Positions 1-64,000 of a stretch of DNA of 64,000 nt are shown here, piece after piece. The notes beneath the pieces are model-generated. The model saw nothing but the letters and a program-made list of their open reading frames with translations. It searched no databases and was not told the origin of the DNA. Source of the stretch: Novispirillum itersonii subsp. itersonii ATCC 12639 (lineage in GTDB: Bacteria > Pseudomonadota > Alphaproteobacteria > Rhodospirillales > Rhodospirillaceae); assembly GCF_000381985.1 (NCBI RefSeq), contig NZ_KB907345.1:62001-126000 (forward strand), read 5' to 3'. Made by a program: the position numbers and the translations under genes. Each line of letters starts with the position of its first letter. Position 1 is the stretch's first letter.

Positions 1-761
1 ACAAAGTTAAAAGGGTTCTAAGCGCCTCTCCCCACCCGCCGCCTGAGGAAGCAAAAAATAAAAGCGGAGCGGAGCGACGGGCGCGTTGAGCGCCCGTGCC
101 CGGCGTGGGCACGTAAGCCAAGCGGGCGGATGCCCGCGCCCGGCGCCTGAGGGGCCAAACAAAAAAGCCCGGCTCTGCCGGGCTGACTGGGCCATTGAGG
201 CCCCGCGCGACCATTCGCGCGTAAGCCAAGGGCGCGGACGCGCCCGCCCGGCGTGTGAGGGACAGAACAAAGGAAAGCCCGGCCCTGCCGGGCTGACTGG
301 GCCATTGAGGCCCCGTGCCCGCGTGGGCACGTAAGCCAAGCGGGCGGACGCCCGCGCCCGGCGCCTGAGGGGCCAAACAAAAAAGCACGGCGCTGCCGGG
401 CTGACTGGGCCATTGAGGCCCCGCGCGACCATTCGCGCGTGAGGCAAGGGCGCGGACGCGCCCGCCCGCCGCCTGAGGGACAGACAATGGAAGCCCGGCC
501 CTGCCGGGCTGACTGGGCCATTGAGGCCCCGTGCCCGCGTGGGCACGTAAGCCAAGCGGGCGGACGCCCGCGCCCGGCGTGTGAGGGGCTAAACAAATGG
601 AAGCCCGGCGCTGCCGGGCTGACTGGGCCATTGAGGCCCCGTGCCCGCGTGGGCACGTAAGCCAAGCGGGCGGACGCCCGCGCCCGGCGCCTGAGGGGCC
701 AAACAAAAAAGCACGGCGTAGCCGGGCGGACGCCCGCGCCCGCCGCCTGAGGGACAGACAA
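1..761. repeat. Tandem array of about 109-bp hairpin-cassette units
   Basis: No gene is supported here. The conserved word TAAGCCAAG (one copy degenerate) starts near 114, 222, 332, 440, 548 and 658, a period of 108-110 bp. Each unit carries three stem-loops. Hairpin A (16 nt, 6-4-6) is GTGCCC-GCGT-GGGCAC or GCGCGA-CCAT-TCGCGC. Hairpin B (16 nt) is GCGGGC-GGAC-GCCCGC or GGGCGC-GGAC-GCGCCC. Hairpin C is close to GCCCGGC-nCT-GCCGGGC and is followed by TGACTGGGCCATTGAGG. The stem sequences change completely between units but stay self-complementary. Read on the minus strand, several hairpin C copies are followed by T runs like intrinsic terminators. The same family recurs near 25.7 kb. The long antisense reading frames across the array simply translate the repeat. 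Confidence 0.9.
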
Positions 762-791
762 AAAAGACAGGCCAGACGGTTCTGGCCTGCC
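761..791 (-). terminator. Intrinsic terminator after the PaaA-like gene
   Basis: Read on the minus strand, GGCAGGCCAGA and TCTGGCCTGTC pair around a 4-nt loop and are followed by TTTTTT. It sits directly downstream of the minus-strand gene that ends at 801. Confidence 0.8.
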
Positions 792-800
792 CCTTTTTCC

Positions 801-1580
801 TTAAACCGATGGAATCGGCGGCAGCGACAGCCCCAGGTCTTTCAGCCGGACCGAGATGTCGGCCAGCCAGCGGTTCAGCAGCTCCGGCCCCGAGGCACGG
901 CGCAGGCCGAAGCGGGCGTACTGGCCGGAATGCTGGGATTCCGAGCGGCCGAACGTGGCGGTGACACGGGGGAACCAGTAGTCCACCGCCAGCTGGGCCT
1001 TGGCCCCGCTGCGGGACCGGTCGATGGCCTGCTTCAGCCCTTCGTGGCCCCATTCGGCATGCTGCTTTTCCCGCGCCACCACCGGCTTCAGGGCATCGGC
1101 GAGCGGCTGGTAGGAACAGCCGGTCAGCTCCGCCAGCTGCACGGCAGAGGCGGTGCCCATCAGCAGGTTGAGGGTCAGGGCATCCAGCCAGCCTTCCAGC
1201 GGGTAATGGAAGACGTTCAGCCGCTTGTCAGAGCCGACGCGGCGGGTGCCAAGATCCAGCGCCCGGTCAAGGCGGCTGTACCAGCAGTGCGACCGCACAT
1301 ACAGGTCGGCGTTGACGTTAAACGGTTCCATCAGTGCCAGCACCTGATCGGCGTGCTGGTACTTCTCGCTGACGATCCGGGCAGCGATGCCGCGTTCCTT
1401 CAGGCCCGGCGCGCTGTTGATGAAGGGCACAAAGCCCGCCGCGCCCGCCAGTTCGGAATCGACGAACACCGCCATCAGGCGCATCAGTTCGCCCCGGTAG
1501 CCCGGCGACAGGTCATCGCCTGCGGCAAAGGTGCCGCCTGCGGCGATGTGGGTGATGATGTCGGTATCGGTCTTGGCCAT
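801..1580 (-). CDS. PaaA-like phenylacetic acid catabolic family protein (ferritin-like oxygenase fold)
   Basis: A 259-residue protein resembling the catalytic subunit of ring-1,2-phenylacetyl-CoA epoxidase, a ferritin-like di-iron fold. Blocks that align by eye with PaaA are the helix containing SELAG (Glu43), SEKYQH (Glu72/His76), GWLDAL (Asp133), REKQH (Glu171-x-x-His174) and a C-terminal region resembling LGMTVP. The second metal pair has normal ExxH spacing. The first reads E-x3-H, which is unusual and makes iron binding uncertain. The ATG at 1580 is preferred over the upstream in-frame GTG at 1586 because AGAGAGG lies 8 nt before it. No paaB, paaC, paaD or paaE is nearby, so a complete epoxidase cannot be made from this locus. 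It is divergent from a flavodoxin and close to paaN, which suggests a related aromatic or CoA-thioester oxidation. Exact substrate unknown. Confidence 0.75.
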   Translation of the reverse strand: MAKTDTDIITHIAAGGTFAAGDDLSPGYRGELMRLMAVFVDSELAGAAGFVPFINSAPGLKERGIAARIVSEKYQHADQVLALMEPFNVNADLYVRSHCWYSRLDRALDLGTRRVGSDKRLNVFHYPLEGWLDALTLNLLMGTASAVQLAELTGCSYQPLADALKPVVAREKQHAEWGHEGLKQAIDRSRSGAKAQLAVDYWFPRVTATFGRSESQHSGQYARFGLRRASGPELLNRWLADISVRLKDLGLSLPPIPSV

Positions 1581-1920
1581 GCTCACTGCCTCTCTGGGAC
1601 GTCTTGGCCCGGCGGTGTCGCGCCGGGGGTCGGTGGGGGTGGGCCGCCTGACGGGGCCTCGTTGTTATGGTCTCTTCCCGGTATGGTAAAAACGTCCGGC
1701 GGGAAGAGATACAAAAATAGACACCTTTCTTTAAATTTGGTATCAGAAAAAACAACGGCAGGCGAGGGCGGGAAATTCAGGCCCCGATCAAAAGCCGGAT
1801 GAGGACAGCGGCCCGCCAGAGGCCGCACTTCACGAACGGTTTCAGCTGAGCCTCCCAATTGAGTCTCAAATGACAGGCCCGGTAACAGCGGGCCGGAAAG
1901 ACAGAGGGGTAAACGTCCTT
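1581..1920. promoter_or_regulatory. Divergent intergenic region with a 10-bp inverted repeat
   Basis: 340 bp between the divergent PaaA-like and flavodoxin genes, with no gene seen. TCTCTTCCCG (1671-1680) and CGGGAAGAGA (1700-1709) form perfect 10-bp arms about 19 nt apart. An AT-rich stretch follows at about 1710-1755, plausible for divergent promoters. The repeat may be an operator or an RNA hairpin; the sequence alone does not decide. Confidence 0.5.
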
Positions 1921-2376
1921 ATGAGCAACATTCTGATCCTTGTCGGCACCGAATCCGGCAACGCCCAGATGGTCGGCGATACCCTCATGGATGAGTTCAC
2001 CGCCCTCGGTCACGGGGCGGAGGTCTCCACCGACGCGCAGACCGTCGCCGATCTGGGGCTGGACGGGCGCGACGTGGTGCTGATCGTCACCTCCACCCAC
2101 GGGCTGGGGGAGCTGCCGGACAACATCATTCCGGTCCATGATGATCTGGCGGCAAACCGCCCTGATCTCTCCGGCCTGCGCTACGGCGTGATCGCGCTGG
2201 GCGACCAGACCTATTCCGATACCTTCTGCAAGGCCGGTAAGATCATGGATGGTCTGTTTGCCGCCTGTGGCGCGCAGCGCGTCGGCGAACGCCTTGAAAT
2301 TGATGCCTGCACCCAGCCGCTGCCCGATGAAGAGGCGGTGATGTGGTCAAAGGAATGGCTGGCCCAGCTGGGCTGA
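1921..2376 (+). CDS. Flavodoxin-domain protein (MioC-like)
   Basis: A 151-residue single-domain flavodoxin. The N-terminal beta strand and phosphate-binding loop are visible as ILILVGTESGNAQMVGD. The middle motif STHGLGELPDN and the later GDQTYSDTFCKAG loop match the FMN-binding regions of short-chain flavodoxins and MioC. It should bind FMN and act as a soluble one-electron carrier. The ATG at 1921 follows AGAGGGG, while the longer frame from 1870 adds a non-homologous leader and was not used. Its position between a PaaA-like oxygenase (divergent) and paaN (downstream) suggests it could supply electrons to the oxygenase, but this is inference. Confidence 0.85.
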   Translation: MSNILILVGTESGNAQMVGDTLMDEFTALGHGAEVSTDAQTVADLGLDGRDVVLIVTSTHGLGELPDNIIPVHDDLAANRPDLSGLRYGVIALGDQTYSDTFCKAGKIMDGLFAACGAQRVGERLEIDACTQPLPDEEAVMWSKEWLAQLG

Positions 2377-2522
2377 CGCCGCCTTCAACAGTTTTGAATC
2401 AATAAAGAATATACGGCAGTCTCAAAGCCCGCAGCCGGGCGCATCCGCCGCCTGAGCCAAGACAACCGGGAAACGTTCCTGAAAAGACATCCGGGGCCAG
2501 CCGCCCCGCAAAGGAGAAGCAC

Positions 2523-4196
2523 ATGAGCCGCCTGAGCGATCTGGTCGCCAAACATCAGGGCCTGCTGGATAAGGGCATTGAAGCCGCCGCCGCGCGCGGG
2601 TACTGGGCTGCCTATCCGGAAATGCCGTCCGGCAAGATTTATGGCGAAACCGCCAAGGACGATGGCGAAGCCGCTTTCAAAGCCGCGCTGAACCAGCCGT
2701 TCGCGCTGGACGTACCGGGTGCCTCCGGCACCGTCGGGGCGGAACAGAGCCCGTTCGGCTTTGATCTTGGCATCACGTACCCCAAGGCCGATGTTTCCGC
2801 CGTCATCGCCGCCGCGCAGGCCGCCCTGCCGGGCTGGCGCAAGGCCACCCCGCTGGAACGCGCCGCCGTCTGCGCCGAAATCCTCGAGCGGCTGAACAAA
2901 AAGTCTTACGAAATCGCCTTCGCCGTGATGCACACCACCGGGCAGGCCTTCATGATGGCCTTTCAGGCCGGTGGCCCCCACGCGCAGGACCGTGGCCTTG
3001 AAGCCGTGGTCTACGCCCTGAAAGCCCAGACCGACGTGCCGGGCGGCGAAGTGGTGTGGGACAAGCCGCAGGGCAAGAACCCGCCGCTGGTGATGAAAAA
3101 GCGCTTCCACGTCGCCCCGCGCGGGGTGTCGGTGATGATCGGCTGCTCCACCTTCCCGACCTGGAACGGTTATCCCGGCCTGTTCGCCAGCCTCGCCACC
3201 GGCAACCCGGTGATCGTTAAGCCGCATCCGGGTGCGGTGCTGCCGCTGGCGATCACCCTGAAAATCGCCCGCGAGGTGCTGGCCGAAGCCGGGTTTGATC
3301 CCAACCTGCTGATTCTGGCCGCCGACAGCGCCGATGCGCCGATCACCAAAGATCTGTGCCAGCGGCCGGAGGTGAAGATCATCGACTTCACCGGCTCCTC
3401 CGCCTTCGGCAACTGGCTGGAAGACAACTGCCGTCAGGCGGTGGTCTATACCGAAAAGGCCGGGGTCAACTTCGTCATCATCGAGTCCACCAACGACTTC
3501 AAGGGCATGATCCGCAACATGTCCTTCACCCTGTCGCTGTACACCGGGCAGATGTGCACCACCACCCAGAACATCTTCATCCCCAAGGGCGGCATCGACA
3601 CCGAAGACGGCCATAAGTCCTTCGATGACGTGGCGCAGGCGCTGGCCACCGGCGTTGACAAGTTCCTCTCCGACCCGGCCCGCGCCGTGGAAGTGCTGGG
3701 CGCGGTGCAGAACCCCGCCACCGCCGCCCGCATCGCCGATGCCGCCAGACTGGGCGAGGTGGTGCTGGCGTCAAAGACCCTCGATCATCCGTACCTGCCG
3801 GGCGCCCGCGTGCATACCCCGACCATCATCAAGCTGTCGAAGGCCGACGAAGCCGCCTACACGCAGGAATGCTTCGGCCCGGTCAGCTTCGTGATCGCGG
3901 TGGATGACGCCGACGACGCCATCGCGCTGGCCCGCAAGACGGCGATGGAACACGGGGCGATCACCGCCGGTCTGTATTCCGCCAAGGATGAGGTGATCGA
4001 AAAGACCACCGAAGCCTGCCTTGATGCGCAGGTGGCCCTGTCGGTCAACCTGAACGGCGGCGTGTTCGTCAACCAGACCGCCGCCTTCTCCGACTTCCAC
4101 GCCACCGGCGGCAACCCGTCGGCCAATGCCTCGCTGGCCGACTACGCCTTCGTCGCCAACCGCTTCCGCTTCGTCGGGGTGCGCGTTCCGGCATAA
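2523..4196 (+). CDS. paaN: PaaN-type aldehyde dehydrogenase (phenylacetic acid degradation protein)
   Basis: A 557-residue member of the aldehyde dehydrogenase superfamily, matching the length and features of PaaN proteins, which lack the MaoC domain of PaaZ. Visible landmarks are the NAD-binding motif region IIDFTGSSAFGNWL, the general-base region TEKAGVN and the catalytic cysteine in TGQMCTTTQN. The C-terminal FGPVSFV and GGVFVNQTAAF blocks are typical of the family. It probably oxidises a semialdehyde formed after ring opening in phenylacetyl-CoA-like catabolism. A strong Shine-Dalgarno, AAAGGAG, lies 8 nt before the ATG. It follows the flavodoxin by 146 bp on the same strand and ends at a strong terminator. 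The rest of a paa cluster is absent from the window. Confidence 0.85.
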   Translation: MSRLSDLVAKHQGLLDKGIEAAAARGYWAAYPEMPSGKIYGETAKDDGEAAFKAALNQPFALDVPGASGTVGAEQSPFGFDLGITYPKADVSAVIAAAQAALPGWRKATPLERAAVCAEILERLNKKSYEIAFAVMHTTGQAFMMAFQAGGPHAQDRGLEAVVYALKAQTDVPGGEVVWDKPQGKNPPLVMKKRFHVAPRGVSVMIGCSTFPTWNGYPGLFASLATGNPVIVKPHPGAVLPLAITLKIAREVLAEAGFDPNLLILAADSADAPITKDLCQRPEVKIIDFTGSSAFGNWLEDNCRQAVVYTEKAGVNFVIIESTNDFKGMIRNMSFTLSLYTGQMCTTTQNIFIPKGGIDTEDGHKSFDDVAQALATGVDKFLSDPARAVEVLGAVQNPATAARIADAARLGEVVLASKTLDHPYLPGARVHTPTIIKLSKADEAAYTQECFGPVSFVIAVDDADDAIALARKTAMEHGAITAGLYSAKDEVIEKTTEACLDAQVALSVNLNGGVFVNQTAAFSDFHATGGNPSANASLADYAFVANRFRFVGVRVPA

Positions 4197-4220
4197 TCCG
4201 GGGCCTGTCGGGAGACAAAG

Positions 4221-4259
4221 CCGGGCGCGGGGAGACGATCCCCGCGCCCGGTTTTTTTT
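4221..4259 (+). terminator. Intrinsic terminator after paaN
   Basis: CCGGGCGCGGGG and CCCCGCGCCCGG form a perfect stem with a 7-nt loop, followed by a run of eight T. Confidence 0.95.
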
Positions 4260-4296
4260 GGGTGGGATTGGGAAGGGGGCTGCTGTTTTCAGAACG

Positions 4297-4350
4297 CAGG
4301 GCGCTGCCCTGCAACCCGCAAAGGGCCATTGGCCCTTTGATCCCTGTTTC
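4297..4350. repeat. REP-like palindromic repeat, copy 1
   Basis: Two palindromes in series: CAGGGCGCTGCCCTG at 4297-4311 and AAAGGGCCATTGGCCCTTT at 4320-4338, followed by GATCCCTGTTTCGG. Its reverse complement aligns with the repeat at about 6200-6252, with paired changes in both stems. The rest of the 4197-4538 gap holds the paaN terminator and an AT-rich region before the PIN gene. Confidence 0.75.
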
Positions 4351-4538
4351 GGTTTATTGCCATCTCTGTACACTTTGAACGCTCAAAGGCTGAAAGAACG
4401 CCCATCACTCTCCGCAATCAGAGGAAGCATGGTTGCCGAAGATGTCCAATTGTGCGGTTCTCTTTTTTCCTGTACAATTTTAAATCTATATATTTTCAAA
4501 GTTATCAATCGTGAAGAGTGTTTCGACGGGAGCTGTCA

Positions 4539-5582
4539 ATGAGCGCAAAAAAGCCAATCCATCTTTTCATTGATACTAATATATTTCTTAGTTTTTATGC
4601 ATACAGTAAAGATAATTTGGAGGAACTAAAAAAAATTGTTAGTCTCATAAAGACGAATCAAATTAAGCTTTATATTCCGCAACAAGTTATTCATGAGTAT
4701 TACCGTAGACGCGAGGATAAGCTTGCCGCCTCTCTCAAAGAGTTCGAGGGAATATCGACATCAGGAATTCCTCGCTACATCGAAGAACTGGATGCTGCAA
4801 ATTCATACAAAGAGGCTATAGAGAAAGCTAGAAAAGCTCGGAATGAACTCGCAAATTTTGTTAGGGATCAAGCCGAGAGGAATGAACTTGCAGCCGACAA
4901 GCTGATTCATGAAATATTCGATGCTGCTAAATACATAAAAACAAATGATGAAATATATAAAGCTGCACTAAAGAGGATGAATATTGGGAATCCACCCGGA
5001 AAAGCTAATAGCCTTGGTGATAGGGTTAACTGGGAAGCGCTATTAGCGAATACTGAAAAAGGGACGGAGCTTCACATTGTATCGAAAGATGGTGATTTTA
5101 AATCTCCGCTCAACCCAATAAGGCCGCATGTTTTTCTAATTTCTGAATGGAGAGAAAGGAAGGAGAGTGAAATTCGCCTTCACTCTGAATTAAAGCCATT
5201 TCTTAGCAGTGAATTTCCAGATATTAAATTTGCAGTTGATGTTGAGAAGAAGAATGCAATATCATATCTTGTTAATAGTGGAAGCTTTTCATCAACGCAC
5301 GATGCCATTGCAAAGTTAACTCCATTCATCGATGCTATATCAAAGGATGAGTTAATAGAGATTGTTAATGCAGCTCTAGAGAACTCACAAATAAAGCGTA
5401 TTTCTATGGACTCTGATGTGAGGAGATTTTATTATGAAATAATGAATGGTAAATCAGAGTTTATACCTCCAGATAAATCCGTTGCTGTTGAGGAGCTGTT
5501 CAATATTAAAGGGTACAATAAGGCGCTGGAGAATTTTTCTGACGACTTTGATATCGATATATTTTTTTCGCAAAAGCAGTAA
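4539..5582 (+). CDS. PIN-domain protein, DUF4935-like
   Basis: A 347-residue protein beginning with a PIN-type strand and first catalytic aspartate, HLFIDTNIFLSFY, then YIPQQVIHEYYRRRED, the conserved Glu-containing helix, and later LHIVSKDGDFKSPLN with the acidic residues of the second half of the active site. PIN domains are Mg-dependent ribonucleases; DUF4935 members are PIN-like proteins of unclear target. Residues of about 200-347 are helical and unassigned. The ATG at 4539 follows GGGAG; the longer frame from 4518 has no such site. The gene is strongly AT-rich, with AAA/ATA/TTT codons unlike all its neighbours except the TIR gene, so it is probably horizontally acquired. There is no antitoxin-like small gene next to it, so it is not an ordinary VapBC module. 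A role in phage defence or RNA control is possible but unproven. Confidence 0.8.
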   Translation: MSAKKPIHLFIDTNIFLSFYAYSKDNLEELKKIVSLIKTNQIKLYIPQQVIHEYYRRREDKLAASLKEFEGISTSGIPRYIEELDAANSYKEAIEKARKARNELANFVRDQAERNELAADKLIHEIFDAAKYIKTNDEIYKAALKRMNIGNPPGKANSLGDRVNWEALLANTEKGTELHIVSKDGDFKSPLNPIRPHVFLISEWRERKESEIRLHSELKPFLSSEFPDIKFAVDVEKKNAISYLVNSGSFSSTHDAIAKLTPFIDAISKDELIEIVNAALENSQIKRISMDSDVRRFYYEIMNGKSEFIPPDKSVAVEELFNIKGYNKALENFSDDFDIDIFFSQKQ

Positions 5583-5689
5583 TTATCTGATGGTTCTGCC
5601 TCAGATGTAGGGCAGGCAGCCGTCGGTTTCGTGGTGCAGGAGGGGGTGTTTTACTCTCCCTCTTGCCCACATTTGGCTATGCCTGTGAA

Positions 5690-6046
5690 TCACAACCGGG
5701 GCTTTTCCGACGGCGCGCGGTCGGAATCGCCGGAGTTGGGTTCGCCCTTTGGTTCGATCAGCAGGACTTTCACCTCTTTCTCCGCCCGGGGGCGGTGGAC
5801 GACGCCCTTGGGGACGACGAACAGATCCCCGGCTTTGAGGGGCTGCGACGGTTCCCCTTCGATATCCATCACCATTTCGCCCTCAAGGACGAGGAAAAAG
5901 TCGTCGGTGGTGTCGTGCTTGTGGAAGGGGTATTCGCCGATGAACTTCACCACCATCACGTCGTTGTCGTTGTAGTCGGCAATCACGTGCGGGTCCCAGT
6001 GGGTGGTGATGTGGCCCAGCTTTTCGGCGAGAGAGATGCTGTTCAT
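5690..6046 (-). CDS. Cupin-domain protein
   Basis: A 118-residue single-domain cupin. The first cupin motif is visible as FHKHDTTDDFFLVLEGEMVMDIEG, with metal-ligand-type His, His and Glu, and the second as GDLFVVPKGVVHRPRAEKEVKVLLIEP with a conserved His. Such small cupins bind a divalent metal and act as isomerases, dioxygenases or sensors; the substrate cannot be read from sequence. The ATG at 6046 was chosen because the upstream extension to 6280 runs through repeat sequence. It is convergent with the PIN gene and separated from the SLC13 gene by 234 bp of palindromic repeats. Confidence 0.85.
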   Translation of the reverse strand: MNSISLAEKLGHITTHWDPHVIADYNDNDVMVVKFIGEYPFHKHDTTDDFFLVLEGEMVMDIEGEPSQPLKAGDLFVVPKGVVHRPRAEKEVKVLLIEPKGEPNSGDSDRAPSEKPRL

Positions 6047-6152
6047 GATGGCGTGTCCTGTCTTCCCGGTGCGTGGGTGGTGCCCGGTGTGTGTGGCAGA
6101 CAGAACAGCATGGTCCTCAATCGGCGGTCTTGTACGTTTGTGCAGAGTGGAA

Positions 6153-6252
6153 AAACCGGGATGCAAGGGCCAATGGCCCCAACCGGGCAAAGCCCGGCCA
6201 AACCGGGATGCAAGGGCCCAAGGCCCTTGCCGGGTGCGGGCAGCGCCCGCGT
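6153..6252. repeat. REP-like palindromic repeats, copies 2 and 3
   Basis: The 19-bp word AAACCGGGATGCAAGGGCC occurs at 6153-6171 and 6200-6218. The second copy continues into an AAGGGCCCAAGGCCCTT palindrome and CGGGCAGCGCCCG. It aligns with the reverse complement of the 4297-4350 repeat, so the pair is inverted around the PIN and cupin genes. Confidence 0.75.
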
Positions 6253-6280
6253 CTTCCCATTCTCCCCCCCCCTCCAACAC

Positions 6281-8113
6281 TCAAAACGCCGGAAACAGCA
6301 GCGGCACCAGTGCGACGGTGACGGCCATGACGATCAGGGTGAAGGGCACGCCGATGCGGAGAAAGTCGCCGAAGGTGTAGTTGCCCGGCCCGACCACCAG
6401 TGTGTTGACCGGCGAGGACACCGGGGTCATGAACGCGGCGGAGGCCGCCAGCGCCACCGTCATAGCGAAGGGCAGGGGGGATGCGCCAAGGGTCTGGGCG
6501 ACGGCCAGCGCCACCGGGGCCATCAGCACGGCGGTGGCGGTGTTAGAGATAAACAGCCCCAGCACGGCGGTCACGGCAAACAGGCAGGCCAGCACGGTAT
6601 GCAGGCTGGCCCCGCCGGTAGTGGCAATCAGGAAGTCTGCCGCCAGTGTCACCCCGCCGGTACGCTGGAGGGCGATGGAGAACGGTAGCATGCCGACGAT
6701 CAGGATCAGGCTTTGCCAGTGGATGGAGCGGTAGGCCGAGGACAGATCGACGCAGCGCAGCGCCCCCAGCAGCAGGCAGGCGATCAGCGCCGCCTGTACG
6801 TTGGGCACGGCCCCGCTGACCATCAGGCCGACCATCACCGCCAGCGCGGCAAGGGCCTGCGGGGCGCGTCCGGCGGCGGGCACGGCGTCGTCCACCTCGG
6901 CGGGCAGGGTCAGCACGATCAGGTCGCTGGGGTCGGCCTGAAGGCGGCGGATGGCTTTCCACGGGCCGATCAGCAGCAGGGTATCGCCGGTTTTCAGCGG
7001 GGTGTCGAGCAGGCGGCCGGAATGGGGGCTGTTGTTGCGGTGCAGGCCGATGACGGTCAGGTCGTAGTCGCTGCGCACCTTGCCGGTCAGCACGGTTTTA
7101 CCGACCAGCCGCGAGGTCGGCGGCACCATCACCTCCACCATGCCGATTTCGTGGGTGCGGTCGGAGAAATAGGGCGCGGTCAGCGGCAGGCGGTCAAGAC
7201 GGTACAGGTCTGCCACATGGTCCACATCCACCGTCGGCTGGCTGAGGTCGAGATAGATCACATCCCCGGCTTCCAGCACCGTATGGGCCAGCGGCCGCAC
7301 GAAGCGGTCGCCAAGGCGCGGGGTGGCGCGTTCAATCAGCACGATATTGACGCCGGAGGCGGCCCGCAGGTTCAGGTCGCTCAGGCGCTGGCCGACCAGC
7401 GGTGACAGCGGGGCGACGCGCAGGCGGTATTCGCGCTCGTGCAGGCGGTATTTTTCCACCCAGTCGGCCAGACGCGGGCGGTGGCGCTTTGGCTTGGCCC
7501 CGCCGCGCACGGTCAGCCAGCGGCGGGCGACGGCCATGTAGGCCACGCCGAGCAGCAGCACCGGCACCCCGATCGGCGTGAAGTCAAAAAAACCGAAGCC
7601 GGGCAGGCCGTGGCGCTGCAATTCGGCATGCACCACCAGATTGGGCGGGGTGGCGACCAGTGTCATCATGCCGCTGATCAGGGCGGCCATTGACAGCGGC
7701 ATCATCAGCCGCCCGGCGGCCAGCCCGGCGGCGCGGGTGATGCGCAGCACCACCGGAATGAAGATAGCGACCACGCCGGTGGAACTCATCACCGATCCAA
7801 TTCCGGCGACGCTGACCATCAGCAGGCCGAGCAGGCGGTTTTCATTCCGCCCGGCTTTCATCACCAGCCAGTCGCCCATGCGCTGGGCCACCCCGGTGCG
7901 CACCAGCCCCTCACCGACCACGAACAGCGCGGCGATCAGGATCACGCTGGGGTCGCTGAACCCGGCAAGGGCTTCCTGCATGGTGATGACGCCAGACAGC
8001 GGCATCGCCACGATCAGCATCAGCGCCACCACATCCATGCGCGGGCGGTTGATGGCAAACAGCAGCACCGCCGCCGCCAGAAACAGCAGAACGGTCAGCA
8101 GATCGGGGGACAT
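6281..8113 (-). CDS. SLC13-family permease with two TrkA-C (RCK-C) domains
   Basis: A 610-residue inner-membrane transporter. The N-terminal half has about six hydrophobic segments (residues 5-210), including the SNTATAVL-like signature block MSSTGVVAIFIP. Residues of about 220-400 form a soluble insert with two TrkA-C-like modules, seen in LSPLVGQRLSDLNL and SRLVGKTVL. The C-terminal half repeats the membrane unit and contains ISNTATAVLMAPVALA and AAFMTPVSSPVNTLV. This arrangement is typical of bacterial DASS/SLC13-type anion permeases, where RCK-C domains may bind a regulatory ligand. The start at 8113 was chosen because it begins the first membrane helix; longer frames are arginine-rich out-of-frame-like sequence. 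It lies 92 bp downstream of the PEP-synthase-like gene and is probably co-transcribed with it and the TetR gene. Substrate unknown. Confidence 0.88.
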   Translation of the reverse strand: MSPDLLTVLLFLAAAVLLFAINRPRMDVVALMLIVAMPLSGVITMQEALAGFSDPSVILIAALFVVGEGLVRTGVAQRMGDWLVMKAGRNENRLLGLLMVSVAGIGSVMSSTGVVAIFIPVVLRITRAAGLAAGRLMMPLSMAALISGMMTLVATPPNLVVHAELQRHGLPGFGFFDFTPIGVPVLLLGVAYMAVARRWLTVRGGAKPKRHRPRLADWVEKYRLHEREYRLRVAPLSPLVGQRLSDLNLRAASGVNIVLIERATPRLGDRFVRPLAHTVLEAGDVIYLDLSQPTVDVDHVADLYRLDRLPLTAPYFSDRTHEIGMVEVMVPPTSRLVGKTVLTGKVRSDYDLTVIGLHRNNSPHSGRLLDTPLKTGDTLLLIGPWKAIRRLQADPSDLIVLTLPAEVDDAVPAAGRAPQALAALAVMVGLMVSGAVPNVQAALIACLLLGALRCVDLSSAYRSIHWQSLILIVGMLPFSIALQRTGGVTLAADFLIATTGGASLHTVLACLFAVTAVLGLFISNTATAVLMAPVALAVAQTLGASPLPFAMTVALAASAAFMTPVSSPVNTLVVGPGNYTFGDFLRIGVPFTLIVMAVTVALVPLLFPAF

Positions 8114-8205
8114 GGCAGGCTCTCGCAGACAGGGCAGACAAAGCCACCACGCTACCGGAGCCATCCGGTTCAGGCTATCCGCATGAATACGGAGGACCGG
8201 CCCCG

Positions 8206-10839
8206 TTACCGCAGCAGCCGCACCACCCCGGCGTTGCCGTCCACCTCCACCGTTTCGCCGTCGCACAGGCGGCTGAGGATGCCGGGGCAGTTGACCACGG
8301 CGGGCAGCCCGTATTCCCGCGCCACGATGGCGGTATGAGAGATCCAGCCCCCGGTCTCGGCCACCACCGCCCCGGCACGCAGGAACAGCGGCGTCCATGC
8401 CGGGTCGGTGGCGGGGGCGACCAGAATATCCCCGGCCTGAAGGCGGTGGCCGTCGGCAGGGTGATGCAGCAGCCGCACGGTGCCGCGTATCACCCCGCCG
8501 GAAACCCCCATGCCGACCAGCGTGGTATCGGTGGCGGCGACACTGGTGGGCGGCGGCAGCGCCACCCCGGCGGTGATGACGGCGGGGGTCTGGTCCGGCA
8601 GGCGGGCATGACCGGCGCGCCGGTCCGCAATGCGGCGGCGCAGCGGCAGGGGGGCTTTAAGCAGATGGTGCCAGACCTCCTGCCGGGTGCAGAAAAAGAT
8701 GTCGTCCGGGCGGTCGGTCTGGCCCCGTTCCACCAGCCGTCGCCCCAGCTCCAGCATCAGGGTCCGCAGGCTGTCGAGCAGGGCGACCAGCGTTGATTTG
8801 GCCTCTTCCCGGGCGGCGGCATCGGTGGCGGCGGTGGCGGTCAGGGCCCGTACCAGCGGCCGCAGCAGCAGCGGCACCTGTGTCCAGGCTTCACTGCGGC
8901 GGCGGCTGGCGCGCAGGGCGCTTTCCCCGGCGGTATCGGCCCCGCCGGTCAGGTGCCCGGCGATGACGTCAAGCAGCCAGCGCGGATCATCGCGCCAGCG
9001 CGGGCTGGCAATGTCGATCTCATCAATGCCGCGATGGCCGAAGGTGGCGAGAAAATCGGCGAAGGCCGCGCGGAAGGGCGATGTCGGCGGCAGGGTCTGC
9101 CAGTCGGGGCGGCGGTCGGGCAACTGGCAGATCCAGCGCAGGGCGTCGGGGTCGCGGCGGATCAGGTCGGCCAGACTGAGCAGGCGGCTGCCATGGTCGG
9201 CGCTGGTGACGCCGCCGCGCCCGGCCATCAAGGCCGAGGCGAGTTCGGTCCCGCGTCCGGGCCGGACCCGGTCCAGCAGCAGGCGCACCGGCAGCACCCC
9301 GCCACCGCCGAAAATCAGCCCGGTCAGAATCACGTCATCGGGGGCGATCAGGCAGCACAGGGTATCGGCGCGCTCGATCAGCGCCGTATCCGGCAGGGGG
9401 TCCAGCGGGGCGGCGGACAGGCGGGCCGCCTCGGCCCGCACGGCGGCGACGCGGGCGGGCAGGGCCCGGCGCATCTGCTTCAGGGCCCGGTTGACCCGGC
9501 TGAGGGAGCGCATCCAGCGCAGCCGGTCGCGCCACCCGGCGGGGGGCACGGCAATGGCGGGCTGATGGCCGCCGATCATACTGTTGAACAGGGCGGGCGG
9601 GGTGCCGAACTGCCTCCAGCTTTCCCACTGCATCTGGGAAAGGTTCAGATACATCCGCCCGTGAAACAGCCGGAACCGCCGGATTTCCGGGGCGGTGTCG
9701 CTGCCGGTGGCCCGGGCCGGGGCCTGCAGGGCCCGTTGCAGCAGGTCGCGGGACAGGCTCCAGCCCATCGGCGACGGCGGGCGGGCCACCACTTCCCGCA
9801 CATTGGCGTCAGACCACAGCAGGGGCTGGCCGCTGATGGCGGCGGGCATCGGCTCCGGCTGGCGGGTCACCGGGCGGGCCTGCACCAGCCACAGGCGGTC
9901 GCCATCCCAGACCCATTCGATATCCTGCGGGGTTTCAAAGGTCCCGAGGGTATCTTCAACCTGCCGGGCCAGACGGGCGAGATCCAGCGCCGCCGCCTGT
10001 GGCAGGGCCGGGCGGGTATCGCCGCCGGGGACGGTTTCGGTGGTGGTCCCGCCCCCGGCGGCGGGGACGAAGCGCAGCTCTTTCCGCCCCGGCATCCACT
10101 GCACGATCCGGGCGTCGCTGCCATCGCGCAGGCTGCCGTCGGGGTTAAACTCAATCACGATGTTATCGGGGTCACAGCGGCCCTGCACCACCGCTTCACC
10201 AAGGCCGAAGGCGGCGGCGATGCGCACATGGTCGTGGCGTCCGCTGCGCGGATCCTGCGAGAAGGCGACCCCGGCGGCGACGGCGGACAGCATCGGCAGC
10301 ATCAGCACGGCGGGGTCAATCGGCCCGGTCAGCCGCAGGCGGCGGCGGTAACTGAGGGCGGCATCCCCCCAGGCGGAGGCCCAGCAGGCCCGCACCGCGT
10401 ACTCCAGCGCCGCCATCCCGCCGACATGCAGCAGAGAAGTATGGATCCCGGCGAAGGAGGCGGCAGCGGAATCTTCCCCCGAGACCGAGGAGCGTACCGC
10501 CAGCGACGGCCAGCGCGCCGCCAGCCCGGCCAGCGCGGTCAGCAGGGCGGGGGGCATCGCGGCGGTGGCGATGGCCTGTTGCAGCCCGGCGGCGGTGTCT
10601 GCCGGGGTGATGGCGGTCTCCGGGTCCGGGGTTGCCCGCTGCCACAGCCCGGTCAGGCCGTTGCTGTCCAGAAAATGCCGGAAGGCGGTGACCGGCAGCA
10701 CCGCCAGATCGGGCACGGGAAAGCCGAGGCTGCTCAGACGGGCCAGCGCGGCTGCTTTTCCGCCGGTCTGGCCCGGTGCCGCAGACAGGATGGCGTCTGC
10801 CCCGGTCAGCAGCAGGGGGGTGGTGGGAAGGGCGTTCAT
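8206..10839 (-). CDS. PEP-synthase / rifampicin-phosphotransferase-like dikinase
   Basis: An 877-residue protein with an N-terminal ATP-grasp module (PPDK N-terminal type, about residues 10-330) showing GQTGGKAAALARLSSLGFPVPD and VRSSVSGEDSAAASFAGIH. A helical middle of unclear role follows. The C-terminal swivelling phosphohistidine domain has TGGWISHTAIVAREYGLPAV with the acceptor His near residue 835. The TIM-barrel PEP/pyruvate domain of true PpsA is not evident. The order ATP-grasp, linker, His domain is that of rifampicin phosphotransferase and related antibiotic- or metabolite-phosphorylating enzymes, so the substrate may be a small molecule other than pyruvate. Its ATG overlaps the TetR stop (ATGA), showing translational coupling. 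An SLC13 permease follows, so uptake or export plus phosphorylation of one ligand is plausible. Confidence 0.85.
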   Translation of the reverse strand: MNALPTTPLLLTGADAILSAAPGQTGGKAAALARLSSLGFPVPDLAVLPVTAFRHFLDSNGLTGLWQRATPDPETAITPADTAAGLQQAIATAAMPPALLTALAGLAARWPSLAVRSSVSGEDSAAASFAGIHTSLLHVGGMAALEYAVRACWASAWGDAALSYRRRLRLTGPIDPAVLMLPMLSAVAAGVAFSQDPRSGRHDHVRIAAAFGLGEAVVQGRCDPDNIVIEFNPDGSLRDGSDARIVQWMPGRKELRFVPAAGGGTTTETVPGGDTRPALPQAAALDLARLARQVEDTLGTFETPQDIEWVWDGDRLWLVQARPVTRQPEPMPAAISGQPLLWSDANVREVVARPPSPMGWSLSRDLLQRALQAPARATGSDTAPEIRRFRLFHGRMYLNLSQMQWESWRQFGTPPALFNSMIGGHQPAIAVPPAGWRDRLRWMRSLSRVNRALKQMRRALPARVAAVRAEAARLSAAPLDPLPDTALIERADTLCCLIAPDDVILTGLIFGGGGVLPVRLLLDRVRPGRGTELASALMAGRGGVTSADHGSRLLSLADLIRRDPDALRWICQLPDRRPDWQTLPPTSPFRAAFADFLATFGHRGIDEIDIASPRWRDDPRWLLDVIAGHLTGGADTAGESALRASRRRSEAWTQVPLLLRPLVRALTATAATDAAAREEAKSTLVALLDSLRTLMLELGRRLVERGQTDRPDDIFFCTRQEVWHHLLKAPLPLRRRIADRRAGHARLPDQTPAVITAGVALPPPTSVAATDTTLVGMGVSGGVIRGTVRLLHHPADGHRLQAGDILVAPATDPAWTPLFLRAGAVVAETGGWISHTAIVAREYGLPAVVNCPGILSRLCDGETVEVDGNAGVVRLLR

Positions 10840-11438
10840 CGGCGGGTTGCTCCGTGCAGGAACAGGGTCAAAATGCGCTGGAAGTCTGTACGCAGCGCTG
10901 CGGGATCGGGATCTGTCAGGCAGCGCAGGGTGACGCCCAGATAGAGCATCTGCAGATTATCCGACAGGGCATCGGCGCTGATGTCGGGCCGGATGTCGCC
11001 CTCGGCCTGCCCCTGTTCCAGCACTTTGGTCAGGATGATGCCGAAGCCGCTGCGGCGGTGGTCGCCTGCCGGGTTTGCCATCTGGCTGAAGCGGTGCCGC
11101 AGATAGGCGGGAAACAGCCCGTCGTGGCGGTCAATCCAGCGGACGGATGCCTCAAACAGCCCTTCCAGCCGGGTGGCGGTGGTGCCGGGGGCTTCGATCA
11201 GGCCCAGCATCTCGGGGCGGGCGGTGGCGATATCGGCGCGGACGATGGCGGCAGCAATGGCGTCTTTGGTCGGAAAGTGGCTGTACAGGGTTGCCTTGGC
11301 GACGTCGGCGGCGGCGGCGATCTGTTCCATGGTGACGGTGCTGAAGCCGTCGCGGGCGAACAGGTCGGCGGCAATGGCGACAATCTCATCATGGGCAGCC
11401 TGCCGCTTGCGTTCCCGCCGGGTTGAAGGGATGGGCAT
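10836..11438 (-). CDS. TetR/AcrR-family transcriptional regulator
   Basis: A 200-residue regulator. The HTH is clear at about residues 15-60, with AHDEIVAIAADLFARDGFSTVTM, IAAAADVAKATLYSHFPTKD and the usual Tyr-Ser-His-Phe end of the recognition helix. The C-terminal 140 residues form the ligand-binding helical domain. The longer frame to 11594 runs through the operator region and was rejected in favour of the ATG at 11438. It is the first gene of a likely three-gene operon (tetR, PEP-synthase-like, SLC13 permease). A perfect 15-bp palindrome lies 25 bp upstream of its start, so autorepression and control of the two downstream genes is expected. Confidence 0.92.
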   Translation of the reverse strand: MPIPSTRRERKRQAAHDEIVAIAADLFARDGFSTVTMEQIAAAADVAKATLYSHFPTKDAIAAAIVRADIATARPEMLGLIEAPGTTATRLEGLFEASVRWIDRHDGLFPAYLRHRFSQMANPAGDHRRSGFGIILTKVLEQGQAEGDIRPDISADALSDNLQMLYLGVTLRCLTDPDPAALRTDFQRILTLFLHGATRR

Positions 11439-11462
11439 CGGACCTCGCAGGGCGTTATAAAC

Positions 11463-11493
11463 TTGAACGTCGTTCAAAAATAATACGCCGTTC
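11463..11493. promoter_or_regulatory. Predicted TetR operator
   Basis: TTGAACGTCGTTCAA (11463-11477) is a perfect palindrome around a central T. A further half-site CGTTCA lies at 11488-11493. The position just upstream of the tetR start and the AT-rich spacer fit a repressor site overlapping the promoter. Confidence 0.75.
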
Positions 11494-11563
11494 AGGTTTG
11501 TCAAGGCGCGGCGGCGGGCCGGGATCATCAGCGGTGCGGCTGAAAGGAATGCTGAAAAGCAAG

Positions 11564-11593
11564 AAACCCCCAAGGTTTCCCTTGGGGGTTTCA
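11564..11593 (-). terminator. Terminator of tRNA-Val copy 1
   Basis: GAAACCCCCAAGG pairs with CCTTGGGGGTTTC across a short loop, immediately 3' of the tRNA on the minus strand. Confidence 0.8.
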
Positions 11594-11668
11594 TGGTGGG
11601 CGATACAAGGATTGAACTTGTGACCCCACCCGTGTGAAGGGTGTGCTCTCCCGCTGAGCTAATCGCCC
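11594..11668 (-). tRNA. tRNA-Val (anticodon CAC), copy 1
   Basis: 75 nt with encoded CCA. The acceptor GGGCGAT pairs with ATCGCCC. The D arm is GCTC/GAGC, the anticodon stem CACCC/GGGTG with loop TTCACAC gives anticodon CAC (Val, codon GUG), and the T arm is ACAAG/CTTGT with loop TTCAATC. It is identical to the copy at 12594-12668. Confidence 0.96.
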
Positions 11669-11707
11669 GTTTTACCGGTTGCCGAGATCCTCGGCGTCGG
11701 GAGGCGC

Positions 11708-11736
11708 TTTATAAAAAAGCTGATCCCCCCTGTCAA
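11708..11736 (-). promoter_or_regulatory. Sigma-70 promoter of tRNA-Val copy 1
   Basis: Read on the minus strand: TTGACA, a 17-bp spacer, then TATAAA, about 40 bp before the tRNA 5' end. It is a near-consensus housekeeping promoter, as expected for a tRNA. Confidence 0.8.
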
Positions 11737-11752
11737 CGGGAAAAGAAGAAAA

Positions 11753-12463
11753 TCAGCCGGTCCCGCAGGCCCCATCTGTTCCCAGCCGCACCTGATCGGC
11801 ACGGGCGTCAATACGGGCAACATGGCGGCTTAAGGCCGGGCCGGGGTGCAGCGGGTTACGGTCCAGCGGGTCGGGCAGCAGGGCAGCCAGCAGGGCGGCT
11901 TCCCGTGCGGTCAGCGCGGCGGCGGGTTTACGGAAGTAGTGGCGGGCGGCGGCCTCGGCCCCATACAGGCCGGGGCCGAATTCGACGATGTTCAGATAGG
12001 TTTCCAGAATCCGCCGTTTCGGCCACAGCGTCTCCAGATAGACCGTCAGATACGCCTCCAGCCCCTTGCGCAGGAAGGTCCGGCCCGGCCACAGGTACAG
12101 GTTTTTGGCTGTCTGCATGGAAATGGTGCTGCCGCCGATCAGGGGGCGTCCGCTGCCCAGACGGTCAAAGGCAGTGCCGATCGCATCCCAGTCAAACCCC
12201 CGGTGGGTGCAGAACTTGCCGTCTTCTGACGCGATGACGGCGCGGCGCAGGTGGGGCGAAATGGCGTCCAGCGGCTGCCAGTCTTTTTCCAGCCCGTATC
12301 CCTGTGCGGCGCGGATCAGCATCAGCGGGGTGCCCGGCGGGGGCAGCAGACGGAACAGCAGGGTCAGCACCAGCGGCAGGCCGACGCCAGCCACCAGCAG
12401 GCCGCGCCACAGCAGGCGGCGGGTGCGGGGCGATGGCAGGGACAGGCGGAACGGCAGTGGCAC
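11753..12463 (-). CDS. mtgA: Monofunctional biosynthetic peptidoglycan transglycosylase
   Basis: A 236-residue GT51 enzyme that polymerises lipid II glycan strands at the inner membrane without a transpeptidase domain. One N-terminal transmembrane helix (about residues 19-40) anchors it. GT51 motifs are clear: VIASEDGKFCTHRGFDWDAI with the catalytic Glu, GGSTISMQTAKNLYL, the RKGLEAYLT block, and ILETYLNIVEFGPGLYGAEAAARHYF. The start is a GTG at 12463 with no obvious Shine-Dalgarno, so the exact N-terminus is uncertain by a few codons. It lies between two identical tRNA-Val genes on the same strand, each with its own promoter and terminator, so it is probably transcribed independently. It serves the same envelope pathway as the nearby glmU-glmS operon. 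Confidence 0.95.
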   Translation of the reverse strand: MPLPFRLSLPSPRTRRLLWRGLLVAGVGLPLVLTLLFRLLPPPGTPLMLIRAAQGYGLEKDWQPLDAISPHLRRAVIASEDGKFCTHRGFDWDAIGTAFDRLGSGRPLIGGSTISMQTAKNLYLWPGRTFLRKGLEAYLTVYLETLWPKRRILETYLNIVEFGPGLYGAEAAARHYFRKPAAALTAREAALLAALLPDPLDRNPLHPGPALSRHVARIDARADQVRLGTDGACGTG

Positions 12464-12561
12464 GGGGCGGGGGGATCCGGTCTGTGTGTCTCGGGGCTGA
12501 CAGGCTACCCCCGAATGACCGGCGCCGGAACCCCTGTGAGCTATCCGGGGGCCCGGAAACA

Positions 12562-12592
12562 GGAAACCCCCGAGGTTTCCCTCAGGGGTTTC
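12562..12592 (-). terminator. Terminator of tRNA-Val copy 2
   Basis: GAAACCCCCGAGG pairs with CCTCAGGGGTTTC 3' of the tRNA on the minus strand. It differs from the copy 1 stem at a few positions. Confidence 0.75.
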
Positions 12593-12593
12593 A

Positions 12594-12668
12594 TGGTGGG
12601 CGATACAAGGATTGAACTTGTGACCCCACCCGTGTGAAGGGTGTGCTCTCCCGCTGAGCTAATCGCCC
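12594..12668 (-). tRNA. tRNA-Val (anticodon CAC), copy 2
   Basis: The same 75-nt sequence and cloverleaf as at 11594-11668, exactly 1000 bp away. Identity extends over about 119 bp (12585-12703 against 11585-11703), including the leader, but stops before the promoter. Confidence 0.96.
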
Positions 12669-12708
12669 GTTTTACCGGTTGCCGAGATCCTCGGCGTCGG
12701 GAGCCGGA

Positions 12709-12737
12709 TGTATAAAGATCCGGCTCCCCGCTGTCAA
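12709..12737 (-). promoter_or_regulatory. Sigma-70 promoter of tRNA-Val copy 2
   Basis: Minus-strand TTGACA, 17-bp spacer, TATACA. The spacer sequence differs from that of copy 1 although both core boxes are kept. Confidence 0.8.
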
Positions 12738-12746
12738 CATAAAAAA

Positions 12747-13469
12747 TCACGCCATCGCCGGGGCGGTCAGCACCTGCGCAACCGCCTGCGGTACCTGGGT
12801 AAAATGATCAATCAGCGCATCAGCGCCCAGGCTTTCCAGCGGGCCGTGGCAATAGCCGAACGTGACGCAGACGCTGGGCAGGCCGGCGGCGCGGGCGGCG
12901 GCGCTGTCGTTCAGGCTGTCGCCGATCATCACTGCCGGGCGGCCGGTGGCGTTCAGGCGGTCCAGCGCCGTGGTCAGCGGCAGCGGGTCGGGTTTCAGCG
13001 CCGGGGTGGATCCGCCGCCGATCACCACGGTAAAGAATTTCAGCAGATCCAGCTTTTTCAGCAGGGCGACGGCGGGCTGTTCCGGCTTGTTGGTCACCAC
13101 CGCCATCGGGTGCCCGGCATCGCGCAGGGCGGTCAGGGTTTCCACCACGCCGGGGTAGAGGGTGGTTTCGGTTGAAGGGTGATCGCCGTAAACCGCCATA
13201 AAGCGGTCATAGAGGGTTTCGATGACAGCCTCACCGTCATGGCGCGGGGCGGGCAGGCCGCCGGTGTGGCGGTAGGCGCGTTCCATCAGTTTACGGGCGC
13301 CGTTACCGATCATGGCGGTGATCGCCGGGCGGTCGAGCGCCGGGCGGCCATCCTCGGCCAGCACCGTGTTCACGGCGGTCAGCAGGTCGGGCACGCTGTC
13401 AACCAGCGTTCCGTCAAGGTCGAAGAGGAGGGCAGGAGTTTTAATGTCGGAAATCTGGGGAGTCATCAT
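12747..13469 (-). CDS. gph: HAD-family phosphoglycolate phosphatase
   Basis: A 240-residue HAD hydrolase. Motif I is LLFDLDGTLVDS with the nucleophile Asp, motif II AVVTNKPE, the lysine loop PALKPDP, and motif III/IV VMIGDSLNDSAAARAAG. The helical cap between motifs I and II (about residues 20-90) fits the Gph/PGPase group, which removes phosphate from 2-phosphoglycolate formed by DNA repair or oxygenase side reactions. The ATG at 13469 (second ATG at 13466) was chosen over a long upstream extension that reads through the gph-glmU promoter region. It is divergent from glmU. Close HAD relatives such as pyrophosphatases cannot be fully excluded. Confidence 0.88.
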   Translation of the reverse strand: MMTPQISDIKTPALLFDLDGTLVDSVPDLLTAVNTVLAEDGRPALDRPAITAMIGNGARKLMERAYRHTGGLPAPRHDGEAVIETLYDRFMAVYGDHPSTETTLYPGVVETLTALRDAGHPMAVVTNKPEQPAVALLKKLDLLKFFTVVIGGGSTPALKPDPLPLTTALDRLNATGRPAVMIGDSLNDSAAARAAGLPSVCVTFGYCHGPLESLGADALIDHFTQVPQAVAQVLTAPAMA

Positions 13470-13596
13470 CACATCCGGGATCAGGAGAAAAACAGGGGAC
13501 TGAGAAAATCTGAAACACAACGAAACACGTTTTGATTTTCCGGTTGCATCAGGATATGGCACTTTCCCGACGGACACACCAGTCCGTCTGCCGCTT

Positions 13597-13648
13597 TTTG
13601 TCCCCTGCCGGGGACCGGTGCAGTTTGTCCCCTGCCGGGGACCGGTGC
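13597..13648. promoter_or_regulatory. Tandem 25-bp repeat with palindromic core in the glmU leader
   Basis: A 25-bp sequence occurs at 13597-13621 and again at 13624-13648. Its core, GTCCCCTGCCGGGGAC, is an inverted repeat (GTCCCC / GGGGAC). The two copies lie 40-90 bp before the glmU start in the gph-glmU intergenic region. They could be a double operator or paired RNA hairpins. Confidence 0.6.
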
Positions 13649-13687
13649 GGGCGGGAAAACGAACATTTCAGGTCTGTGGGGTTTTTG

Positions 13688-15043
13688 ATGGCGTCGTCTG
13701 CTGCTGCGATTGTTCTGGCCGCCGGTCTGGGCACCCGTATGAAGTCCTCTCTGCCGAAAGTGCTGCATCCGGTTCTGGGCCGCCCGATGGTCGCCCATGT
13801 GGCGGCGGCGGCGGCGCAGGCAGGGGTTGACCGTCTGGTGGTGGTGGTCGGGCCGGAAGGCGATGCGGTGGCCAGAGTGGTCGCCCCGCACCCGACCGTG
13901 GTGCAGCACGACCGTCTGGGCACCGGCCATGCCGCGCTTCAGGCCCGCGCGGCGCTGGAAGGGTTTACCGGCACGGTGGTGGTGCTGTGCGGCGATGCCC
14001 CGCTGCTGCGCCCGGAAACGGTGCGCGCCCTGATTGATGCGCGGGAAAGCGCCGGGGCCGGGGTGGCGGTGCTGGGGTTCGAGGCTGCCGAGCCGGGGGC
14101 CTATGGCCGCCTGATGCTGGAAGACGGATCCAGCCTGACCGCCATTGTCGAGGCCAAGGAAGCGACCCCGGAGCAACTGGCGGTGCGCTGGTGTAATTCC
14201 GGGGTGCTGGCGATTGACGGTGCCGCCCTGTGGGGCTGGCTGGACCGGATCAGCAACGCCAATGCCAAGGGTGAATATTATCTGACCGACGTGGTGGCGC
14301 TGGCCCGGGCCGATGGCCGTGCCTGCGTGATGGTGCCGTGCCCGGAGCAGGAGGTGATGGGCGTCAACGCCCGGGCCGAGCTGGCGGTGTGCGAAACCGT
14401 GGCCCAGAACCGGATGCGCCAGCAGGCGATGGCCGACGGTGTGACCCTGATTGACCCGGCCACCACTTATTTCAGCTGGGATACCCGGCTGGGGCGGGAT
14501 GTGACGGTTGGCCCGTTCACCGTATTCGGCCCCGGCGTGACGGTGGCGGATGGGGTCGAAATCAAAGGCTTCTGTCATTTTGAGGACTGCACCGTGGCGG
14601 CCGGGGCCAGCGTCGGCCCCTATGCCCGCCTGCGTCCCGGTGCCGAGATCGGTGAAGGGGCCCACATCGGCAACTTTGTCGAGGTCAAGAAGGCGACGGT
14701 CGAGGCCGGGGCCAAGGTCAATCACCTGTCTTACATCGGCGATGCCTTTGTCGGGGCCAAGGCCAATATCGGGGCGGGCACCATCACCTGTAACTATGAC
14801 GGCTTCGGTAAGTATAAGACCACCATCGGCGCCGGGGCCTTTGTCGGGTCCAATTCCTCGCTGGTGGCCCCGGTGACCATCGGGGACGGGGCGATTGTCG
14901 GGGCGGGATCGGTGATCACCCGCGATGTAGAGGCCGACGCGCTGGGTGTGACCCGCGCTGAACAGGTTCAGAAATCCGGCTGGGCGGCCCGGTTCCGGGA
15001 TGTCAAGCGCGCCGCTAAACTTGCCCTTTCGGCGAAGAAGTAA
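13688..15043 (+). CDS. glmU: Bifunctional GlmU: GlcN-1-P acetyltransferase / GlcNAc-1-P uridyltransferase
   Basis: A 451-residue cytoplasmic enzyme making UDP-GlcNAc. The N-terminal nucleotidyltransferase domain starts AAIVLAAGLGTRMKSSLPKVLHPVLGRPM and includes LGTGHA and GDAPLL. The C-terminal left-handed beta-helix shows hexapeptide repeats from about residue 250, with NFVEVKKA, NHLSYIGDA, NIGAGTITCNYDG and GSNSSLVAPVTIGDG, the usual acetyltransferase active-site blocks. Length is normal. The longer frame from 13532 covers the repeat-bearing leader and was not used. It is followed after 12 bp by glmS, so the two form an operon supplying peptidoglycan and lipopolysaccharide precursors. Regulation may involve the tandem palindromes in the leader. 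Confidence 0.97.
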   Translation: MASSAAAIVLAAGLGTRMKSSLPKVLHPVLGRPMVAHVAAAAAQAGVDRLVVVVGPEGDAVARVVAPHPTVVQHDRLGTGHAALQARAALEGFTGTVVVLCGDAPLLRPETVRALIDARESAGAGVAVLGFEAAEPGAYGRLMLEDGSSLTAIVEAKEATPEQLAVRWCNSGVLAIDGAALWGWLDRISNANAKGEYYLTDVVALARADGRACVMVPCPEQEVMGVNARAELAVCETVAQNRMRQQAMADGVTLIDPATTYFSWDTRLGRDVTVGPFTVFGPGVTVADGVEIKGFCHFEDCTVAAGASVGPYARLRPGAEIGEGAHIGNFVEVKKATVEAGAKVNHLSYIGDAFVGAKANIGAGTITCNYDGFGKYKTTIGAGAFVGSNSSLVAPVTIGDGAIVGAGSVITRDVEADALGVTRAEQVQKSGWAARFRDVKRAAKLALSAKK

Positions 15044-15055
15044 GGAAATTCAGAC

Positions 15056-16879
15056 ATGTGCGGCATTATTGGTGTTGTTGGCCTGCAGGATGCGGCCCCG
15101 CGTCTGGTCGATGGTCTGAAGCGTCTGGAATACCGGGGCTATGACAGCGCCGGGATCGCCACCCTGATCGGGGATGGCATCGACCGCCGCCGGGCGGAAG
15201 GCAAGCTGGTCAATCTGGCCAACCGCCTGAAGGAAGACCCGCTGCCGGGCACCGTTGGCATCGGCCATACCCGCTGGGCCACCCACGGCGTGCCGACCGA
15301 GCGGAATGCGCACCCGCATACCGATGGCCGGGTGGCGGTGGTGCATAATGGCATCATCGAAAACTACGCCTCCCTGCGGGCGGAGCTTCAGGCGGTGGGC
15401 TGCGAATTCCGCAGCGATACCGACACCGAGACGGTGGTGCACCTGATCAGCCATTACTGGCAGAACGGCGTTGACCCGGTGACGGCCACCCACAAGGCGC
15501 TGAAGCGTCTGGACGGGGCCTTTGCGCTGGCGATTATCTTCACCGGCGAACACAACCTGATGATTGCCGCCCGCAAGGGCAGCCCGCTGGCGGTCGGCTA
15601 TGGCGACGGGGAGATGTATATCGGCTCTGACGCGCTGGCCCTGTCGCACCTGACCAACCGCCTCAGCTATCTGGAAGAAGGCGACTGGGCGGTGGTGCGC
15701 CGTGACGGTGTGGAGTTCCGGACCCTTGACGGTGATGTGGTGCAGCGCCCGGTGCATATCTCTGCCCTGTCCGGGGCGATGATCGGCAAGGGCGAACACC
15801 GCCACTATATGGCGAAGGAAATCTTCGAGCAGCCGCAGGTGATCGGCGACAGCCTGAACGCGCTGGTCAACCCCAGCACCCGGGCGGTGTCGCTGCCTGA
15901 TCTGCCGTTTGATCTGGCGACGGTGCGCCGGGTGACGATTGTCGCCTGCGGCACTTCGTATTACGCCGGTCTGGTCGCCAAGTACTGGCTGGAAAGCGTC
16001 GCCCGGGTGCCGGTGGATATCGACGTGGCGTCGGAGTTCCGCTACCGCGAGCCGGTGCTGGAAGACGGCGGGCTGGCGCTGTTCATCTCCCAGTCGGGGG
16101 AAACCGCCGACACGCTGGCTGCCCTGCGCTACTGCAAGGAACACGGCCAGCATGTGGTGTCGCTGGTCAACGTGCCGGAAAGCACCATGGCGCGGGAAAG
16201 CCATGCCATTCTTCAGACTCTGGCCGGGCCGGAAATCGGTGTGGCGTCCACCAAGGCGTTTACCACCCAGCTGACCGTTCTGGCCTGTCTGACGCTGGCG
16301 GTGGCGCGGGCACGCGGGGCGATCTCGGTGGAGCGCGAGGCCGAACTGTCGCAGGCGCTGATCGAGGTCCCGGCCCGCGCCGGGGAAGTGCTGAACCACG
16401 ACGAACGCATCCGCGCCATCGCCGAAGACGTGATGCTGGCCCGCGACGTGCTGTATCTGGGCCGGGGTGCCAGTTATCCGATCGCGCTGGAAGGGGCGCT
16501 GAAGCTGAAGGAAATCAGCTACATCCACGCCGAAGGCTACGCCGCCGGGGAAATGAAGCACGGCCCGATCGCTCTGATCGACGACAGCGTGCCGGTGGTG
16601 GTGATCGCGCCGGGCGACAGCCTGCTGGACAAGACCATTTCCAACGTGCAGGAAACCGTCGCCCGCGGTGGCCGGGTCATTGCCTTCTCCGACGCCGACG
16701 GCGTGGAGCGGATGAAGGACAGCGCCGTGTACTCCATTACCCTTCCGGCGGTGGATCCGTTCGTGGCGCCGATCCTGTACGCCATTCCGGTGCAGCTTCT
16801 GGCCTACCACGTCGCGGTGCTGAAAGGCACCGACGTTGACCAGCCGCGCAATCTGGCGAAGAGCGTGACGGTGGAGTGA
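15056..16879 (+). CDS. glmS: Glutamine--fructose-6-phosphate aminotransferase (isomerizing)
   Basis: A 607-residue GlmS. The class II glutamine amidotransferase domain begins with the processed-type MCGIIGVVG, so Cys2 is the nucleophile, and includes GHTRWATHG and HNGIIEN. Two SIS domains follow, with CGTSYYAG, SQSGETADT, STKAFTTQL and AEGYAAGEMKHGPIALID, ending in the usual LAKSVTVE tail. It converts fructose-6-P and glutamine to glucosamine-6-P, the entry to the pathway completed by GlmU just upstream. No glmS ribozyme is visible; only 12 bp separate it from glmU. A strong intrinsic terminator follows. Confidence 0.97.
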   Translation: MCGIIGVVGLQDAAPRLVDGLKRLEYRGYDSAGIATLIGDGIDRRRAEGKLVNLANRLKEDPLPGTVGIGHTRWATHGVPTERNAHPHTDGRVAVVHNGIIENYASLRAELQAVGCEFRSDTDTETVVHLISHYWQNGVDPVTATHKALKRLDGAFALAIIFTGEHNLMIAARKGSPLAVGYGDGEMYIGSDALALSHLTNRLSYLEEGDWAVVRRDGVEFRTLDGDVVQRPVHISALSGAMIGKGEHRHYMAKEIFEQPQVIGDSLNALVNPSTRAVSLPDLPFDLATVRRVTIVACGTSYYAGLVAKYWLESVARVPVDIDVASEFRYREPVLEDGGLALFISQSGETADTLAALRYCKEHGQHVVSLVNVPESTMARESHAILQTLAGPEIGVASTKAFTTQLTVLACLTLAVARARGAISVEREAELSQALIEVPARAGEVLNHDERIRAIAEDVMLARDVLYLGRGASYPIALEGALKLKEISYIHAEGYAAGEMKHGPIALIDDSVPVVVIAPGDSLLDKTISNVQETVARGGRVIAFSDADGVERMKDSAVYSITLPAVDPFVAPILYAIPVQLLAYHVAVLKGTDVDQPRNLAKSVTVE

Positions 16880-16906
16880 TCGACCGTCCGGCATGACCAA
16901 AACAGT

Positions 16907-16938
16907 CAGCCCCGTCGGGTTTTTCGACGGGGCTGTTT
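16907..16938 (+). terminator. Intrinsic terminator after glmS
   Basis: CAGCCCCGTCG and CGACGGGGCTG form a perfect stem around GGTTTTT, followed by a short T run. Confidence 0.85.
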
Positions 16939-17034
16939 CACGTCTCGTGATGTGTGGGAACGTGGGCAACCCATACAAAATGCGTGTTGGGTCGGCTTTT
17001 TGGTTGGGCTGTGTTAGACAAAATCGCTATCGTC

Positions 17035-18009
17035 TCACCACGTTCGGTCTTTACCTATCATTCGATTTTCAATCTTTAATGACACGGCGTGATCAATCAG
17101 ACGTGGGATTTCCATCAATAGAATATGATTTGCTTTGCTTCTGCCCATAATGCGTTCTGCCATCGGACTGCTCGTTGCTTGATGGACGAAGCGTGTCAAG
17201 CGACCGCCGATTTCATTTATATCTTTCGAGTTTGCTGTCTTTAATTCTTGGTGTGCTTGGATTAAAACTTCAGCAAGCCAAGGCATTTTATCTCTTATAA
17301 AACCTGCAATAACCAAAAGCGACATGTCTGTGTTGCTGGCCTCAAAAAGAAAATGCATCATTTCGTCAATGCTGCGCGCATCCATCTCTCGTGGCCTAAG
17401 TGTCATGAGGCGCGTATCTTTTTCAGAGATCTCCATATCAATTTCACGAAAACGCGAGTTTATCCCGCGAATCTGCGAAACAAGATCCTCCAAAACCTCG
17501 GTTTGTGTTCTCGCCTGCTTTCCTAAATTCTCATGTTTTGGAATTGAATCAAGTTTAGATTGGAGTTGAGGCCAAATAAGGGGAACGAGTTTTTCGATAT
17601 TAGATTCTTCAGTCTTTGTATCGGATACGGTATTGATTGCCTTTAGTACGCTGAATAAACCTTTCTCTTCAACTTTTATTGCTTGAAATTGAGAGAGGGG
17701 ACCGCTCAGTTCTCTTAATTCCAAATCATATAAAAGCGGGATCACTTTTCCGTCCTGCATCGACTTAGAAAGCGCCCCTGCCTCGAAAAGAATCCATTCA
17801 GACTTAATATTCTCTGGGGTGACACAAAGAATGCCGAAGTTAGCTGACTCCAATTCCGTGGCAACGGTTTTGGCCCATCGATCTCCGGCACTGATATCTT
17901 TGTCGGAAACAAAAGGACGAGCATTCTGGAGTACAAGTGGAATCAACTCCTTCAATGCGGTGGCAAGTGCTTTGCTGCGATCTCCGCTCCAGCTTATGAA
18001 TACCTTCAT
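17035..18009 (-). CDS. TIR-domain protein with unassigned helical C-terminus
   Basis: A 324-residue protein whose first about 140 residues are a TIR domain: KVFISWSGDRSKALATALKE, the RPFVSDKDISAGDRW loop, ILCVTPENIKSEW and WILFEAGALSK. The glutamate in this last motif (Glu76) sits where NAD-cleaving TIR enzymes have their catalytic Glu. Residues 165-324 are charged and helical, with a possible coiled coil at 165-210, and match nothing I recognise. The ATG at 18009 follows GAGG by 8 nt and is better than the TTG at 18012. The gene is AT-rich, alone, and lies between glmS and an RpiR regulator, with no ThsA, SIR2 or other known partner adjacent. It may be a defence or effector NADase, or a TIR scaffold; only the domain is certain. 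Confidence 0.85.
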   Translation of the reverse strand: MKVFISWSGDRSKALATALKELIPLVLQNARPFVSDKDISAGDRWAKTVATELESANFGILCVTPENIKSEWILFEAGALSKSMQDGKVIPLLYDLELRELSGPLSQFQAIKVEEKGLFSVLKAINTVSDTKTEESNIEKLVPLIWPQLQSKLDSIPKHENLGKQARTQTEVLEDLVSQIRGINSRFREIDMEISEKDTRLMTLRPREMDARSIDEMMHFLFEASNTDMSLLVIAGFIRDKMPWLAEVLIQAHQELKTANSKDINEIGGRLTRFVHQATSSPMAERIMGRSKANHILLMEIPRLIDHAVSLKIENRMIGKDRTW

Positions 18010-18070
18010 CAAACCCTCGAAGAATTCTTCTGTTTGAGGGAATTATCGCATTAATTGTATTTTTATGCAA
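18009..18070 (-). promoter_or_regulatory. Promoter and nested inverted repeats of the TIR gene
   Basis: On the minus strand TTGCAT (18065-18070), a 17-bp spacer and GATAAT (18042-18047) form a credible promoter. Between it and the start codon lie GAAGAATTCTTC (18019-18030, perfect palindrome) and flanking TCAAAC / GTTTGA arms (18009-18014, 18032-18037). These overlap the expected transcription start and ribosome-binding site, so they could repress transcription or fold in the mRNA. Confidence 0.6.
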
Positions 18071-18219
18071 GACAGCACCGTAAGGGGCGGGTGTTTTTTC
18101 GTATGTGCGCTTCCCTTGTATGATGTCGGTGCGGGGGAGGTGATGAAGGGATGGGTGGGTTTCTGGGATATTGATAGCGCTTTCTGCGGTGCTGATCCGT
18201 TTATCGGCCTGTGTCCCCG

Positions 18220-19074
18220 TTACCGATGCACATCTTCCGGCAGGGTGCCGAGGGTGGCGGCGACGATGTCGGGGCGCCGGGCGGCGACCGTTGCAATCAG
18301 GGCGTCGGCCACCGCGAAGATGGCCGCCGGAGAATTCGGCAGCAGGCGGCTTTTGGCCGGGGCAAACAAAGCGGCATCGGCCAGCTGGGCCAGCGGTGAG
18401 GTCGGGCTGTCGGTCAGGGCCAGCACCGTCGCCCCCTGTGCCTTGGCGATTTTGGTGAAGTCCGCCGTGCTGCCGGAGTAGCGGGGGACGGAAATGGCGA
18501 TCACCGCATCCTCTGGCCCGATGGTGCGGATCAGGCTGCTGGAATACTGCGTTGCCCCCCGCATCAGCAGGTTGGTCACGCTTTTTGCCGTATACAGCGC
18601 CAGACCTTCTTCCAGATAGGCGGCGGCGTAATGGCTGGCCCCGGTGCCCAGTATCAGGATCCGCCGGGCCTGCAGCACCGCATCAACAAAGCGGCTGGCG
18701 GTCTGTGCGTCAATGTTGGCAAGGGCATCGCGGGTGTTCTGCACCGTGTCAGCCAGAAAGCCGTGCAGCGGGGTTCCGGCGGCGGCGTCACTGTCGCTGA
18801 CGGTACTGCTGCCGCCCGGCGGGGCCTGATAATCCGCGACGATCTTTTCCCGGAACTCACTGAAGCTGCTGTACCCGATTGCCCGCACAAACCGGGTGAT
18901 GGTGGCGGTGGAGGCGCCGCTGGCCTCTGCCACCCCTTCAATTGACAGGGCGACCACCTCCAGCGGGTGAGACATCACAAAGTCAGCAATTTTGCGGTGG
19001 GATTTGCTCAGGTCGGGGTAGGCGGCGGCAATCCGCCCGGCGAAGTCAGACTTTGGGCTTAGAGTTGCGGCCAT
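18220..19074 (-). CDS. MurR/RpiR-family transcriptional regulator with SIS domain
   Basis: A 284-residue regulator. The N-terminal RpiR-type HTH (about residues 8-85) contains LSKSHRKIADFVMSHP, SIEGVAEASGASTATITRFVRAIGYSSFSEFRE. The C-terminal SIS phosphosugar-type domain (about 115-260) contains ILILGTGASHYAAAY, VIAISVPRYSGSTAD and VLALTDSPTSPLA. Such regulators respond to phosphosugars or small amino compounds. It is divergent from the peptide-type ABC transporter, with 122 bp between the starts holding a perfect 8+8 bp palindrome, so it most likely controls the transporter operon and itself. The ligand is unknown. Confidence 0.9.
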   Translation of the reverse strand: MAATLSPKSDFAGRIAAAYPDLSKSHRKIADFVMSHPLEVVALSIEGVAEASGASTATITRFVRAIGYSSFSEFREKIVADYQAPPGGSSTVSDSDAAAGTPLHGFLADTVQNTRDALANIDAQTASRFVDAVLQARRILILGTGASHYAAAYLEEGLALYTAKSVTNLLMRGATQYSSSLIRTIGPEDAVIAISVPRYSGSTADFTKIAKAQGATVLALTDSPTSPLAQLADAALFAPAKSRLLPNSPAAIFAVADALIATVAARRPDIVAATLGTLPEDVHR

Positions 19075-19104
19075 GACGAATTCCCCATTGCTGGCGTCAA
19101 AATA

Positions 19105-19129
19105 TTTTCATATGATTATCTTATGAAAA
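19105..19129. promoter_or_regulatory. Predicted RpiR-family operator
   Basis: TTTTCATA (19105-19112) and TATGAAAA (19122-19129) are perfect inverted arms separated by 9 bp, midway between the divergent regulator and transporter genes. Confidence 0.75.
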
Positions 19130-19196
19130 AAATTCTATCAAAAAACTAACCGGCTGTCATCAAACATTCTCCGGTCCAAAAAACAGCGAGGCTTTC

Positions 19197-20807
19197 ATGA
19201 CCAAAAATCTGTTCGCCGCCAGCCTTCTGGCAACCACTCTGCTGGCAGGGGGCGCCCATGCGCAGGGGCTGAAAATCGCCCTGTCGTCAGAGCCGACGGC
19301 CATTGACCCACATTACCACGATGTGACCCCCAACAATGCGATGACCTCGCACATTTTTGAAGGTCTGACCCGTCAGGATGAGAAGCAGGGCATTCATCCG
19401 GCCCTTGCCGCCTCGTGGGACAATGACGGCGCGAACCGCTGGACCTTCAGGCTGCGCGACGGGGTGACCTTCTCTGACGGCACCCCCTTCACCTCGGAAG
19501 ACGTGGTGTTCACCTTCTGCCGGACCCTGAAGAACGAAACCGCCATCGCCGGGTCGTTTGCTGATGTCACCGCCAGCTTCGCCAGTGTCGAGGCCCCGGA
19601 CGCCAAGACCGTGGTGATCACCACCAAGACGCCGGAGCCGTTGCTGGCCAACTTCCTCAGCACCGTGCGCATTCTCAGCGCGTCAATCGCCAAGCATGAC
19701 AAGATCACTTTTGACGTTGCCAACAACTGCGGCGTCACCAGCCCGTGGCCGGTAGTCGGTGATTTCAACGACGGCAAGCTGGCGCTGGGCACCGGCCCGT
19801 ACAAGCTGAAGAGCTATGTGCGCGGCACCGGCATCACGCTGGAACGCAACGAAACCTACTGGGGCGGCAAGGAACCGTGGGAGAGCGTGCAGTTCGTGCC
19901 GGTCCCCAACGCCGGGCCGCGTCTGGCCGGTCTGCTGGCCGGGGATTATGACCTGATCGAAAACCCGGCGGCCCGCGATCTGGGCCGGGTCAAGGGTGAC
20001 AAGCGTTTCGGCATTGCCATCACCCCCAGCACCCGGGTGATTTATTATCAGCTGGACGTGGCGCGGGAGCAGAGCCCCTTCGTCAAGACCGCCAACGGCA
20101 AGAACCCGCTGCAGGATGTGCGGGTGCGTGAAGCGATCTCGCTGGCGATTGACCGCAAGGCGATCATCGACCGCCTGATGGACGGTATGGCGGCACAGGC
20201 CGGTGAATTCCTGCCGACCGGTATGTTCGGCGCGCTGCCGACCCAGCCGGTGCTGCGCTATGACCCGGCGGCGGCGAAGAAGCTGCTGGCCGAGGCGGGT
20301 TATGCCGACGGCTTCCAGCTGACCATTTCCACCACCAATGACCGTTACATCAACGACAGTCAGATCGCGCAGGCGGTGGCGCAGTACCTCAACCAGATCG
20401 GCATCAAGGCCGATGTTGATGCCATGACCCGCACGCTGTACTTCCCGCGCCGTGCGAAGAAGGAATTCAGCATGTCGGTCGGCGGCTGGACCTCGGCCAG
20501 CGGCGAAGCCTCGTCGTTCCTGCGGCAGTGGGCGGCAACCCCCAATGCGGCGGGCACCCTTGGCGGCTCCAACTACGGTGGCTACAAGAACGAAGCTTTC
20601 GACAAGCTGATCTATGAAGCCGTCGCGACGATGGATGATACCAAGCGGTCCAGCCTGCTGCAGGAAGCGACCAAGACCGTGATGAAGGATTACGCCTTCA
20701 TTCCGCTGCACTTCGAGGCCGGGGTGTGGGCCCATAAGGCCGGTCTGACCTTCACCGGCCGGTCCGATCAGTTCACCCTCGCCATGTCGGCCCGTCCGGC
20801 ACAGTAA
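19197..20807 (+). CDS. ABC transporter periplasmic substrate-binding protein, peptide/SBP_bac_5 type
   Basis: A 536-residue secreted binding protein. The signal peptide is MTKNLFAASLLATTLLAGGAHA with cleavage after AHA. The mature protein carries family 5 features: AIDPHYHDVTPNNAMTSHIFEGLTRQD, HPALAASWDNDGANRWTFRLRDGVTFSDGTPFTSEDVVFTF, and RVREAISLAIDRKAIIDRLM. It captures an oligopeptide, dipeptide or related solute for the membrane components encoded next. It is the first gene of a six- or seven-gene operon downstream of the RpiR operator. The binding-pocket identity cannot be read from sequence; an aminoacyl or aminobenzoyl-glutamate-like substrate is suggested only by the downstream M20 amidohydrolase. 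Confidence 0.93.
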   Translation: MTKNLFAASLLATTLLAGGAHAQGLKIALSSEPTAIDPHYHDVTPNNAMTSHIFEGLTRQDEKQGIHPALAASWDNDGANRWTFRLRDGVTFSDGTPFTSEDVVFTFCRTLKNETAIAGSFADVTASFASVEAPDAKTVVITTKTPEPLLANFLSTVRILSASIAKHDKITFDVANNCGVTSPWPVVGDFNDGKLALGTGPYKLKSYVRGTGITLERNETYWGGKEPWESVQFVPVPNAGPRLAGLLAGDYDLIENPAARDLGRVKGDKRFGIAITPSTRVIYYQLDVAREQSPFVKTANGKNPLQDVRVREAISLAIDRKAIIDRLMDGMAAQAGEFLPTGMFGALPTQPVLRYDPAAAKKLLAEAGYADGFQLTISTTNDRYINDSQIAQAVAQYLNQIGIKADVDAMTRTLYFPRRAKKEFSMSVGGWTSASGEASSFLRQWAATPNAAGTLGGSNYGGYKNEAFDKLIYEAVATMDDTKRSSLLQEATKTVMKDYAFIPLHFEAGVWAHKAGLTFTGRSDQFTLAMSARPAQ

Positions 20808-20894
20808 CCGTACCGTGTGCGCCCCCCGCCCCGGCCATGCTGCCGGGGCGGGGGATGCTGATCCGGGGCAATGGGTCCGGGGTGGGGTAATCCA

Positions 20895-21872
20895 ATGACC
20901 GCCTATTTTTTACAGAGACTGATCCAGAGCATTGCGGTGCTGCTGGCGGTTTCGGTTGTGGTCTTCTTTGCCGTCTATGGCATCGGCGATCCGATTGAAC
21001 TTCTGGTGCCGCCGCAGGCCAGCGCGGCGGAGCGTCTGGCCCTGATCAAACGGCTTGGCCTCGACCAGCCGGTCTGGCACCAGTACTTCACGTTTCTCGG
21101 CAACGCCCTCAGCGGCAATCTCGGCACCTCGTTCGTGCATGGGGTGCCGGTGGTCTCGCTGATCCTCGGGCGGCTTCCCGCCACGCTGGAGCTGGTGCTG
21201 CTGTCGATGATCACCGCCGCCGTGGTCAGTGTGCCGCTGGGCCTGTATGCCGGGCTTAACCCCGACAGCCGCCCGGCACGCTTTATCATGGCCGGTACGG
21301 TGATCGGTTTCTCCCTGCCCAGTTTCTGGAAAGGGATGATGCTGGTGCTGCTGTTCAGTGTCTGGCTCGGCTGGCTGCCGACCGCCGGGCGGGGCGAGAC
21401 GGTGGCCTTTCTTGGCCTTCAGACCAGTCTGTTCACGTGGGATGGGCTGGAACATCTGATCCTGCCGACCCTTAACCTCGCCATTCCCAACACCGTGCTG
21501 ATGGTGCGGCTGATTGCCGCCGGTGCGTCAGAGGCGACGACGCAGGATTACGTTAAGTTTGCCCGCGCCAAGGGCATTCCGCGCCGCCGGATCGTCAACC
21601 GCCACATTCTGCGCAACATCCTGATTCCGGTGGTGACGGTGGTGGGCATCGAGTTCGGCAGTCTGGTCGCCTTCTCGACCATCACCGAGACGGTGTTCTC
21701 GTGGCCGGGCATGGGCAAGCTGCTGATTGACAGTATCTATCAGCTCGACCGTCCGGTGGTGGTCGCCTACGTCATGCTGACGACCCTGCTGTTCGTCGGC
21801 GTCAACCTGATTGTCGATGTGCTGTACGCGGCCCTCGACCCGCGGGTTAAACTCTCGGGAGGGATGACATGA
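20895..21872 (+). CDS. ABC transporter permease, DppB type
   Basis: A 325-residue inner-membrane permease. It begins with the typical MTAYFLQRLIQSIAVLLAVSVVVFF and has about six transmembrane helices. The EAA loop contacting the ATPase reads ASEATTQDYVKFARAKGIPRRRIVNRHILRN. The DppB/OppB-type N-terminal helix and periplasmic loop (GDPIELLVP) are present. The ATG at 20895 was chosen; the frame from 20871 adds a non-family leader. Its end overlaps the next permease by 4 bp (ATGA), indicating translational coupling. Confidence 0.93.
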   Translation: MTAYFLQRLIQSIAVLLAVSVVVFFAVYGIGDPIELLVPPQASAAERLALIKRLGLDQPVWHQYFTFLGNALSGNLGTSFVHGVPVVSLILGRLPATLELVLLSMITAAVVSVPLGLYAGLNPDSRPARFIMAGTVIGFSLPSFWKGMMLVLLFSVWLGWLPTAGRGETVAFLGLQTSLFTWDGLEHLILPTLNLAIPNTVLMVRLIAAGASEATTQDYVKFARAKGIPRRRIVNRHILRNILIPVVTVVGIEFGSLVAFSTITETVFSWPGMGKLLIDSIYQLDRPVVVAYVMLTTLLFVGVNLIVDVLYAALDPRVKLSGGMT

Positions 21873-22786
21873 GCAAGCCCGGTCTTCCGGTTCCGTCTAT
21901 TCCGGCTTCTGCCGATACGCCGCTGCGGCGGCGGGTGCTGAAGGCGATCCGCAACCGCCCGACCATGCGCGGTGCCGCCGTTCTGCTGGGGGTGCTGGTG
22001 CTGCTGGCGCTGCTGGCCCCGTTCATCGCCCCGCAGAACCCCTATGACCTTGCCTCGCTGAACATGATGGACAACCGGCTGCCGCCGGGGGCGGCGGCAA
22101 TGGGGGGGGCCACCTACTGGCTTGGCACTGACGCGCAGGGCCGTGACATGGTCAGCGCCATTCTGTACGGCCTGCGGACCAGCCTGCTGGTCGGCCTGCT
22201 GTCCACCGGCGGGGCGATGCTGATCGGCATCACCGCCGGGCTGTTTGCCGCCCAGATCGGCGGTGCGGTTGATGCCCTGATCATGCGCATTGTCGATTTC
22301 ATGCTGGGGTTTCCGTCCATTCTGGTGGCGCTGGTGCTGCTGGCATCGGTCGGGCGCGGCATCGACAAGGTGATTCTGGCGATCATCGTCGTGCAGTGGG
22401 CGCAGTATGCCCGGCTGATGCGGGCCTCGGCACTGGTGGAACGGCGGAAGGAATACATCGAGGCGGCGGTCAACTTCGGCCTGCCGACCCGCCACATCAT
22501 GCTGGCGCATCTGCTGCCCAATTCGGTCGGGGCGGTGCTGGTGGTCTCGACCATCAGTGTTGCCAGTGCGATCACGCTGGAAGCGACGCTGTCGTTCCTT
22601 GGCGTCGGGGTGCCGGTGACCCAGCCGTCGCTGGGCCTGCTGATTGCCAACGGCTTTGAATATCTGCTGTCGGGCGAATACTGGATTGCCGTGTTCCCCG
22701 GTATTGCGCTGGTGCTGCTGATTGTCTCGCTTAACTTTGTCGGTGACCGTCTGCGCCGCAGCTTCAACGTGAGGGCCTCAACATGA
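21869..22786 (+). CDS. ABC transporter permease, DppC type
   Basis: A 305-residue partner permease of the DppC/OppC group. After a cytoplasmic N-terminus with RNRPTMRGAAVLLGVLVLLALLAPFIAP there are about six helices, the LGTDAQGRDMVSAILYGLRTSLLVGL block typical of OppC/DppC, and an EAA loop at RRKEYIEAAVNFGLPTRHIMLAHLLPN. It heterodimerises with the upstream permease to form the channel. Both ends use ATGA overlaps (21869-21872 and 22783-22786). Confidence 0.93.
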   Translation: MSKPGLPVPSIPASADTPLRRRVLKAIRNRPTMRGAAVLLGVLVLLALLAPFIAPQNPYDLASLNMMDNRLPPGAAAMGGATYWLGTDAQGRDMVSAILYGLRTSLLVGLLSTGGAMLIGITAGLFAAQIGGAVDALIMRIVDFMLGFPSILVALVLLASVGRGIDKVILAIIVVQWAQYARLMRASALVERRKEYIEAAVNFGLPTRHIMLAHLLPNSVGAVLVVSTISVASAITLEATLSFLGVGVPVTQPSLGLLIANGFEYLLSGEYWIAVFPGIALVLLIVSLNFVGDRLRRSFNVRAST

Positions 22787-23778
22787 CCGGCCTGCTGGAT
22801 GTCCGCGGCCTGCGGACGGTTTTTCACGCCCCGGAAGGGGCCTGGGCGGCGGTGGATGGCGTTGACCTGACCATCGGGCGCGGCGAGGTGCTGTGTCTGG
22901 TCGGGGAGTCGGGGTCCGGGAAGTCGGTGACCGGGTTCTCCATCGTCCGGCTGATTGACCCGCCGGGCGAAATCGTCGAGGGCGAAATCCTGTTTGACGG
23001 TGCCGACCTGCGCCGGGCCTCGCAGGAAGATCTGCGTGCCCTGCGGGGCAACCGTATCGCCATGGTGTTTCAGGATCCGCTGTCGACGCTTAACCCGGTG
23101 CTGACCATCGGGGAGCAGATGGCCGAAGCCATCACCGCGCACCGCAGCTGTAGCAAGGCGCAGATCACCGAAGAGTCGGTGCGGGCTCTGGCCCGGGTCG
23201 GCATTCCGTCGCCGGAGGTGCGGCTGCGCCAGTACCCGCATGAGTTTTCCGGCGGGATGCGGCAGCGGGTGGCAATTGCCATTGCCCTGCTGAACAGCCC
23301 GGATCTGATCATCGCCGACGAGCCGACAACCGCACTGGACGTGACGATCCAGAGCCAGATCCTGTACGAAGTGCAGAAACTGGCGCGGGAAACCGGGACC
23401 GCCATCCTGTGGATCACCCACGATCTGGCGATCGTGGCCGAGCTGGCCGACCGGGTGGCGGTGATGTACGCCGGGCAGATCGTCGAAAGCGGCCCGGCGG
23501 ATGATGTGCTGGACCGGCCACGCCATCCCTACACCCTTGGTCTGCTCAAGTCTTCGACCGGCACGGTACAGCCGGGGGAACGGCTGCATCAGATCGACGG
23601 CAACGCCCCGCGCATTGATGCCCGCCCGTCGGGCTGCCCGTTCCGTACCCGCTGTGACCGGGTGGTTGCGGTCTGCGCTGAGGTCTATCCGGCCCGGCAG
23701 CAGGCGGGGGAGCAGATCTTCCGCTGTCATAACCCCGTCACTTCTGCGTCTGTCACTTCGGGGGAGGACCTGCCGTGA
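22783..23778 (+). CDS. ABC transporter ATP-binding protein, DppD type
   Basis: A 331-residue ATPase. Walker A is GESGSGKS, the Q-loop lies in [13 protein letters not shown], the signature is SGGMRQR, Walker [13 protein letters not shown], and the H-loop ITHDLAIV. The C-terminal oligopeptide/dipeptide extension has the cysteine-rich [20 protein letters not shown], which in this family can hold an iron-sulfur cluster. It energises transport together with the next gene. Coupled by ATGA overlaps on both sides. Confidence 0.94.
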
Positions 23779-24779
23779 GCGATACCCTGTTTGAGATGAT
23801 CGGCGTCCGCAAGTACTTCCAGCCCCGCCCGAAAGCGGCGGAACGGCTGCTGGGGCTTGTCGGGCGCGCGAAGCCCCCGGCGGCGCTGCGGGCGGTGGAC
23901 GGGGTTGATCTGGCGGTCCGGCGCGGCGAGGTGCTGGGGCTGGTCGGGGAATCCGGCTGCGGCAAATCCACCCTGTCGCGGATGGCCACCGGCATCCACA
24001 CCCCCAGCGCCGGAGAGGTGCTGTACAACGGCCGCAGCGTGTTTGCGCTGAAAGACCGGGAGAAGCTGGATTTTCTGCTGAAGGTCCAGATGATCTTTCA
24101 GGATCCGTATGCCTCGCTCAATCCGCGCATGCGGGTCCACCGCATCATCAGCGAGGCGCTGGAAGTCCACCGGCTGGCCCCGAAGGCGGAAATCGCCGAC
24201 CGGGTCAGTCAGGCGCTGGAAGACGTCGGGCTGGATGCCGCCTACCGCAACCGTTATCCGCACCAGTTTTCCGGCGGGCAGCGCCAGCGCATCGGCATTG
24301 CCCGGGCCCTTGCGGTCCGCCCGGAGTTTCTGGTCTGCGATGAGCCGGTCTCGGCACTGGATGTGTCGGTACAGGCGCAGGTCATCAACCTGTTTATGGA
24401 TCTGCGCAGCCGCTATGGCCTGACCTATCTGTTTGTCAGCCATGATCTGGGGGTGGTCCGCCACATCAGCGACCGCATCGCCATCATGTACCTTGGCCGG
24501 ATTGTGGAAATCGGCCCGGCGGCTGCGGTGTTCTCTGCCCCCGCCCATCCGTACAGCGCGGCACTGCTGAAAGCCAGCCCGTCGTTAAGCCGCCGCCGCC
24601 GGGTGTTCGAGCCGCTGCAGGGCGATCTGCCTTCGCCGCTGTCCCCGCCATCGGGCTGTCCGTTCCATCCGCGCTGCGCGCAGGCCATGCCGGTCTGCCG
24701 TGAGCGCCGCCCCGTCCTGAAAGAGGTGGCCCCCGGCCAGAGTGCCGCCTGCCACCTGCATCACCCGGAGTCAGCATGA
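23775..24779 (+). CDS. ABC transporter ATP-binding protein, DppF type
   Basis: A 334-residue ATPase. Walker A is GESGCGKS, the Q-loop lies in MIFQDPYASLNPRM, the signature is SGGQRQR, Walker B FLVCDEPVSALD, and the H-loop VSHDLGVV. The C-terminal extension includes GCPFHPRCAQAMPVC. It pairs with the DppD-type ATPase. It overlaps the downstream alpha/beta hydrolase by ATGA, so that enzyme belongs to the same operon. Confidence 0.94.
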   Translation: MSDTLFEMIGVRKYFQPRPKAAERLLGLVGRAKPPAALRAVDGVDLAVRRGEVLGLVGESGCGKSTLSRMATGIHTPSAGEVLYNGRSVFALKDREKLDFLLKVQMIFQDPYASLNPRMRVHRIISEALEVHRLAPKAEIADRVSQALEDVGLDAAYRNRYPHQFSGGQRQRIGIARALAVRPEFLVCDEPVSALDVSVQAQVINLFMDLRSRYGLTYLFVSHDLGVVRHISDRIAIMYLGRIVEIGPAAAVFSAPAHPYSAALLKASPSLSRRRRVFEPLQGDLPSPLSPPSGCPFHPRCAQAMPVCRERRPVLKEVAPGQSAACHLHHPESA

Positions 24780-25648
24780 CCACCCTTTCCCTTTCCCCGG
24801 CGACCGGGCGCAGCGCCCTGCCGTTCGTTGATGCCCATCACCCGGACCGTCCGCTGATGGTGCATTGTTACCGCCCGGCCTCTCACCGCCCGGAAAACCC
24901 GGTGGTGATCGTGCAGCACGGCATGATGCGCAACGGTGATGAATACCGTGATTTCTGGATTCCGGCGGCGGAAAAACACGGCCTGCTGATTGCCGCGCCG
25001 ACGTTTTCCGACGCGGCCTTTCCGGGCGTGGATGGCTACAACAACGGTCTGGTGGTGGCGTCTGACGGCAGCATGACCCCGCCGCAGCACTGGGCCTATG
25101 CGGTTCCGGCCCGGGTGCTGGAGGCTCTGCGCGCCGGGGGGGCGACCACCCGCACTCAGGCGATGCTGTACGGTCATTCCGCCGGGGGGCAGTTCGCCCA
25201 CCGCCTGCTGGCAACGCAGGACCATGCCCCGTTCGCGGCGGTGATTGCCGCCAATCCCGGCTGGTACACCCTGCCGGACCTCGGGCGGGCCTTCCCCGAG
25301 GGGCTGGGCGGGACCGGCTTTGACGATCACCGGCTGGCGGAATGGTTTGCATACCCGATGCAGATTTTTGCCGGTGATCAGGACATCGAGGAAAACGATC
25401 CCAATCTGCCCGCCCAGCCGGAAGCTCTGGCGCAGGGGCCGTGCCGGTATGCGCGGGCTAAGTTCATGTTTATGTTTGCCCGCACACAGGCGGCGGCGCT
25501 GGGGATGCCGTTTCACTGGACCCTGACCGAAGTGCCGGGCGTCGGCCACGATGGCGAGGCGATGTCACGGGCAGCGGCGGCCTTCTGGTTTGAAGACGGT
25601 CGCATTCCCCCGGCATCGGAACTGGTTTCCGATGCCGGGCAGCTCTGA
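24776..25648 (+). CDS. Alpha/beta hydrolase of the transporter operon
   Basis: A 290-residue alpha/beta hydrolase, probably cytoplasmic since no signal peptide is seen. The oxyanion region is VVIVQHGMMRNGDEYRDFW, the nucleophile elbow GHSAGGQFAHRL, the acid region FAGDQDIEEND and the catalytic His region GVGHDGEAMSR. The order and spacing fit a serine esterase or peptidase-like hydrolase. It is translationally coupled to the transporter ATPase (ATGA), implying that it acts on the imported solute, for example by removing an ester or amide group. The substrate is unknown. A 331-bp repeat array separates it from the amidohydrolase gene. Confidence 0.85.
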   Translation: MTTLSLSPATGRSALPFVDAHHPDRPLMVHCYRPASHRPENPVVIVQHGMMRNGDEYRDFWIPAAEKHGLLIAAPTFSDAAFPGVDGYNNGLVVASDGSMTPPQHWAYAVPARVLEALRAGGATTRTQAMLYGHSAGGQFAHRLLATQDHAPFAAVIAANPGWYTLPDLGRAFPEGLGGTGFDDHRLAEWFAYPMQIFAGDQDIEENDPNLPAQPEALAQGPCRYARAKFMFMFARTQAAALGMPFHWTLTEVPGVGHDGEAMSRAAAAFWFEDGRIPPASELVSDAGQL

Positions 25649-25667
25649 CAGATCCGCCAGAGGCAAG

Positions 25668-25960
25668 GGAAGGGCGCGGATGCGCCCGTCCGCGCGTGCG
25701 GACGTAAGCCAAGCGGGCGGAGGCCCGCGCCCGGCGCCTGAGGGACTAAAAAGAAAACCGGAGCGCAGAGACTGGCCCATTGAGGGCCCGTCCGCGCGTG
25801 CGGACGTAAGCCAAGCGGGCGGACGCCCGCGCCCGGCGCCTGAGGGACCGAACAAACGGAGGGCTGCGCAGCAGACCGACTGGCCCATTGAGGGCCCGCG
25901 CGACCATTCGCGCGTAAGCCAAGCGGGCGGACGCCCGCGCCCGGCGCCTGAGGGGCCGAA
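25668..25960. repeat. Second hairpin-cassette array, three units
   Basis: The 331-bp gap between the hydrolase and amidohydrolase genes holds three units of the family seen at 1-761. TAAGCCAAG starts at 25705, 25807 and 25915. Hairpin A is GTCCGC-GCGT-GCGGAC in two units and GCGCGA-CCAT-TCGCGC in the third. Hairpin B is GCGGGC/GCCCGC in all three, with a four-base loop that varies, and the centre of the array keeps GACTGGCCCATTGAGG. The third unit runs directly into the Shine-Dalgarno of the next gene, so the array forms its leader RNA. Confidence 0.9.
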
Positions 25961-25979
25961 CAAACAAAAGGACATCATC

Positions 25980-27401
25980 ATGACCGCGCAGGATTATCAG
26001 GCATTGTGGCAGGCGGTTGACGCCCGGAAAGACCGGCTGACCGCCCTGAGTGATCAGGTGTGGGAAACGCCCGAGGTCTGTTACACCGAGGTCCGGTCCG
26101 CCGCGGCCCATAAGGCAGAGCTTCTGCATCACGGGTTTCGGGTAACGCAGGGCGTTGCCGGTATTGAGACGGCCCTGATTGCCGAGGCCGGGCAGGGCGG
26201 GCCGGTGATTGCCTTTCTGGGGGAATATGATGCCCTGCCGGGCCTTAGCCAGCAGGCCGGGCTGTGTCAGCACCACCCGGTGGAACCCGGCGGCAACGGT
26301 CATGGCTGCGGCCATAATCTGCTGGGGTCTGGGGCGATGCTGGCTGCCGTCGCGCTGAAGGCGTATCTGGCGGAACACGGTCTGCCCGGGCGGGTGCGCT
26401 ATTACGGTTGTCCGGCTGAGGAAGGCGGGGCGGCCAAGACCTTCATGGTCCGCGACGGGGCATTTGCCGATGTCGATATTGCCATCTCGTGGCACCCTTA
26501 CAGCTTCTGGGAAGTGGCCCCGGCGCTGTCGCTGGCCAATACCCGCGCCGATTTCTTCTTCACCGGGCGCACCGCCCATGCCGCCGCCTCGCCGCATCTG
26601 GGCCGCAGTGCGCTGGATGCGGTGGAGCTGATGAGCGTCGGCGTCAATTATATGCGGGAGCATATGCCCTCTGACGCCCGTGTCCATTATGCCCTCCTCG
26701 ATGCCGGGGGGATTGCCCCCAACGTGGTGCAGGCCCGGGCCCATGTCCGCTATTCCATCCGGGCGATGGATCTGCAGGGCATGCTGGATCTGGTGGAGCG
26801 GGTGCATAAAATCGCACAGGGTGCGGCCCTGATGACGGAAACCAGTGTGCGGATGCAGATCATCAGCGCGGTGTCGAACACGCTGGGCAACCGCCCGCTG
26901 GAAGAAGCCCTGCACGCGGTGATGACCGATCTGGGGCCGCCGCCGTTTGATGCCGGGGACCGCGCCTACGCCGAAGGTATTCGGGCGACGCTGTCAGAAA
27001 AGGATATCGCCTCGGTCTATCAGGCGATCGGCATGCCGCAGCGCGATGTCCCGCTGGCTGATTTTCTGGTGCCGCTGGATACGCCGCGCAAGCCGCTGAT
27101 CGGATCCACCGATGTCGGCGATGTCAGCTGGGTGGTGCCGACGGTGCAGGTCCATGCCCCGACGGTGGCGATCGGTACGCCGTTCCACACCTGGCAGGTG
27201 GTGGCGCAGGGCAAGGCCCCGGCAGCCCATAAAGCGATGGTGCATGCCGCCAAGGCAATGGCGGCCACCGGGTTGGCCGCAATCCGTGATCCGGCGCTGA
27301 TCGTGGCGGCGAAAGCGGCACTGGCTGCCCATACCGCCCGCACCCCCTATGTCTGCCCGGTCGGGCCGGACGTACAGCCGCCGCTGGATATGTCGCGCTG
27401 A
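25980..27401 (+). CDS. M20-family amidohydrolase, AbgB-like
   Basis: A 473-residue zinc-type amidohydrolase. Metal and catalytic motifs are FLGEYDALPG, NGHGCGHNLLGSG, CPAEEGGAAK and a dimerisation-domain region HAAASPHLGRSALDAVELM. The length and these blocks fit the AbgB / p-aminobenzoyl-glutamate hydrolase subunit B group better than short peptidase T types. The ATG at 25980 follows AAAAGGA by 7 nt; the longer frame from 25551 reads through the hydrolase gene and repeat array. It lies at the end of the transporter operon, after the repeat array, so it probably hydrolyses the imported aminoacyl compound. Folate catabolite cleavage is a specific possibility, not shown. Confidence 0.88.
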   Translation: MTAQDYQALWQAVDARKDRLTALSDQVWETPEVCYTEVRSAAAHKAELLHHGFRVTQGVAGIETALIAEAGQGGPVIAFLGEYDALPGLSQQAGLCQHHPVEPGGNGHGCGHNLLGSGAMLAAVALKAYLAEHGLPGRVRYYGCPAEEGGAAKTFMVRDGAFADVDIAISWHPYSFWEVAPALSLANTRADFFFTGRTAHAAASPHLGRSALDAVELMSVGVNYMREHMPSDARVHYALLDAGGIAPNVVQARAHVRYSIRAMDLQGMLDLVERVHKIAQGAALMTETSVRMQIISAVSNTLGNRPLEEALHAVMTDLGPPPFDAGDRAYAEGIRATLSEKDIASVYQAIGMPQRDVPLADFLVPLDTPRKPLIGSTDVGDVSWVVPTVQVHAPTVAIGTPFHTWQVVAQGKAPAAHKAMVHAAKAMAATGLAAIRDPALIVAAKAALAAHTARTPYVCPVGPDVQPPLDMSR

Positions 27402-27422
27402 TCCCCTGTGGTTATGGGATCA
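27399..27422. terminator. Inverted repeat between convergent genes
   Basis: TGATCCC (27399-27405) and GGGATCA (27416-27422) are perfect arms that include the stop codons of the convergent amidohydrolase and methyltransferase genes. There is no T run, so a terminator role is tentative. Confidence 0.4.
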
Positions 27423-28194
27423 GCCGCACCGGCGGGCTGTCGGCTGTGGCCGGGTGCTTCTGGTAAATGACACCCTCCTGCGCCGGATCGGACCGCAGGA
27501 GGTTGTCCGGCCCGTACAGCGGCATGCCGGGGTACTGTCTGATGGTTGCCCGGGGGGTGAACCCGGCGGCGACGGCGGTATCATGGAAGGCGAAGTTACT
27601 GAAAATCTGACAGTAAAACCCGCCGGGCCGCACCACCTGCGCCAGCCCGGTCACCGTCCGTTCGTAATCGGCAAACCGGATCAGCCGGTCACAGCGCCGG
27701 GGGCGTGACCACAGGTCATGGTGCCGGAACACTGACAGGGCGAACACCGCGTCAAACAGCTTTCCGTCTTCTGGCAGTACAGCGGCGGATGATCCGCACA
27801 GCAGGGTCAGCCGCCCGTCGTGCTGCAAACGCGACAGGGTGTGTCCGGCACTGGTCAGGCGCTGTGGGCTGATATCAATGCCGGTCAGCAGGCTATCAGG
27901 AAAGCTGATGCTGAGGGATGCCAGCTCTTCCCCGGTTGAGCAGCCGAACGACAGCAGCCGCAGCGGCCGGGGCTGTCCGGCCAGTTCTGCCTGAAGAAAG
28001 CGCAATAACGCCGGATGGCGCACGACTTTGGTGAAGCCGGAGGGCTGAAACAGATTGTCCGGTGCCTGAAGCTGCAGGCGGGCTGTCTCCCGCTCTTCCG
28101 GTGTGCTGCCCCGGTACAGGCTGTGCAGAAGCCGGAGACGGCGAACCCCGGGAAGCATGCGGATGTAGCTGTGAAGGCGGGACTGAAAACGCAT
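27412..28194 (-). CDS. Class I SAM-dependent methyltransferase
   Basis: A 260-residue protein with a Rossmann-type methyltransferase core. Motif I is LRLLSFGCSTGEELASLS, the acidic residue after strand 2 lies in LTGIDISPQRL, and the motif IV region is FDAVFALSVFRHHDL. An N-terminal helical stretch of about 80 residues contains many basic residues. The SFGCSTGEE sequence resembles the CheR-type motif I, but the CheR N-terminal domain is not evident. It is convergent with the amidohydrolase and 57 bp downstream of a MocR-type regulator on the same strand. Substrate unknown. Confidence 0.8.
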   Translation of the reverse strand: MRFQSRLHSYIRMLPGVRRLRLLHSLYRGSTPEERETARLQLQAPDNLFQPSGFTKVVRHPALLRFLQAELAGQPRPLRLLSFGCSTGEELASLSISFPDSLLTGIDISPQRLTSAGHTLSRLQHDGRLTLLCGSSAAVLPEDGKLFDAVFALSVFRHHDLWSRPRRCDRLIRFADYERTVTGLAQVVRPGGFYCQIFSNFAFHDTAVAAGFTPRATIRQYPGMPLYGPDNLLRSDPAQEGVIYQKHPATADSPPVRLIP

Positions 28195-28250
28195 AACGCC
28201 CTGAAAGGGTCAGTGGAAATGGCAAAGGCACCCTACTGTGGCTGATGCTC

Positions 28251-29717
28251 TCACGCAAGCATGCGGTGTGCCTGTGCCAGCAGTGCCACTGCCTGACCGG
28301 CCTCGGCTTCGGTCAGGGCGGCAAAGCCGATGCGGAAGGCCTGCGGGGAAGGGGTGCCCGGTATCACTGCAAACGAAGATCCCGGCCGCACCGCCAGCCC
28401 CAGCCGCGCGGCGGCGGTGGCCCAGCGGTCGGCGTCGCTGCCGTCGGTGATGGTCGCCCACAGGGCCAGCCCGCCTGCCGGGGAATGGATCTGCAGGGCA
28501 TGGCCGAGGGCTGCGGTCAGTGCTGCCGTCATGTGATCGCGCCGGGCCTGATAGATCCGCCGCGCCTTGCGGGTGTGGCGGGCCAGATCCCCGTCCTCAA
28601 TCAGCCGGGCGACGGCGGCTTCCAGCGGGGTATCGCCCTGACGGTCGATGGCATCCCGCCGCTCCGCCATCACCCGCAGCAGGGCCGGGGGGGCCGCTGC
28701 ATAGCCCAGCCGCAGGGTCGGGGCCAGCACTTTCGACAGGGACCCGACGTAGATCACGGCTCCGCCACCGGGCAGCCCGTCTCCGCCGGGGCGGCACCGG
28801 GCGGCCAGCGGCAGCACCGGGGTGCCATCGAAGCGGTAATCGTGATCATAGTCATCCTCGATGAGGATCAGGCCGTGACGGGCGGCCAGATCCAGCAGCC
28901 GCAGCCGCCGTTCCGCCCCCAGTGTCACCGTGGTCGGGTACTGATGATGCGGGGTGACGTAGACCGCCCGCAGCCCGGCACCGGATGCCGCCAGCGCTTC
29001 CAGCGCCGTCAGATCAATCCCGCCGGAATCCACCGGGACCGGCAGCACCCGGGCTCCGGCAGCCCGGAAGGCGGCTGCGGCCTGCGGATAGCCGGGGTCT
29101 TCCACCGCAATGGCACCATTCCCGGTGATACCGGGCGGCATGGCGGCCACCGCAGCCAGATACAGCGCCATCTGGCTGCCCCGGGTGACCAGCAGATCGA
29201 AGGCCCCGGGGGACAGGCCGCGTTCAGTCGCCAGAAGCCGGGACAGGGCCCCCCGCAGCTGAGGCAGCCCGCGCGGATCGCCATAGCCGTCACCATAGCC
29301 GCTGCTGCCGCTGAGGGCACGGCGGAAGGCGCGGGCGAAATCGGCGGCAGGCATCAGGCGCGGGTCTGGCACACCGTCTGACAGATGCAGCAGCACTGCC
29401 GGGGTGCCGGGCGGCTTGGGCCGCACCGGCGGGCGGGCGGGGGCCGCCGGGGCATGATCGGGCAGGGTGGCGGTGACAAAGGTCCCGCGCGACGGGGACG
29501 GCGTCAGCCAGCCCTGAGCGATGGCCTCGCGGAATGCGGCATCGACGGTGTTGCGGTGCAGCCCGAGTTCCGCCGCCAGAGCCCGGCTGCCGGGCAGCCG
29601 GTCGCCCGGCTTCAGGCGGCCATCGGTGATGGCGGCAATAATCGCATCGCACAGCCGCAGGAACACCGGGCGCCGCTGCCCCGGTGCCTGCGACAGATCG
29701 AACGGAAAGGTCTGCAT
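28251..29717 (-). CDS. MocR-type regulator: GntR HTH fused to PLP aminotransferase fold
   Basis: A 488-residue protein with a GntR winged helix at residues 15-85 (LRLCDAIIAAITDGRLKPGDRLPGSRALAAELGLHRNTVDAAFREAIAQGW) joined by a proline-rich linker to a fold-type I aminotransferase domain (about 115-485). The PLP lysine lies in YVGSLSKVLAPTLRLGYAAAP, and DDYDHDYRFDG is the usual acidic block before it. Such proteins (PdxR, GabR, TauR) sense PLP or amino-acid-PLP adducts and activate divergent genes. The ATG at 29717 was chosen over the GTG at 29720. It is divergent from the glutamine amidotransferase-like gene at 29842, its most likely target. Confidence 0.9.
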   Translation of the reverse strand: MQTFPFDLSQAPGQRRPVFLRLCDAIIAAITDGRLKPGDRLPGSRALAAELGLHRNTVDAAFREAIAQGWLTPSPSRGTFVTATLPDHAPAAPARPPVRPKPPGTPAVLLHLSDGVPDPRLMPAADFARAFRRALSGSSGYGDGYGDPRGLPQLRGALSRLLATERGLSPGAFDLLVTRGSQMALYLAAVAAMPPGITGNGAIAVEDPGYPQAAAAFRAAGARVLPVPVDSGGIDLTALEALAASGAGLRAVYVTPHHQYPTTVTLGAERRLRLLDLAARHGLILIEDDYDHDYRFDGTPVLPLAARCRPGGDGLPGGGAVIYVGSLSKVLAPTLRLGYAAAPPALLRVMAERRDAIDRQGDTPLEAAVARLIEDGDLARHTRKARRIYQARRDHMTAALTAALGHALQIHSPAGGLALWATITDGSDADRWATAAARLGLAVRPGSSFAVIPGTPSPQAFRIGFAALTEAEAGQAVALLAQAHRMLA

Positions 29718-29841
29718 CACAACCGGCCTATCAGAAATCTCAGAACCGGCACTTTATCACAGGCCGGGGAGACGGTAGCAGGGGGATCTGCCCAGCTCCC
29801 TCCCCCAGCTCCCTCCCCGGCCCCCGACAGGAGACCCCCCA

Positions 29842-30543
29842 ATGCTGAAAACCGCTGTCGCCATCCGTCATGTTGCGTTCGAGGATCTGGGGACGTTCGC
29901 CCCGGTGCTGACCGCCGCCGGGTACAAAGTGCATTACTATGATGCCGGTGTTGATGACCTGTGGACCCTTGATCCGCTGAAGACCGATCTGCTGATCGTG
30001 CTGGGCGGTCCGGTCGGGGTCTACGACGCTGCCCGCTATCCGGTCCTGACGGAAGAAACGGAGCTGCTGCGCACCCGTCTGGCCGCAGGCCGCCCGACGC
30101 TGGGCCTGTGTCTGGGGGCCCAGCTGATGGCTGCGGCCCTTGGGGCGCGGGTGCAGGCCACGGGGCGGAAGGAGATCGGCTTTTCGGCCCTGACCCTGAC
30201 CGATGCCGGGCGTTATGGTCCGCTGGGGCAACTGGATGGTATCCCGGTGCTGCACTGGCATGGCGATATGTTTGACATCCCCGACGGGGCGGTGCGGCTG
30301 GCGGGGACCCCCCTGTGTGCCAATCAGGGCTTTGCCCTTGGCCCGAATGTGCTGGGCTTACAGTTTCACCCGGAAGCGGACGCCGCCCGCTTTGAGCAGT
30401 GGCTGATCGGTCACGCGGCGGAGCTGGAAGGCGCGGGGATTGACCCGCGGACCCTGCGGGATCAGGCTGAATGGCGCGGGGCGGCCCTGCGGCAGGCCGG
30501 TCAGGCGATGCTGACCGACTGGCTGGCCGGTTTGCAGCGTTGA
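29842..30543 (+). CDS. Class I glutamine amidotransferase-like protein
   Basis: A 233-residue stand-alone GATase. The oxyanion strand is LLIVLGGPVGVYD, the nucleophile region TLGLCLGAQLMAAALG contains the catalytic Cys, and the His-Glu pair is in LQFHPEAD. It resembles GMP synthase glutaminase-type and gamma-glutamyl hydrolase-like enzymes of uncertain substrate. The ATG follows ACAGGAG. The upstream sequence has two copies of CAGCTCCCTCCCC. It is 22 bp upstream of a MOSC gene and divergent from the MocR regulator. Confidence 0.87.
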   Translation: MLKTAVAIRHVAFEDLGTFAPVLTAAGYKVHYYDAGVDDLWTLDPLKTDLLIVLGGPVGVYDAARYPVLTEETELLRTRLAAGRPTLGLCLGAQLMAAALGARVQATGRKEIGFSALTLTDAGRYGPLGQLDGIPVLHWHGDMFDIPDGAVRLAGTPLCANQGFALGPNVLGLQFHPEADAARFEQWLIGHAAELEGAGIDPRTLRDQAEWRGAALRQAGQAMLTDWLAGLQR

Positions 30544-30565
30544 GCGGAGAGGAAGGGAGAGCGCA

Positions 30566-31285
30566 ATGTCTTCAGTCAATCTTCAGGCGCTGCTGACGGG
30601 GGCGGTTGCCCCGCTGACGGGGGCGCTGCCGGGGGCGGGGGGCAGCCGCACGGTGCCCAGCGGGATTGCCAAGCGGCCTGTTTCTGCCCCGCTGCCGCTG
30701 GGGGCAACCGGGTTCAGCGGCGACGCTCAGGGGGATACCCGGCATCATGGGGGGCCGGAAAAAGCCGTGCATCATTATCCGCTGGATCATTATGACGGCT
30801 GGCGGGCCGATCTGGGGGCGCATCCGCTGCTGACGGCGGCGGGGGCCTTCGGTGAAAACCTGTCAACGCTGGGGCTGGATGAAGCGGTGGTGGCGGTCGG
30901 CGATGTGTTCCGGCTGGGGACGGCGGTGGTACAGGTGTCGCAGGGGCGGCAGCCCTGCTTCCGGCTTAATCTGCGGTTCGGGCGGCCGGATATGGCGCGG
31001 CGGGTACAGGCCAGCGGCCGGACCGGCTGGTATTACCGGGTGCTGCAGCCCGGAGTGGTCGGGCCGGATGACACCCTGACCCTGATTGACCGCGTCGCCC
31101 CTGCGTGGACGCTGGCCCGCCTGTGGCGCACCCTGTATGCCGACCCTTTGCACCGGGGCGAGTTGCAGCGTATGGCAGCCCTGACCCCTCTGGCGGAAGG
31201 CTGGCGCCTGCTGGCGGCAAGGCGTCTGGCCTCCGGTGCGGTGGAAGACTGGGGGCGACGGCTGGATGGCCCGGCAGCGGAGTAA
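30566..31285 (+). CDS. MOSC-domain protein, YiiM-like
   Basis: A 239-residue protein. The MOSC beta-barrel is recognised by GDAQGDTRHHGGPEKAVHHYPLDHYDGW, FGENLSTLGLDE and the conserved cysteine in QGRQPCFRLNLRFG, where molybdenum cofactor sulfur chemistry takes place in this family. The C-terminal 60 residues fit the 3-alpha domain of YiiM. YiiM-type proteins reduce N-hydroxylated compounds using a molybdenum cofactor. It shares an operon with the amidotransferase-like gene. Confidence 0.88.
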   Translation: MSSVNLQALLTGAVAPLTGALPGAGGSRTVPSGIAKRPVSAPLPLGATGFSGDAQGDTRHHGGPEKAVHHYPLDHYDGWRADLGAHPLLTAAGAFGENLSTLGLDEAVVAVGDVFRLGTAVVQVSQGRQPCFRLNLRFGRPDMARRVQASGRTGWYYRVLQPGVVGPDDTLTLIDRVAPAWTLARLWRTLYADPLHRGELQRMAALTPLAEGWRLLAARRLASGAVEDWGRRLDGPAAE

Positions 31286-31622
31286 GGGGTGTTGCCCGGA
31301 ATTTGCCGTATTCCATTCAGACAGCGTTCAGGCGGGCAGGGGTAGTGTCTGTCTTACACGCTCTCTCTCCTTGTCGTGTCGTAACAAAGACCCTGCCTTA
31401 AACAAGCCCTGTATGATCAAAGTCCCTCCCATTTTGATCCGTTATCCTGTCTGTCTTATGTTCCCTGTCCTGTTTTCCCTGTCCTGTTTTCCCTGTTCTG
31501 TTTTCCCTGTCTTGATACCCTGTCTGTATTTACCTTGTCTGTCCTTGTCCCCTTTAAGATAATCCCCTCTCTTTAAAGGGATCCCCACGAAAACGGCTCC
31601 GGGCTCCACCGGGGCCGTTTTT
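31286..31622. repeat. Gene-free stretch with CCTGT-rich pyrimidine repeats and a terminator
   Basis: From about 31443 to 31552 the + strand is almost all C and T with CCTGT recurring. Its core is four 14-bp units starting at 31461, 31475, 31489 and 31503, with consensus TTCCCTGTCCTGTT. At 31589-31622 AAAACGGC and GCCGTTTT with inner GC-rich pairs form a hairpin with flanking A and T runs, suited to terminate the minus-strand LysR gene. No gene is supported. Confidence 0.75.
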
Positions 31623-31624
31623 GG

Positions 31625-32536
31625 TTATGTCGCCGTCGGGCAGGCATCGCGCACGGTGCCCCGGATCAGGTCGCGCAGCCAGCGATGGGCCGGGGATGCG
31701 CTGTCCCGCACATGCCAGACCATCTGCAATGGCAGCACGCGGGCAGGCAGCGGCAGCGGGCAGACGCCGAACCCGGCCAGCCCGAAGTGGCGCGACAGGG
31801 CCATGGTGGTCACCACCAGATCTGTGCCGCGCAGAAACACCGGCAGAGCGGAAAAGTTGGGCAACTGCAACACCACCTGCCGCCGCAGGCCCCGTTCGGC
31901 AAGGCTTTCGTCAATCGCCGTCTCTTCAGTGTCGCTGTACACGATGGTGATGTGTCGGGCTGCCAGATAATCCTCCAGCGATGCCGGGGCGTCGCGGCGG
32001 GTGGAATCGTAGAAGCAGGCCATGGTGTCATCATACAGGCCGGTGCGCACCAGATCCGGATAATCGGGGGCGAACGGGCTGATCAGCAGATCACAGTCAC
32101 GGTTCCGCAGCATGTCGCCGCCGCTGTTGCCGGGGGTTCTGATGCGCAGGCGGATGCCCGGGGCTTCGCGCTGCAGACGGTGGAACACCGGGGGCAGAAC
32201 GATATCGCGCTGATAATCATTGGCGGCAATCACGAAGCGGCGGGTGGAGCTTGCCGGATCGAAGGCCGGTTCCTGCGCCATCCCTTCCAGCGCCGTCAGG
32301 GCCTGCCGTGCCACCGGCGCAAGCGACAGCGCGTGTTCGGTCGGCTCCATGCCGCGTCCGGCCCTGACAAACAGCGGGTCGCCCAGCACGGTCCGCAGCC
32401 GGTCCAGCGCATGGCTGACCGCCGACTGTGTCAGGCCCAGCCTGCGGGCGGTGGCAGTGGCCGATCCGGTCTCCAGCAGGGACAGCAGCAGCCGCAGGGA
32501 TCGCCCGTCGAGATCAAGGTAATGAAGTTTGCTCAT
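31625..32536 (-). CDS. LysR-family transcriptional regulator
   Basis: A 303-residue LysR protein. The winged HTH occupies residues 8-65 with LRLLLSLLETGSATATARRLGLTQSAVSHALDRLRTVLGDPLFVRAGRGMEPTEHA. The C-terminal periplasmic-binding-like effector domain starts near residue 92. The ATG at 32536 starts the family-typical N-terminus, and the extension to 32584 was discarded. It is divergent from a flavodoxin-like gene 101 bp away; ATGAA and TTCAT half-sites between them could be part of its operator. It probably controls that gene. Confidence 0.92.
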   Translation of the reverse strand: MSKLHYLDLDGRSLRLLLSLLETGSATATARRLGLTQSAVSHALDRLRTVLGDPLFVRAGRGMEPTEHALSLAPVARQALTALEGMAQEPAFDPASSTRRFVIAANDYQRDIVLPPVFHRLQREAPGIRLRIRTPGNSGGDMLRNRDCDLLISPFAPDYPDLVRTGLYDDTMACFYDSTRRDAPASLEDYLAARHITIVYSDTEETAIDESLAERGLRRQVVLQLPNFSALPVFLRGTDLVVTTMALSRHFGLAGFGVCPLPLPARVLPLQMVWHVRDSASPAHRWLRDLIRGTVRDACPTAT

Positions 32537-32637
32537 GGTATTTATGAAACCGATGCCATTTTCTTCATGGTCTGTCACGGGCACAGTGTCGTCAACAGAG
32601 AGTTGGCAGCCCTGCCTTCCAGACGGAGATCACGACC

Positions 32638-33228
32638 ATGACCACGACCCTTCCCACCGTTGCCATTGTCTATCACAGCGGCTACGGCCACACCAAAGTG
32701 CTGGCCGAGGCCGTCGCCTCGGGCGTTGAGGCCGATGGTGCCGCCACGGCCCTGCTGGTGCCGGTGGATGCCTATGAGCAGAACATCGAGGCCCTGAATG
32801 CCGCCGATGCGATCATCTTCGGGTCCCCGACCTATATGGGCAGTGTCTCCGGCCCGTTTAAAACCTTCATGGATGCCACATCCGGCCAGTGGATTGCCCG
32901 CAAATGGTCCGGCAAGCTTGCGGCGGGGTTCACCGTTTCTGCGTCCCGCAGCGGTGACAAGCTGGGCACGCTGATGCAGATGGCGGTGTTTGCTGCCCAG
33001 CACGGTATGATCTGGGTCGGTCTGGATCTCCTGCCCGGCAACAACAGCAGCAAGGGCAGCGAAGACGACCTGAACCGGCTCGGCAGTTTTCTGGGGGTGA
33101 TGGCGCAGGCCAACGCCGATCAGGGGTCTGATGTGGTGCCGCCGGATGCCGACCGCCGCACCGCCGCAGTCCTGGGGCAGCGGGTGGCCGGTCTGGCCGG
33201 GCGCTGGGCGACGGCCAACGCCGCCTGA
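32638..33228 (+). CDS. Flavodoxin/NAD(P)H-dependent oxidoreductase (WrbA/FMN-reductase-like)
   Basis: A 196-residue FMN protein. The phosphate loop is IVYHSGYGHTKVLAEA. FGSPTYMGSVSGPFKTFMDATSGQW is the characteristic WrbA-type flavin-binding block, and the third FMN segment lies around SASRSGDK. Such enzymes reduce quinones or act as redox or stress-protective FMN oxidoreductases. It is divergent from a LysR regulator that probably controls it. No partner gene follows; the terminator at 33398 closes the unit. Confidence 0.88.
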   Translation: MTTTLPTVAIVYHSGYGHTKVLAEAVASGVEADGAATALLVPVDAYEQNIEALNAADAIIFGSPTYMGSVSGPFKTFMDATSGQWIARKWSGKLAAGFTVSASRSGDKLGTLMQMAVFAAQHGMIWVGLDLLPGNNSSKGSEDDLNRLGSFLGVMAQANADQGSDVVPPDADRRTAAVLGQRVAGLAGRWATANAA

Positions 33229-33397
33229 GGATTTTGAAAAAGGGTCAGACGTTCAGGTCCGGTTCAGGCTGGCGGTGCAATGATCGGCCCTGTTGAATGA
33301 CGCTGTAAGGCGGCGGGTGCGGTCTTCCCCTCTCTCCTCGTCACCCGCCGCTGTCATGCGTTTGTTCCGTACCCTCCTCTTCGACAGAGACCCCCTT

Positions 33398-33432
33398 AAA
33401 GCCCGGCAGCCTTCCCTCTGCCGGGCTTTTTT
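33398..33432. terminator. Bidirectional intrinsic terminator
   Basis: AAAGCCCGGCAG pairs with CTGCCGGGCTTT across a 7-nt loop, with A and T runs on both sides, between the convergent flavodoxin-like and diguanylate cyclase genes. Confidence 0.9.
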
Positions 33433-33486
33433 CATCGGTCCTGCCGGTCGGTCTGTGAGCAGGCCTGTGAGCAGGTCTGTGTAAGG

Positions 33487-34704
33487 TCAGGGGGTGACGG
33501 CAACCTGATCGTCGCGGGGGATCGGCACCGAATGCGGCTCGCTGGCCAGCGGCTGGTCAGACACGCAGTTGCGCCCGCTTTTCTTCGCCCGGTACAGGGC
33601 GCTGTCGGCACAGGCCTGCAACCCTTCCAGCGTATCGGACGACTGCGGATAATAAGCCACCCCGATGCTGACGGTGATCGGGATCAGAAAATCCCGGAAT
33701 GTCATCGGCGTATCCTGCACGGTCCGCCGCAGGCGCTCGGCGACATCCATCACTTCCGACGGCGGGGTTTCCGGCAGGACGATCACAAATTCCTCGCCGC
33801 CCAGACGGGCCAGAATATCGGTCTGGCGCAGCGCGCGGTTCAGCAGGGCGCAGAAATACTGCAGCACCATATCGCCCGCCGCATGGCCGTAGGTGTCATT
33901 CAGGCGCTTGAAATGGTCGATATCAGCCACCAGAACGCCCAGTGGCCGGGCGGAGCGGGCCGCCTTCAGCAGTTCGCGCTCGGCCAGTTCCTGAAAGCCG
34001 CGCCGGTTCAGGGTATTGGTCAGGGGGTCGGTGCGGGCCTGATGGGTCAGTTCCCGCTGGAGGCGCTCGGCAACGATCATCACCGTACACAGGGCGGTGA
34101 TGAACAGCAGCAGCACCACTTCCAGAAACAGCAGCCGGTCGATCAGGCTGTAGGGCACCGGATAAGGCTGCAGGGTGTTTTCCTGCATCATCAGCACCAT
34201 CCGGGTCAGCAGAAAACCGGCATGGATCCCCTGCGTCCCCGCCATCACCCACAGCACCGCCGGTGACGTCTGACGGGCCCGGATCAGCACGATGACAATG
34301 GCAACCGCCATGCCCGCCAGCGTCAGGCTGTTCACCACCAGACGCATTTGCACAAACGGTGACAGGACAGAAAAGTACAGTACCAGCGCCGGGTGCCCGA
34401 TCATCAGGGTCACCAGCGGCAGTACCGGCGGCCGTCCGGGCAGCAGCATCACCCGCAGGCCGTACCACGACAGCACGCTGGACAGGACCAGCAGCACGCT
34501 GGCGACAAACAGGGTGATGCGGGGCAGCGGCAGGTCATAAACCGGCAGCAGGAACAGCGACAGCCCGGCAATGGCCATGCCGAGGGTCAGGCAGCGCAGG
34601 CCGGGCACCGCACGGGCCAGCCGCCACGACAGCGGCAGGCACAGGGCAAAGCCAAGGCTGATACAGCCGGCAACAATCGCCAGTGTCGGGACGTGGAGCA
34701 GCAT
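33487..34704 (-). CDS. Membrane diguanylate cyclase
   Basis: A 405-residue inner-membrane protein with about seven hydrophobic segments in residues 1-205, resembling a 7TM-type sensor region, then a GGDEF domain at about 215-375. Landmarks are TDPLTNTLNRRGF, ADIDHFKRLNDTYGHAAGD and an intact LGGEEF active-site loop, so it should make cyclic di-GMP from GTP. The I-site RxxD upstream of the active loop is represented by RQTD, suggesting possible product inhibition. The input signal is unknown. It stands alone between two terminator regions. Confidence 0.92.
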   Translation of the reverse strand: MLLHVPTLAIVAGCISLGFALCLPLSWRLARAVPGLRCLTLGMAIAGLSLFLLPVYDLPLPRITLFVASVLLVLSSVLSWYGLRVMLLPGRPPVLPLVTLMIGHPALVLYFSVLSPFVQMRLVVNSLTLAGMAVAIVIVLIRARQTSPAVLWVMAGTQGIHAGFLLTRMVLMMQENTLQPYPVPYSLIDRLLFLEVVLLLFITALCTVMIVAERLQRELTHQARTDPLTNTLNRRGFQELAERELLKAARSARPLGVLVADIDHFKRLNDTYGHAAGDMVLQYFCALLNRALRQTDILARLGGEEFVIVLPETPPSEVMDVAERLRRTVQDTPMTFRDFLIPITVSIGVAYYPQSSDTLEGLQACADSALYRAKKSGRNCVSDQPLASEPHSVPIPRDDQVAVTP

Positions 34705-34868
34705 TTCGCAGGGGGGACCCAGTAATCCGGACCGGTTAATGGCCTATACCAATTGCGCACACCTTACCACTTCACCGCCGTCAGCCAATGAAATTAAGAG
34801 GACGAACAGAATAAAATTTTCATTATCCCGATGCCGGTGATGGAAAAGAACCCCGGAGGCGGCTAAAT

Positions 34869-37313
34869 CTACGACGTTTGTAGGAATAAAGACGACAGAT
34901 ACTGTACAACATGATCGTGGCAGTTGCCGATGTTCTCGTTAAGGATACCGTGGCGGGTGGACGGAATCATTTCCAGGCGGCGGCGGTGGCTGGCCAGGCG
35001 GCGCATCAGGGTCACGGCCCCGGCGGGGTCAACCACCGGGTCGCGGTCCCCCTGTAAAATCAGCGCCGGGCAGCGCACCAGGGGCAGGCGGCGGCGCAGC
35101 TCTGACATCAGGTCGCTGACTTCATGCAGCCCGCGCAGAGGGACATGGCGGTAATTGATCTCGGGGTGTTCGCTGTCGTTTTCACGGAACGGCGCGGTGC
35201 CTTCCCACGCCGGGACCCATTCCGCCAGACGGCTCAGGCCATGCATCAGCGGGGCAAAAATCAGCGCTTTGTTGCGGTAGGTGACGGGGACGCTGGCGGC
35301 GACCACGCCGGTCAGGCCCGGCGGTGCCTCGGCGGCATAGGCAAGGCCAAGCGCCCCGCCGGTGCCAAACCCCACCACCGCCCGTTGCGGGCAGTGGGCG
35401 GCCAGAATGTCGTCGGCCCGCCGGACGGCATCCAGCCATTCCGGCCAGCCGCGTTCCCGCAGATCCCACGGGCTGGTGCCGTGGCCGGGCAGGCGGACCC
35501 CGATCACCGTGTATCCCTGTGCCTTCAGCCGCTCTGCCAGTCCCTGCAGTTCAGCGGGGGAGGCAAGGAACCCATGCACCAGTACCACGCCGCAGCCGTT
35601 CGGCGCTTCCGGCATCAGCAGAAACGGTGCCCCGCTGCGGGTGGCGGTTTCCCGGCTGTTGACCGCTGCGTGGCCGGGGCCGGAAAAAGCCTGCTTCGCC
35701 CGCTGCCATGCCCGCGTCTCGTCATCAAACCGCAGGTCGGCCAGCCGCCGGGGCGGCAGGGTGGTCAGGTCCTGCCGGGCCGCCGCGACGTGGACCAGCA
35801 CTTCCGGGATCGGGGTGATTTCGTTGGCGGCGACCAGCAGCGGATTTTCCAGCCGGACCCGGTCAAAGTCATGATCATCGCGCAGTTTGGGGCGGAAGGT
35901 CAGATGGGTGCCGTCGTCGTCCAGCAGTCCGGCCCCGACGGCGGTGGACAGCACGCGGTTAAAGTCTTCGTTGGTGCCGCGCAGCAGACCGCGGTACCGG
36001 TCCGGCTCTGCCAGTGTGCGGTGCAGGTGCACGGCGGAGGCGGTCTGCAACCCCTTCAGGGCCAGATAGACCTGTCGCCCCAGATCGGTACGGCTGACTC
36101 CGGTTTCCCCGTCTTCAATGCGGTCGAGAATCGCCTGTGCGGCCAGATGACCGATGTTGACCGTCACCTGCCGGTAAATGCCATAGGTGCAGGCGTCGCG
36201 CACCGCGTCACTGGCATCATCCAGCCGCCGGGCCAGCAGCCGGTCAAACCACGCCGAGGCCTTGCGGTTAAAGTCAAACAGATCGTGCAGGCTGGCGGTG
36301 TCCTCAAAGGCGCGGCGCAGCAGCAGCCGTTCCCACCAGTTCCAGTCCGCTGCGACCGGCAACGGTGCGCCAAGGCGGATATCCATATCGGTATCTCGGA
36401 ACAGGATATTGCTTTCCACCAGCAGCTCTTCCGAAAACTGCTGCGGCAACGTGTCGGTAAAGCGCTCGACCAGCCGGGGCAGGGGGTGATCGTCGATCCG
36501 CAGGGGATAGAAGGTGATATTGCCGGGCACCACCAGCGTCGGGGTGCGGGCTTCCGCCAGCAGGGCGTCGGCTGAGGAAAAGCCAAGCGCCGTCCGCCAG
36601 CGCTCCAGCCGCTGGGTATCACCGTCGGCGGCCAGTTCGCGCAGGCGTTCCTTGAACACATCAAGCATCAGCGCCAGAACGGCGGCCCCGCGATGGTGTT
36701 TCCGCCGTTCCTTCGCGGTGCGGGAATAAACCCTGAAGTCGCCGCCGTCATCGACCACCCGGCGGTCTTTGACCATGCCGCCTTCGGGAAAAATCACCAC
36801 TTTGCGCCCGCGCAGGATCTCGGCGGCCAGAAACGGCAGCAGGCCGGGCAGGCTGTTCGGCACCGCCCCGACCCCGCGCAGAAACGCCCCGAACGAAGAC
36901 CCCGGCGGCCCGAACAGGGCCGTGTCGGCAATGGTACGGCAGAACGCCCCGGTCCGGCTGTGGATCAGGTAAGGGGGGATGATGGTTTCGAAGCGGGCGA
37001 AATGGTTGAACAGAAAAATGTGACCACGGCCGAGAACGCCGGTGCCATCGTCCTGTTCCGGGTCGTGCAGGGCAACCTGTAGCCCGAGATAGCCTTCAAT
37101 AGCCCGGAAGGCGCGGACACACCAGTCAAGGGCGCGGGGATTAAGCGCCAGCGGATCATCGGCGGCGGTGTCGGCGGGGCCGGGCGGCGGGCCCGGCGGA
37201 AGCGGGGAGTGCGGCACGATCGGTCTTCCGGCGGTCTGGTGACGTGGGAGGGGGGGGGAAGGGATGGCGGGACCCGGATTGGACGCTGCGGACCCGGCAT
37301 GATATACCGTCAT
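34869..37313 (-). CDS. Fusion of PlsC-like acyltransferase and alpha/beta hydrolase
   Basis: An 814-residue two-domain protein. The N-terminal half (about residues 90-330) resembles glycerolipid acyltransferases: NHFARFET gives an H-x4-E catalytic motif (His104, Glu109; most relatives have H-x4-D), and FPEGGMVKDRR is the substrate-binding motif. The middle is helical. The C-terminal domain (about 580-814) is an alpha/beta hydrolase with VVLVHGFLASPAELQGLA, an acid region LQGDRDPVVDP (Asp758) and STRHGIL (His788). The nucleophile elbow reads GFGTGG, so the expected Ser650 is Gly (codon GGC). The domain therefore probably lacks ordinary serine-hydrolase activity. No signal peptide is evident. 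The ATG at 37313 is tentative; the proline-rich first 50 residues may not all be translated. It is divergent from a lipoprotein gene, and a membrane-lipid role is suggested. Confidence 0.8.
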   Translation of the reverse strand: MTVYHAGSAASNPGPAIPSPPLPRHQTAGRPIVPHSPLPPGPPPGPADTAADDPLALNPRALDWCVRAFRAIEGYLGLQVALHDPEQDDGTGVLGRGHIFLFNHFARFETIIPPYLIHSRTGAFCRTIADTALFGPPGSSFGAFLRGVGAVPNSLPGLLPFLAAEILRGRKVVIFPEGGMVKDRRVVDDGGDFRVYSRTAKERRKHHRGAAVLALMLDVFKERLRELAADGDTQRLERWRTALGFSSADALLAEARTPTLVVPGNITFYPLRIDDHPLPRLVERFTDTLPQQFSEELLVESNILFRDTDMDIRLGAPLPVAADWNWWERLLLRRAFEDTASLHDLFDFNRKASAWFDRLLARRLDDASDAVRDACTYGIYRQVTVNIGHLAAQAILDRIEDGETGVSRTDLGRQVYLALKGLQTASAVHLHRTLAEPDRYRGLLRGTNEDFNRVLSTAVGAGLLDDDGTHLTFRPKLRDDHDFDRVRLENPLLVAANEITPIPEVLVHVAAARQDLTTLPPRRLADLRFDDETRAWQRAKQAFSGPGHAAVNSRETATRSGAPFLLMPEAPNGCGVVLVHGFLASPAELQGLAERLKAQGYTVIGVRLPGHGTSPWDLRERGWPEWLDAVRRADDILAAHCPQRAVVGFGTGGALGLAYAAEAPPGLTGVVAASVPVTYRNKALIFAPLMHGLSRLAEWVPAWEGTAPFRENDSEHPEINYRHVPLRGLHEVSDLMSELRRRLPLVRCPALILQGDRDPVVDPAGAVTLMRRLASHRRRLEMIPSTRHGILNENIGNCHDHVVQYLSSLFLQTS

Positions 37314-37414
37314 GCTACACCCCCTTGCACCCGGGCAAAAGCGGAAGCATGCCGCATCTTCTGCCCCGGACCCTTAAACTGCCGGGGTGGTCTGAAACTG
37401 AAGGTACAGAGGCA

Positions 37415-38002
37415 ATGCGTATTTCCGGACTGTGTCTGACGCTGGCGGCGGCCCTGTCGCTGTCGGCCTGTGGGGCAACCCGTTACACCCATGTCATTCC
37501 GGTGTCGCCGACGCAGGAAGCGCCGTCGGCCTATCGCTATGTCGCCAGTATCGGCGGGCCGATGCTGATGGAGGTTTATGCCCCGCCGCCGTCGGCCTCT
37601 GCCGCTGACATCGCTGCCGCCTTTCCGCCGCCCGCTGAGTACAGCCCGGTGACCTACACCACGGCCCTGCCCGCCGGAGCGCGGAAAGAACTGGCCGATT
37701 ACCGTGTGGTTCTGGTGTTTTCCGCCCCGGTTGCCTTTGACGGCGATGATGCCTGCGCGTTGACCGCCGGGGTGCCGGGGGCCGTGGCAAAAGCACCGGA
37801 AAAAGGCAGTGCCGATCTGTTGGCCGCCTTCTGCCGTGGTGACCGCAATCTGCGGCAGGTGCGGGTTGCGGGTGACAGCCTGTCCTTCCCCGGTGGGGCG
37901 GGGGCCGAACCGGCGCAGGCGGTGCTGTCGCAGGTTTCGCGGTATCTGGTGCCGCGCTGTAGCGGTGATGCCCCGCGTACGAGCTTTATGGGCGGTTGCT
38001 GA
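37415..38002 (+). CDS. Putative lipoprotein of unknown function
   Basis: A 195-residue protein with a type II signal: MRISGLCLTLAAALSLSAC, lipobox LSAC, lipidated Cys near residue 19. The mature part is proline/alanine-rich and ends with RTSFMGGC; it contains several cysteines (ACALTAG, AAFCRGD, VPRCSGD) that could pair in the periplasm. I recognise no domain. The ATG at 37415 begins the signal; the longer frame from 37244 does not. It is divergent from the acyltransferase-hydrolase fusion and 265 bp upstream of the GGDEF-EAL gene. Confidence 0.75.
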   Translation: MRISGLCLTLAAALSLSACGATRYTHVIPVSPTQEAPSAYRYVASIGGPMLMEVYAPPPSASAADIAAAFPPPAEYSPVTYTTALPAGARKELADYRVVLVFSAPVAFDGDDACALTAGVPGAVAKAPEKGSADLLAAFCRGDRNLRQVRVAGDSLSFPGGAGAEPAQAVLSQVSRYLVPRCSGDAPRTSFMGGC

Positions 38003-38114
38003 AAGGGCTGATCCGCCCGTCTGACCTGCCACGCATGGCGGTGGATTTCTGGGATACCACTTTACCCCTTTTGTTGCTATGGTCTTATAAAATTTGTCTG
38101 GCCTTGGGGGACCA

Positions 38115-38159
38115 CTGACACCGGGTTGCCGCTGACACCGGGTTCCCGACACGGGGTTC
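38115..38159. repeat. 17-bp direct repeats upstream of the GGDEF-EAL gene
   Basis: CTGACACCGGGTTGCCG (38115-38131) is followed immediately by CTGACACCGGGTTCCCG (38132-38148) and a shortened third copy ACACGGGGTTC (38149-38159). They lie 110-150 bp before the start codon. Confidence 0.6.
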
Positions 38160-38267
38160 AAAATCCGGTGTCCGGTCTTCAGGCCGAGACAGGCACTGTC
38201 GTTGCGGCGTCTGGCGCCGTGATGCTTGGGGGGTCCCCGGGGGATTCGGGGCAAGGGGAAGGTAGGG

Positions 38268-40325
38268 ATGGTTTTACGGATAATGCACTCTTTCCGGGTG
38301 CTGACGATCGGCCAGTTCATGCTGGTCGTCTCCGGTCTGGCAATGGCGCTGGCCATTTCAACGGTGCTGCTGCTGTCAGGCATCATCGAACGCAAGGCGG
38401 TCGAGGATCTGGCCCGCGAGGATGCCCGCCAGACCTCGGAGCTGATCTTCCAGTCTCTCTACTCCGCCATGCGGAAAGGCTGGGATAAGGCTGAGATCGC
38501 CGAAATCATCCAGCGCCTGAACGAGACCCGCCCCGATGCCACCATCCGGGTGTTCCGGGGCGCGCCGGTGATCCGTCAGTACGGTGAGATCCCCGGCGAG
38601 GCAACGGCCCGGATGCAGGATCCGATGCTGCGGGCGGCGCTGTCTTCCGGCGAGGAGCAGATGCAGACCGAGCGGGATTCCCTGCGCTATCTCTATCCGC
38701 TGCGGGTCAAGGCGGAATGTCAGCAGTGCCATGATGCACAGGTGGGGGATATCAACGGGGCGGTGGATATCACCTTTCCCGTCACCAATCTCAAGGTCTC
38801 GCTGGGGTTTGTCATCCAGTCGGTGATCGTTTATTTCATGGTCGTGATCGGGGCGATGTGTATCGCCCTGTATTTCAAGCTGCGGTACTTCGTTGCTTTC
38901 CCGATTGCCGAGTTCGTTAAGATCATTGACGAGATCATCCGCAACACCGACCTGTCCCGCCGGGTCGATGCGCAGGGCAGTCACCTGCGGGAAGTGCGCA
39001 AGCTGTCGGAACATTTCAACCGACTGCTGTCGACGTTGCAGGATTATCAGGACCGGCTTCAGACTTATTCCGAGCGGGACCCGCTGACCGGTCTGTATAA
39101 CCGCCGCAAGTTCGATGAGTTCCTGAATCTTGAGGTCGAGCGCAGCCGCCGGCACAACCGCCATTTTTCCCTGCTGCTGCTGGATGTCGATAACTTTAAG
39201 ACCATCAACGACAGTTACGGTCACCCGGTCGGGGATCTGGCGCTGAAGGAACTGGCGGCCGTGCTGAACCGCCGTCTGCGCCGGACCGACCTGATCGCCC
39301 GGCTGGGCGGTGATGAGTTTGCGGTGCTGCTGTCCGACACCCCGGCTGAGGCGGCGCGGGTGCTGGCCGAAAGCCTGCGGGAAGACCTGACCCGCAGCAC
39401 GATCCACCTGCCGGTCGGCAATACCCGCCTGCATGCCAGCATGGGGGTGGTCTCCTTCCCCGAAAACGGGCAGGACGTGGAGCGTCTGACCATTGCCATG
39501 GATGTGGCAATGTACAAGGCCAAGCGGCTGGGTAAAAACCGTGTCGCCACGCTGGACGCCACCGAAGAGGATCTGGTGCAGGATGCGTTCCGGCAGGGCC
39601 GCAAGGTGCAGCGGGCGCTGGATGAAGACCGCGTTCTGCCCTACTTCCAGCCGATCTGCTGCATGAAGGGGCGCCAGCCGTTTGGCTATGAAGTGCTGGC
39701 CCGCATCCGCGAAGGCGATGTTATTCTGTCTGCCGGGCAGTTTATCGAGACGGCGGAAGAACTTGGGCTGGCACAGGAAATCGATAAGGCGGTGTTCCTG
39801 AAAGCTTTGGAAAAAGCGGCGATGTTCCCGCCAGAAACCCGTCTGTTCTTCAATCTGTCCGCCCGCACCATCGGCGATACCCGCTGGATGCTGGGTCTGC
39901 CCGCCCTGATCCGGGCGCAAGGGCTCAGTCCGGCCCAGATCGTGCTGGAAATTACCGAGCGCGAGGCGCTGCCGCAGTTTGATACGGTGATCCAGTTGAT
40001 GGAAGGGCTGCGGTCGGAAGGGATCGCCTTCGCGCTGGATGATTTCGGCTCGGGCTTCTCATCCTTCCTGTATCTGAAGTATCTGACGGTCGATTATGTG
40101 AAGATTGAGGGGTCTTTCGTCCGGCATCTGGCAACCGACCCGCGCGACCGGATCATGGTTGAACATATCCACGCCATGGCGCGGGAATTTGGCCTGAAGA
40201 CGGTGGCTGAATTTGTCGAGGATGAAGCCAGCGCCGAGATCATCCGTGAGATCGGTGTTGATTTCGGGCAGGGCTATCATCTCGGTCATCCGGTGCCGGA
40301 GGTTACGCCTGCACACACGGCCTGA
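38268..40325 (+). CDS. Heme-type sensor GGDEF-EAL protein
   Basis: A 685-residue membrane protein. One helix at residues 12-38 and another at about 180-205 bracket a periplasmic domain that contains CQQCH (Cys151, Cys154, His155), a c-type heme attachment motif as in Tll0287-like/DUF3365 sensors. A HAMP-like stretch and short coiled coil follow. The GGDEF domain has an intact LGGDEF loop. The EAL domain reads EVL in place of EAL but keeps FNLSART, ITEREA, DDFGSG, KIEGSFV and GQGYHLG. It could both make and degrade cyclic di-GMP in response to redox state or a gas. The ATG at 38268 follows AAGGGGAAGG. Covalent heme would need the cytochrome c maturation system encoded elsewhere. Confidence 0.88.
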   Translation: MVLRIMHSFRVLTIGQFMLVVSGLAMALAISTVLLLSGIIERKAVEDLAREDARQTSELIFQSLYSAMRKGWDKAEIAEIIQRLNETRPDATIRVFRGAPVIRQYGEIPGEATARMQDPMLRAALSSGEEQMQTERDSLRYLYPLRVKAECQQCHDAQVGDINGAVDITFPVTNLKVSLGFVIQSVIVYFMVVIGAMCIALYFKLRYFVAFPIAEFVKIIDEIIRNTDLSRRVDAQGSHLREVRKLSEHFNRLLSTLQDYQDRLQTYSERDPLTGLYNRRKFDEFLNLEVERSRRHNRHFSLLLLDVDNFKTINDSYGHPVGDLALKELAAVLNRRLRRTDLIARLGGDEFAVLLSDTPAEAARVLAESLREDLTRSTIHLPVGNTRLHASMGVVSFPENGQDVERLTIAMDVAMYKAKRLGKNRVATLDATEEDLVQDAFRQGRKVQRALDEDRVLPYFQPICCMKGRQPFGYEVLARIREGDVILSAGQFIETAEELGLAQEIDKAVFLKALEKAAMFPPETRLFFNLSARTIGDTRWMLGLPALIRAQGLSPAQIVLEITEREALPQFDTVIQLMEGLRSEGIAFALDDFGSGFSSFLYLKYLTVDYVKIEGSFVRHLATDPRDRIMVEHIHAMAREFGLKTVAEFVEDEASAEIIREIGVDFGQGYHLGHPVPEVTPAHTA

Positions 40326-40781
40326 GCCGGGGGATATGGCTGCTGTTTCCCCCGGTTTTGCAACCGGACCTCTTTTTTCTCCCCCGGAGCGGCGGCTCCG
40401 GGGGATTTTCATTACCCGGCTGGGATGGGCCCGGCTGGGATGGGCCGGACAGGGGGGGGGGCTGACTGGCGCGGTGTGGAGTCGGGGCGGGATCTACCAT
40501 AATTAGAATTTATGAATGGCTCTGATGGCATATCATCGGCCACATCATTCGAAAGACGTAAGAATTTAAATTGGATTCTTTCTAGTTTAAGGGCGCAAGG
40601 GCAGGCGCGGGGCGCAGAAGTATGAATTATGCTCTCATCTTGCACTGCAAAATGAGAATTATATTGCGTGAGCTTGCTCTATTGGGGAATTCTAAACCAA
40701 GCGCCGATTATATGTCGTGCGAGATACGTCTGGTGAGAAGACGCGAGGGGGTACGCCTTTTTCTCAGACCGGCAAGGAGGG
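40326..40781. other. Gene-free stretch: terminator, short tandem repeat, AT-rich leader
   Basis: A hairpin CCCCCGGAGC / GCTCCGGGGG at 40381-40404 followed by ATTTT ends the GGDEF-EAL transcript. CCGGCTGGGATGGGC is tandemly repeated at about 40417-40447. From 40490 to 40720 the sequence is AT-rich and probably holds the chemoreceptor promoter and a long leader. The small frame at 40622-40831 was not accepted as a gene. Confidence 0.6.
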
Positions 40782-42869
40782 ATGGCCTTGAAAGGCATGT
40801 TGAAAGCGGTTCGTACCAACGCAGGGAATAACGGGGTCGGATCAGGTGTTGGGGGGGGCTTTCTCGGCTCTCTCCGGATTAAGTACAAGATCTTCCTCGG
40901 CTTCGTGACACTGCTGCTGCTGGTGGCAATGCTGGCTGCCATCGCGGTGTCATCGTCCCGCACCACCCGCACGGCGGTAATGACCTATGAGACGGCCGCC
41001 ACCGAGGCCGCTGCGGTGCAGAAGCTGAAAAATGACTTTCTGGCCATGCGTCTGAGCATCCGCGACTTTGTGGTCAGTGGCCGCGATGCCGACGCCGCCG
41101 ATGCCCGTAAGCGCTTCATCGAAATCAACGATGCGGTTGATGCCCTGAAGGGGCACGCCGCGCCGGAGAAGGTGAAGGCACTGGAAGAGATCCAGACCGA
41201 TCTGCAGACCTATATGCGCTATTTCGGCGATGTGGTCCGTCACCAGACCCAGTTGCAGGCCACCACCACCCTGACCTTTGATCCTGCCGGACAGAACATG
41301 GTGGAAAACCTGAGCGTCCTGCAGACGGAACTGGAGACCGCCAATCAGTACGAGGCGATTTCTTACGTCCGTGCCGCTACCGACAAGGCGTTGCAGTCGC
41401 GTCTGTACGGCACCATGTACCTTGGCCGCTTCAAGCGGGAGCTGGCGGACCGGACCAATACCCTGCTGAAGGATATGGAAACGCCGATGGATCTGATCGG
41501 CTATGCCATCCCGAAAGACTCCTCATCCCGGGTGTTTTACGAGGATGCCAAATCCCATTACAACGAATTCCGCGAGGCGTTCACCGAAGCCTCCACCCGG
41601 CTGGTCACCCTGCGGACTCTGCTGGATGGCCCGATGAAGATCCTGTCAGACAAGCTCGACACCCTGTTTGACGATATCGTTCAGGAATCCGTGGCGGAGC
41701 AGGATGGCATTCAGGAATCCATGGGCAAGACCATGACCGCCACCGAAACCACCCTGATCGCTGCGGCCCTCGTCGGGCTGGGGCTGGGTGTGGTGCTGGC
41801 GGTGGTGCTGGGCAACGGCCTGTCGCGCCCGATCGGCCGGATGACCACGGCCATGCAGGAACTGGCACGCGGTAATCTGTCGGTCGCCATCCCGGCCATG
41901 GGGCGGCGCGATGAAATCGGTGAGATGGCCGGGGCGATGGCCGTGTTTAAGGAAAACGCCCTGCGGGCGCGGGAGCTGGAGGAAGAACAGCAGAAAGCCG
42001 CGATCCGCACCGAAGAAGAGCGCCGCGAGCTGATGCAGACGATGGCGAATGACTTCCAGGACAGTGTCGGTCACATCATTGATGCGGTCAGTGCTTCGGC
42101 AACCCAGCTGAAGGAAACCGCGCAGATGATGAGCGGCAGCGCCACCGATGCGGCTGACCGGGCCTCGGCGGTTGCCAACGCGTCGGAAGAAGCCACCACC
42201 AATGTGCAGACGGTGGCGGCAGCGGCGGAAGAACTGGGGGGCTCAATCTCTGAGATTGCCCGTCAGGTCACCCATTCCTCGCAGATTCCCCATCAGGCGG
42301 TGCAGCAGGCGCAGCGCACCGACGAAATGGTGCAGGGTCTTGCCACCTCTGCCCAGAAGATCGGTGAAGTGGTGGCGATGATCACCGACATTGCCAATCA
42401 GACCAACCTGCTGGCCCTGAACGCCACGATTGAGGCTGCCCGGGCCGGGGACGCCGGTAAGGGCTTTGCCGTGGTTGCCAATGAGGTGAAGAGTCTGGCG
42501 ACCCAGACCGGCCGCGCGACGGAGGAGATTTCTTCGCAGATCGGCGGTATCCAGACTGCCACCGGCGAAGCGGTGTCCGCCATTCAGGCGATCAGCGGCA
42601 TCATTGCCCAGATTGATGAAATCAGCAGCGCGATTGCCAGTGCGGTGGAAGAGCAGGGCGCGGCAACGCGTGAAATTACCAACAATGTCCACCGGGCTGC
42701 CGATGGAACGCAGGGCGTGGCTGAGCATATTCAGGGCGTTACCCGGGCTGCCCAGCAGACCGGCGATGCCTCTGCCTCGGTGCTGACGGCTGCGGGAGAA
42801 CTGTCCAGTCAGGCGGAAATGCTGTCGGAAAAGATGAGCAGCTTCCTTGCCCAGATCCGGGCCGGTTAA
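40782..42869 (+). CDS. Methyl-accepting chemotaxis protein
   Basis: A 695-residue chemoreceptor. A membrane helix at about residues 38-60, a helical periplasmic ligand domain (about 60-320) and a second helix (about 325-350) precede a HAMP domain ([38 protein letters not shown]). The cytoplasmic signalling tip is typical: [47 protein letters not shown]. No C-terminal CheR-binding pentapeptide is seen. The strong AAGGAGG ends just 1 nt before ATG 40782; TTG 40788 (7 nt) or ATG 40797 may be the true start. No che genes are in the window. Confidence 0.93.
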
Positions 42870-42913
42870 TCCCGCTCGACCACTGTTTCATACGATATTG
42901 CGGTACAAGACAG

Positions 42914-42945
42914 AACACCCGCCGGGGCATTCCGGCGGGTGTTTT
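42914..42945. terminator. Intrinsic terminator between chemoreceptor and response regulator
   Basis: AACACCCGCCGG pairs with CCGGCGGGTGTT around GGCATT and is followed by TT. It lies between convergent genes and may serve both. Confidence 0.88.
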
Positions 42946-42982
42946 CTCATATCAGCTCCGTTGCGATCCGCGAGGGGGGGGC

Positions 42983-43657
42983 TCATCCCGGTGTCAGGGC
43001 GTAGCCGACACCGCGCACGGTGATGATCGGGGCCTCTTCGGTGTCGCTGCGCATTTTACGGCGCAGGCGGGCAATCAGGGTGTCAACGGTGTGGCTGCTG
43101 ACGCTGCGCGGGTCGCGGTTGCTGATCACATCCAGCAGAAAATCCCGGCTGACCGCCTGAGGGCGCTGGGCGGCCATAGCGGCAAGGATGTTGAATTCCC
43201 CGGAGGTCAGTTCCAGCATCTGGCCATTGGGGCGGAACAGTTCCCGCCGGACGGTGTCGAGGATCCACCCATCGAAGGTTACCACGGTGTCGGCGGTGGC
43301 GGTCCGGCGCAGCACGCTGTTGATGCGGGCCAGCAGAGCGCGCAGGTTGACCGGCTTGGTCACATAATCGTCCCCCCCGGCATCCAGTCCGGCGATGACA
43401 TCGTCGTCGGCACTGCGGCTGGTCAGGAAGATCAGGCGGCAGGTGTCGGCCAGCCGCAGCGAGCGGGCCAGTTCGATGCCGTCCGCATCGGGCAGGTTGA
43501 CATCCAGCACGATCAGCGCCGGGGCCTGCCGCAGCAGGGCATCGCGCATTTCTGCGGCGGAACGGGCGCGCAGGCAGGTAAATCCCTGATTTTCCAGATA
43601 TCCGGCGACAAGCTCCAGACTTTCGGGGGAATCTTCGACAACAAGGATGGTGGTCAC
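42983..43657 (-). CDS. OmpR-family response regulator
   Basis: A 224-residue two-component regulator. The receiver domain (1-115) has the acidic pair VVEDS, the phosphoacceptor Asp52 in IVLDVNLPDADG, FLTSR and the conserved Lys in VTKPVN. The C-terminal winged helix (130-222) contains LTSGEFNILAAMAAQRPQAVSRDFLLDVI and SSHTVDTLIARLRRKM. It binds DNA after phosphorylation. The start is a GTG at 43657 whose last bases overlap the stop of the upstream kinase (GTGA), so the pair is translationally coupled. Target genes are not evident in the window. Confidence 0.93.
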   Translation of the reverse strand: MTTILVVEDSPESLELVAGYLENQGFTCLRARSAAEMRDALLRQAPALIVLDVNLPDADGIELARSLRLADTCRLIFLTSRSADDDVIAGLDAGGDDYVTKPVNLRALLARINSVLRRTATADTVVTFDGWILDTVRRELFRPNGQMLELTSGEFNILAAMAAQRPQAVSRDFLLDVISNRDPRSVSSHTVDTLIARLRRKMRSDTEEAPIITVRGVGYALTPG

Positions 43658-46293
43658 GGTCCGGCGGCCTTTCGGCTGTGGGGGGGAACGGTGGCGGTGG
43701 CGGTGGCATCGGCCCCGGTCAGGCTGGCCTCCACATCGGTGATCAGGGTGGCAATGGTTTCCTGCAGTGTCTGACGGCAGCGGATTAACCGCAGGGCAGT
43801 CCCGGTTTCGCTGTCGTCCGGCGGGGCCGACAGCTCCTGCATCACGGCATCCGCACGGGCGGCAGCGGCCCGGAAGCGCATGTTTCCGGCGCTGCCCTTC
43901 AGGCGGTGGGCAATCTGGTGCAGGGTGTCCCGGTCGTGGCCGGGCGGGGCCAGATGGTCGGCCAGGTCGCGCAGGCCGTCCAGCATCAGGTGGCGCAGCC
44001 GCCGCACCTGATCGGGGCCCATCAGGGCATCAAGGGGTTCATCCGTGTCAGGGCTGCTCTGTGATAGTGGCAGCAACGGCATGGCGGCATCCGGCAGGGT
44101 CCCGGCGGGCAGGACCTGATGCGCCCCGGCGGTGATCAGCAGATCGTCCAGCCCGGGGGCGGTCCCTGCCTGCCCGCTGCCGGGATCAGCGGGGACGACA
44201 ATGATTTCCGCTGGCAGGGCGTGGCTGTTGTTGACCGCCGCCGCATGGCGCAGGAACGGGGCAACGGCGGCGGGGTCAGCGTCAGGGACCAGCAACAGGG
44301 CGTCAAAGGCCCGGGCTGCCAGCATCGACAGTGCCGCCTGATCGTTGCGGCAGGGAAAGACCCGGTGGCCATGACGCCGCAGGGCATCCGTCCAGTCCTG
44401 CACCGCATCCCCGGCCCGCAGCAGGATGTCAAGGCTGCGCGGCGGTGTTTCCGCCGCCGCTGCCGGGGTGGCGGCACTGACCTGCCGCAGGACCGCCAGC
44501 AGATGTGCGGGGGCAAACGGCTTGGTGACGTGGGCGACCATGCCCGCCTCGTGACAGCGGCGGATATCGTTCTGCATGGCATTGGCGGTCAGGGCCACCA
44601 CCGGCACCTGCCCGAACGGGGCGGGCAGGGCACGGATACGGCGGGTGGCCTCCGGGCCGTCGATGCCGGGCATCTGCATATCCATCAGAATCACGTCGTA
44701 GTGGCGTTCCGCCGCCAGCGCCACGGCTTCCGCCCCGCCTGCAACCACATCGGTCCGGTGTCCGGCCCGGCGCAGCACCTCGACCGTCACCTGCTGATTG
44801 ACCGGATCATCCTCGACCACCAGCAGGGACAGGGCCGGGGCCGCGGGGGCGGCCTCCTCCACCGGGGCCGGAGGGTCCGGCGTTGCCGCCGGGCGGACCG
44901 GTAGGGTCAGGGTAAAGCGGCTGCCTGCATCGGGGGCGCTGCTGACGGCAATGGTACCGCCCATCTGTTCCGCCAGCCTGCGGCAGATCGCCAGCCCCAG
45001 ACCGGCCCCGCCGAAGCGGCGGCTGATTGAGGCGTCGGCCTGACTGAAGGCCTGAAAAATACGGTCCTGCTGGTCGGGGGGGATGCCGATGCCGGTATCG
45101 GCGACGGTCAGGATCAGCCGTGCCGGGGCACTGTCTGCCGCTGGGTCTGTCGCTGGGGCTGTCGCTGGGTCTGCCGCTGGGGGGGCAACCTGCACCCGCA
45201 CGCGGACCCCGCCGGTCAGGGTAAACTTGACAGCATTGCCGAGCAGATTGAACAGAATCTGCCGCAGCCGCACCACATCCCCCTCCACCCACTCCGGGGT
45301 GTCGGGGGCGATGTCGATGGTCAGGCTCAGACCTTTATCGCGGGCGCGCGGTTCCATCAGCTCGGCGACGGCCTGCACGGTGCGGTGCAGGGGCAGGGGG
45401 GCGATGGCGGTCTGTTCCTGCCCGTTATCAAGCCGGGAATAGTCCAGCGCGTCATCCAGCACGGTCAGCAGCCCTTCGGCTGACTGACAGGCGGTTTCCA
45501 GCCGCTGGCGGTCGGCGGCGGGCAGCGGGGAATCCAGAACCAGCCGGATCATCCCCAGCACACCGTTCATCGGGGTGCGGACCTCGTGGCTCATCACCGC
45601 CAGAAACTCGGCCTTGGCGCGGGCCCCGGCCTCGGCGGCCTCCTTGGCTTCCTTTAAAATCTGGTTGGTACGGCGTTCCCGCTCGATCTGTAGGTATTCT
45701 TCCCGTTGCAGGCGGTTGAACTGACCGCGTGTGACCCACCCGGCGACAAAGGCGGCGGTGATCATCATGCCGATCACCGCCAGATCCGACGGGCTTTCGG
45801 GGTCGGGGCGCAGCACCCCCCAGAACAGCAGGCTGATCAGCGGCCCATAGGCCGCCACTGACGCCGCCGCCCGGAAGCTGCCGGGCAGGCAGATGAACAG
45901 GGCGATCGACATCAGCGGCAACAGGATGCCGCCATGCCGGTCCAGCGCCGGATGATTGAAGATCAGGGCATTCAGGGTCAGGAACAGGTATTGCTGGGCA
46001 TAGGTGGTCCACACAATCGCCCGGCTGCTGCGGGCCCGGCTCAGGGCCAGCAGGGCGGCCAGCCCGATCAGGGCGATCAGGATCCGGTCGGCGACGAAAA
46101 ACAGCAGCCGGTCGCCGGACAGCAGCAGCAGGTCAAACGGCAGAAACCCCAGCGAGGTCAGGGTGGTGGCAGCCACGCACAGTTTGGCCGTGCCCAGCGC
46201 CCGGGGCACTGAGACGGTCAGAAAAATCCTCTCCCGGCTCCGGTTTCTGAATTCACCGGTCCAGGCGATGATGCTGCGGTGTCCGGAGAACAT
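43654..46293 (-). CDS. Hybrid sensor histidine kinase with receiver and Hpt domains
   Basis: An 879-residue membrane kinase. Residues 25-190 contain about six hydrophobic helices with no large periplasmic loop. A coiled coil (195-230) leads to HisKA with FLAVMSHEVRTPMNG (His236) and an HATPase with NLLGNAVKFT, DTGIGIP and GGAGLGLAICRRL. A receiver domain with DVILMDMQMPGIDG and TKPFAP follows, then a second receiver-like region in which the acceptor Asp is not recognisable. An Hpt domain with IAHRLKGSAGNM ends it. The phosphorelay His-Asp-His to the coupled OmpR regulator is expected. The ATG at 46293 starts the first plausible hydrophilic leader. The signal is unknown. Confidence 0.9.
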   Translation of the reverse strand: MFSGHRSIIAWTGEFRNRSRERIFLTVSVPRALGTAKLCVAATTLTSLGFLPFDLLLLSGDRLLFFVADRILIALIGLAALLALSRARSSRAIVWTTYAQQYLFLTLNALIFNHPALDRHGGILLPLMSIALFICLPGSFRAAASVAAYGPLISLLFWGVLRPDPESPSDLAVIGMMITAAFVAGWVTRGQFNRLQREEYLQIERERRTNQILKEAKEAAEAGARAKAEFLAVMSHEVRTPMNGVLGMIRLVLDSPLPAADRQRLETACQSAEGLLTVLDDALDYSRLDNGQEQTAIAPLPLHRTVQAVAELMEPRARDKGLSLTIDIAPDTPEWVEGDVVRLRQILFNLLGNAVKFTLTGGVRVRVQVAPPAADPATAPATDPAADSAPARLILTVADTGIGIPPDQQDRIFQAFSQADASISRRFGGAGLGLAICRRLAEQMGGTIAVSSAPDAGSRFTLTLPVRPAATPDPPAPVEEAAPAAPALSLLVVEDDPVNQQVTVEVLRRAGHRTDVVAGGAEAVALAAERHYDVILMDMQMPGIDGPEATRRIRALPAPFGQVPVVALTANAMQNDIRRCHEAGMVAHVTKPFAPAHLLAVLRQVSAATPAAAAETPPRSLDILLRAGDAVQDWTDALRRHGHRVFPCRNDQAALSMLAARAFDALLLVPDADPAAVAPFLRHAAAVNNSHALPAEIIVVPADPGSGQAGTAPGLDDLLITAGAHQVLPAGTLPDAAMPLLPLSQSSPDTDEPLDALMGPDQVRRLRHLMLDGLRDLADHLAPPGHDRDTLHQIAHRLKGSAGNMRFRAAAARADAVMQELSAPPDDSETGTALRLIRCRQTLQETIATLITDVEASLTGADATATATVPPHSRKAAGP

Positions 46294-46779
46294 CAGGCCC
46301 CGTCCCTTTCCCCATAGTGTGGCCGTCGCCCCGTGCGGTGCGGCCTGCCGCTCTCTTCTGCCCCCAGAAGAGACCCACAAAACAGCGGGGATCCCCCGGC
46401 GGAACAAAATCCGCCGGGGGATCCCCGGGCCAGAGCATGGTACAGGGGATCTGCCGTCAGGGGAAGTCAACTGAGGGGCGCAGACTCCTGCAGGATGATC
46501 AACGCCCGGCGAGGTTTTGGGCTGCTGTTTTGGTATAAGGGGTGCATATTGGATACAGAACCTGCGCTTATCCCCAGGGGCGGGTAGGGTAGGGGTGGGG
46601 AAAGTGTAGGTCCATTTCGTGCAGAACCCACCCACAGGTAATATTCTGTCGAATTTTTTGGGGGAAATCGGAATTTCCTGTCGTTGAGGGCTTCACAACG
46701 GCCCCCCGTTACAGGCATGGTTAGGCCCATATTGCTGCAACTCCAACACAATTGGAACAGGCACAAGGGATACGCCCAA
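46294..46779. promoter_or_regulatory. Divergent region: 14-bp inverted repeat and G-run tract
   Basis: 486 bp between the kinase and pntAA starts, with no gene seen. GATCCCCCGGCGGA (46390-46403) and TCCGCCGGGGGATC (46410-46423) are perfect arms with loop ACAAAA, about 100 bp before the kinase start. At 46577-46600 five G runs (4,3,3,4,4) are separated by 1-2 nt on the + strand, a strong G-quadruplex-type pattern about 180 bp before pntAA. Promoter boxes could not be assigned with confidence. Confidence 0.65.
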
Positions 46780-47940
46780 ATGAAGATCGCCATACCGAAG
46801 GAGCGCCGCGCCGGAGAACTGCGCGTGGCCGCATCCCCGGAGACGGTGAAGAAGCTGATCGGCCTCGGTTACACTGTTGTGATCGAAGCCGGTGCGGGGG
46901 AGGGATCATCCTTCCCCGATGCCCAGTTCACCGAAGCCGGAGCCACCGTCGCCGCGGATGCCGCAGCGCTGTCTGACGCCGATATCATCCTGAAGGTCCG
47001 CCGTCCGCTGACCGCAGAGGAAGGCACCGATGAAACCGCCTCGTATAAAGAAGGCGCGGTGCTGTTCTGCCAGCTGGATGCCCTGACCCAGCCCGCCGTG
47101 GTCGACGCGCTGAAGGCCCGTAAGGTGACCTCCTTCGCGATGGAGCTGATGCCCCGCATCACCCGGGCCCAGTCGATGGATATCCTGTCATCGCAGAATA
47201 ACCTTGCCGGATACCGTGCTGTCATTGATGGGGCGGCGGAATTCGGGCGGGCGTTTCCGATGATGATGACGGCGGCGGGTACCGTTGCCCCGGCCCGTGT
47301 GCTGGTGTTCGGTGCCGGTGTCGCCGGTCTTCAGGCCGTTGCCACCGCCAAGCGCCTTGGCGCGGTGGTGCATGCCACCGACGTGCGCCCGGCCACCAAG
47401 GAACAGGTGGAATCCCTGGGCGGCAAGTTTGTCGTCGTTGACGAAGCCATGGAAAAAGAGGCGGAAACCGCCGGTGGCTACGCCAAGGAAATGCCGGCGG
47501 AATACTTCGTCAAGCAGAAGCAGGTGGTCGGTGAGTTTCTGAAAAAGGCGGACATCGCCATCACCACCGCACTGATTCCGGGCCGGAAGGCCCCGACCCT
47601 GATCACCGAAGAGCAGGTGAAGACGATGAAGCCGGGCTCGGTGATCATCGATCTGGCCGCCGAGCAGGGCGGTAACTGCGAATGCACGGTGCCGGGTGAG
47701 GTGGTGATCCGCCACGGGGTCAAGATCGTCGGCCATACCAATGTCGCCAGCCGTCTGCCCGGTGATTCCTCCGCCCTGTTCGCCCGCAACCTGTTCAACT
47801 TCGTCCAGCTTCTGACCGACAAGGGGGAAAAGACCCTGAAGATCAACTGGGAGGATGATCTGGTGAAGGGCACCTGCGTCACCCGCGACGGCGCGGTGGT
47901 GCATCCGGCGCTGGCGGCCGCGCCCGCCGCCGCAGGCTGA
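46780..47940 (+). CDS. pntAA: NAD(P) transhydrogenase subunit alpha part 1 (NAD(H)-binding domain I)
   Basis: A 386-residue soluble subunit of the proton-translocating transhydrogenase, close in length to the Rhodospirillum rubrum protein. Visible are [43 protein letters not shown], the Rossmann motif [35 protein letters not shown] and [14 protein letters not shown]. It binds NAD(H) and passes hydride to the PntB domain. It starts a three-gene operon. The split into PntAA, PntAB and PntB is characteristic of Rhodospirillales and relatives. Confidence 0.96.
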
Positions 47941-47957
47941 CAGGGAGGACAGGGATA

Positions 47958-48377
47958 ATGGATCAATCTGTTCAGGCCATTCAGGAAGCCGCCAAGGTGG
48001 TGGCCCAGCAGGCCAGCGAACTGGCGATGAAGGCACAGGTTCTGGCGGCGCAGGCCGCCGCCACCTCGGCGCAGGCCGGGGCCGCCCATGGCGGGAATGA
48101 GTTCTGGTATCTGTTCACCATCTTCATTCTGGCGTGTTTCGTCGGGTTCTATGTGGTGTGGTCGGTCACTCCGGCCCTGCACTCGCCGCTGATGGGCGTG
48201 ACCAACGCCATCAGCTCGGTGATCATCGTCGGCGCCCTGATCGCGACCGGCCCGGTTGATTTCACCGGCTCGAAGATTCTCGGCTTCTTTGCCGTGCTTC
48301 TGGCTGCGGTGAACATCTTCGGCGGCTTTATCGTGACGCAGCGGATGCTCCAGATGTTCAAGAAAAAGGGCAAGTAA
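47958..48377 (+). CDS. pntAB: NAD(P) transhydrogenase subunit alpha part 2 (membrane)
   Basis: A 139-residue membrane subunit. An alanine/glutamine-rich N-terminal helix (residues 1-45) precedes about three transmembrane segments (about 48-70, 76-100, 105-130). [25 protein letters not shown] is the conserved PntA C-terminal membrane block, which forms part of the proton channel with PntB. It sits 17 bp after pntAA and 15 bp before pntB. Confidence 0.95.
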
Positions 48378-48392
48378 GGGGAGCCGCATCAG

Positions 48393-49790
48393 ATGAGCGC
48401 CACGGATTTCACCATGGCGGCGTATATCATCGCCGCCGTCTGCTTCATCCTCGCCCTGCGCGGACTGTCGCACCCTGAAAGCGCCCGCAAGGGCAACATG
48501 CTCGGCATGATCGGCATGGGTCTGGCCATTGTCACCACCCTGGTGTCGCCGGTGGTCCAGAGCTATATGCTGATTATCGTCGCCATCGTCATCGGTGGGG
48601 CCATCGGCACCGTCGTCGCCCTGCGGGTGCAGATGACGGCGCTGCCGCAGCTGGTCGCCGCCTTCCACTCGCTGGTCGGTATGGCCGCCGTGCTGGTGGC
48701 TTCTGCTGCCCTGTTCGCGCCGGAAAGCTATGGCATCGGCACCGTCGGCCACATCAAGGCCGGGTCGCTGGTGGAAATGAGTCTGGGTGTTGCCGTCGGG
48801 GCAATCACCTTCTCCGGCTCGGTCATCGCCTTCGGCAAACTGCAGGGCCTGATCTCGGGCAAACCGCTGCAGTTTCCGATGCAGCATCCGCTGAATGCGG
48901 TGCTGGGCATCCTGCTGGTTGTCCTGATCATCTGGTTTGTCAGCACTGAAAGCTATTTTGCCTTCACCCTGCTGGTGATTCTGGCTTTTGCCCTCGGCTT
49001 CCTGCTGATCCTGCCGATCGGCGGGGCGGATATGCCGGTGGTGATTTCGATGCTCAACTCCTACTCCGGCTGGGCAGCCTGCGGCATCGGCTTTACGCTG
49101 GGCAACTCGCTGCTGATCGTGGCCGGGGCACTGGTCGGGGCCTCAGGGGCGATCCTGTCCTACATTATGTGTAAGGGCATGAACCGCTCGATCTTCAACG
49201 TCATCCTCGGCGGCTTCGGCGGCGACAGCGCGGTGGCCTCTGCCGGTGGTCCGGGCGGCGACCGTGCGGTCAAGGCCGGGTCGGCGGAAGATGCGGCCTT
49301 TATCATGAAGAACGCCTCTAAGGTCATCATCGTGCCGGGCTATGGCATGGCGGTGGCGCAGGCCCAGCATTCCCTGCGGGAAATGGCGGATCTGCTGAAG
49401 GCGGAAGGCGTTGACGTCAAGTATGCCATCCATCCGGTGGCAGGCCGTATGCCGGGCCACATGAACGTGCTGCTGGCCGAAGCCAACGTGCCGTATGATG
49501 AGGTATTCGAGCTGGAAGAGATCAACAACGACTTCCAGACCGCCGATGTCGCCTATGTCATCGGGGCCAACGACGTGACCAACCCGGCGGCGAAGACCGA
49601 TCCGGCCAGCCCGATCTACGGGATGCCGATCCTTGATGTCGAAAAAGCCAAGACCGTGCTGTTCATCAAGCGGTCGATGGCCTCGGGGTATGCCGGGGTG
49701 GAGAACGAGCTGTTCTTCCGCGACAACACCATGATGCTGTTCGGCGATGCCAAGAAGATGACCGAAGAGATTGTTCAGTCGCTCGGCTGA
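48393..49790 (+). CDS. pntB: NAD(P) transhydrogenase subunit beta
   Basis: A 465-residue subunit with about nine membrane helices (1-265) and a C-terminal NADP(H)-binding domain III. Domain III has VIIVPGYGMAVAQAQHSL, KYAIHPVAGRMPGHMNVLLAEANVPYD, and NDVTNPAAKTDPASPIYGMPILDVEKAKTVLFIKRSMASGYAGVEN, all typical. The complex uses the proton-motive force to reduce NADP with NADH. The NADPH would support the glutaredoxin encoded next and general oxidative-stress defence. A strong terminator follows. Confidence 0.97.
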   Translation: MSATDFTMAAYIIAAVCFILALRGLSHPESARKGNMLGMIGMGLAIVTTLVSPVVQSYMLIIVAIVIGGAIGTVVALRVQMTALPQLVAAFHSLVGMAAVLVASAALFAPESYGIGTVGHIKAGSLVEMSLGVAVGAITFSGSVIAFGKLQGLISGKPLQFPMQHPLNAVLGILLVVLIIWFVSTESYFAFTLLVILAFALGFLLILPIGGADMPVVISMLNSYSGWAACGIGFTLGNSLLIVAGALVGASGAILSYIMCKGMNRSIFNVILGGFGGDSAVASAGGPGGDRAVKAGSAEDAAFIMKNASKVIIVPGYGMAVAQAQHSLREMADLLKAEGVDVKYAIHPVAGRMPGHMNVLLAEANVPYDEVFELEEINNDFQTADVAYVIGANDVTNPAAKTDPASPIYGMPILDVEKAKTVLFIKRSMASGYAGVENELFFRDNTMMLFGDAKKMTEEIVQSLG

Positions 49791-49818
49791 GCGGGTCTTC
49801 AGGCCTGAGATCTGCACA

Positions 49819-49850
49819 CCCCTCTCCCGGGATACCGGGGGAGGGGTTTG
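49819..49850 (+). terminator. Intrinsic terminator after pntB
   Basis: CCCCTCTCCCGG pairs with CCGGGGGAGGGG around GATA, followed by a T-rich tail. Confidence 0.9.
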
Positions 49851-49869
49851 TTTTGTCAGACTGCAATAA

Positions 49870-49906
49870 ATCTGAAAAAACGATCAAAAATATCGGAACT
49901 ATCGTC
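49870..49906 (+). promoter_or_regulatory. Predicted OxyR-type site upstream of the glutaredoxin gene
   Basis: Four tetranucleotides with exact 7-bp spacing: ATCT, CGAT, ATCG, CGTC. This is the spacing of the OxyR consensus (ATAG, CTAT, ATAG, CTAT separated by 7). A 27-bp part (49881-49907) matches the katG upstream region at 24 positions. It lies 85 bp before the start codon. Confidence 0.7.
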
Positions 49907-49991
49907 TGGAATGACAGGCGCAATCCGCTATGGTGACTGCACCGCGCTGAAGCGCACCCCGCAGACCCGCACATCAGAGAGGGCACCGACG

Positions 49992-50249
49992 ATGAAGGTC
50001 GAGATCTACACCAAAGAAACCTGCATGTTCTGCCACAAGGCGAAGGCCTGGTTTGCCGAACACAACATCCCTTACGAAGAAAAGGATGTCGGGACCACCG
50101 CCGCTTTCTCCGCCATGCAGGAGCGGGTGCCGGGGGCAAAGACCGTGCCGCAGATCCTGATCGACGGTCACGTTATCGGCGGCTGGGATAATCTGTCGGC
50201 CTACGCCGAGCCGATCCTGAAAAAGCTGCGCACCGCCTATCCGGCGTAA
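49992..50249 (+). CDS. grxC: Glutaredoxin (GrxC-like)
   Basis: An 85-residue dithiol glutaredoxin. The active site is TKETCMFCHKAK, with the usual CxxC as Cys-Met-Phe-Cys. KTVPQILIDGHVIGGWDNL gives the cis-proline TVP loop and the GG glutathione-binding motif. It reduces protein disulfides and mixed disulfides with glutathione, with electrons ultimately from NADPH. The ATG at 49992 was chosen; the frame from 49848 is leader. It is transcribed separately from pntB (terminator between), with an OxyR-type site upstream shared with katG. Confidence 0.93.
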   Translation: MKVEIYTKETCMFCHKAKAWFAEHNIPYEEKDVGTTAAFSAMQERVPGAKTVPQILIDGHVIGGWDNLSAYAEPILKKLRTAYPA

Positions 50250-50279
50250 CCCTGTTACAGACTGCTGACCGTTATCCGC

Positions 50280-50311
50280 AGAAGCCTGCCGTCTCACCAC
50301 GGCAGGCTTCT
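50280..50311 (+). terminator. Intrinsic terminator after the glutaredoxin gene
   Basis: AGAAGCCTGCCGT and ACGGCAGGCTTCT form a perfect 13-bp stem with loop CTCACC, followed by a T/G-rich tail. Confidence 0.92.
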
Positions 50312-50462
50312 GTTGTTTTGGGGCAGTCTCTTCCCGACATCATCTGTTTGCATGCGAAAAGGGCCCTGTTTTCGGCGGAAACAGTTGTGCCGTTTCTTAT
50401 GAGGGATACCCTGTTTGAGGGGAGCATCGTTGCCCCTTGGCCGTCCCCGTAACAGTGGAGAA

Positions 50463-50512
50463 TTTTAATCGTTTAATGCGATTAAAAGTATCGGAAGTAT
50501 CGTCTTTATAAT
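50463..50512 (+). promoter_or_regulatory. Predicted OxyR-type site and -10 box of katG
   Basis: ATCG (50468), CGAT (50479), ATCG (50490) and CGTC (50501) are each separated by 7 bp. The first pair lies inside a perfect inverted repeat with 9-bp arms TTTTAATCG and CGATTAAAA. TATAAT follows at 50507-50512, right after the site, with no good -35 box, as expected for an activator-dependent promoter. The rest of the 397-bp gap (50250-50646) holds the grx terminator and a 134-nt leader. Confidence 0.75.
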
Positions 50513-50538
50513 TTAAGTCAGGCTGGTAAGGTTTTTGA

Positions 50539-52800
<2,262 letters not shown>

Positions 52801-52815
52801 GTGGCCTGAAACCAG

Positions 52816-52848
52816 AAAAGCCCCGGGGCGCAGGCTCCGGGGCTTTCT
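52816..52848. terminator. Terminator between katG and thiE
   Basis: AAAAGCCCCGG pairs with CCGGGGCTTT across a GC-rich loop. It lies between convergent genes and may serve both. Confidence 0.85.
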
Positions 52849-52912
52849 CTGTCAGAGGGGGGGAAGACGGAGGGGCGGGCCGCTTGACCGTCTGCCTTCC
52901 TTCGATGGTCCG

Positions 52913-53575
52913 TTACAGCGCCAGCACCGGGCCGAAAGCCTGAACGGCGGCGGCGGCCCCCTGCGGGTGGGCCCAGACGCCCGACGAGACGGCGATGAAG
53001 TCCGCCCCGGCTTCGACCAGCGGGCGGGCGTTTTCGGCGGTGATGCCGCCGATGGCAACGCAGGGGGTGGTCATCATCGACTGCCACCATTCCAGCAGAT
53101 CAGGTTCGGCGTGGAACTTGGCCTCTTTGGTGGTGGTCGGGAAAAAGGCACCGAAAGCGACGTAATCAGCCCCGCTTTCAGCGGCGATCATCGCCAGATG
53201 GCGGCTGTCATGGCAGGTGACGCCGACAATGGCATCCGGGCCCATGATGGCGCGGGCCTGTTTGTACGGGGTATCTTCCTGCCCGACATGCACGCCGTCG
53301 CAGCCGGTTTCTTTCGCCAGCTCCGGATTGTCATTCAGGATCACGGCAACGCCGCGTTCCTGCCCGACCGGGCGCAGCACGTCAACGGCGCGGCGTACGG
53401 TATCGTCATCCACGTCTTTCAGGCGGATTTGCAGGGCGGCAACATCCCCGGCATCCAGTGCGGCGGCGAGGGTGGCGGCAAAGGCTTCCACATCCGGCAG
53501 GACAGGCGGGGTAATCAGATACAGGCGGCAGTCCCGGGGATCGGAAGCGGGCTCGGAAGAACGGGATTTAGCCAT
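52913..53575 (-). CDS. thiE: Thiamine phosphate synthase
   Basis: A 220-residue TIM-barrel enzyme that joins HMP-PP and the thiazole phosphate to give thiamine phosphate. Family blocks are [74 protein letters not shown], and the phosphate-binding [30 protein letters not shown]. No other thi genes are adjacent. No TPP riboswitch was seen upstream; only 113 bp separate it from the next gene on the same strand. Confidence 0.95.
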
Positions 53576-53688
53576 CGGGCGGGGTCCAATACAGACAGAA
53601 TGAGGCAGGCGACAGACATGGCAGGGCAGGCAGAAATGCCGGTGCTGCCCCCTTCATAGCCCGCTCTGCCCGCCGCTTCAATTCCCGA

Positions 53689-54132
53689 TCATGCGAAACT
53701 GTCAGCCGGGCCATCTTCTGCCCGCAGCAGGACTGTCCCGCTTTGGGTGGCAATCGCCTGCATCCGGGCCCACGCCGGGGCGGGAACGGTGCCCGACAGT
53801 GCAACGGCGGTCTGCCCGTCCGCCCAGGCGGCAAGTGCCAGACCGGGGGCGTCGCCGCAATCCAGCACGCAGGTCCAGACCGGGGGGGCGGGCAGGGCTG
53901 CGGCAACATGGCTGACCGCCAGCCGCAGCCAGCGCGGCCCCAGCCAGCAGGCGGCGCCGGGGGCGCTCCACAGTTCTGCCGGGCGCGCCTGATCCGCCGC
54001 GCGCAGAAGGGCGGTGCGGATCTCGTCGTGGGTGCTGACCCGCAGACGCAGGGGATCAGAAAAGCCGGACACGGCAGGGGGCTCCGCCAAAGGCGTTGAC
54101 CGGGGCAGGGCAACGGGCCTATGCTTATACAA
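53689..54132 (-). CDS. Hypothetical protein
   Basis: Up to 147 residues, rich in Ala, Trp and Pro, with no domain I recognise. It is supported as a gene mainly by GC-rich codon usage in this frame, its fit between thiE and the zap region, and its lack of overlap with a better candidate. A possible signal is the pairing of CWLGPRWLRLAVSHV and VWTCVLDCGD, which reads like alternating strands. The start is uncertain: the frame opens with TTG at 54132 without a good ribosome site, and an internal GTG at 54072 would give about 127 residues. Its upstream region holds a short degenerate repeat array. Confidence 0.5.
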   Translation of the reverse strand: MYKHRPVALPRSTPLAEPPAVSGFSDPLRLRVSTHDEIRTALLRAADQARPAELWSAPGAACWLGPRWLRLAVSHVAAALPAPPVWTCVLDCGDAPGLALAAWADGQTAVALSGTVPAPAWARMQAIATQSGTVLLRAEDGPADSFA

Positions 54133-54154
54133 TCTTTTAATGTCACACGATAGT

Positions 54155-54249
54155 GTGCTGAAACCGCTTAGAAAGGGCGCGCTGAGCGTTTTAGAAAGAG
54201 CGTGCCGAACATTTTAGAAAGAGTGTGCTGAAACCACTTGAAAAAGAGC
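54155..54249. repeat. Four degenerate 23-25 bp tandem repeats
   Basis: Units start at 54155, 54179, 54202 and 54225. The shared pattern is GYGCTGAAC or similar, then TTTAGAAAGAGC or similar. The 341-bp gene-free stretch 54133-54473 contains no other feature I can support beyond likely promoters for the flanking genes. Confidence 0.6.
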
Positions 54250-54473
54250 ATTAAAAGCCCTGTGGGGCACAAAGGGGGTCCGCATCGCCGGGCTTCATAC
54301 TTCTTTAAGTCCCGCTGGGGCAGAGTAAGCTCGGGTGCCCCCGGTGTGCGCCTGTGCCCGGTTTGCGCCGGTGGCGATATCAGCACTGTCGCCGCTGTCA
54401 CCGGGAAACAGCGCAGCTGACAGAGCCGGGAAGAGCACATCTGACAGAGAATGAGATTTTGGAAGAGGCTGCC

Positions 54474-54737
54474 ATGGATACGCCTTCGATTTCGCCGCGC
54501 CGGATTGATCTGGCCCTGTCCCGTCTGGGCGATGCCGTTGACCTGCTGGAGCAGGCCGGACAGGCGGCCCTTGACCGGATGGCGGAGTCCGGGCATGACA
54601 GCGGTAATCTGGCCGCCCTGACGGCGGAACTGTCGGCCGTGCGGTCGGATTACCAGTCCCTGAAGCTGACCGGTCAGCAGGCTTCCGGGCGTATTGATGC
54701 TGCCATTGGCCGCCTGCGGGCGGTGCTGGAGATGTGA
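54474..54737 (+). CDS. DUF4164-like small coiled-coil protein
   Basis: An 87-residue acidic helical protein: RRIDLALSRLGDAVDLLEQAGQAALDRMAESG, then AALTAELSAVRSDYQSLKLTGQQASGRIDAAIGRLRAVLEM. Heptad-like Leu/Ala spacing predicts a coiled coil through most of its length. Small proteins like this commonly precede zapA in Alphaproteobacteria, which supports the DUF4164 assignment. It starts at ATG 54474 after GGAAGAGG. It ends just before zapA, overlapping the alternative GTG start at 54734, so the two are coupled. A role at the division site is inferred from context only. Confidence 0.8.
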   Translation: MDTPSISPRRIDLALSRLGDAVDLLEQAGQAALDRMAESGHDSGNLAALTAELSAVRSDYQSLKLTGQQASGRIDAAIGRLRAVLEM

Positions 54738-54742
54738 GCGGG

Positions 54743-55459
54743 ATGGCTCAGGTTACACTGACAATCAATGGACGGTCCTACAGCATCGGGTGCGAGGACG
54801 GGCAGGAACAGCAGCTTCAGGCGCTGGGCCATGACCTTGACCGCCGGGCGCGGTCGCTGTCTGAGGCCACCGGCGCGGTGTCGGAAGGGCTGATCCTTGT
54901 GCTCGCCAGCCTGACGCTGGCGGATGAGCTGGGCGATGCCCGCCGCACCCGTGACAAGGCGCAGGAAACCCTGAACGCCCTGTCGCACGAAGCCGAGCTG
55001 ATGGTCGAGGAAAAAATCGCCGAGGCTCAGGCCGAGGCGGAAGCCGCCATCGCTGCGGTGCGGGAAGAGGCGCAGGCCACCATCTCCGCGATCCGTGAAG
55101 AGACCGAGTCTTCGATGGCTGAGCTTCAGGCGGAGCTGGACGCCCTGCGCGCCCAGACGCAGGAGCAGGTGATGGAGGTACGCGCCCGCGCCGACCGGCA
55201 GATTGCCGAGGCACAGGCTGAGGCGGCCCGTCTGGGGGAAGGCAGCAAGGCTGAGCTGTCGCGTCTGGAGGGAGAGGGGACCGCGCTGAAGAAGCAGCTC
55301 GCCGATGCCAAACAGGCGCTGGAAGCGGCCCGCTCGCATCTGGAACAGCGCCGGAATGAGCATCAGACCCTGCGTCAGGCCGAGGACGATATCGCGTCCG
55401 CGCTGGAAAGAATGGCCGCGCGCATTGAAACAGTTGCAAGAAGCCTCGCAACGTCTTAA
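54743..55459 (+). CDS. zapA: Cell division protein ZapA with long coiled-coil extension
   Basis: A 238-residue protein, about twice the normal ZapA length. Residues 1-95 are ZapA: VTLTINGRSYSIGCEDGQEQQLQALGHDLDRRARSL and ILVLASLTLADEL. The rest (96-238) is an almost continuous Ala/Glu/Gln-rich coiled coil, with repeating EAQAEAEAAI- and AELQAELDALRAQTQEQV-type segments. ZapA binds FtsZ and stabilises the Z-ring; the extension may replace or resemble a ZapB-like partner. ATG 54743 is preferred to GTG 54734. It lies just upstream of 6S RNA, the usual alphaproteobacterial order. Confidence 0.88.
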   Translation: MAQVTLTINGRSYSIGCEDGQEQQLQALGHDLDRRARSLSEATGAVSEGLILVLASLTLADELGDARRTRDKAQETLNALSHEAELMVEEKIAEAQAEAEAAIAAVREEAQATISAIREETESSMAELQAELDALRAQTQEQVMEVRARADRQIAEAQAEAARLGEGSKAELSRLEGEGTALKKQLADAKQALEAARSHLEQRRNEHQTLRQAEDDIASALERMAARIETVARSLATS

Positions 55460-55462
55460 GTA
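55434..55462 (+). promoter_or_regulatory. Predicted 6S RNA promoter
   Basis: TTGCAA (55434-55439), a 17-bp spacer and TAAGTA (55457-55462) lie within the end of zapA, 5-7 bp before the 6S RNA 5' end. Confidence 0.6.
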
Positions 55463-55466
55463 AAGG

Positions 55467-55631
55467 GTGCGAGGCTGCCCGGTGCGTGAGGTGCACTACT
55501 CCCGGGGGCTATAATATTCAAACGAGGGAGCTGTCCCTGTAGGGGCTCTGGCCTTTATACACGGCGCCCACTTTGTGCTCGCGGCCTTAGTGGAGGGTCT
55601 GCGGACCAACGGCCTACGGTGGCTTCGCACT
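55467..55631 (+). ncRNA. ssrS: 6S RNA
   Basis: About 165 nt between zapA and the 5-formyl-THF cyclo-ligase gene, the conserved position of 6S RNA in many proteobacteria. The ends pair as a closing stem: GTGCGAGGC (55467-55475) with GCTTCGCAC (55622-55630). The centre contains GC-rich arms around an A/U-rich internal bubble (CTATAATATTCAAAC near 55510-55525), which fits the open-promoter-like bulge that binds sigma-70 RNA polymerase. No reading frame is supported here. Exact ends are approximate. Confidence 0.85.
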
Positions 55632-55690
55632 GCTTCCTGCTCTTGCGGGAGACCGGATCTGATGCCGGATCTTGCGGAAAAAGAAGAGAA

Positions 55691-55742
55691 ACACAAAACC
55701 GGTAATCGCGTTCATTCTGCGGTTGCCGGTTTTGTGTTTTTA
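55691..55742 (+). terminator. Terminator downstream of 6S RNA
   Basis: ACACAAAACCGGTAATCGC pairs, with two G-U pairs, with GCGGTTGCCGGTTTTGTGT, followed by TTTT. The long stem lies between 6S RNA and the ygfA-type gene. Confidence 0.88.
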
Positions 55743-55842
55743 AGAGATGTCTTCAGAGGGTGCCAGATGCCGTATTCAGGCGGTGGGGCCCGTCTGGGGC
55801 CGGGCAGGACGCCCGCCGGAAAACCGGAGAATCCGAACGACG

Positions 55843-56433
55843 ATGACTGAGCTGAAAGATGCCCTGCGGCGGGCAATGCGCCCGCAGCGCCGTGCTTTTG
55901 CCGCTGCGGCCCCGGCTGCCGGACGGCTTCTGGCGGCGCTGGCGGTATCGCACCCCACTTTATGGGGGCAGTTGACGGCCCCGGGGGCGATGGTCGCCGG
56001 ATATTACCCCCTGCCGGGCGAAATGGATGTGTTGCCGCTGCTGACGGCTCTGGCCGGGGTGGGCGTTGTCACCGCACTGCCGGAGGTGACCGGGCGGGGC
56101 CAGCCGCTGCGGTTCCGCCGGTGGTCGCCGGGGGATGCGCTGACCGAAGGGCTGTTCAAGACCCTGCATCCGTCGGCAGACGCGGCGGAAGTGATCCCGA
56201 CAGCGGTGGTGGTGCCGTTGCTGGCCTTTGACCGGGCGGGGTACCGGCTGGGCTATGGCGGTGGGTACTATGACCGCACACTGGCGGCCCTGCGCGCTGC
56301 CGGGCAGGGCCCGGTGACGGTGGGGGCGGCTTTTGCCGGTCAGGCGCTTGCCGAAGTGCCGCGAGAGGGTCATGATGAACCCTTGGACTGGGTTGTGACG
56401 GAAAACGCGGTGCTGTCCTGCCGGACGACCTGA
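55843..56433 (+). CDS. ygfA: 5-formyltetrahydrofolate cyclo-ligase
   Basis: A 196-residue enzyme that converts 5-formyl-THF to 5,10-methenyl-THF with ATP. The N-terminal basic helix (LRRAMRPQRRAF), GYYPLPGEMDVLPLL, VPLLAFDRAGYRLGYGGGYYDRTL and the C-terminal HDEPLDWVVTENAV are the family motifs. The start is ATG 55843; the longer frame from 55747 overlaps the terminator region. Its link with zapA and 6S RNA matches other proteobacteria, where 6S RNA and this gene may be co-transcribed. Confidence 0.94.
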   Translation: MTELKDALRRAMRPQRRAFAAAAPAAGRLLAALAVSHPTLWGQLTAPGAMVAGYYPLPGEMDVLPLLTALAGVGVVTALPEVTGRGQPLRFRRWSPGDALTEGLFKTLHPSADAAEVIPTAVVVPLLAFDRAGYRLGYGGGYYDRTLAALRAAGQGPVTVGAAFAGQALAEVPREGHDEPLDWVVTENAVLSCRTT

Positions 56434-56478
56434 CCGACGGGTCTGGCCGGGCGGGCACCGCTGAACAGGATTATTGGT

Positions 56479-57297
56479 ATGCGCTTGATGTATCTGGGGG
56501 ATGTGGTCGGCCGGTCCGGCCGCGATGCGGTGGTGCGTGAGGTGCCCCGTCTGCGCCGTGATCTGAAGCTGGATTTTGTCGCCGTCTGCGGTGAAAACGC
56601 GGCCCACGGTTTTGGCCTGACTGCCACCATCGCGCAGGAGTTTTACGACGCCGGGGTCGATGTGGTGACGCTGGGCAACCATGCGTGGGACCAGCGCGAG
56701 ATGCTGGCTTATATCGACCGCGACCCGCGTATCGTCCGGCCGGCCAATTACCCGGATGGCACCCCGGGGCGCGGGGCGGCGCTGTATAGCCTGCCTGATG
56801 GCCGTAAGGTGCTGGTGGTGCAGGTGATGGGGCGGCTGTTCATGGATCCGCTGGATTGCCCCTTTGCCAGCGCGCAGGCGATTTTACAGAAGTATCCGCT
56901 GGGCGCGGCAGTGCAGGCGGTGATCGTCGATATCCACGCCGAGGCCACCAGCGAAAAAATGTCGATGGGCCATTTCTGCGATGGCCGGGCCTCTCTGGTG
57001 GCGGGCACCCATTCCCATGTGCCGACCGCTGACGCGCAGGTCCTGCCCGGGGGCACCGCCTACATCACCGATCTGGGGATGTGCGGCGACTACAACTCGG
57101 TGATCGGGATGAAGAAAGAAGCGGCGATGTCCCGCTTCATCCGCAAGATTCCGGGGGAACGGCTGTCCCCGGCGGAAGGCGAGGCGACGGTCTGCGGTGT
57201 GGTGGTGGAAACGGACCGCAGCGGCAAGGCGGTTTCTGTCCAGCCGATCCGCATTGCCGGGCGGCTCCAGCAGGCGGAGCCCGGGTTTCCGCCCTGA
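56479..57297 (+). CDS. ymdB: YmdB/TIGR00282-family metallophosphoesterase
   Basis: A 272-residue cyclic-nucleotide-type phosphodiesterase. Metal-binding blocks are MYLGDVVGRSGRDAV (Asp), VAVCGENAAHG (Glu and Asn), VVTLGNHAWDQREM (Asn, His), VIVDIHAEATSEK and LVAGTHSHVPTADAQVLPGGTAYITDLGMCG (His). Bacillus YmdB degrades 2',3'-cAMP, and the family is di-iron or binuclear. It is 45 bp after ygfA and probably in the same transcript. Confidence 0.93.
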   Translation: MRLMYLGDVVGRSGRDAVVREVPRLRRDLKLDFVAVCGENAAHGFGLTATIAQEFYDAGVDVVTLGNHAWDQREMLAYIDRDPRIVRPANYPDGTPGRGAALYSLPDGRKVLVVQVMGRLFMDPLDCPFASAQAILQKYPLGAAVQAVIVDIHAEATSEKMSMGHFCDGRASLVAGTHSHVPTADAQVLPGGTAYITDLGMCGDYNSVIGMKKEAAMSRFIRKIPGERLSPAEGEATVCGVVVETDRSGKAVSVQPIRIAGRLQQAEPGFPP

Positions 57298-57349
57298 TGG
57301 CGTTTTCCGATAGCGTTTTCCGCTGATGATGGCGGAAGGCGACCCTTTC

Positions 57350-57389
57350 AACCCCCGTTTTCTGTGATTTTTCACGGAAAGCGGGGGTT
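57350..57389 (+). terminator. Hairpin after ymdB
   Basis: CCCCCGTTTTCTGTGA pairs with TCACGGAAAGCGGGGG with two G-U pairs and a short T loop, flanked by AA and TT. Confidence 0.65.
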
Positions 57390-57479
57390 CTGCATTTGGC
57401 ACGCCTTCTGCTAAGCACGCCTTCCATTAAAGACAGGCCGGGGCCGCAGCAGCGGCGCAGAGCGTGAAAGGATGCGGGA

Positions 57480-58598
57480 ATGACAGGGTGGACGCGGTCA
57501 GTCATGGGGCTGGCAGTATCGGTGATGGTCGGGGCGACGGTGGCCGGAGCGGTGCTGATGACGGCCCCGGCGGAGCGGCAGGGGCAGGCGGCGGAGCGTC
57601 CGCCACAAGCCCCGCTGCCGGAAACCCTGCTCGCGGCACGGCGGCTGATGGTGGAGTGGCCGACGGAGGACGGCCTGCGCACCTTTCCCGTGGCGGTGTG
57701 GTATCCGGCGGCCCGTGGACCGGCCACGCAGATGGTGGGCGATGGCCCGCTGCTGACCGGGGTGGCAGTACAGAAGGATGCCGTCCCGCAGGCCCCGCTG
57801 GGGGCACGGCTGCCGCTGGTGCTGCTGTCGCATGGCAGCGGCGGCAACATGGCCAATCAGGCGTGGCTGGCACGCGATCTGGTCGAGGCTGGCTATGTGG
57901 TGGTATCGCTGACCCACCCCGGCAGCACCACCGGCGATTCCTCCGCCCGGAAGGCGATGGCCCTGTGGCAGCGCCCCGGCGATCTGTCAGCGGCGCTGGA
58001 GACTGTTCTGAGCGATCCGCAGATCGCACCGCTGGTTGATCCGGCGCGGATCGCCGCCATCGGTCATTCGCTGGGGGGCTATACGGTTCTGGCCGCGGGT
58101 GGGGCACGGCTTGACCGCGATGCTTACCGCGCCCTGTGTCAGCGGCACCCGCAGCAGGGGGATTGCGCCTATTTCCTGTCAGCGGGGCTCAGTTTTGACA
58201 GTCTTGACCGCCAGCGGCTGGAAGGATCGTACCGTGATCCGCGCATTAAGGCGGTGGTGGCGCTCTCCCCGGCCTTCGCGCAGGCCTTCTCCGCCGACAG
58301 TCTGGCGGCGTGGCCTGTGCCGCTGCTGGTTGTCGTCCTGACCGGGGACGAGCTTTTGCCCCACGCCGCCAATGCGGCGGCGCTGGCCGCACGGATTCCG
58401 GGGGCGAGACTGCTGGAACAGCCGGGCGGTCACTTCAGCGTGCTGCCGGAGTGTAAGCCCGGCGGGAAGGCCCTGCTGGCGCAGGAGCCGGACCCCTCTG
58501 ACCGCTTCCTCTGTGATGATGCCGGGCAGGACCGGGCACAGGTGCATCAGCAGGTCAGTACGGCAGTGCGGGCCTTCCTGAAGGATACAGGGGTGTAA
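57480..58598 (+). CDS. Secreted alpha/beta hydrolase (PAF-acetylhydrolase/dienelactone-hydrolase-like)
   Basis: A 372-residue hydrolase with a hydrophobic N-terminal signal (MTGWTRSVMGLAVSVMVGATVAGAVLM), probably exported to the periplasm or membrane-anchored. The domain has FPVAVWYPA, VLLSHGSGGNMANQAWLARDLVEAGYVVVSLTHPG, the nucleophile elbow AAIGHSLGGYTVL, an acid region VVLTGDELLPH and the His region PGGHFSVLPE. The LSHGSGG oxyanion and overall order resemble platelet-activating-factor acetylhydrolase-like and dienelactone hydrolase-like enzymes. Four cysteines in the second half may pair. Substrate unknown. It ends 89 bp before the M24 peptidase gene. Confidence 0.88.
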   Translation: MTGWTRSVMGLAVSVMVGATVAGAVLMTAPAERQGQAAERPPQAPLPETLLAARRLMVEWPTEDGLRTFPVAVWYPAARGPATQMVGDGPLLTGVAVQKDAVPQAPLGARLPLVLLSHGSGGNMANQAWLARDLVEAGYVVVSLTHPGSTTGDSSARKAMALWQRPGDLSAALETVLSDPQIAPLVDPARIAAIGHSLGGYTVLAAGGARLDRDAYRALCQRHPQQGDCAYFLSAGLSFDSLDRQRLEGSYRDPRIKAVVALSPAFAQAFSADSLAAWPVPLLVVVLTGDELLPHAANAAALAARIPGARLLEQPGGHFSVLPECKPGGKALLAQEPDPSDRFLCDDAGQDRAQVHQQVSTAVRAFLKDTGV

Positions 58599-58687
58599 TA
58601 CTTCTGGATTTTGGATACAATCTTGCCGGTGCGCGGCGCCATGCTAGGATGGGGGTCAACCCACAGCGTAGTGTAAGGACATTATCG

Positions 58688-59890
58688 ATGGCCCTTGGTG
58701 TCGGTGGCTCTGACCCGCAGACTGAACTTGCCGCCCTGTCTGACATGACCGGCGGCATCGCCCCGATCACGGCTGAGGAATACGCCGCCCGCATCGGTAA
58801 GGCGCAGGCGCTGATGCAGGCGCAGGGGCTGGATGCCGTGTATGTGCATGCGGGCAGCAGCCTGTATTACTTCACCGGCACCCGCTGGAACCCCAGCGAG
58901 AGGATGGTGGGGGCGCTGATCCCGGCCCGTGGCCCGCTGACCTATATCGCGCCGGCGTTTGAGGAAAATACCCTGCGCGATTACTGGGTGATCAGCGGAG
59001 AGATTGCGGTCTGGCAGGAACATGAAAACCCGGCGGCGCTGTGCGCCACCCTGCTGGCCGGGGCGGTGACGGTCGGGCTGGACGAAAGTACCCCGTTCTT
59101 CCTGTTCGACGCGCTGCGGCAGGCTGCCCCGGCGGTGACATGGGTGAATGCCAGACCGGTGACCGCCGGGTGCCGGATGCAGAAATCCACTGCCGAACTG
59201 GCGCTGATGCAGCGGGCGAAGGATATGACCCTGCGGGTGCATCAGGCAGCGGCGCGGATCCTCCGCCCCGGTATCACCACCCCCGAGGTGGCGGACTTCA
59301 TCGACCGGGCCCACCGGGCTGTGGGGGCGGCTGGCTCCAGCTTCTGTATCGTGCTGTTCGGCGAAGCCACCGCCTATCCGCATGGGGTGAAAAACCCGCA
59401 GACCCTGCAGGATGGCGACATGGTGTTGATTGATACCGGCTGTAAGCTGCACGGCTACAACTCCGACATCACCCGCAGCTATGTCTACGGCACTCCGACG
59501 GCGGACCAGCGCCGGGTGTGGAACCATGAAAAGGAAGCACAGGCCCGCGCCTTTGCCGCCGCCGTCCCCGGCGCGCCATGCGGGTCGGTCGATGTGACCG
59601 CCCGCACCTATCTGGAGGAGCAGGGCTATGGGCCGGAGTATGCGGTGCCGGGTCTGCCGCACCGCACCGGCCACGGGATCGGGCTGGATATCCACGAATG
59701 GCCCTATCTGGTGCGTAACGATCAGACGCCGCTGGCACCGGGCATGTGCTTCTCCAACGAGCCGATGCTGTGCCTGTACGGTAAGTTCGGCGTGCGGCTG
59801 GAAGACCACTTTTATATGACTGAAGATGGCCCGCGCTGGTTCACCCAGCCCAGCCACAGCCTTGATGACCCGTTTGGCTACGGGGCCTGA
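58688..59890 (+). CDS. M24-family Xaa-Pro aminopeptidase/dipeptidase
   Basis: A 400-residue creatinase/prolidase-type enzyme. The N-terminal domain (1-170) includes QGLDAVYVHAGSSLYYFTGTRWNPSERMVGALIP. The pita-bread catalytic domain has metal ligands in MVLIDTGCKLHGYNSDITRSYVYG (two Asp), LPHRTGHGIGLDIHEWP (His), FSNEPMLCLYGKFGVRLEDHF (two Glu). It hydrolyses X-Pro bonds in the cytoplasm using two divalent metals. The ATG at 58688 follows AAGGA by about 9 nt. A strong terminator follows. Confidence 0.92.
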   Translation: MALGVGGSDPQTELAALSDMTGGIAPITAEEYAARIGKAQALMQAQGLDAVYVHAGSSLYYFTGTRWNPSERMVGALIPARGPLTYIAPAFEENTLRDYWVISGEIAVWQEHENPAALCATLLAGAVTVGLDESTPFFLFDALRQAAPAVTWVNARPVTAGCRMQKSTAELALMQRAKDMTLRVHQAAARILRPGITTPEVADFIDRAHRAVGAAGSSFCIVLFGEATAYPHGVKNPQTLQDGDMVLIDTGCKLHGYNSDITRSYVYGTPTADQRRVWNHEKEAQARAFAAAVPGAPCGSVDVTARTYLEEQGYGPEYAVPGLPHRTGHGIGLDIHEWPYLVRNDQTPLAPGMCFSNEPMLCLYGKFGVRLEDHFYMTEDGPRWFTQPSHSLDDPFGYGA

Positions 59891-59919
59891 GCCGGTCAGC
59901 ATCGGGATCAGGGCATCCG

Positions 59920-59950
59920 GGGCGGCAGGGATGATCCTGCCGCCCTTTTT
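59920..59950 (+). terminator. Intrinsic terminator after the M24 peptidase gene
   Basis: GGGCGGCAGG and CCTGCCGCCC form a perfect 10-bp stem with loop GATGAT, followed by TTTTT. Confidence 0.93.
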
Positions 59951-59973
59951 CATGGGCTGGGGCGGTGGTCAGA

Positions 59974-60369
59974 TCAGGCTGCCGGGATCCGGGCAATCGC
60001 CTTGATCTCGAAATCAAAACCGGCCAGCCACGTCACGCCGACGGCAGTCCAGTTCGGCAGCGGATCGGTGGGGATGACGCTGTTACGTACCGCCATCACC
60101 GTTTCCAGCTGCGCCTGCGGGTCGGTGTGGAAGGTGGTGACATCGACCACATCGCGCAGGGTGCATCCGGCGGCGGCGAGAACGGCGGTCAGATTGGCGA
60201 AGGCCTGCTCCACCTGTCGGCGGAAATCCGGCTCCGGCGATCCGTCGGCACGGCTGCCGACCTGACCGGAGACAAACAGCAGGTCGCCGCTGCGGATGGC
60301 GGCGGAGTAACGGTGCCGCTGATACAGTTCATGGCGGTCAGCAGGAAAGACGGCTTCAGGTCTGGTCAT
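59974..60369 (-). CDS. RidA-family protein
   Basis: A 131-residue RidA/YjgF/UK114 protein. YSAAIRSGDLLFVSGQVGSRADG is the N-terminal family block, then QVEQAFANLTAVLAAAGCTLRDVVDVTTFHTD and a C-terminal NWTAVGVTWLAGFDFEIKAIARIP. Archetypal RidA uses an Arg near residue 105 (IRxEVE-like) for imine hydrolysis; this sequence lacks a clear R-x-x-V-E in the aligned position, so its activity is uncertain. It is divergent from a TetR gene with three operators between them and is the likely regulated target. Confidence 0.85.
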   Translation of the reverse strand: MTRPEAVFPADRHELYQRHRYSAAIRSGDLLFVSGQVGSRADGSPEPDFRRQVEQAFANLTAVLAAAGCTLRDVVDVTTFHTDPQAQLETVMAVRNSVIPTDPLPNWTAVGVTWLAGFDFEIKAIARIPAA

Positions 60370-60461
60370 CGGGGGATCCCTTTCTGACAGGGGGTGTGAG
60401 GCTGCCGGGGGATGTGAGGCTGACAGGGGATGTGAGGGCTTCACAGATCCGGGGCGTGTTG

Positions 60462-60531
60462 ATATACGCGGCGTATGTCACCTATATCGTTACATACGGG
60501 GCGTATGTCAACTCGCATACGCACCGTATGT
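60462..60531. promoter_or_regulatory. Three TetR operators between ridA-like and tetR genes
   Basis: Seventeen-bp palindromes ATATACGCGGCGTATGT (60462-60478), ACATACGGGGCGTATGT (60492-60508) and GCATACGCACCGTATGT (60515-60531). All fit nNATACG-N3-CGTATGT. They sit between the divergent starts (60369 and 60558), so both genes are expected to be repressed. Confidence 0.85.
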
Positions 60532-60557
60532 AAATTTTTGTGCCGGGAGAAAACCGC

Positions 60558-61142
60558 ATGGCAACCCGACGGGCTGAGAAAATGGAAGAAACCCGGCAGC
60601 GCCTGTTGGCCGCCGCCCGTGTCGCCTTTGCCGAAAAGGGCTATGCCGCCGCGTCGATGGATGATCTGACGGCAGCGGTCGGCCTGACGCGGGGGGCGCT
60701 GTACCACCATTTCGGCGACAAGCGCGGCCTGCTGCTGGCGGTGGTGACAGAGATAGACGCTGCAATGGCGGCCCGCGCCCACGCCATCGGCCAGCAGTGC
60801 GGCACCCTGTGGGATGCCCTGCTGGCGGAAGGGGCAGCCTATATCGATATGGCCCGTGAGCCAGAGGTGCAGCGCATCGTGCTGCTTGATGGCCCGGCGG
60901 TGCTGGGCGACCCGTCGCAGTGGCCCAGCCAGAACAGTTGCCTGCAAACGACCACGCAGGTTCTGCGGCGTCTGATTGCCGATGGCACCGTCAGAGCGGT
61001 GGACCCCGAAGCCGCCGCCCGGCTGATCAATGGGGCAGCCCTGAATGCGGCGCTGTGGGTTGCCGCCAGCAACACCCCCGAAGAGGTGCTGCCCAAGGCG
61101 CAGGAGGCCTTCCGGGTACTTGCCAGCGGCCTGCTGGCGTAA
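60558..61142 (+). CDS. TetR-family transcriptional regulator
   Basis: A 194-residue regulator. The HTH (residues 8-55) has RQRLLAAARVAFAEKGYAAASMDDLTAAVGLTRGALYHHFGDKRGLLLAVV, with the family-typical YHHFGDK recognition-helix end. The C-terminal helical domain (60-194) is for dimerisation and ligand binding. The ATG at 60558 follows GGGAGA. Three perfect-type operators lie directly upstream, so strong autorepression and control of the RidA-like gene is expected. Only 17 bp separate its stop from the convergent LysR gene. Confidence 0.94.
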   Translation: MATRRAEKMEETRQRLLAAARVAFAEKGYAAASMDDLTAAVGLTRGALYHHFGDKRGLLLAVVTEIDAAMAARAHAIGQQCGTLWDALLAEGAAYIDMAREPEVQRIVLLDGPAVLGDPSQWPSQNSCLQTTTQVLRRLIADGTVRAVDPEAAARLINGAALNAALWVAASNTPEEVLPKAQEAFRVLASGLLA

Positions 61143-61159
61143 GGTCTGTTTCCGGTCCT

Positions 61160-63438
<2,279 letters not shown>

Positions 63439-63448
63439 CAGCAGTGGG

Positions 63449-63471
63449 GAAAGGGGGCGAGGCCCCCTTTC
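63449..63471. terminator. Hairpin between convergent dgdA and dehydratase genes
   Basis: GAAAGGGGGC and GCCCCCTTTC form a perfect 10-bp stem with loop GAG and may terminate both genes. Confidence 0.75.
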
Positions 63472-63486
63472 ATGCCCTTCTCTCTC

Positions 63487-64000
63487 TCACGGGGTGGAGC
63501 CCCCCGCCCACGCTTCCATCGCCACCGGGCCGCCATCACGGGCGGCCCACAGGCGCAGGCCGTCGCCGTCCGGGGTGGCGTGCAGGGTAAAGGCGGCATC
63601 ATCAAACAGTGTCGACAGGCTGCGGAAGCGGAAAGCCCCCGGGGGCTGGCCGTTGATCTCTGCCGCGAAGTGGCACAGCAGCGTCGCCAGCATCGGGCCA
63701 TGCACCACCAGCCCGGGGTAGCCTTCCACCTGCCGGGCATAGGGTGCGTCGTAGTGGATGCGGTGGCCGTTGAAGGTCAGGGCTGAATAGCGGAACAGCA
63801 GGGTCGGCGTCGGAGTGATCCGCCGTTGCCGCGCCCCCGCCGGGGCAGGGGGCGGGGCGTCTTTGACCGCAGTGTCGGCGGCTTCGCCGCGATAGACAAT
63901 GTCCTGCCGCTCGGTCAGCAGGGGGCGGGCATCGCCACCGGTGATGTCGTGTTCGACGGTGACAAAGCACAGGGGGCCGGTCCGGCCCTGTTTCAGCGTA
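63487..64000 (-). CDS. MaoC-type acyl dehydratase, partial (5' end outside window)
   Basis: The last about 170 codons of a minus-strand gene; the frame is open to the window edge and has no start inside. The visible part includes FVTVEHDITGGDAR-like sequence (read as VEHDITG), a proline/alanine linker, then TPTLLFRYSALTFNGHRIHYDAPYARQVEGYPGLVVHGPMLATLL, the hot-dog hydratase block with active-site Asp and His in HYDAPYA and VVHGP. Two hot-dog halves with an FAS1-like N-terminal dehydratase domain are typical of mesaconyl-C4-CoA hydratase and related HTD/MaoC proteins. It may act on a short acyl-CoA. The ATG/GTG internal starts near 63729 are not the true start. Confidence 0.85.
   Translation of the reverse strand, partial: TLKQGRTGPLCFVTVEHDITGGDARPLLTERQDIVYRGEAADTAVKDAPPPAPAGARQRRITPTPTLLFRYSALTFNGHRIHYDAPYARQVEGYPGLVVHGPMLATLLCHFAAEINGQPPGAFRFRSLSTLFDDAAFTLHATPDGDGLRLWAARDGGPVAMEAWAGGSTP

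Follow-up and report, generated by a model that had tools for sequence, protein, structure and literature searches.

The window, a stretch of 64,000 nucleotides from the Novispirillum itersonii genome (4.29 Mb in 34 contigs), begins with a tandem array for which Tandem Repeats Finder gives a period of 108 and 5.9 copies at 86–731. The anchors of its units, taken as the first base of GTRAGSC, lie at 113, 221, 331, 439, 547 and 657, and a partial unit with a tail at about 34–48 precedes unit 1. Six units of about 109 bp had been described in an earlier sequence-only reading, and these, plus the partial ones, are confirmed by the sequence, the unit parse and Tandem Repeats Finder. Two alternative stems occur at each of the positions A and B, with the second types in units 2 and 4, as that reading had it: GTGCCC/GGGCAC at A and GCGGGC/GCCCGC at B in units 1, 3, 5 and 6, and GCGCGA/TCGCGC at A and GGGCGC/GCGCCC at B in units 2 and 4. 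The 6-4-6 geometry ascribed to these hairpins holds in general and fails for the A hairpin of unit 1, the loop of which has five bases (GGCGT). Each unit additionally contains a third hairpin, E (GGGCC-ATTGA-GGCCC except in unit 1), and a 3-bp helix, GCC/GGC, that closes hairpin B and is inverted in unit 4 to GGC/GCC, both arms together. The features are listed in Table 1.

Table 1. Repeat features in the window and one unitless site.
Feature	Position	Strand	Details
Entire first array	34..760	+	partial tail, six units and one internally deleted unit
Unit 1, 5′ half	80..112	+	E hairpin 80-94 (GGCGC-GTTGA-GCGCC), A hairpin 96-112 (6-5-6)
Unit 1, 3′ half	113..153	+	GTAA, closing GCC/GGC, B hairpin 122-137, tail TGAGGG
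Unit 2	185..261	+	E 189-203, A 205-220, closing 225-227/250-252, B 230-245, tail to 261
Unit 3	295..371	+	E 299-313, A 315-330, closing 335-337/360-362, B 340-355
Unit 4	403..479	+	E 407-421, A 423-438, closing GGC 443-445/GCC 468-470 (flipped), B 448-463
Unit 5	511..587	+	E 515-529, A 531-546, closing 551-553/576-578, B 556-571
Unit 6	621..697	+	E 625-639, A 641-656, closing 661-663/686-688, B 666-681
D hairpin linking units 1 and 2	166..184	.	others at 276-294, 602-620 and 492-510 (last by eye)
Internally deleted unit after unit 6	704..753	+	D arm fused to B, closing (GCC), tail
Second array	~25650..25960	+	three units, anchors 25704, 25806, 25914; flanked by two co-directional genes
Site of sister-species array L083, unitless here	11502..11563	.	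sister species: 5′-cut unit, full unit and tail piece between the same flanks

The genes beside the first array, at 801–4196, encode a PaaA/PaaC-family protein, a flavodoxin and an aldehyde dehydrogenase. The second array carries a further A type, GTCCGC/GCGGAC. Two other tandem repeats in the window, at 31461–31542 and 60384–60437, are by eye unrelated to the array family, and a 6S RNA match above the gathering score lies at 55469–55629 on the + strand. Long open reading frames on the − strand of the array raised the possibility of a protein-coding repeat, which was rejected: the period of 108–110 bp shifts the frame, and they were judged to be shadow ORFs of GC-rich DNA.

The architecture of the unit was derived from fetched stretches of two related genomes, in which 133 units were parsed, 67 in this genome (G000) and 66 in that of a sister species (G001). 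The unit comprises about 84 nt plus the variable D hairpin and follows the order GACTGG, hairpin E, hairpin A, GTRA, the closing helix with hairpin B, TGAGGG and an A-rich linker. The B loop reads GGA or GGAN, and GGA starts it in all 126 B hairpins counted in the genus. An alignment of 102 of the 133 units, from which units with N runs, B hairpins of other length, odd E hairpins and duplicates were excluded, defines four helices (E, A, closing and B) with 20 pairs in all. Of its 2040 pair cells 99.1% are paired, against 82.4% after shuffling and 32–60% when partners are slid, and 12 pairs show two-sided changes. In 500 shuffles the observed values for percentage paired, for two-sided pairs and for the covariation score were never attained; one of the five measures, the count of further pair types, did not exceed the shuffles (418 of 500 were as high). 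RNAalifold, run on the alignment alone, returned the same four helices with one extra pair at A. The two arms of the closing helix can pair in 126 of the 133 units, 83 with GCC/GGC and 43 with GGC/GCC.

Two alignments from other genomes, with 86 distinct units from 67 loci and 96 from 60 loci, were fitted to the model and hence biased towards it, and have 95.8% and 96.9% of their cells paired, with 0 of 500 shuffles as high on every measure. The closing helix flips in other genera too, different genera have the unpaired words and the GGA loops in common, and compensatory changes are seen in several lineages, within the genus and in both other-genome alignments. The proposal of a structured element, for which covariation at the A and B stems had been named as support, is therefore upheld by the shuffle test and extended to E and the closing helix. 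Simple slippage, which the sequence-only reading had already disfavoured, is unable to give two-sided changes in four helices. Long-range helices suggested by single-sequence folds were discarded on reading the units, among them the D arm/GCCCGGC helix, as D stems vary independently of GCCCGGC, and the TGACT/AGCCA helix, as GGC variants disrupt it with GACTGG unchanged.

The stem types had been read as unrelated and replaced whole, and this part of the sequence-only reading finds no support. B types are linked by single base-pair steps (GCGGGC-GGGGGC-GGGCGC and GCGGGC-GCGGAC), as are E types (GGGCC-GGCCC-GGCGC), and A types stand one pair (GTGCCC-GCGCCC) or two pairs (GCGCCC-GCGCGA, GTGCCC-GTCCGC) apart; GCGCCA, between GCGCCC and GCGCGA, is present in another genome. 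Beyond the genus, many additional stem types occur. The linkage of A and B types is local to the first array of the window and does not hold as a rule (Cramér's V 0.18, permutation p 0.22, n = 116, two genomes). In the same two genomes the closing helix is linked to B (V 0.33, p 0.002), and weak linkage joins E to A (V 0.29, p 0.0085) and E to the closing helix (V 0.23, p 0.049). The cassettes reassort, as 34 of the 96 possible combinations of common types were found among 109 units.

Mispaired B hairpins occur in 11 units. Six of them join arms of two known types, and the remaining ones look like the result of a deletion or of point changes. Four of these 11 units, three of them chimeras, also have a mispaired closing helix, vs two of the 122 others (p 3.6e-4), which is the outcome expected of a crossover in the B loop. 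Together, the chimeric hairpins and the mispaired closing helices show that ordinary recombination creates new cassette combinations, while mispaired combinations remain rare. These chimeras could also be substrates of a process in which no selection acts on the fold at all: template switching at imperfect palindromes would re-pair the arms, and recombination would supply the variants. Quasipalindrome correction by template switching is known in Escherichia coli (PMC7202029). Such correction should yield Watson-Crick stems only and no strand asymmetry.

Exceptions to regular pairing were found outside the genus. Tandem G-A stems (GCGAGC-N4-GCGAGC), replacing two pairs, make up 14 of the 99 distinct A parses, in 12 other genomes and two genera, a count that covers units fitting 6-4-6, most of the remaining rows being misfits of 5-bp stems. 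The pair flanking the tandem G-A co-varies in two genomes (GCGAAC/GTGAGC). The predicted RNA energy of these stems is −6.4 kcal/mol on the + strand and −3.7 kcal/mol on the − strand; the DNA energies of the two strands are nearly equal. Under a strand-symmetric rule, the B hairpins of other genomes contain 11 G-T/T-G and no A-C/C-A cells among 144, vs no G-T and three A-C among 126 in the genus, with 2 and 3 unpaired B regions dropped and 16 G-A/A-G cells elsewhere, several of them beside the loop. Counts over all helices based on the covariance model give G-T vs A-C ratios of 18 vs 4 and 12 vs 4 elsewhere and 3 vs 4 in the genus; the model may favour G-U, and the rows used were 83 of 90 (alignment A3) and 78 of 100 (A4), with short, long and duplicate rows omitted. 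The wobble excess and the tandem G-A stems suggest that outside the genus it is the + strand that folds, as RNA or as single-stranded DNA. Within the genus the wobble counts do not favour the + strand, and there the lack of a G-T excess over A-C agrees with quasipalindrome correction. Outside it, the tandem G-A stems with their changed flanking pair, the 11 vs 0 wobble asymmetry and the cross-genus conservation of unpaired words and GGA loops all speak against such correction, and we regard a fold free of selection as improbable.

The element is not confined to the window. BLAST, with 40 candidates scored per genome, places it at no fewer than 38 positions in this genome and at least 43 in the sister species. 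Unit counts are lower bounds because some arrays run into contig ends or N runs. A covariance model built from the genus units finds the element in at least 11 of 73 genomes of the family, one family-level search step taking in 8 genomes, and in at least 125 of 297 genomes drawn from the order, representing 53 of 111 genera. Exact-pattern matches come from metagenome-assembled genomes (MAGs) of Rhodospirillaceae, Magnetovibrio, Magnetospirillum and an alphaproteobacterium, from Paramagnetospirillum kuznetsovii and Plastoroseomonas hellenica, and from one record labelled Rhizobium; two loci (L028 and L148) contain an identical unit and possibly represent one genome twice. Plasmids carry it as well, with three matching records from Niveispirillum and Azospirillum, and in the one annotated record of two inspected the copy is intergenic. 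The alternative of two or three stem types derived from one recent duplication does not describe these data: covariation at the A and B stems, further stem types and copies across genome and order identify a recombining hairpin family. The element thus belongs to an order-wide Rhodospirillales family of structured, recombining, interspersed intergenic repeats.

No Rfam 15 family matches the array at gathering score; anti-hemB comes nearest, on the − strand, with 23 of the required 49.5 bits. The element shares RNA-type covariation with the structured RNA families of Rfam and resembles known bacterial repeat families, yet it is absent from Rfam 15. Among titles, beginnings of abstracts and some passages of full-text literature mostly outside subscription journals, no paper describes it. 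Among the matches listed for its sequence words all are of ten letters, with no occurrence of the longer words.

The ends of the arrays in the genus are unequal. Among 57 analysable 5′ edges 26 are cut within a unit, though four of these extend to GTRAGSC and might have degenerated instead; nine of the 57 start within E or A, and a partial B-tail piece is present at 17 of the 48 others (background 1.1), as searched at 2 mismatches (background 2.3%) in place of 3 mismatches (background 14%). At the 3′ side none of 60 analysable edges ends in a unit that has E and lacks the tail. Seven tailless units were judged by eye to represent one deletion, one contig end, four point changes in the tail and one spurious case, and at some 3′ ends the D hairpin is still present, followed by a few bases from the next E (e.g., G000 C1:60936). 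Fixed 3′ and ragged 5′ ends would point to copying from the 3′ end or to one-ended transfer of a single strand. As a separate observation, a 125-bp tandem repeat at G000 C2:235902-236027 seemingly combines the element with flanking unique sequence.

At least 12 array positions are common to the two species, which means that turnover is not rapid, and the arrays compared differ in unit number and stems. The first array of the window has six units here vs two in the sister species, with a common left flank up to about position 22, and the counterpart of the second array is a degenerate B-tail piece only. Conversely, two arrays of the sister species (L072 and L083) face no unit at the matching place in this genome. 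The L072 array corresponds to a 119-bp gap here (G000 C2:20739-20859), with flanks only 70–76% alike. At L083, which adjoins a tRNA-Val gene, the flanks match up to both junctions and this genome has 54 other bases; the array is cut at AAG before B on its 5′ side and ends 3′ in the A-rich linker. CAAG is found on both sides of the L083 array, on both sides of the 54 bases and inside the unit, and no clear target-site duplication was recognised at the sites examined, the L072 flanks being too diverged to judge. In the same part of the window, two tRNA genes of equal score lie exactly 1000 bp apart on the − strand (11597–11668 and 12597–12668).

Genes were predicted by a home-made finder that relies on codon usage and had only this genus as its training set. 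Arrays lie outside predicted genes in 62 of 63 cases in the genus and in 137 of 139 in other genomes, where the distance of the copies from stop codons (medians 28 and 44.5 nt) is shorter than that from starts (84 and 155 nt). Between co-directional genes the element is sense in 11 and antisense in 22 cases in the genus, vs 52 and 29 in other genomes. The 14 largest protein families beside the copies are assorted common ones, which speaks against a recurrent neighbour gene.

The proximity to stop codons and the excess of sense copies outside the genus, along with the bias of wobble and tandem G-A pairs to the + strand, are what would be expected if the element benefited the host as RNA, either as hairpin arrays that stabilise a 3′ UTR or serve as attenuator or terminator at the end of a transcript, or as small RNAs. 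The D hairpins, followed on the − strand by a T-rich run, are terminator-like; three of them are among the five terminator-like sites in window positions 1–1000, though this is not far above the 2.4 (sd 1.7) expected by chance. Set against a host role are the inconstant orientation to genes, with antisense copies prevailing in the genus, the assorted neighbours, the variation of unit number and stem types at positions common to both species, and the lack of a promoter-like site in window positions 1–1000. CsrA, the obvious reader of GGA loops, is missing from this genome as well. Selection of the element as a host-beneficial RNA is in our opinion possible and somewhat unlikely. An RNA that sequesters CsrA/RsmA was also considered, as GGA starts the loop of every B hairpin counted in the genus, but with no match to Pfam PF02599 in this genome, vs 3 of 14 control genomes that match, it is refuted here, and we give it next to no credence.

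The orientation of arrays in the genus follows base composition. The + strand lies on the G-rich strand, as defined by third-position GC skew, in 52 of 63 arrays, which are not all independent since at least 12 array positions are common to both species; each species is skewed by itself (27 of 32 and 25 of 31 arrays). Only 25 of the 63 arrays agree with the coding strand, and where skew and coding strand disagree the skew is followed in 31 of 35; the first array of the window is one of the 11 exceptions to the skew. The G-rich strand is usually the leading strand. If this applies here, the + strand in the genus is on the lagging-strand template. The rule fails in other genomes, where 71 of 139 arrays comply, and in three genomes of one or two contigs the counts among the matches listed are 22/43, 27/57 and 17/34 by third positions and 18/43, 27/57 and 13/34 by all bases. 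A replication-strand bias, strong in the genus and absent elsewhere, was consequently rejected as a general rule.

Several known systems share some of these properties. Repetitive extragenic palindromes (REPs) are described in a survey (PMC3733652) as tagged palindromes of 20–40 bp located mostly downstream of coding regions, and the REP/BIME elements of the GTAG and CGTC super-families resemble the present element in being multi-copy, intergenic, palindromic, near gene ends and variable in their stems. This likeness would favour mobilisation by a RAYT (Y1) transposase. The unit, however, is not a single palindrome tagged GTAG or CGTC; it has four helices in fixed order over about 84 nt, one of them closing B, along with unpaired words that are conserved, a polar organisation with a fixed 3′ end and, in some genomes, tandem G-A stems. 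Moreover, the Y1 transposase has no match in this genome and is absent from 33 of the 52 genomes with at least 13 element matches. Over the 297 genomes, 41 have both the element and Y1, 84 the element only, 45 Y1 only and 127 neither (p 0.24), which shows no association. RAYT-dependent mobilisation was rejected on these grounds and is in our estimation very improbable. CGTC REPs are reported in the same survey (PMC3733652) to have no dedicated transposase. No recurrent transposase was seen among the largest protein families beside the copies.

Modular hairpin repeats between genes also include the Rhizobium RIME, other alphaproteobacterial intergenic repeats and the pneumococcal BOX, and the element is like them in this respect. 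As in MITEs, it is short, non-autonomous and dispersed, and in two genomes (G194 and G298) and one Rhodospirillaceae MAG (L026, L029) the units are paired head to head in inverted orientation, with outer ends of the TGAGGG type. Unlike in MITEs, the units here are mostly arrayed on the same strand, with neither a clear target-site duplication nor a matching transposase seen. G194 and G298 also contain a longer A variant, at the inverted-pair loci L135, L136 and L178-L194.

Taken together, we favour, at an even chance of being right, a non-autonomous dispersed structured repeat of which the folded single strand, DNA or RNA, is what spreads. The units would spread as the folded + strand recognised by a putative enzyme, which would start from or hold the 3′ end, and the fold and the unpaired words would be retained because this enzyme requires both. 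Arrays would then enlarge by tandem duplication and exchange stretches by recombination, and mispaired products would be lost by failing to spread or be re-paired by compensatory change.

One version of a spreading RNA is a bacterial SINE-like element: a small structured RNA, the + strand, which a reverse transcriptase borrowed from another element would retrocopy, beginning at the A-rich 3′ end, into DNA between genes. Eukaryotic retrocopies of the SINE/LINE type are structured, have an A-rich fixed 3′ end and include 5′-truncated copies. The element matches them in its structure, A-rich 3′ end, fixed 3′ ends and truncated 5′ ends, and differs in often forming tandem arrays. The SINE-like version would account for the fixed 3′ end and the truncations at the 5′ side, for stem changes of RNA type and for the fact that in the genus the element prefers the lagging-strand template, as the group II intron RmInt1 is reported to do (PMC8914252). 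We hold it to be a long shot.

Repeats between bacterial genes tend to be regarded as plain palindromes, and here an order-wide family has a complex conserved fold. Two related genomes provide over 100 naturally varied units with polar ends and without the usual transposase, which makes three questions testable: by what route a repeat can spread if no RAYT serves it, in which form, RNA or single-stranded DNA, the fold is required, and how stems are kept paired by the joint action of recombination and compensatory change. The arrays at several contig ends of the assembly make the element relevant to genome completeness.
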